This document shows, in pieces, positions 1 through 23,938 of a DNA stretch of 23,938 nt. The translations under genes and the position numbers were made by a program. This DNA is from a bacterium (GTDB lineage: Bacteria > DYJV01 > JALVYZ01): the NCBI GenBank assembly GCA_027037705.1, contig JALVYZ010000338.1, positions 1 to 23,938 on the forward strand. Direction: 5' to 3'. Within the stretch, counting starts at the first letter, position 1. Each line of letters starts with the position of its first letter. The notes below the pieces were generated by a model, which had not been told where the DNA came from, made no database searches, and saw only the letters and a program-made list of their open reading frames with translations.

Positions 1-961
1 CTTCATATGTTTTATGCCTTGCATCCCAAAGCCTTTCTCTTTCATCTCTACCCACACCTAAATCATAACTTATTACATTATTATCTTTACAAATTTCAAT
101 TACAAATTTTATATCCTCTTCAAGGCTGACTTTATTTGAACCGTGAAATTCCATTAAAATTGCTGGCTTTTCTACCAATGATAAATTTTCTTCTTTGTTT
201 AGCATCTGAATTACATTTACATCAATAAATTCTAAAGCTGCAGGATCCAATCCTGCCATAATTATTCCAGCAACAGTTTTTACAGCATCTTCAACTGTAT
301 TAAAATACGCAATACAAGCACTCATTTCTGCAGGTCTTCCAACTAATTTTAAAAAAGCTTTTGTAACAATTCCGAGAGTTCCTTCTGATCCAATAAAAAG
401 ATGTAGCAAATCATAACCTGAGGATGATTTTCTCGCTAAATTCCCAATTTTTAATACTTCACCAGAGGGAATAACAACACTCAATTGATATACATTATCT
501 TTTGTAGCTCCGTATTTAACTGTTCTTGTCCCGCTTGCATTATTGGCTATCATTCCCCCAATTGAAGCATTTGCTCCTGGATCTGGGGCAAAAAATAATC
601 CATATGTTTTCAGGTATTTATTTAAATCCTTATACAAAACTCCTGGCTCAACTTCAACCATCATATCTTCTGGATAAACATTTAATATTTTATTCATATT
701 CTGAAAACTAACAACAATTCCTCCTTTTATTGGAATTGGATTACCCTCAATACTTGTACCAGCACCATAAGCTGTCAAAGGAATTTTATTTTCATTGGCA
801 AATTTTATAACTTTAATTACATCTTCTTCTGTTTCTGGAAATACAACAACTTCTGGAGTTACCCATTCATGATGCGATTCATCATGACTGAATTGAGTCC
901 TTATTGATTCCCCTTTAGAAACTTTTTCTTTACTGAGAATATTTACCAATTTTTCATACAT
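1..961 (-). CDS. FAD-linked oxidase, GlcD / D-lactate dehydrogenase type (3' part cut by window edge)
   Basis: About 320 N-terminal residues are visible; the reading frame is open to the left edge. It should be a flavoprotein oxidising a D-2-hydroxyacid (lactate, glycolate or similar) to the 2-oxoacid. The VAO/PCMH-type FAD domain is clear: AYGAGTSIEG near residue 65, then PDPGANASIGGMIANNASGT near 130 and SGYDLLHLFIGSEGTLGIVT near 190, all typical FAD-contacting segments of the FAD_binding_4 fold. The substrate/cap domain begins afterwards, with the family-typical ERLWDARH near the window edge. The start is the ATG at 961, preceded by the Shine-Dalgarno AAGGAG about 6 nt upstream. It is transcribed divergently from the flavoprotein at 1152. 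The family is firm; the substrate is not determined. Electron acceptor partners (EtfAB, Fe-S subunit) are not visible here. Confidence 0.9.
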   Translation of the reverse strand, partial: MYEKLVNILSKEKVSKGESIRTQFSHDESHHEWVTPEVVVFPETEEDVIKVIKFANENKIPLTAYGAGTSIEGNPIPIKGGIVVSFQNMNKILNVYPEDMMVEVEPGVLYKDLNKYLKTYGLFFAPDPGANASIGGMIANNASGTRTVKYGATKDNVYQLSVVIPSGEVLKIGNLARKSSSGYDLLHLFIGSEGTLGIVTKAFLKLVGRPAEMSACIAYFNTVEDAVKTVAGIIMAGLDPAALEFIDVNVIQMLNKEENLSLVEKPAILMEFHGSNKVSLEEDIKFVIEICKDNNVISYDLGVGRDERERLWDARHKTYE

Positions 962-1003
962 GGCTAACTCCTTTTACAATTTGCTTTTTATTTTAAATAA
1001 TAA

Positions 1004-1045
1004 TTCCCCTTCCACCTTCCTCCTTCAACCTTCAACCTTCAACCT
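1004..1045. repeat. Degenerate 7-nt tandem repeat, six units
   Basis: On the plus strand the units read TTCCCCT, TCCACCT, TCCTCCT, TCAACCT, TCAACCT, TCAACCT; on the minus strand the consensus is AGGTTGA. It lies in the divergent intergenic region. The same motif (AAGGTTGAAGGTGGAAGG) reappears at 9962-9982 after livK, so it is a dispersed family and not a one-off. The run is strongly strand-asymmetric (pyrimidine on plus). Function unknown. Confidence 0.8.
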
Positions 1046-1095
1046 ATATATTTATATTATCACTTCAAAAATTAAAAATCAAATTGTAAAATTTC

Positions 1096-1123
1096 TTGAC
1101 AAAACTCAATAAACTGATAGAGT
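1096..1123 (+). promoter_or_regulatory. Candidate sigma-70 type promoter of the CoA-disulfide reductase-like gene
   Basis: A perfect -35 hexamer TTGACA (1096-1101) is followed after 16 nt by TAGAGT (1118-1123), which matches 4 of 6 positions of TATAAT. It is the first plus-strand gene after a divergent gene, so a promoter is expected here. The ribosome binding site GGAGGT (1140-1145) sits 6 nt before the ATG at 1152. Confidence 0.55.
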
Positions 1124-1151
1124 TAAATAAATCTTTTTTGGAGGTCAATAA

Positions 1152-2492
1152 ATGAAAGTGGTAGTTATTGGTGGAGATGCAGCAGGGATGAGCGCTGCGA
1201 GTCAGATAAAAAGATTAAAACCTGATTACAATGTAATTGTATTTGAAAAAACAGAGTATGTATCATATGCAGCATGTGGAATGCCTTATTACATTGAAGG
1301 ATTAATCCCAAATTTTGAATCTTTAATTGAAATTACTCCTGAAAAATTCATAAATGAAAGAAAAATAGATTTAAGATTAAACTCTGAAGTAACTGAAATT
1401 AACCCAGAAGAAAAATTCGTTATTGTAAATAATGAAAAAAAAGAAAACTTTGATTACCTTGTAATTGCAACTGGGGCCACTCCAATATTGGAAGGATTAC
1501 CTGCAGATTCCTTTGAGAACATTTTTACAATAAATGACCTATACGATACAGAAAAAATATTTAAATTTATTGAAAATAATAACCCAAAAAGATGCGCAGT
1601 TTTAGGTGGCGGATTTATAGCAATAGAAATGGTTGAAGCTTTTAAGGAAAGAGGTTTAGATACATTTTTAATTCACAGAAGAGATACTTTAAGTAAAAGC
1701 TTTGAACCTGAAATATCTGAAATAATCATTAATAAAATGAAGGAAAAAGGAATAGAGCTCTTTTTAGAAAACAAAATTGTTAAAATTGAACATAGAAATT
1801 CAACTATAATTATTAACACTGATAAAACAGAATTAGAAGTTGATTTTGTTTTAGTTGCTTTTGGAGTTAAACCAAATACAGAAATTTTTAAAAAAGCTGG
1901 AATTAAAACTGGAATTAAAGATGGAATAATTATTAATGAATACTGTCAGACAAACTTTGATTATATTTTCAGTGCAGGAGATTGCGCATTAGCAAAAAAC
2001 ATTGTAAATGAGAAACTTGTATTTTCTCCATTGGCATTAAAAGCTAATCGAGAAGGCTACATAGCTGGAAGAAACATAGCTGGGAAAAAAGAAAAAATAG
2101 CTGGGATTGTTCAAACAGGAATTACAAAAACTTTTGATCTTGGCATAGCAAGGACAGGGTTAACTTTTGAAGAAGCGAAAAATTCTGGATTTGATGCTGT
2201 TAAATTTGATTTTATTTCAAGAACAAAAGCAAGATATTATCCTGATTCTGAAAAAATAAAAACTATAGTTGTGGCTGAAAAAGGGACAGGAAAACTATTA
2301 GGTGCTCAAATGGCTGGACCAGTCTATTCAGTGAAAAGAATAGATACTTTTGCAACTGCTTTATTCAATAAAATGACCTTAAAAGATATTTTTCAGTTAG
2401 ACTTAGCATATTCTCCACCATTTTCTCCAGTCTGGGACCCAGTATTATTAGCAGCAAGAATTGGTGAAAAACATATCAATATTGACAAGTAA
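1152..2492 (+). CDS. CoA-disulfide reductase / NADH oxidase-like flavoprotein
   Basis: A 446-residue FAD-dependent pyridine nucleotide-disulfide oxidoreductase of the single-cysteine class. Visible are the FAD motif VVIGGDAAGMSAA (4-16), the redox centre YAACGMPYY with one Cys at 42, the NAD(P) motif LGGGFIAIE (151-159), the second FAD motif FSAGDCA (273-279), and the C-terminal dimerisation domain with YSPPFSPVWDP (420-430). Tyr residues near 362 and at 420 match the two conserved tyrosines of staphylococcal CoA-disulfide reductase. Family members reduce CoA disulfide or related per/polysulfides with NAD(P)H, or O2 as NADH oxidase; in an anaerobe, thiol or polysulfide reduction or oxygen detoxification are both plausible. 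No C-terminal rhodanese domain is present. The start is set by a strong GGAGGT site. It stands alone, followed by a 96-nt gap. Confidence 0.9.
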   Translation: MKVVVIGGDAAGMSAASQIKRLKPDYNVIVFEKTEYVSYAACGMPYYIEGLIPNFESLIEITPEKFINERKIDLRLNSEVTEINPEEKFVIVNNEKKENFDYLVIATGATPILEGLPADSFENIFTINDLYDTEKIFKFIENNNPKRCAVLGGGFIAIEMVEAFKERGLDTFLIHRRDTLSKSFEPEISEIIINKMKEKGIELFLENKIVKIEHRNSTIIINTDKTELEVDFVLVAFGVKPNTEIFKKAGIKTGIKDGIIINEYCQTNFDYIFSAGDCALAKNIVNEKLVFSPLALKANREGYIAGRNIAGKKEKIAGIVQTGITKTFDLGIARTGLTFEEAKNSGFDAVKFDFISRTKARYYPDSEKIKTIVVAEKGTGKLLGAQMAGPVYSVKRIDTFATALFNKMTLKDIFQLDLAYSPPFSPVWDPVLLAARIGEKHINIDK

Positions 2493-2534
2493 TAAATAGG
2501 AGTCTATTAATAAAAGGTGAATTGCTAATGTTAT

Positions 2535-2543
2535 TGTTATAAT
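2535..2543 (+). promoter_or_regulatory. Extended -10 promoter candidate
   Basis: The sequence TGTTATAAT is a perfect TATAAT preceded by the TGn extension; no convincing -35 is seen, as expected for extended -10 promoters. It lies about 45 nt before the DJ-1-like gene and would drive the tight cluster at 2589-6972. Confidence 0.5.
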
Positions 2544-2574
2544 TTTTATTAACATCGATATTAACGCTAAAAAA

Positions 2575-2579
2575 GGAGG
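2575..2579 (+). promoter_or_regulatory. Ribosome binding site that decides between two ATGs
   Basis: GGAGG is only 3 nt from the ATG at 2583 but 9 nt from the ATG at 2589, so the second ATG is the more likely start of the DJ-1-like protein (MKNRVLFVIG). Confidence 0.65.
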
Positions 2580-2588
2580 CAAATGGAA

Positions 2589-3107
2589 ATGAAAAATAGA
2601 GTATTATTTGTAATTGGATTTACAATTTTCAAAGATGAAGAATTAATACAACCAAAAGAAGAGTTTGAAAAAAATGGTTTTGTTGTTGATGTATGTTCTT
2701 ACAAATCAGGACCTGTGAAAGGACTTAAAAAAAATGAATTAAATATTGAACTAACTGTTGATGATATAAATGTTTCTGATTACGATGCGATTGTACTTTT
2801 AGGAGATATTGATGAAAAATTATTTGAAAATAAAAGGCTTTTTGAAATTGTAAAAGAAGCTTATAAAAACAATTTAATTATTGGAGCATCGTTTAGAACT
2901 CCAGTAATTTTAGCTAATACTGGAATTTTAAATGAAAAAAAGGCTACTGTCTGGATTGAAGATAAAGACATTATAGAAGAACAAGGTGGATACTATACTG
3001 GAGCATCAATGGAAGTAGATGGTAATATTGTTACCACAGATGGGCCTCATTCTGCAAAAATGTTTGCTCAAAAGATTATTGAGTTAATAAAAAATAAGGC
3101 AAATTAA
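2589..3107 (+). CDS. DJ-1/PfpI-like protein without the nucleophilic cysteine
   Basis: A 172-residue single-domain protein (start chosen at the second ATG from ribosome-site spacing; an ATG two codons earlier is possible). The flavodoxin-like DJ-1/PfpI fold is suggested by LFVIGF at the N-terminus, the conserved acidic segment FKDEELIQPKEEF, YDAIVLLGD, and the elbow IGASFRTPVILANTGIL followed by the ATVW strand and ITTDGP-like VTTDGPHSA near the C-terminus. At the nucleophile elbow, family members read A-x-C-H/R-G-P; here the Cys position is Phe (codon 2892-2894). It is therefore unlikely to be a classical protease, deglycase or glyoxalase. It is followed after 2 nt by rtcB, so it is probably co-transcribed. 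Family assignment is good; function is unknown. Confidence 0.72.
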   Translation: MKNRVLFVIGFTIFKDEELIQPKEEFEKNGFVVDVCSYKSGPVKGLKKNELNIELTVDDINVSDYDAIVLLGDIDEKLFENKRLFEIVKEAYKNNLIIGASFRTPVILANTGILNEKKATVWIEDKDIIEEQGGYYTGASMEVDGNIVTTDGPHSAKMFAQKIIELIKNKAN

Positions 3108-3109
3108 AA

Positions 3110-4534
3110 ATGAATATAAAAAAAATTGATGACTATATTTATGAAATAGAAAAAGAGGGACAGATGCTTGTCCCTGGTAGAATCTATTCATCTAAAAAAC
3201 TATTAGAAAAGGTAAAAGAGGATAATAGTTTAAAACAGGTAAAAAATGTTGCAACTCTTCCAGGAATACAAAAATATTCAATTGCAATGCCAGATATTCA
3301 CGAAGGATATGGGTTCCCAATTGGAGGAGTTGCAGCAGTTGACACAAAAGAAGGATACATCTCACCAGGAGGCGTTGGATACGATATTAACTGTGGAGTT
3401 AGATTACTGAAAACAAATTTATTATATGAAGATATTTCTGATAAAATTAGAGAACTACTTGCTTATTTATATTCAAATATCCCTACAGGAGTAGGTTCAA
3501 AAAATGCAATTGAAAAACTTTCTGAAAAAGAATTTCGAAATGTTTTAAAAAAAGGAGCAAAATGGGCAATTGAAAAAGGTTATGGGGATGAAGAAGATCT
3601 ATATTTTACAGAAAATAATGGATGCATTAAAATAAATGATTTTAAAGGAATATCTTCTCGAGCAATTGAAAGAGGTAAAATTCAACTTGGGACACTTGGT
3701 TCTGGAAATCATTTTTTAGAAATAGATTATATTGATGAAATATATAGTTATGAATTTGCAGAAATAATTGGATTAGAAAAGGGACAAATTGTTATTTTAT
3801 TTCATACTGGAAGTAGAGGATTTGGACATCAGGTCTGTGATGATGCTTTAATTTTAATGAGACATGCAAAAAATAAATTTTCTTATATTCCTCCAGACAA
3901 TCAGTTAATTTCTGCTCCATTTTATTCTGATGAGGGACAGAAATATTTTAATGCAATGAATGCAGCTGCAAATTTTGCTTGGGCAAATAGACAAATTATA
4001 AAAGGAATAATTGAATATTGTTTTATAAAATTTTTAAAAATTTCTAAAAAATCTCTGGGGCTACAACAAATTTACGATGTATGTCATAATATAGCAAAAT
4101 TAGAGTATTACAACGAAAAAGAACTACTTGTTCATAGAAAAGGTGCAACAAGAGCATTTGGACCTGGGAATTATGAAGTTCCAGAAAAATTTAGAGAAAT
4201 TGGACAACCTGTTATTATTCCTGGTGATATGGGAACAAATTCATATTTACTTGTTGGAACTAAAAAGACAGAAAAAGAGACATTTGGTAGCACTTGTCAT
4301 GGGGCAGGAAGAATTTTAAGTAGGAAAAAAGCTTCAAAAATGTATAAAAAAGAAAATATCTTTGAAAAAATGTCAAAGCATGGTATTTTTTTAATGGCAA
4401 AAGATAAAAGAACAGTTGCAGAAGAAGTCCCAGAAGCTTATAAAAACATAGATGAAGTAATTAAAGTTGTTGTAGAGGTTGGCATAGCAAAAAAAGTTGC
4501 AAGATTTAAACCTATTGCCGTTATGAAGGGGTAA
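3110..4534 (+). CDS. rtcB: RNA-splicing ligase RtcB (3'-phosphate RNA ligase)
   Basis: The 474-residue protein joins RNA ends carrying 2',3'-cyclic phosphate or 3'-phosphate to 5'-OH ends, using GTP and Mn2+, in RNA repair or tRNA splicing. All key residues are visible: Cys95 in GVGYDINCGVR, His201 in GSGNHFLEID, His232 in HTGSRGFGH and His326 (CHNIAK) as metal ligands, and His397 in STCHGAGR, the residue that becomes guanylylated. Length matches the archaeal/bacterial family (about 480). The ATG at 3110 has no clear Shine-Dalgarno, and the 2-nt gap to the preceding gene suggests translational coupling. The gene after it starts 3 nt downstream. No archease gene, a frequent partner, is in the window. 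Confidence in the family is very high; the biological substrate is unknown. Confidence 0.95.
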   Translation: MNIKKIDDYIYEIEKEGQMLVPGRIYSSKKLLEKVKEDNSLKQVKNVATLPGIQKYSIAMPDIHEGYGFPIGGVAAVDTKEGYISPGGVGYDINCGVRLLKTNLLYEDISDKIRELLAYLYSNIPTGVGSKNAIEKLSEKEFRNVLKKGAKWAIEKGYGDEEDLYFTENNGCIKINDFKGISSRAIERGKIQLGTLGSGNHFLEIDYIDEIYSYEFAEIIGLEKGQIVILFHTGSRGFGHQVCDDALILMRHAKNKFSYIPPDNQLISAPFYSDEGQKYFNAMNAAANFAWANRQIIKGIIEYCFIKFLKISKKSLGLQQIYDVCHNIAKLEYYNEKELLVHRKGATRAFGPGNYEVPEKFREIGQPVIIPGDMGTNSYLLVGTKKTEKETFGSTCHGAGRILSRKKASKMYKKENIFEKMSKHGIFLMAKDKRTVAEEVPEAYKNIDEVIKVVVEVGIAKKVARFKPIAVMKG

Positions 4535-4537
4535 AAA

Positions 4538-6499
4538 ATGTTTAAACTTTCAGCGTTATATACAGATTTTTACGAATTAACAATGGCTCAAGGGTATTTC
4601 ATCCATAACAAAAAGGATGATATAGCATGTTTTGACTATTTTATTAGAAAAAATCCTTTTAATGGAGGATATGTAATCTATGCTGGATTAAAAACTTTTT
4701 TAGATGAACTTAGCAATTTTACTTTTTCGGATGATGATATTGAATTTTTATCTCAATATAATTTTAAAAAAAAGTTCCTTGATTATCTTAAAAATTTTCA
4801 TTTTACAGGTAAAATTTATTCTTTTGAAGAAGGAGATGTTGTATTTCCAAATGAACCTATAATGAGAATTGAAGGACCAATAATTGAATGTCAGATTTTA
4901 GAATCATTCCTTTTAAATTATATTAATTTTCAATCACTTATAGCAACAAAAACAAGAAGAATTATATTTGCATCAGAAGGCAAACCTGTAATTGATTTTG
5001 GATTAAGAAGGGCTCAAGGTCTTGGAGCAGTTCATGCTGCGAGGGCTGCTTATATTGGAGGAGCAATAGGAACGTCTAACACTCTTGCAGGAAAAATATT
5101 TAACATACCAGTTAAAGGGACACATGCTCATTCATGGGTTCAAAGTTTTCCAAATGAATATGAGGCATTTAAAGCATTTGTTAAAGCATGGCCAGAAGGT
5201 GCTATTTTATTAATTGACACCTATGATACGTTAAAAAGTGGTCTGCCAAATTCCATTAAGGTTGCAAAAGAACTTGAAAAAGAAGGACATAAGTTATTTG
5301 GGATAAGATTAGATAGTGGTGATTTTGCATATTTATCAAAAAAAGTTAGAAAAATATTAGATGAAAATGGCTTAAATTATGTAAAAATTATTGTTTCAAA
5401 TCAATTAGATGAATATACAATTAAAAGTTTATTAACTCAGAAAGCTCCAATTGATGGATTTGGAGTTGGGACAAGATTAATAACCTCTTATGACCAGCCA
5501 GCTCTTGATGGAGTCTATAAATTATGCAGTTTAAACAATATCCCCAAAATTAAAATTTCTGAAAACATAGAAAAAGTTAACAATCCTGGGATAAAAAAAG
5601 TAAGAAGATTTTTTAATGGAGATGGAAAATTTTTAATAGATGGCGTTCTTTTAATTGATGAAAAAAAGATAAAATTATTAAGACATCCTGTTGATCCATA
5701 CAGAAAAAAAGAAGTTACAGGACTTAATTTTGAGGAACCTTTACAATTAGTTTATGATAATGGCAAATCACTTTACAATAAATCAATTGATGAAATTAGA
5801 GATTTTTCATTAGAGAGATTTAAACTTTTACCAGAAGAACATAAAAGATTTATAAATCCACATATATACAGAGTTGGATTAAGTAAAAAATTATGGGATT
5901 TGAGAGATATTTTAATTAAAGAAAGTAACAGAGATTATGTACTAATTGATACAAGTTCTGATGCTTTATTTATTGTAGATTTACAAAATGATTTCTGTCC
6001 TGGCGGAGCTTTAGCTGTAGAAGATGGAGATAAAATTGTTCCAATAATAAATAAAATTATGAAAAAATTTAAAAATATTTATGCTTCAAAAGACTGGCAT
6101 CCTGAAGAAAGTGTACATTTTGATAAATGGCCTAAACATTGTATAGCAAATTCATTTGGGGCAGAACTACATAAAGATTTAAAAAAAGAATACATAAAAG
6201 AAATTTTTATAAAAGGGACTTCAAATAGTGATGATGGATATTCAGCTTTTGAAGCTACAAACAAAAATTTATTTAAATTTTTAAAACAAAATAAAATTAA
6301 AAGACTTTTTATTTGTGGACTTGCTCTTGATTATTGTGTTAAAGCAACCGCTTTAGATTCTGTTAAGAAAGGATTTGAAACATTTATTATTATTGACGCA
6401 ACAAAACCAGTAAATAAAGATGAAAAATTTATAAAAAAATTACTTGATGAATTAAAGAAAAAAGGGGTTTTTATTATAACATCAGATAAAATAATATGA
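4538..6499 (+). CDS. Bifunctional nicotinate phosphoribosyltransferase-nicotinamidase fusion (PncB-PncA)
   Basis: A 653-residue fusion of two consecutive NAD-salvage enzymes. Residues 1-460 are nicotinate phosphoribosyltransferase: LYTDFYELTMAQGY (7-20), FDYFIRKNPFNGGY (32-45), DFGLRRAQG (153-161), GTHAHSW (194-200, with the phosphorylatable His at 198), and the phosphate-binding RLDSGD (257-262). Residues 475-653 are a pyrazinamidase/nicotinamidase: FIVDLQNDF with Asp481, metal-site SKDWHP with Asp519 and His521 plus His528, IKGT with Lys559, and LDYCVKATA with Cys600. The Asp-Lys-Cys triad is intact, so both halves look active. Nicotinamide would be deamidated to nicotinate and turned directly into nicotinate mononucleotide using PRPP. 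The frame is continuous with no stop, and codon use is uniform through the junction. The TGA overlaps the next ATG by 4 nt. Confidence 0.93.
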   Translation: MFKLSALYTDFYELTMAQGYFIHNKKDDIACFDYFIRKNPFNGGYVIYAGLKTFLDELSNFTFSDDDIEFLSQYNFKKKFLDYLKNFHFTGKIYSFEEGDVVFPNEPIMRIEGPIIECQILESFLLNYINFQSLIATKTRRIIFASEGKPVIDFGLRRAQGLGAVHAARAAYIGGAIGTSNTLAGKIFNIPVKGTHAHSWVQSFPNEYEAFKAFVKAWPEGAILLIDTYDTLKSGLPNSIKVAKELEKEGHKLFGIRLDSGDFAYLSKKVRKILDENGLNYVKIIVSNQLDEYTIKSLLTQKAPIDGFGVGTRLITSYDQPALDGVYKLCSLNNIPKIKISENIEKVNNPGIKKVRRFFNGDGKFLIDGVLLIDEKKIKLLRHPVDPYRKKEVTGLNFEEPLQLVYDNGKSLYNKSIDEIRDFSLERFKLLPEEHKRFINPHIYRVGLSKKLWDLRDILIKESNRDYVLIDTSSDALFIVDLQNDFCPGGALAVEDGDKIVPIINKIMKKFKNIYASKDWHPEESVHFDKWPKHCIANSFGAELHKDLKKEYIKEIFIKGTSNSDDGYSAFEATNKNLFKFLKQNKIKRLFICGLALDYCVKATALDSVKKGFETFIIIDATKPVNKDEKFIKKLLDELKKKGVFIITSDKII

Positions 6500-6972
6500 A
6501 AATAGTTGTATTAATTTTTCAATTTCTTTTTGTATTATCAAATCTTGTAGGCTTACCAGGGAATATTGTATCTTTAGTGTGCCCTTTAATCCTTTTAATA
6601 TGGGGAAATTTAACAATAAAATATTTTATATTGATTGTAATAATTATTGGACTTGGTGAAATAATAGAATTTTTATCAACTTATTTAAGTGGAAAATATT
6701 TTGGACTTGATAAAAAAAGTATATATTTCTCTATAGCGTTTGCAATTATACTTGGAATATTAATGGCTCCAATCTTATTCGGCATAGGTGCAGTAATAGG
6801 GACTTTTGTTGGAGCATTTTTAGGAACATTCTTATATGAAATTTATACTACAAAAAATATATTAACTTCAATAAAAAGAGGATTAATCTCTTTGACGGGA
6901 AAAGTTACAGGGACATTTATTAAAATAGCACTTGGCTTAACAACAGTTTATTTATCATATCTTTTTGGGTAA
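6496..6972 (+). CDS. DUF456 family membrane protein
   Basis: A 158-residue hydrophobic protein with about four to five membrane segments. It resembles the DUF456 family: a Gly-Pro/Leu-Pro-Gly loop near the N-terminus (GLPGN at 19-23), then a second hydrophobic stretch, a GLGEIIEFLSTYLSGKYFG segment (residues 52-70), and a Gly-rich block IGAVIGTFVGAFLGTFLYE followed by a conserved GLISLTGKVTGTFIK. The function of this family is unknown. The start overlaps the stop of the PncB-PncA fusion (ATGA), which argues for translational coupling, but no biochemical link to NAD salvage is known. A 43-nt gap without a clear terminator separates it from yicC. Confidence 0.75.
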   Translation: MKIVVLIFQFLFVLSNLVGLPGNIVSLVCPLILLIWGNLTIKYFILIVIIIGLGEIIEFLSTYLSGKYFGLDKKSIYFSIAFAIILGILMAPILFGIGAVIGTFVGAFLGTFLYEIYTTKNILTSIKRGLISLTGKVTGTFIKIALGLTTVYLSYLFG

Positions 6973-7015
6973 TTTCTATTTGCCTTTTTTAATCAATAAT
7001 GGTATTTAGCGCACC

Positions 7016-7894
7016 ATGTTGAAAAGTTTAACAGGATATGGTGCATCTTCAGGAGAATACAATGGCGCAATAATTTCAATTGAAATAAAAGGAGTTAATC
7101 ATAAATATCTTGATATATCATTTAAAATGCCTAAAATTTTTAACCAATGGGAGATTGATTTCAGAAATTTAGTAAGAGAAAGAATTAAAAGAGGAAAAGT
7201 AAATATTTTTATTAATGTTGAAAATCAAGGTTCACTTTTTAAAAAGTTAAATTTTGATTTAGAAATAGCGAAAAATTATTATGACTCTTTACAGAGAATT
7301 GCAGATATTTTCAAAATTAATAATGACTTAAGTTTAAAAGATTTTTTATTAATGAAAGGTGTATTTGATTTTAAAGATGAAGAAGTTGATGAAGAACTAA
7401 AAAAGTTTATTGAAAACCTTTTAAGAGAGGCTATTAATAATTTTGAGAAAATGAAAATAGAAGAAGGTGCTCACCTTGAAAAAGATATTATTTTGAGGCT
7501 TGAAAAAATTAAAAATTATCTAAACGAAATAGATGAAAAAAAGGATATTATTGTGGAAAAATATAAGGAGAAACTTAAAAAAAATATTGAAAAAATCTTG
7601 AATAATGGAACTGAGATTGATGAAAAAAGGCTTGAATTTGAAATAGTCCTTTTTAGTGATAAAGCAGATATTACAGAAGAAATCGTAAGACTTAATAGCC
7701 ATATTGAAAAATTTATAAAAACATGTAAAGAAAGACCTCCTGTAGGGAAAAAACTTGATTTTATATTACAAGAAATGAATAGAGAAATAAATACTATTGG
7801 GTCAAAGAATAATCTCTCAGATATATCTGAACTTGTAATTGAAACTAAAAATGAAATAGAAAGGATAAGAGAACAGATACAAAATATTGAATAA
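7016..7894 (+). CDS. yicC: YicC family endoribonuclease
   Basis: A 292-residue member of the YicC/YloC family, metal-dependent endoribonucleases associated with RNA turnover. The N-terminus LKSLTGYGASSGEY matches the family's typical opening (MxxSMTGFG), fixing the start although no Shine-Dalgarno is evident. The C-terminal DUF1732 region is clear: RPPVGKKLDFILQEMNRE followed by NTIGSKNNLSDISELVIETK. The middle part (residues 150-200) is rich in Lys/Glu and probably coiled coil. Its neighbours gmk and rpoZ are its usual genomic partners in many bacteria; the remA/DUF370 gene often found between yicC and gmk is missing here. Confidence 0.92.
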   Translation: MLKSLTGYGASSGEYNGAIISIEIKGVNHKYLDISFKMPKIFNQWEIDFRNLVRERIKRGKVNIFINVENQGSLFKKLNFDLEIAKNYYDSLQRIADIFKINNDLSLKDFLLMKGVFDFKDEEVDEELKKFIENLLREAINNFEKMKIEEGAHLEKDIILRLEKIKNYLNEIDEKKDIIVEKYKEKLKKNIEKILNNGTEIDEKRLEFEIVLFSDKADITEEIVRLNSHIEKFIKTCKERPPVGKKLDFILQEMNREINTIGSKNNLSDISELVIETKNEIERIREQIQNIE

Positions 7895-7895
7895 C

Positions 7896-7921
7896 TTGAC
7901 TCAAGATTATGGTTTTATAAT
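7896..7921 (+). promoter_or_regulatory. Possible promoter between yicC and gmk
   Basis: A perfect TATAAT (7916-7921) is preceded by TTGACT (7896-7901), but the spacer is only 14 nt. It begins right after the yicC stop, in the largest gap of this small cluster (57 nt), so an internal promoter for gmk-rpoZ is possible. Short spacing lowers confidence. Confidence 0.35.
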
Positions 7922-7951
7922 TCAATATAACTTAAATTTAGATAAAAAATC

Positions 7952-8581
7952 ATGATAAAAGGAACAATTTATATAGTATCTTCACCATCAGGATGTGGAA
8001 AAACAACAATTATAAGAAATTTTTTAAAAAAGCATAAAAATTTTTATTTTTCTATCTCTCATACAACAAGACCTAAAAGACAAAAGGAAGAGAATGGAAA
8101 AGATTATTTTTTTGTTTCAAAAGAAGAATTTGAGAATATGATTAATAATAATCAATTTTTAGAATGGGCAATTGTTCATAATGAATATTATGGGACATCT
8201 AAAGAAATGGTATTGAATAAAGTTGAAAATGGTATAGATGTAATTCTTGATATTGATGTACAGGGAGCCCAGAAAATAAAAAAAAATCCAGATTTAAAAA
8301 ATTATGATATTGTATCAATTTTTATTTTTCCTCCTTCTTATAAAGAGTTAAAAAAAAGGATTTTAAAAAGAGGTCAGGATACAGAAGAAAGTATTAAAAT
8401 AAGATTAAAAAATGCCTATATTGAACTTAAAAACTACAATTTATATGATTATATAATTGTAAATGAAATATTAAATAAAGCAATCTACGATTTTGAAACA
8501 ATAATTAACGCAAATTCTTTAAAGAAAAGTAAACAAGAATATAAACTAAAAAAAATTTTAAATTCATGGGAGGGAAGATAA
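7952..8581 (+). CDS. gmk: Guanylate kinase
   Basis: The 209-residue enzyme phosphorylates GMP to GDP with ATP. The P-loop SSPSGCGKTT spans residues 10-19, the GMP-binding segment SHTTRPKRQKEENGKDYFF follows (about 36-54), then FLEWAIVHNEYYGTSKE, the VILDIDVQGA strand, and the lid region around RGQDTEESIKIRL. Length is normal for the family. The upstream sequence has only a weak ribosome binding site. The stop is directly followed by the rpoZ ATG with no gap. Confidence 0.96.
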   Translation: MIKGTIYIVSSPSGCGKTTIIRNFLKKHKNFYFSISHTTRPKRQKEENGKDYFFVSKEEFENMINNNQFLEWAIVHNEYYGTSKEMVLNKVENGIDVILDIDVQGAQKIKKNPDLKNYDIVSIFIFPPSYKELKKRILKRGQDTEESIKIRLKNAYIELKNYNLYDYIIVNEILNKAIYDFETIINANSLKKSKQEYKLKKILNSWEGR

Positions 8582-8797
8582 ATGGCAAGAGTTACAATTG
8601 ATGATTGTCTTGAGAAAATTCCTAATCGTTACAAAATGATAATTGCTGCTATGAAAAGAGTTAAGCAACTTGTAAAAGGAAAACCACCAGCAATAGATCC
8701 AGAAGGAGCTAAACCCACAGTAATTGCGCTAAGAGAAATTGCAGAAGGGAAAATTAAAATCATAGAACCTGAAGATGATAGTGGATACTATGATTAA
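8582..8797 (+). CDS. rpoZ: RNA polymerase omega subunit
   Basis: A 71-residue omega subunit, which aids folding and assembly of the beta' subunit. The N-terminus [19 protein letters not shown] is close to the classical omega signature, followed by KRVKQL and the conserved [15 protein letters not shown] segment. Its ribosome binding site (GGGAGG) lies inside the end of gmk, so the two genes are translationally coupled. The yicC-gmk-rpoZ order is a widespread housekeeping arrangement. Confidence 0.95.
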
Positions 8798-8846
8798 CCA
8801 GCAACAAAAATTTTTATCTATTTAAAAAAAATATGGAGGTGGTAAT

Positions 8847-9956
8847 ATGAAAAAAATATTATTAACATTATCAATCCTTTTTATAGCAGGATTTTTATTT
8901 GCAGATGTTAAAATTCCTGTTGTATCACCTTATACTGGACCACTTGCAACATTTGGAGAAGGAGTTAAAAATGGAGCATTACTTGCTGCTGAAGTGATTA
9001 ATAAAAATGGTGGAATCAAAGGTGAAAAAGTAGTTATTGATTTAGAAGATGACATGTGCGAACCAAAAGAAGCAGCAAATATTGCTACAAAACTCGCAGG
9101 AGATAAAGATGTATATATTGTAATTGGCCATCTTTGCTCAAGTGCTACTTTAGCAGCAGAACCAATTTATAAATCCGCACATTTACCTGCTATCTCACCA
9201 GCCTCAACAAATGTTAATATTGGAAAATTAAGTAAATATTATTTTAGAAATGTTTATAAAGATGATTTTCAGGGTAAATTTTTAGCTCGTTATGCAGATG
9301 AAGCACTTCATGCTAAAAAGATTGTTATTTTCTATGAAAATAATGATTATTCTATTGGCTTGAAAGATGCATTTGTAAAAGAAGCAAAAAAAAGAGGATT
9401 AAAAATTCTCGGAACTGAAGCATATACTCAAGATGACACAGACTTTAAACCAATTTTAACAAAATATAGAGCATTAAGACCAGATGTTATCTTTATTCCT
9501 GGTTATGCTCCCCAAGGAACATTAATTATTTCTCAGGCAAGAGAGCTTGGATTTAAATGCAAATTTATGGGGGCTGATGGTCTTGATGACAAAATAATGC
9601 TTCAGAACCCTGATGCTGAAGGATTAATGATAACAACTCCTTTTATTCCAGATAAAGCAGGACCTGAAGCAAAAAAATTTATAGAAATGTATAAGAAAAA
9701 ATTTAAATCAGAGCCAAACTGGTTTGCTGCAAATACTTATGATGCAGTAATGCTTGCTGCTGAGGCTATAAAACATGCAGGAAAAAATAGAGAAAAAATT
9801 AGAGATTATTTAGCAAGTTTAAATTCTCCACAAAAAGCATTTCATGGAGTAACAGGTGCTACTTATTTTGATAAATATGGAGATTGTCAAAAACCTGCTT
9901 TTATTAAAGTAATTAAAAACGGTAAATGGGTAGGAGCTGAGATACAGTTGAAATAG
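8847..9956 (+). CDS. livK: Branched-chain amino acid-type ABC transporter substrate-binding protein
   Basis: A 369-residue type I periplasmic binding protein (Peripla_BP_6). Residues 1-19 are a signal peptide (KK, hydrophobic core, cleavage after LFA); the mature protein begins DVKIPVVSPYTGPLATFGEG. No lipobox cysteine is present, so it should be free in a periplasm, as in diderm bacteria. Cys71 (DDMCEPKEA) and Cys97 (IGHLCSSAT) align with the disulfide of E. coli LivJ/LivK, and the GHLCSSAT and ISPAST segments form the ligand pocket. Ligand is likely leucine/isoleucine/valine or a related amino acid, but the family also binds other amides and acids. A strong GGAGGTGG ribosome site precedes the ATG. 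The permease genes follow after an unusual 298-bp repeat region. Confidence 0.93.
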   Translation: MKKILLTLSILFIAGFLFADVKIPVVSPYTGPLATFGEGVKNGALLAAEVINKNGGIKGEKVVIDLEDDMCEPKEAANIATKLAGDKDVYIVIGHLCSSATLAAEPIYKSAHLPAISPASTNVNIGKLSKYYFRNVYKDDFQGKFLARYADEALHAKKIVIFYENNDYSIGLKDAFVKEAKKRGLKILGTEAYTQDDTDFKPILTKYRALRPDVIFIPGYAPQGTLIISQARELGFKCKFMGADGLDDKIMLQNPDAEGLMITTPFIPDKAGPEAKKFIEMYKKKFKSEPNWFAANTYDAVMLAAEAIKHAGKNREKIRDYLASLNSPQKAFHGVTGATYFDKYGDCQKPAFIKVIKNGKWVGAEIQLK

Positions 9957-9961
9957 TATAT

Positions 9962-9982
9962 AAGGTTGAAGGTGGAAGGAAG
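9962..9982. repeat. Degenerate 7-nt repeat, second copy of the family at 1004-1045
   Basis: Three units: AAGGTTG, AAGGTGG, AAGGAAG. It starts 5 nt after the livK stop and is in the opposite orientation to the copy at 1004-1045. In both places the AGGTTGAAGG run is preceded, on its own strand, by TATATA or a close variant. Confidence 0.65.
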
Positions 9983-9989
9983 GCTGAAG

Positions 9990-10069
9990 ATGCGAGTATG
10001 TTTTGAAGCGAAAATGCGAAGATGTTGAATTATGTAAATGCGAAAAAGCGTAAATGCGTAGATGCGAAA
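9990..10069 (+). repeat. Degenerate 8-nt tandem repeat array, left arm (10 units)
   Basis: Ten successive 8-mers in exact register: ATGCGAGT, ATGTTTTG, AAGCGAAA, ATGCGAAG, ATGTTGAA, TTATGTAA, ATGCGAAA, AAGCGTAA, ATGCGTAG, ATGCGAAA. Consensus is ATGCGWAA with drift mainly at positions 4-8. The unit length is not a multiple of three and the frame holds stops, so it is not coding. It faces a second array of the same consensus on the other strand at 10096-10191. Confidence 0.8.
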
Positions 10070-10095
10070 AAATACAGTATATTCTAATTGAATAT

Positions 10096-10191
10096 GAACT
10101 CATTAACACATTTACTCAATTACGCATATACGCATATACTCATTATCACATACACGCATACACACATTTACGCATAATCGCATCAACGCAT
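10096..10191 (-). repeat. Degenerate 8-nt tandem repeat array, right arm in inverted orientation (12 units)
   Basis: Read on the minus strand from 10191, twelve 8-mers in register: ATGCGTTG, ATGCGATT, ATGCGTAA, ATGTGTGT, ATGCGTGT, ATGTGATA, ATGAGTAT, ATGCGTAT, ATGCGTAA, TTGAGTAA, ATGTGTTA, ATGAGTTC. Consensus ATGCGTAA, the same as the left arm. With the 26-nt spacer 10070-10095 the two arms could fold into a long imperfect hairpin in livK-livH RNA. Confidence 0.8.
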
Positions 10192-10200
10192 GAACAAACA

Positions 10201-10250
10201 ACAAATTACTATTAATAACTATGAATTACAATAAATAACAATTAATGACA
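10201..10250. repeat. Degenerate 10-nt tandem repeat (five units) just before livH
   Basis: On the plus strand the units are ACAAATTACT, ATTAATAACT, ATGAATTACA, ATAAATAACA, ATTAATGACA; consensus about ATNAATNACW. The array ends 4 nt before the livH ATG, where a ribosome binding site would be expected but is not seen. Confidence 0.7.
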
Positions 10251-10254
10251 AAAA

Positions 10255-11160
10255 ATGCTATTACAACAACTTGTTAATGGAATAGTTCTTGGTTGTGTTT
10301 ATGCACTGATAGCCGTGGGCTATACCCTTGTATATGGAGTAATTGAGCTTATAAACTTTGCCCACGGCGATATATATATGCTTGGTGCATTTTTTATGTA
10401 TACTTTCTTAAATTTTGGTGTACCTTTTTTACCTTCCTTTGTATTAGCAGTTATTTGTTGTATTATAGTTGGAATTTTATTAGATATTATTGCTTATCGT
10501 CCTGTTAGATATGCAGATAGACTTGCTGCTTTAATCACTGCAATAGGCATGAGTATATTTTTTGAGAATATTGCACTTTTAATCTGGGGTGCAGATATAA
10601 AAAGGTATTCAAGAGAATGGATCCCTCATTTTTTTAAAAAATTATTTATAAATCTACCCAACGAACACTTTCAAAATGTATTTTTAACTGTATCGTATCT
10701 ACAAATTACTATTATTGTTTTATCTATAATATTAATGATAATTCTTCATTTAATCATACACAAAACAAAAATGGGAACAGCTATGAGAGCTATTGCTCAA
10801 GATAAAAGAGCAGCAGCACTCATGGGAATAGATGTAAATAGGGTAATATCTTTTACATTTGCTCTTGGTTCAGGTTTAGCTGCAGTTGCGGGGATTTTCA
10901 TAGGGATGTATTACAATAGTATATATCCAATGATGGGATATATTGCTGGAATAAAAGCATTTGCTGCTGCTGTATTAGGTGGAATAGGTTCTGTGCCTGG
11001 AGCTATGCTTGGAGGTGTTGTATTAGGAATGGCTGAAACTTTGGGAGCAGGATATATTTCAAGTGCTTATCGCCATGGAATAGCTTATGCAGCTATGATA
11101 TTTGTGATACTTTTTAATCCTGCTGGCTTAATGGGAAAAAGAAAAGTGGATAAAGTTTAA
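10255..11160 (+). CDS. livH: Branched-chain amino acid ABC transporter permease LivH
   Basis: A 301-residue inner-membrane permease with about eight hydrophobic segments. The N-terminus MLLQQLVNGIVLGCVYALIA followed by VGYTLVYGVIELINFAHGD is highly typical of LivH and fixes the start. The cytoplasmic loop GTAMRAIAQDKRAAALMGID is the EAA-like coupling motif that contacts the ATPase, and the C-terminus has the family-typical KAFAAAVLGGIGSVPGAMLGG. No Shine-Dalgarno is seen; a degenerate 10-nt repeat occupies the upstream 50 bases. LivM starts 1 nt after its stop. Confidence 0.95.
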   Translation: MLLQQLVNGIVLGCVYALIAVGYTLVYGVIELINFAHGDIYMLGAFFMYTFLNFGVPFLPSFVLAVICCIIVGILLDIIAYRPVRYADRLAALITAIGMSIFFENIALLIWGADIKRYSREWIPHFFKKLFINLPNEHFQNVFLTVSYLQITIIVLSIILMIILHLIIHKTKMGTAMRAIAQDKRAAALMGIDVNRVISFTFALGSGLAAVAGIFIGMYYNSIYPMMGYIAGIKAFAAAVLGGIGSVPGAMLGGVVLGMAETLGAGYISSAYRHGIAYAAMIFVILFNPAGLMGKRKVDKV

Positions 11161-11161
11161 T

Positions 11162-12118
11162 ATGGAAAGAAAATTAAAAATAGTTGGACTTATAATTGGA
11201 TTATTTTTACCATTATTTCCTTTTCCAGGAATAGATTACATTACAAGAGTTGCAACTTTAACTGTTTTGTATATAGTTTTAGCTCTTGGTTTAAATATTA
11301 TAGTTGGATTTGCTGGACTATTAGACCTTGGTTATGTTGGTTTTTATGGAATAGGAGCATATGTTGCTGGTTTAATTTCTGTTCATTATGGATGGGGATT
11401 CTGGTATTTAATTCCTTTATGCATATGTGCAGGTGCTTTATCTGGAATTTTACTTGGAACTCCAACATTGAGACTAACAGGAGATTATTTTGCAATTGTT
11501 ACTTTTGGGTTTGCAGAACTTGTTGTACTGTTAATTAGAAATGAGATATGGCTAACTCGTGGCCCAATGGGAGTTGCAGGAATTCCTCCAATTTCTTTTT
11601 TTGGTCATCAGTTTACAAAAGAATGGGAATACTACTATATAATTTTTATCATATTCTTAATTGTTTTACTCTTTATCAAGAGACTTGAAAATTCTAAAAT
11701 TGGTAGAGCATGGTTTGCAATTAGAGAAGATGAAATTGCAGCCCAATGTTGTGGAGTAAATCTTGTTAGATATAAAGTCTTAGCTTTTGCAATTAGTGCT
11801 TCAATAGGTGCAATTGGTGGTGCTTTTTATGCAAGATGGTTTAGATTTATTCATCCAGATATGTTCAAATTCTGGGAATCTATTTTAATTCTATGTTTAA
11901 TTGTTTTTGGTGGAATGGGAAATGTATGGGGAGTCATTCTTGGAACAATTGTATTAATACCAATGACTGAAATTTTAAGAAATATTTTACCCCAAGAATT
12001 TGTACAAGCAAGATACTTAATTTTTGGAGCATTATTAGTTATTATGATGAGATTTAGACCTAATGGGTTATTACCATTTTCAAGAGAAAGAAAAGATGAA
12101 AATTTTAAAAGTTCATAA
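11162..12118 (+). CDS. livM: Branched-chain amino acid ABC transporter permease LivM
   Basis: A 318-residue inner-membrane permease. The segment ALGLNIIVGFAGLLDLGYVG (residues 40-59) and the Gly-rich stretch FYGIGAYVAG mark LivM; LTGDYFAIVTFGFAE follows, and GRAWFAIREDEIAAQCCGVN is the coupling loop for the ATPase. The C-terminal FGGMGNVWGVILG and RFRPNGLLP motifs are standard. Length is shorter than E. coli LivM (425) because it lacks that protein's N-terminal extension, as in most bacteria. It probably pairs with LivH as a heterodimeric channel. The 3' end overlaps the likely livG start (12096) by 23 nt. Confidence 0.94.
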   Translation: MERKLKIVGLIIGLFLPLFPFPGIDYITRVATLTVLYIVLALGLNIIVGFAGLLDLGYVGFYGIGAYVAGLISVHYGWGFWYLIPLCICAGALSGILLGTPTLRLTGDYFAIVTFGFAELVVLLIRNEIWLTRGPMGVAGIPPISFFGHQFTKEWEYYYIIFIIFLIVLLFIKRLENSKIGRAWFAIREDEIAAQCCGVNLVRYKVLAFAISASIGAIGGAFYARWFRFIHPDMFKFWESILILCLIVFGGMGNVWGVILGTIVLIPMTEILRNILPQEFVQARYLIFGALLVIMMRFRPNGLLPFSRERKDENFKSS

Positions 12119-13229
12119 TTTAACCAAAGATTTTGGTGGTGTAAGAGCTGTTGATAATGTTTCATTTGAAATAGAGAAAGGTTCAATTGTAAGCATTATT
12201 GGACCTAATGGCGCTGGAAAAACTACTCTTTTTAATATGTTAACAGGATTGTTGAAACCAACAAAGGGGAGTATCTTATTTAAAAATCAGGAAATTGTAC
12301 CTGAAGATAAACCTGAAGATTTTAAATTTTTAACTAAAATATCTATTATTTATGCAATTTATTCATTTTTTGTTGTATCATATTTTTATATTATTTATTA
12401 TAAAGATGCTACTTTTCAATTTGAATTTACGCTTTTTTCAATTCTTATAATATTATTTAGATTTTACACTTCATACCGTATGCAAAAGAGAGTTATATGG
12501 GCAAAAGGTTTTAATTCAATTATTCTTTTTTTTGATACTGCATTTGCTTTATTCTTTGCATTTTATAAAAATCAGATACTACCTGCTATTATAATTACCA
12601 TTATTTCCTGTTATTTCTATTACTATTTTAATAGACGAAAAACCAAAAACCTCTTTGGAGAATTTATAGAAGCTGATAAAATTGCAGTTAGTGGGATTGC
12701 AAGAACTTTTCAAAACATAAGGTTATTTCAAAAATTAACAGCTCTTGATAATGTAATGATAGGATTTCACAAAAGTATAAATGAAAATCTTTTTGGTATT
12801 TTGTTAAATACAAATCATAAAAAAATGGAAGAAGAAAAATTTGTGGAAAAAGCTTTACAACTTCTTGATTATGTAGGTTTAAAAAAACATGCTTATTTTT
12901 TAGCATCTAATTTACCATATGGTGAACAAAGAAAACTTGAAATAGCACGAGCTCTTGCCCTTGAACCTGAATTACTTTTACTTGATGAACCAGCAGCAGG
13001 AATGAATCCTGTTGAAACAGAAAATTTACTTCAATTAATAAAAAAAATTAGAGACGATGGTACAACAGTTATTTTAATAGAACATGATATGAAACTTGTT
13101 ATGAATATTTCTGATAAAATTATTGTTCTTGACTACGGGGAAAAAATAGCTGAAGGCAAACCTGAAGAGATTAAAAAAAATCCAAGAGTTATTGAAGCTT
13201 ATTTAGGGAAGGTTACTGAGAATGCTTGA
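12096..13229 (+). CDS. livG: ABC transporter ATPase LivG with an internal four-helix membrane insertion
   Basis: A 377-residue ATPase; canonical LivG is about 255. The start at 12096 (MKILKVHNLTKDFGG) fits the family; an upstream in-frame ATG at 12063 would only add 11 non-homologous residues. Walker A is GPNGAGKTT (36-44), Q-loop Gln206 in TFQNIRLF, signature LPYGEQRKLEIARAL (273-287), Walker B LLLLDEPA (293-300), and His330 as H-loop, so the ATPase looks functional. Between the beta strand after Walker A and the Q-loop, residues about 75-190 are an extra block with four hydrophobic segments (82-102, 111-124, 139-157, 161-178). Lys/Arg-rich loops (RMQKR at 128-132, NRRKTKN at 179-185) sit on the expected cytoplasmic side, compatible with both halves of the ATPase staying in the cytoplasm. 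The frame is intact and codon use matches neighbours. Confidence 0.92.
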   Translation: MKILKVHNLTKDFGGVRAVDNVSFEIEKGSIVSIIGPNGAGKTTLFNMLTGLLKPTKGSILFKNQEIVPEDKPEDFKFLTKISIIYAIYSFFVVSYFYIIYYKDATFQFEFTLFSILIILFRFYTSYRMQKRVIWAKGFNSIILFFDTAFALFFAFYKNQILPAIIITIISCYFYYYFNRRKTKNLFGEFIEADKIAVSGIARTFQNIRLFQKLTALDNVMIGFHKSINENLFGILLNTNHKKMEEEKFVEKALQLLDYVGLKKHAYFLASNLPYGEQRKLEIARALALEPELLLLDEPAAGMNPVETENLLQLIKKIRDDGTTVILIEHDMKLVMNISDKIIVLDYGEKIAEGKPEEIKKNPRVIEAYLGKVTENA

Positions 13230-13926
13230 ACTTAGAAATGTTCATACTTTTTATGGTAAAATAGAAGCATTAAAAGGTATAAATTTAAAAGTTAATAAAG
13301 GAGAAATTGTTTGCTTAATTGGTGCAAATGGTGCAGGTAAGACCACAACATTATTAACAATTAGTGGTATAGTTAAACCAAAAGAAGGTGATGTAATATT
13401 TGATGGTAAAACAATTAATAATTATTCACCAGACAAAATTGTTAAATTAGGTATTGTTCATGTTCCAGAAGGTAGAAGAATTTTTCCAGAATTAACTGTT
13501 GAAGAAAATTTAATATTAGGAGCATATATTCAAAAAGATAAACAAAAAATAAAAGAAAATTTGGAAAAAGTCTTTACCTTATTTCCGATTTTAAAGGAAA
13601 GGTTCAAACAACTTGGTGGTACAATGAGTGGTGGAGAACAACAAATGCTTGCAATAGCAAGAGGATTAATGAGCGAACCCAAAATATTACTTCTTGATGA
13701 ACCATCTTTGGGATTAGCACCTAAAATTGTTGAAAGAATTTTTGATATAATCACAGAAATTAATTCAGAAGGCACTCCAATTTTACTTGTTGAACAAAAT
13801 GCAAATATGGCTTTGCAAATTTCAACAAGAGGTTATGTTATAGAAACAGGAAAAATTATTTTAGAAGGCTCTTCAAAAGAACTTCTCAATAATGATGAAG
13901 TGAAAAAAGCATATCTTGGTGAATAA
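13222..13926 (+). CDS. livF: Branched-chain amino acid ABC transporter ATPase LivF
   Basis: The second ATPase of the transporter, 234 residues, normal length for LivF. Walker A is GANGAGKTT (34-42), the segment VPEGRRIFPELTVEENL is the LivF-type Q-loop region, the signature is MSGGEQQMLAIARGL, and Walker B is LLLDEPSLGLAP. The H-loop position reads VEQN, which is usual for LivF. It would pair with the atypical LivG to form the ATPase heterodimer. The start overlaps the livG end by 8 nt, and the stop codon overlaps the rluB ATG (TAATG), so the transporter and rluB are one transcription unit. This gene has no membrane insertion, in contrast with LivG. Confidence 0.95.
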   Translation: MLELRNVHTFYGKIEALKGINLKVNKGEIVCLIGANGAGKTTTLLTISGIVKPKEGDVIFDGKTINNYSPDKIVKLGIVHVPEGRRIFPELTVEENLILGAYIQKDKQKIKENLEKVFTLFPILKERFKQLGGTMSGGEQQMLAIARGLMSEPKILLLDEPSLGLAPKIVERIFDIITEINSEGTPILLVEQNANMALQISTRGYVIETGKIILEGSSKELLNNDEVKKAYLGE

Positions 13927-14645
13927 TGAGACTTAATAAATTTCTTGCTTCATGTGGAATATCCTCTCGAAGGAAATGTGATGAATTAATATTTTCTGGG
14001 AAAGTTAAAGTAAATGGTGAAATTATTAAAACTCCAGCTTTTAAGATAGATCCAGATAAAGATGAAGTTTCTGTTAATGAAAATTTTGTAAAATTACCTA
14101 AAAAAATATATATAGCCTTAAATAAACCTGAAGGAGTTTTATGCTCTTTAAAAGATGATTTTGGGAGAACTTTAATAATAGATTTACTACCAGAAATAAA
14201 AGAAAGAATCTTTCCAGTTGGAAGACTTGATTTTAATTCAGAAGGGCTAATTTTATTAACAAATGATGGAGAACTATCAAATAGGTTAATACATCCAAAA
14301 TACAAAGTTGAAAAAACCTATCATGTGTTAATAAAAGGAAATATTGATGAAGATAGTTTAGAAAAATTATCTAAAGGAATAGAATTAGATGGAAAAAAAA
14401 CTCAACCTTCCAAAATAAAAATTTTAGATATGGGCAAAAAAACAACATTTATTGAAATAAAAATAAAGGAAGGGAAAAAGAGACAAATTAGAAGAATGTT
14501 AAAAGAAGTTGGTTATGAAGTAAAAAAACTTAGAAGAGTCAAATTTGGTCCAATTAAACTCGGAAGATTAAAAAAAGGTGAGTGGAGATATTTAACAAAA
14601 AAAGAGGTTGAAAATTTATATAAAATAACTATGATAACAAAATGA
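13926..14645 (+). CDS. rluB: Pseudouridine synthase of the RsuA/RluB/RluE/RluF family
   Basis: The 239-residue enzyme isomerises a specific uridine in rRNA, most likely 23S rRNA. An S4 RNA-binding domain covers about residues 1-60 (LNKFLASCGISSRRKCDELI). The catalytic domain follows with KPEGVLCS and GRLDFNSEGLILLTNDGEL, in which Asp102 is the catalytic residue, and the C-terminal KEGKKRQIRRMLKEVG. Among the family, the S4 domain, absence of a long tail and overall length fit RluB best, but RsuA-like site specificity cannot be excluded. The ATG overlaps the livF stop by one base. Its placement behind a transporter operon is probably co-transcription only. Confidence 0.9.
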   Translation: MRLNKFLASCGISSRRKCDELIFSGKVKVNGEIIKTPAFKIDPDKDEVSVNENFVKLPKKIYIALNKPEGVLCSLKDDFGRTLIIDLLPEIKERIFPVGRLDFNSEGLILLTNDGELSNRLIHPKYKVEKTYHVLIKGNIDEDSLEKLSKGIELDGKKTQPSKIKILDMGKKTTFIEIKIKEGKKRQIRRMLKEVGYEVKKLRRVKFGPIKLGRLKKGEWRYLTKKEVENLYKITMITK

Positions 14646-14890
14646 TGAATAAAGTAATATTACTTTGCACTTTTATATTTATTTTAAATATCCCATTTGG
14701 AATATGGAGAGCAAAAGTAAAAAAATTTTCTAAACCTTGGTTTTTTGCAGTGCATTTGCCAGTTCCAGTAATTATTGGAATGCGTCTTTTCCTTGAAATC
14801 CCTCTTTCATTAAAAACATTTCCTTTTTTTGTATTTTCTTATTTTACTGGTCAATTCTTAGGAAGCCTATTGATAAATATAAAACAATAA
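14642..14890 (+). CDS. Small hypothetical membrane protein (82 aa)
   Basis: I do not recognise a named family. The protein has three hydrophobic segments (about 3-21, 33-52 and 60-78), a basic loop RAKVKKFSKPW (residues 23-33) and a HLPVPVIIG segment, suggesting a small polytopic membrane protein. It overlaps the rluB stop by 4 nt (ATGA), which supports expression as the last gene of the unit, and it ends directly at a strong terminator. A second ATG one codon later is equally possible as start. No clear ribosome binding site is seen. It could be a conserved uncharacterised protein; the amino-acid composition is not that of a random frame. Confidence 0.65.
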   Translation: MMNKVILLCTFIFILNIPFGIWRAKVKKFSKPWFFAVHLPVPVIIGMRLFLEIPLSLKTFPFFVFSYFTGQFLGSLLINIKQ

Positions 14891-14920
14891 AAAAGGCTGT
14901 CCAAATGGACAGCCTTTTTT
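14889..14920. terminator. Strong bidirectional intrinsic terminator
   Basis: AAAAAAGGCTGTCC (14889-14902), loop AAAT, GGACAGCCTTTTTT (14907-14920): a perfect 14-bp stem with A-tract and T-tract on opposite sides, so it can terminate both strands. It sits between the convergent 82-aa gene (plus) and acsE (minus). Confidence 0.95.
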
Positions 14921-14938
14921 CAAGGAGGGGAAACTCCA

Positions 14939-15931
14939 TTAAACACTCATTTCTAACCATGAGTGTGAATATAAAACCTTTCCTGTTAAAACAAGAAAAG
15001 ATTTATAATATTCAAGTTCTTCACCTTCTAAAGATGAAGGATCTATTTTTGGTTGATTTTTGTAATCTGTATTAGCTTCAATATACATAGCAACATTAGG
15101 AAATTTTTCTTCATCAAGCTCGTGAGCTAAAAATCTTCCAGCTAAATCAACTAAATTTTTCTTTTTACCTTTTACTAAATCCATCATTGCTTTATCATAA
15201 CCATCAATAATTGATGTTTCAATTCCAAGAACCATATGAATTGCTTGATATGGACCATTTAATTTTGGTCTTAATTCTGTTGGTGTCCCATTTGATACAT
15301 TTGATAATCCACATGTTGAGCTTGCACCAGGAGCAAAATCAGGGATTAATGGTAAAAATTCTAAGAAAGCAATAACCTGATTTAAGTCTACGCTAACTGG
15401 TAAAACAATTGGATCAATATACATTTTGTTTTCTGGGATTCCAAGTTCTAATGCTTTATTATAAATATCTGCTGCACATGCACCTCTTTCATTAACATCT
15501 CTTGGAATTCCTTCTTCACTTAAAAGTAATGCAACAAATCTACAATTATACTCTTTAACAAGTGGCATTCTTGTATTCAAAGACTCTTTCTGAGCAGAAA
15601 TTGAATTTATAAATGTAACTTCTGGATTTCTTACAACTTTTAAACCAGCTTTAACAGCTTCTGTATTAGTTGTATCAAGAGCTAATGGGATTTCATCTCC
15701 AACTCTTGGGTCAACTTCTTGAACTGTTTTAACAAGCCAAGCCATCATTTCGTCACCAGCTTTTCTTGCTGGTCCTAAATTTAAGTCTAAAATATCACAA
15801 CCAGCTTCAATTAAGTCCTCTGTCATTTTTTGAACAGGTTTAGCGTTTCTTTCTTTAATAGCAGGTCCAATAACTTTTGACATAATGTTAATGTTCTCTC
15901 CAATTGCTAATATTTCATAATTTACTGCCAT
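14939..15931 (-). CDS. acsE: Methyl-THF : corrinoid Fe-S protein methyltransferase (MeTr)
   Basis: Transfers the methyl group of methyl-tetrahydrofolate to the Co(I) of the corrinoid iron-sulfur protein. It is a pterin-binding TIM barrel: IGENINIM (10-17), ILDLNLGPA (47-55), LALDTTNTEAVKAGL (83-97), YIDPIVLPVS (171-180) and GLSNVSNG (208-215) with the conserved Asn that helps activate N5. The protein has 330 residues against about 262 in Moorella AcsE; the extra block lies near 255-308, before a last helix (SFLVLTGKVLYSHSW) that resembles the Moorella C-terminus. A strong AGGAGG site precedes the ATG at 15931. A terminator-like hairpin separates it from acsC, so its expression may be set apart from the genes upstream. 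Confidence 0.93.
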   Translation of the reverse strand: MAVNYEILAIGENINIMSKVIGPAIKERNAKPVQKMTEDLIEAGCDILDLNLGPARKAGDEMMAWLVKTVQEVDPRVGDEIPLALDTTNTEAVKAGLKVVRNPEVTFINSISAQKESLNTRMPLVKEYNCRFVALLLSEEGIPRDVNERGACAADIYNKALELGIPENKMYIDPIVLPVSVDLNQVIAFLEFLPLIPDFAPGASSTCGLSNVSNGTPTELRPKLNGPYQAIHMVLGIETSIIDGYDKAMMDLVKGKKKNLVDLAGRFLAHELDEEKFPNVAMYIEANTDYKNQPKIDPSSLEGEELEYYKSFLVLTGKVLYSHSWLEMSV

Positions 15932-15966
15932 AATTTCCTCCTATATTTTTAGTGTTAATGCTCGAT

Positions 15967-15998
15967 AAAAAAAAGCTGGTGTATAAAACACCAGCTTT
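15967..15998 (-). terminator. Intrinsic terminator/attenuator between acsC and acsE
   Basis: On the minus strand AAAGCTGGTGT (15998-15988), loop TTTAT, ACACCAGCTTT, then a run of T to 15967 (eight T in total). An 11-bp perfect stem plus T-tract is a canonical rho-independent terminator, located 10 nt after the acsC stop and about 35 nt before the acsE start. Partial read-through would lower acsE relative to the upstream genes. Confidence 0.88.
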
Positions 15999-16008
15999 AT
16001 CACAATAC

Positions 16009-17364
16009 CTACTGATTTTTAGCTACATATTCTTTTAAAAATGCAGGAATGTCTGCTGCTTCTCTTGTACCAATAACAACTTCCCAATCTTCACCAAGTT
16101 CTTCTTGTAACTCACCACTAATTTGAGCAACATAGCCTGGAATTATTATTTTTCTATGTTTTATTTTATCAGCAATACCCACTTTTTTAATAAATGGAGC
16201 AATTGCATCTGCAACAAATTTACCAGCTGACCAAGCTGTTAATACAGACATACCTTCTACATCCATAATTACCAACCATGTAGGCACTCTACTTGCCTCA
16301 ATTGCTGCAGCAACAATAAAGTAAGTAAGAGCAAAGTTTGTTGTAACAATAACAGGAGAATTTTCGTCTGGTTCATTAATTGGATAAATTCCTTGTTCAA
16401 CAACCATTGGTCTTTGTGGATCTGTGTAAATATTGAGTCTTTGAATAGCGAGTGGCAATATAACTTCTGGTTTACAGTCTGAAATAACTATAATTCCACC
16501 ATATTTTGCAATTGCTAATGCTGCAATTGTTGCCTCTTTAATTTCATCATCAGTCATTTCATAAATTAAATTGCATGTTGGGAATCCATAAGCTTTATCT
16601 TTTTTCTTTAATGCAAGTCTTCTAACAAATGTATTATGCTGGAACATAGTTTTAGCATCTCTTGCTTCTGTATCTAAAATTATATCTTTAAATCCTTTTT
16701 CAACAATCTTTGGTGTTAATTCTGCCACCTTTTCAATAGGTGCTTTTAAAACAAGAGAGAGTTCATTAGCTTTTGCAATATCTACTAATTTTTCATAATT
16801 TTCTTCTGTTGCAGCATATAATACACCTTTTGTTCCTTTTAATATTCCAGCTGCTTGCTCTAAAGCTGCAACATCATCACTCATAGCCATAATTGGTTTT
16901 TTGGTATTGTCTTTAATTTTTTGTAGTAATGCTGTAAACTTTCCTGCATCACCTGACTCATTTTTAACAACTGCTAAATGAGCTTTTAAAATGTAACCAA
17001 CTCTTTCAAATGATACTTCATTGAAATTTTTAAGTCTTGCATCAATTGTTGCATCATCTTCAGTGTCTTTAAATAACACTCCAATTAATGGTGGATTAAA
17101 AAATGTTTTATCATGTCTATAAAGAACAAGCTCTTCCCCAATTTTATATTGCTCATCACCAGTTCCAATAACAACTCCCCTGATTGGTGGTTCACTTGCT
17201 TCTGCTAATTTTGCTTTAGCTTCATCACTTACATATGGACATTTTGAAAGCTCAGTTTTTCCCTGAGCTAATTGCATAGCAAATGCTAAACATGTAGGCT
17301 GTCCACATTCTTTACAATTTTTCTTTGGTAACAATTTGAATATCTGAATTCCTGTTAAACCCAT
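16009..17364 (-). CDS. acsC: Corrinoid iron-sulfur protein large subunit
   Basis: The 451-residue gamma subunit of the corrinoid protein, which carries a [4Fe-4S] cluster and binds cobamide together with the small subunit. The N-terminal cluster domain has Cys17, Cys20, Cys25 and Cys42 (LLPKKNCKECGQPTCLAFAM region), the same spacing as I recall for Moorella AcsC. A TIM barrel follows, and the C-terminal part, with PTWLVIMDVEGMSVLTAWSA, is the cobamide-binding domain. Start at 17364 is supported by GGAGAG 8 nt upstream. It lies between acsB and acsE, and hairpins flank it on both sides (17396-17417 and 15967-15998). Confidence 0.95.
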   Translation of the reverse strand: MGLTGIQIFKLLPKKNCKECGQPTCLAFAMQLAQGKTELSKCPYVSDEAKAKLAEASEPPIRGVVIGTGDEQYKIGEELVLYRHDKTFFNPPLIGVLFKDTEDDATIDARLKNFNEVSFERVGYILKAHLAVVKNESGDAGKFTALLQKIKDNTKKPIMAMSDDVAALEQAAGILKGTKGVLYAATEENYEKLVDIAKANELSLVLKAPIEKVAELTPKIVEKGFKDIILDTEARDAKTMFQHNTFVRRLALKKKDKAYGFPTCNLIYEMTDDEIKEATIAALAIAKYGGIIVISDCKPEVILPLAIQRLNIYTDPQRPMVVEQGIYPINEPDENSPVIVTTNFALTYFIVAAAIEASRVPTWLVIMDVEGMSVLTAWSAGKFVADAIAPFIKKVGIADKIKHRKIIIPGYVAQISGELQEELGEDWEVVIGTREAADIPAFLKEYVAKNQ

Positions 17365-17395
17365 TTCTACTCTCCTTTCACTTTTTTATTATTTT

Positions 17396-17417
17396 AACAG
17401 GGGGCTATCCCCCTGTT
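17396..17417 (-). other. GC-rich intercistronic hairpin between acsB and acsC
   Basis: AACAGGGGG (17396-17404), loop CTAT, CCCCCTGTT (17409-17417): a perfect 9-bp stem in very AT-rich surroundings. On the acs coding strand the 3' side is AAAATAATAAAA, with no T-tract, so it is more likely an RNA processing or 3'-end-stabilising element than a terminator; only the opposite strand has a T-run. Confidence 0.7.
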
Positions 17418-17426
17418 TTTATTAAA

Positions 17427-19649
17427 TTACATCAATGGTTCCATTTCAAGTGCTGGATGTCCAACTTTCTGCATCCATTCATAAAGCTCTTCTTCTGTTG
17501 TACAATCTTCTTCAGTTGCAATTTTATCCACTAAATCAGGAACACCTTCTTCTTCACATCTTTTTTGTAATCCATTTTCAACTAAGAATTCTTTTAATGC
17601 TTTTGGTAACCATGCAAGTCTCTTTAATCCACCTTCAGCAGAGATAAATTTCTTTGAGAGGATGTATAATTTTGAAATTCCAACAAATCCTGGTGTTTGA
17701 ATACCACCACCAACAGTTCCAGCAAGTGTTGAAAATCTCATACCACAAGGTGTATCTCCTGTATAGTCTCTGTCAACAACCATAATAGCATTACACATTG
17801 GCAATACAACTGCAATAGCTTCAAAACATCCACAAGATGTCATAGGGTTATCCATAATTGAGTAAGCACATGCATACTCAACAGCATTATGGCTTGCAGT
17901 GTAAATAAACTCATCAATTTTTTCCCATCTACCTTTAACAGGGTCAACAACTTCTCCTTTTGGTAATGGTTGGTTAGGTCCTGTTGGGTTAATTTCGTAA
18001 GCAGCTTTACAGTCTAACATATTGTATGCACCGCAAAGTCCTGGTCTTTCAGGTGTAATTACGCAAACGTGGTTAGGCGCAAATGACTGACATAATGTAC
18101 ATGAATAAAATGTATCAACTTCTTCATCTTTCATTCCAGCAAGTCTGTTATCTCTTTCATGGTATACAGCTCTTGCTTTTTCAAGTAATTCTTTTACTTT
18201 TTCTTCTTCTGTGTAAATTTTTACCTGAACTTTGTCAATAATTGCACCAAATTCCTGATGCAATTTATCATGTAAAATCTGTCCAATATGTTTAAATTTA
18301 AATCCTGCTTCATATGCTTTATCTGAAATTCTCATCCATAAAATATCTCTCTGTCCAATATGTAAAACACCTTCAGCCTGGTTAATCAAATGGTGAAATT
18401 GTCTTTCAATAATTGGTTCAAAATCTTTCTGGAATTTTCTTCCAGCTACCTGTACCCAAATAGCAAATGGGATTGTAACTCCCCTTTCATATTCATCAAT
18501 TTCTTTTCCAATAACTTCAATTTTATTATCTTCAATTTCATCTAAGTCTTTCATTTCACAGAATTCAAAAGCAGGTGCTTTTGGTCCACCCATTTCAATT
18601 CTCATAGCATCTTTTCCAATTCTTTCACCTTCAAATGCAGGACCATAAGATACAGGGACATCAACTTTTTTAATAACAATTTTAAGACCTCTAACTTCAA
18701 TTGCTTTTGAAACAATTTTATCATGAGGAACATTTGATACAACGTGTTCGTATGTACAAACACCATATGGTAAAATTTCAGGAATATCACTATCAGCAAT
18801 TGTTGGGAATCCATAGTTAATAGCACCAGCTGCTGCTGCATACCATTCATCTGTAACTGTCCCAAGGGCTAATACAAATGCGAAAATTCTGTTTTTATTG
18901 TAAAGTAATACTTTTCTGTAATCTCCAGGTTTTGCCCCACCAAAACTCATAGCAGCTCTTGTTGCAAAACCAAGAGCATGGATTGCTGCTGATGTATCTT
19001 TTCCAAATGGAACAAGTCTTGTATCCCAACCAAGCTGAACTCCTGCTTCCTTAAGCTGTTCTGCCATATTAACACCATTATGGTCAGAAGCCATAAAAAC
19101 ATAAAGATATTTTTCTTGCATTTCTTTAGCAAGCTTGACTGCTGTTTCAACATCTGGAGGAGCACCAACAACAGCTGCGAATCCTGGTGCAGAACCATCA
19201 ACGAATTCAACTCCTCTTTTTCTCATAATAACATCATCAGCTGCTCCAAGCCATATATTATCTGAAGCTGGATCAATCCACTCTGTCCCACCTGGTAAAT
19301 ATGGACATTTATCAGGATCAACATATTTTAAAGCTTCTTCCATATCATATGCAAACAATGTAGCCATCCCTGCATCAAGAGCAGGTCCTAAATAAGGAAT
19401 CCATAAATCTTCAGCAGGAACTTCTGGTAATAATTGTTTACAATACTCAATAATTGGTGGCATATCACCAAGTTTTTCAACTTTTCTACCTAAAATCCCA
19501 TAAATAATTGGTAAATAGTAAGCTGTATTTGGATATGCTACTTCTTTATCTGGACCGTACTGGTCAATTGCTTCTTTTATTTTATTTTCCACTCTTTCCA
19601 CGATTTTGTGGGCACCTCTAATAGCTGCACTTGCAATAATTTTAGACAT
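17427..19649 (-). CDS. acsB: Acetyl-CoA synthase (A-cluster subunit)
   Basis: Condenses a methyl group, CO and CoA into acetyl-CoA. The 740-residue length matches full bacterial AcsB (about 729), so it includes the N-terminal CODH-binding and CO-channel domain that archaeal CdhC lacks. A-cluster ligands are complete: Cys517, Cys520, Cys529 and Cys539 for the [4Fe-4S] cubane (SCTLCQSF, VCV, GLCGAY), and Cys606-Gly607-Cys608 (TSCGCFEA) for the distal nickel; the spacings 3-9-10-67-2 equal those of the Moorella enzyme. Phe523 corresponds to the Phe that gates the proximal Ni. A strong AGGAGGG site supports the ATG at 19649. The CODH gene acsA is not in the window. Confidence 0.97.
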   Translation of the reverse strand: MSKIIASAAIRGAHKIVERVENKIKEAIDQYGPDKEVAYPNTAYYLPIIYGILGRKVEKLGDMPPIIEYCKQLLPEVPAEDLWIPYLGPALDAGMATLFAYDMEEALKYVDPDKCPYLPGGTEWIDPASDNIWLGAADDVIMRKRGVEFVDGSAPGFAAVVGAPPDVETAVKLAKEMQEKYLYVFMASDHNGVNMAEQLKEAGVQLGWDTRLVPFGKDTSAAIHALGFATRAAMSFGGAKPGDYRKVLLYNKNRIFAFVLALGTVTDEWYAAAAGAINYGFPTIADSDIPEILPYGVCTYEHVVSNVPHDKIVSKAIEVRGLKIVIKKVDVPVSYGPAFEGERIGKDAMRIEMGGPKAPAFEFCEMKDLDEIEDNKIEVIGKEIDEYERGVTIPFAIWVQVAGRKFQKDFEPIIERQFHHLINQAEGVLHIGQRDILWMRISDKAYEAGFKFKHIGQILHDKLHQEFGAIIDKVQVKIYTEEEKVKELLEKARAVYHERDNRLAGMKDEEVDTFYSCTLCQSFAPNHVCVITPERPGLCGAYNMLDCKAAYEINPTGPNQPLPKGEVVDPVKGRWEKIDEFIYTASHNAVEYACAYSIMDNPMTSCGCFEAIAVVLPMCNAIMVVDRDYTGDTPCGMRFSTLAGTVGGGIQTPGFVGISKLYILSKKFISAEGGLKRLAWLPKALKEFLVENGLQKRCEEEGVPDLVDKIATEEDCTTEEELYEWMQKVGHPALEMEPLM

Positions 19650-19671
19650 AATATCCCTCCTGGTTTATTTT

Positions 19672-19685
19672 ATGCCTTCTGGCAT
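19672..19685 (-). other. Small hairpin between acsD and acsB
   Basis: ATGCC, loop TTCT, GGCAT: a 5-bp stem in the 45-nt gap, about 22 nt before the acsB start. It is short and could be chance, but it occupies the same relative place as the stronger hairpins in the other acs gaps. Confidence 0.3.
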
Positions 19686-19694
19686 TTATTATTT

Positions 19695-20651
19695 TTAACT
19701 GTAAAGTTCATTAATTAATTCTTTTATAACTTTAACTGCTGTAGGGTTTCTCATAATTAAAATTGAACTACCAGCAGCAATTAAATCAATTGCTGTAATG
19801 GACTCCATTAAAATTCCTCTTGTATTTTGTTCTCCATAAGTAGGCTCTTCTTCAACTGTTAACATAGCTTCTCTTGTTTTCCATGCTTCTTTTGCTAAAT
19901 CATTAATAAATGGATTTTGCATTTTATCATCATTTTGAGCTAATGCTGCCAATGAAATTCTTTCCATTACAGAATAGGTATATTCAATTCCATATCCTAA
20001 TGATGCAGTAGTTGGATCCATAACTACTTTGTCAAGAGATAATCCTAAATTTTCAATTAAAATATTTAACTGTTTTGCAAGGTTAACATCAATTGAAGAT
20101 TTACCAGCAACAAGATGACCATATCCAATAGCACTTGCTGTGATTTTTTTGTAATTTCCTTCTTCAGCTGGGCCAAATAACCAATTTTCATTAGGAAAAG
20201 CTTCCATGATTGCAGGAAGAACTTCCTGATCCTTCTCTAAATTGTTACTTCCCCAAATAATTAAAGGAATATCACCAACTGCTTCTTTTACTTTTTTTAC
20301 TACTTCAATTGCTTCTTCTGCACTTTTGTTTTGAGCATTTGGGTCTGTTCCAGCAAGCTGAACACAGATTAAATCTGCTCCATATTCAAGACATTTTTTT
20401 GCCCATGCTCCTGGATCATTGATAACATCTTTAAAAGCTTCAAATGTTGCTGGTGGCCAACCTTGTGCATTTAATTCTGGTGCAACATCATAAACTTCCA
20501 TAGCAACTACAGGTTTATTTGGCCATGTACCTTCAAAAGTACATAAAGGCATACTATCATAGCCACCAATTTTTACTGCTTTGTCTCCTTTCCCAATTAC
20601 AATTTCTCTTACTTTTCCTGCATAATTTTCTTTTGGAATTGCAAAAGCCAT
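19695..20651 (-). CDS. acsD: Corrinoid iron-sulfur protein small subunit
   Basis: The 318-residue beta subunit of the corrinoid protein, a TIM barrel that pairs with AcsC around the cobamide and accepts the methyl group from AcsE. Recognisable family segments are VAMEVYDVAPELNAQGWPPA (about 50-69), GADLICVQLAGTDPN, PLIIWGSNNLEKDQEVLPA, and KVVMDPTTASLGYGIEYTYSVMERI, followed by MLTVEEEPTYGEQNTRGILME near the C-terminus. Length is standard. GGAGAGAGAG precedes the ATG at 20651. It is placed before acsB, whereas Moorella has acsB first followed by acsC and acsD. Confidence 0.95.
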   Translation of the reverse strand: MAFAIPKENYAGKVREIVIGKGDKAVKIGGYDSMPLCTFEGTWPNKPVVAMEVYDVAPELNAQGWPPATFEAFKDVINDPGAWAKKCLEYGADLICVQLAGTDPNAQNKSAEEAIEVVKKVKEAVGDIPLIIWGSNNLEKDQEVLPAIMEAFPNENWLFGPAEEGNYKKITASAIGYGHLVAGKSSIDVNLAKQLNILIENLGLSLDKVVMDPTTASLGYGIEYTYSVMERISLAALAQNDDKMQNPFINDLAKEAWKTREAMLTVEEEPTYGEQNTRGILMESITAIDLIAAGSSILIMRNPTAVKVIKELINELYS

Positions 20652-20679
20652 GACTCTCTCTCCTTTCTTTTATTTTTAT

Positions 20680-21432
20680 CTATAAAATTTTTGCCAAAAA
20701 TTGATGCAATCTCTTTACTGTTTCAGATTCTGCTGGAATCTTATATGTTGGTTTCCCTTCTCTATCAAATTTTGCAATATATTCATCTTCAGGCAAAATT
20801 AATGAAATATCTATATTATTTTCCTTTAAAAAATTTTCAGCATCTTTGTCAATGCCATTTTTTGCTCTGTTTATAATTACATAAAAGTTACCAATATTTA
20901 ATTTAATTGATTTAGCCAAATCAATCATTCTTTTTACCGTATTTACACTCCTTCTTGATGGATCAGAAACAATAAAAAAATGATCCACATCTTTTGTAAG
21001 TAATCTACTCATATGCTCCATTCCAGCTTCATTATCCATCACAATGTAATCATAATTGTCAAGTAAAATATCTATATATTTTTTACATAGAGTATTTGCA
21101 GCACAATAACATCCTTGACCTTCAGGGGTCCCCATTACGATTAAATCGAATCCATCTCCCTCATTCACACACTCCATTACTTTATATTCTATAAATGTTT
21201 CTTTTGGCATCCCTTGAGGAACTTCGGTCCTCATTAATTCTCTTGTATTTCCTATTGTCTCTCTCACCTCCATTCCTAAAACTTCATGTAAATTTGAATT
21301 TGTATCAGCATCTACTGCTAAAATTTTTCCTTTTTTGTTCTCTACTAAATATCTTATTATTAAGCCTGTTATAGTTGTTTTTCCAACTCCACCTTTCCCT
21401 GCAACTGCTATTTTAATTCCTTTATACTTCAT
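20680..21432 (-). CDS. cooC: CooC/AcsF-type nickel-insertion ATPase
   Basis: A 250-residue MinD/SIMIBI-class ATPase that loads nickel into CODH or acetyl-CoA synthase. The deviant P-loop GKGGVGKTT is at residues 12-20, VDADTNSNLHEVLG follows at 40-53, and the signature metal motif GQGCYCAANT has Cys108 and Cys110 as the CxC that binds Ni at the dimer interface. IVMDNEAGMEHMSRL and VSDPSRRS complete the family pattern. In this neighbourhood, next to acsD and acsB, the AcsF role (activation of AcsB) is most likely, but CooC acting on CODH is not excluded. The ATG overlaps the RACo gene stop by 4 nt, with AGGAGG inside the end of that gene. Confidence 0.94.
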   Translation of the reverse strand: MKYKGIKIAVAGKGGVGKTTITGLIIRYLVENKKGKILAVDADTNSNLHEVLGMEVRETIGNTRELMRTEVPQGMPKETFIEYKVMECVNEGDGFDLIVMGTPEGQGCYCAANTLCKKYIDILLDNYDYIVMDNEAGMEHMSRLLTKDVDHFFIVSDPSRRSVNTVKRMIDLAKSIKLNIGNFYVIINRAKNGIDKDAENFLKENNIDISLILPEDEYIAKFDREGKPTYKIPAESETVKRLHQFLAKIL

Positions 21433-23471
21433 TTAACCTCCTGAGTTTTTCTTTTTAATTTATCTACAATTTTATTTATCTCCTCCATTGTTTTTGGAAA
21501 AAGAGATGGATCTGTATGTGGCAAAAAGCATGCAGCAACAAATTCTTCCATAAATTTCATATTATTTGCGAGTTCAATATGTGTCATCATATTAGAAATT
21601 TTATCAGCTTCTTTCATTAAATCTTTTGAAAATGCTACAAGCCTTGTACCCATTAATGATGAATTTCCAACATAAATAAATTTTTCTAAATCAACCTCTG
21701 GGAATAATCCAATTTTAATTGCCTTTTCAAGATTTATATATTTTCCAAAACCACCTGCTATTATTATTCTTTCAACATCATCAAATGTCATTCCAACACT
21801 TTCAAGCAAAATTTTACAACCTGCAAAAACAGCACCTTTTGCTCTTAAAAGATTATCAATATCTGCTTCACAAATAGTAATATCTTCTCCAATACCACTA
21901 TTTTCTTTCCAAACGATTACAAATTCATACCCACCTGTTTCTCCCTCTCTAATTCTTGGAGAATCTATATCTTTATTAAATTTTCCATTCTGAGAAATAA
22001 TACCTGCTTTAAACATTTCTGATATTATTTCTATTAAACCTGAGCCGCATATTCCAATTGGTTTTTCACCTCCAATTGTCATAATCATTGGTTCAAAATT
22101 TTCTGGATTAATTCTACATTGTTCAATTGCTCCAGGAGTTGCTCTCATTCCAAACTTAATCCCACCACCTTCAAATGCTGGACCTGCTGAACAAGAAGTA
22201 CAAACAAGCCAATCTTGATTGCCAAGAACAATTTCACCATTTGTACCAATATCCATAAATAATGTTATTTCAGGAGCCTGATATATCCCTGTAGCAAGAA
22301 CACCAGATACTATATCACCTCCTACATAGCTTGCTACATTAGGAAAAGTATAAACATATGTTGATTCTTTTAAATTTATGCCTAATTTATGTGCTCTAAC
22401 AGGTGGGAATTGTCTAGCTGTTGGGACATAAGGTTCTTCTCTTATATATTTAGGATTAACTCCTAAAAAAAGTTGAGTCATAGTTGTATTTCCAGCTGTT
22501 ACCATAAAAGAGATATCTTCTCTATTTATTTTTGATTTTTCAAGACATTTATCAAGAATCTCATTTATTGTATCAACAGCTGCTTTTTGTAAAATTTCTA
22601 ATCCATTTCCTTTTATAGCATAAACAATTCTTGTGATAACATCTTCTCCATAACTTACCTGTTTATTATAAATTGAATGTTCAGCTAAAACACTCCCTTT
22701 AGCAATAGAAACTTCTTCTATTCCATCATTAAGTAAGTCACAGACATTTAAATCTAAAAGTTCTCCTGATACTCCAGTTGTTCCAATATCAACAACAAAA
22801 GCATAATTTTGAGCCCCTTTTTTTCCTTCTACAACATCAATAACTTTATATCTACCTTCAACAGAAACAACTGTTAAGACTATTTTCCAGTTTGATTCTC
22901 TTAATAAGGTAGGTAACTTTTTAACTACTTCAAAATCAAATGTTACATTTTCTATATTATAATGTTTCTTTAAAGTCCTTATTATTCTATCTACATCATT
23001 CAAATTATCATCAAGTGTTGGCTGTTCTAATGGGAGATATACCTTAAAAATAGTTGGATTTAATTTATATGAAGGAATTAAATGTTCAATTTTGGTTGCA
23101 CTTAAAACATGTTCTGGTTCTTTCTTTATTTCATAAACAGAACTATCTATCTGACTTTCTTTAGGAATTTCAACTTCAATAGGACCATAAACTTTAGTTA
23201 GACATGCTAATCTATAACCTTTTTCAATTTCATCTTTCGTTAATTTTGGACTTTTACCACCTTTAATATTTTCTAAACCATTTTTAATTATAACTCTACA
23301 TTTTCCACATGCACCTATTCCTCCGCAAGATGCATTAATATGAACCCCTGCTGCCATTGCAATTCTAAGTAAATTTTCACCTTCTTTAAAAACATCTATT
23401 TCTACATTATATGGCAAAAATTTTATCTTAAATTTACCTTCTGGTTTCTTTATCTCTTGTATAGGGTTCAT
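21429..23471 (-). CDS. acsV: Reductive activator of corrinoid Fe-S protein (RACo / AcsV)
   Basis: A 680-residue activator that uses ATP to drive reduction of inactive Co(II) corrinoid protein back to Co(I). The N-terminal [2Fe-2S] ferredoxin domain has Cys49, Cys55, Cys58 and Cys90 (ASCGGIGACGKC, then LAC). A linker and middle domain cover about 100-220, and the ASKHA ATPase-like domain starts at AFVVDIGTTGVSGELLDL (222-239) and includes LFMDIGTNGEIVL, GPAFEGGGI, and IIIAGGFGKYINLEKA. Length and architecture match RACo-type proteins. AGAGGTG lies 8 nt before the ATG at 23471. It is translationally coupled to cooC, and a hairpin separates it from fhs. Confidence in the family is high; partner assignment is inferred from acsC/acsD nearby. 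Confidence 0.93.
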   Translation of the reverse strand: MNPIQEIKKPEGKFKIKFLPYNVEIDVFKEGENLLRIAMAAGVHINASCGGIGACGKCRVIIKNGLENIKGGKSPKLTKDEIEKGYRLACLTKVYGPIEVEIPKESQIDSSVYEIKKEPEHVLSATKIEHLIPSYKLNPTIFKVYLPLEQPTLDDNLNDVDRIIRTLKKHYNIENVTFDFEVVKKLPTLLRESNWKIVLTVVSVEGRYKVIDVVEGKKGAQNYAFVVDIGTTGVSGELLDLNVCDLLNDGIEEVSIAKGSVLAEHSIYNKQVSYGEDVITRIVYAIKGNGLEILQKAAVDTINEILDKCLEKSKINREDISFMVTAGNTTMTQLFLGVNPKYIREEPYVPTARQFPPVRAHKLGINLKESTYVYTFPNVASYVGGDIVSGVLATGIYQAPEITLFMDIGTNGEIVLGNQDWLVCTSCSAGPAFEGGGIKFGMRATPGAIEQCRINPENFEPMIMTIGGEKPIGICGSGLIEIISEMFKAGIISQNGKFNKDIDSPRIREGETGGYEFVIVWKENSGIGEDITICEADIDNLLRAKGAVFAGCKILLESVGMTFDDVERIIIAGGFGKYINLEKAIKIGLFPEVDLEKFIYVGNSSLMGTRLVAFSKDLMKEADKISNMMTHIELANNMKFMEEFVAACFLPHTDPSLFPKTMEEINKIVDKLKRKTQEVK

Positions 23472-23493
23472 ATTAATACACCTCTAATAAAAT

Positions 23494-23514
23494 TAGGGCG
23501 GAAAACCCGCCCTA
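23494..23514 (-). terminator. Hairpin after fhs, weak terminator or attenuator
   Basis: On the minus strand TAGGGCGG, loop GTTTT, CCGCCCTA (8-bp GC-rich stem, 23514-23494), followed by ATTTTATT, a poor T-tract. It lies in the 47-nt gap between fhs and the RACo gene, about 23 nt before the RACo start, so partial termination or RNA processing is likely. Confidence 0.6.
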
Positions 23515-23518
23515 TTAT

Positions 23519-23938
23519 TTAGAATAATCCTTTAATCTCACCTGTTTCAACATCAATATCAACATTATAGCCAGCTGGTGTTTTTCCAAGGCCTGGCATT
23601 GTTCTCATTTCACCACAAAGAGGATAAAGGAATCCAGCACCAGCTGAAGGTCTAATATCTCTAATTGGCAATCTGTATCCAGATGGCACACCTTTCCATG
23701 TAGGCTCATGGCTTATAGATAAGTGAGTTTTAGCCATACAGATTGGTAATTTATCTAAACCCTGCTTTGTATATAATTCAATTTTTTGTTCAGCAAGTGG
23801 TGAATAATCAACACCATCAGCATTATACATTTTAGTTGCAATAGTTTCAATTTTTTCTTTAATTGGTGCTTCCAATGGATAAAGAAATTTAAAGTTCTTT
23901 GGATCAAAATTATCAGCTGCATCAATAACTGCTTCAGC
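23519..23938 (-). CDS. fhs: Formate-tetrahydrofolate ligase (C-terminal part; N-terminus beyond window)
   Basis: Makes 10-formyl-THF from formate, THF and ATP, the first step of the methyl branch. The frame is open to the right edge, giving 139 visible residues; the internal TTG at 23875 is not a start because homology continues upstream (DPKNFKFLYPL). Family marks are LPICMAKTHLSISHEP, RDIRPSAGAGFLYPLCG, MRTMPGLGKTPA and the terminal GEIKGLF. The wording LCMAKTHLS, IRDIR and GFLYPL is closer, from memory, to the synthetase domain of eukaryotic MTHFD1 than to Moorella Fhs (KTQYSLS, TVREV, GFIVALTG). It is the first visible gene of the minus-strand acs cluster. Confidence 0.93.
   Translation of the reverse strand, partial: AEAVIDAADNFDPKNFKFLYPLEAPIKEKIETIATKMYNADGVDYSPLAEQKIELYTKQGLDKLPICMAKTHLSISHEPTWKGVPSGYRLPIRDIRPSAGAGFLYPLCGEMRTMPGLGKTPAGYNVDIDVETGEIKGLF

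Follow-up and report, generated by a model that had tools for sequence, protein, structure and literature searches.

The window, meaning the whole stretch of 23,938 nucleotides analyzed here, contains an operon in the order livK-livH-livM-livG-livF. By family only, its importer is of the branched-chain amino-acid type, with branched-chain amino acids as the putative substrates. An additional block lies within the livG gene. The features are given below, with the basis for each assignment in parentheses; G001 denotes the only other genome examined from the phylum of the window, a member of another family in the same order.

8847–9956, + strand: livK, substrate-binding protein (73% to G001)
10255–11160, + strand: livH, permease (70% to G001)
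11162–12118, + strand: livM, permease (best relatives in operons with a four-helix LivG)
12096–13229, + strand: livG, ABC ATPase of the branched-chain amino-acid type importer (ORF, PF00005, PF12399, NF008449)
12201–12227, + strand: Walker A motif GPNGAGKTT, residues 36–44 (motif reading)
about 12297–12665, + strand: inserted membrane domain, approximately residues 68–190, with four predicted transmembrane helices (spacing, hydropathy, AlphaFold, homologous block in five other genomes)
12459–12461, + strand: Arg122, invariant basic residue in predicted helix 2 (alignment A6)
12534–12536, + strand: Asp147, invariant acidic residue in predicted helix 3 (alignment A6)
12702–12716, + strand: Q-loop RTFQN, residues 203–207 (motif reading)
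13222–13926, + strand: livF, partner ATPase of 234 aa with no insert (ORF, comparison)

Outside the operon, a gene at positions 4538–6499 (+ strand) encodes a 653-residue fusion of nicotinate phosphoribosyltransferase with an isochorismatase/nicotinamidase-type domain; a single protein may thereby cover two consecutive reactions of NAD salvage. Positions 14939–23875 (− strand) hold a Wood–Ljungdahl CODH/acetyl-CoA synthase cluster that includes genes for corrinoid proteins and for a RACo-type activator; the activator was checked separately, and the other genes were assigned by reading.

The livG gene starts with an ATG at position 12096 and encodes a product of 377 aa, and its frame remains open through the block with no stop or shift. 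In addition to Walker A and the Q-loop, the protein contains the signature LPYGEQ, the Walker B motif LLLLDEP, and the H-loop IEHDM, and all of these motifs were kept across a 39-row LivG alignment. The Pfam ABC domain (PF00005) matched the protein in two pieces, and PF12399 (BCA_ABC_TP_C) matched its C-terminus with 47.6 bits against a cut-off of 25.5. The best-scoring NCBIfam was NF008449 (LivG), with a match split into two stretches and a score of 291.3 bits, which does not reach the curated cut-off of 362 bits. By sequence, the protein is LivG-like, yet it is not filed as an NF008449 equivalog.

LivG usually, but not by definition, consists of a continuous soluble nucleotide-binding domain (NBD) of about 255 aa. 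When we surveyed 99 LivG-type proteins from loci covering the whole protein, the spacing from Walker A to the Q-loop was 37 residues in 75 proteins and 42–43 residues in 18 (37–43 residues in 93 of the 99), and the other values were 47, 70, 111, 115, and, twice, 158. The spacing in the window LivG is 158 residues, a net gain of about 121. The protein with a spacing of 70 residues (L024) carries a lysine/glutamate-rich block instead of membrane helices, so the LivG loop tolerates other inserts too.

The insert of the window LivG contains four hydrophobic segments (residues 84–102, 111–129, 139–157, and 160–178) with Wimley–White octanol energies of −10.7 to −14.5 kcal/mol, compared with −1.4 kcal/mol for the best segment elsewhere in the protein. 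Four KD peaks were also reached in 130 of 2000 composition shuffles of the whole LivG, so peak counting is weak when taken alone; that the hydrophobicity of the insert is not due to chance follows from its conservation in other genomes. The loop at residues 127–136, predicted to be cytoplasmic, has three positive charges and no negative charge, and the C-side flank has five positive and three negative charges. The two outside loops have one positive and one negative charge, and one positive and no negative charge, respectively, and the N-side flank is net negative (three positive, five negative). This bias would fit a positive-inside, four-helix topology with both termini inside, a fit that is good but imperfect because of the N-side flank. 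The first-pass annotation had described an extra block at residues 75–190, with four hydrophobic segments forming a membrane-type domain between Walker A and the Q-loop, and both ends in the cytoplasm under the positive-inside rule. The extent derived here, approximately residues 68–190, is close to this; the octanol energies and four AlphaFold helices agree with a membrane-type domain, as do the loop charges with the topology, save for the N-side flank. Its remarks that all the catalytic motifs of LivG are intact and that LivF lacks such a block were also borne out, the livF product being of normal length. The insert had no significant match to Pfam, NCBIfam, or PDB sequence families, and no relatives were found in viral and plasmid collections. 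A tandem duplication of one hairpin within the insert was considered and rejected, the two halves looking unlike each other by eye only.

An AlphaFold model of the 377-residue protein had been proposed at the outset as a check. The model, based on 39 sequences, has an otherwise normal LivG/LptB fold: its NBD blocks mostly have a pLDDT of 90 or more, and the NBD superposed on the solved chains of LptB and MJ1267 along almost their full length (Z about 30). Within the insert, it predicted four helices (residues 74–101, 105–129, 133–158, and 161–186; 25–28 residues each) at low confidence, with a pLDDT of about 50–77. The insert folded alone gave four helices again, also at low confidence (pLDDT 63); the alignments were shallow. 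A fold search with the insert alone, made on this 63-pLDDT model, returned only E-values above 3.

The window genome assembly is fragmented (496 contigs), and an assembly chimera or a frameshift might have joined livG to a membrane-protein gene, a concern that the first-pass annotation had itself raised. We give this explanation practically no credence. The same junctions occur in independent genomes, namely G001 and genomes of a second phylum, which rules out an assembly chimera, and the GC3 of the insert (0.117) agrees with that of the rest of livG (0.132).

In G001, LivG has a block at the same site and of the same length, 41% identical to that of the window over 128 residues with no gap; the identity of the flanking NBD is 61–63%. 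Differences between the two inserts by codon position were 58/35/68, lowest at position 2, and conservation was 53% in the second hairpin versus 30% in the first. A profile built from these two inserts matched homologous blocks in G108 and G244, which belong to a second phylum. In that small phylum, such blocks were found in 4 of 12 genomes (G108, G1037, G244, and G1043), within related livM-livG-livF operons; the LivG frames are 410–427 residues long, with 175 residues from Walker A to the Q-loop and blocks 17 residues longer. A sample of 385 genomes around G108, partly shared with an earlier sample, yielded no further four-helix block. The best NBD tree found, from which the sparsely filled (insert) columns were excluded, united all six four-helix LivG proteins as one clade and scored 31.7 log units above the free search. 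The first-pass picture of the layout needs widening, since the block is not confined to the window but is kept in a small LivG clade spanning two phyla. We found no description of a membrane insert in LivG in the literature searched, where the thin coverage of subscription journals makes this weak evidence of novelty.

The alignment of the six inserts (A6) contained 18 invariant residues, including E110-F111, F121-R122, W135, D147, R180, and F187-G188. The insert might be a tolerated, functionally neutral insertion, as would suit its faster evolution relative to the NBD (41% versus 61–63% identity) and the wholly different sequences of the four-helix inserts and of the two-helix inserts described below. 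We judge this quite improbable in view of the conserved length within the phylum, the 18 invariant residues, and the homologues in two phyla.

The window LivM is closest to the LivM proteins of operons with a four-helix LivG (70% and 64%, the next being 57% or less), and these operons also rank near the top for LivF. For LivK/LivH, L058 and L044 are the nearest of the operons that lack the insert. Compared with a related operon without the insert, LivM showed no loss of a helix that would offset the insert. The order yicC-gmk-livK-livH-livM-livG is common to the window and G001. The livF gene of G001 and the downstream pseudouridine synthase gene lie on a separate contig (loci L118 and L188), leaving livKHMG; the operon is orthologous to that of the window but split. 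We also considered whether a membrane protein from outside LivHMGF docks on the insert, as the conservation of its cytoplasmic loop, including V133 and W135, might suggest. This is very unlikely in our view: no extra membrane protein gene is shared beside the operons, livK is preceded by yicC-gmk in the window and in G001 alike, and the pseudouridine synthase gene accompanies livF.

Two-helix hairpins occupy the same LivG site in L052 (Chloroflexota) and L038 (Armatimonadota). The four-helix layout is present in two small phyla and two-helix versions in two more, as judged from sequence. Hairpin-insert queries matched 27 of 400 Chloroflexota genomes and 14 of 251 Armatimonadota genomes; for the latter, 13 is the safer count because G871 is a normal LivG matched at the Q-loop end only. 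The Chloroflexota insert query had no match in 386 genomes across the domain, a sample without a known positive that shows little. In the Chloroflexota loci L123–L150, a conserved R-P-x-x-Y ... ARPND motif lies between the LivG hairpin and the Q-loop. In Armatimonadota, the hairpin LivG additionally forms one protein with LivM, next to a normal LivF; these LivM-LivG fusions (L152–L163) have frames of about 560–770 residues, with the two-helix hairpin inside the ATPase. In the NBD tree, each insert group formed its own clade apart from the others, and hhalign detected no sequence similarity between the four-helix and two-helix inserts, the groups not aligning to one another. These separate clades and unalignable inserts suggest that the four-helix and two-helix inserts were gained separately; a single clade of all insert-bearing LivG proteins was not rejected (AU p = 0.276).

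The insertion point presumably corresponds to the L72/H73 stretch of LptB, a relative of LivG, and the insert would take the place of this stretch; the placement is by sequence only, with an LptB numbering that fits the residues named in the papers. These two LptB residues belong to the loop preceding the Q-loop, where they make contacts with, or can be crosslinked to, the coupling helices of LptF/LptG (PMC5548808, PMC5082905). By this analogy, the LivG insert would sit in the equivalent loop, next to the coupling-helix contact. The first-pass annotation had placed it in the helical region contacting the permease; the proximity to the NBD/coupling-helix contact stands, but the insert falls in the loop preceding the Q-loop rather than in the helical subdomain.

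We consider it somewhat probable that the insert is a genuine, conserved membrane domain of four helices acting as a built-in anchor, which packs beside LivM/LivH and holds LivG on the coupling site. With both ends of the insert in the cytoplasm, the two ATPase halves would fold together as usual. Because the insertion loop appears to border, on the membrane side, the groove into which the permease coupling helix fits, the two hairpins would most likely enter the bilayer alongside LivM or LivH. In that position, they may keep LivG assembled on the permease and may stiffen the transmission between ATP closure and permease movement. The same-site hairpins of Chloroflexota and Armatimonadota, the latter inside LivM-LivG fusions, suggest that such a tether is compatible with the machine. 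Counting against an anchor are the low pLDDT of the modeled insert (about 50–77; 63 alone), the placement of LptB L72 by sequence only, and the invariant charged pair in the membrane part of the insert, which is more than a purely passive anchor needs. Arg122 and Asp147 are on neighboring predicted helices at roughly similar depth, where they could pair.

The insert could instead be a regulatory sensor, its helices binding a membrane lipid, amino acid, or small ligand and adjusting ATPase coupling via the adjoining Q-loop. The invariant polar residues of the membrane part (R122, D147, E110, and W135) exceed the needs of an anchor, the insert connects directly to the Q-loop, and the second hairpin is more conserved than the first between the window and G001. 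However, R122 and D147 could simply pair within the bundle, the insert has no similarity to a known family or solved structure, and a pocket would hardly fit into the two-helix versions of other phyla; we regard a sensor as unlikely. As a tentative and broader proposal, these proteins may represent a distinct class of ABC importer, arisen more than once (as four-helix and two-helix versions), in which the motor is a polytopic membrane protein with helices next to the Q-loop and coupling or sensing occurs via the Arg–Asp pair.

The ATPase of an importer is generally regarded as a soluble protein that docks on the permease. In several bacterial phyla, the face by which LivG docks bears predicted membrane helices that belong to LivG itself. 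The LivG insert offers a natural test of the communication between the coupling helix and the Q-loop, and annotation by length or solubility may miss or misname LivG proteins that bear such inserts.

The window LivG resembles LivG/BraF in its NBD sequence, catalytic motifs, BCA_ABC_TP_C domain, and livKHMGF operon, and it shares a common fold with their solved relative MJ1267 (1G6H, 1GAJ; Z about 30). Unlike LivG/BraF, it has 158 rather than 37–43 residues between Walker A and the Q-loop, and four predicted membrane helices. Its closest solved fold is LptB (4P31, Z 30.8), which differs in being a soluble protein of about 240 aa without the insert and in serving a different transporter (LPS export). 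The two-helix LivG proteins of Chloroflexota and Armatimonadota share with it a hydrophobic hairpin at the same site and a LivF without an insert, but they have two helices with no detectable similarity to the four-helix block, and those of Armatimonadota are fused to LivM. LivM-LivG and other permease–ATPase fusions likewise tie the ATPase covalently to membrane helices; in these fusions, the tie is end-to-end with the permease, whereas in the window LivG it lies inside the NBD.
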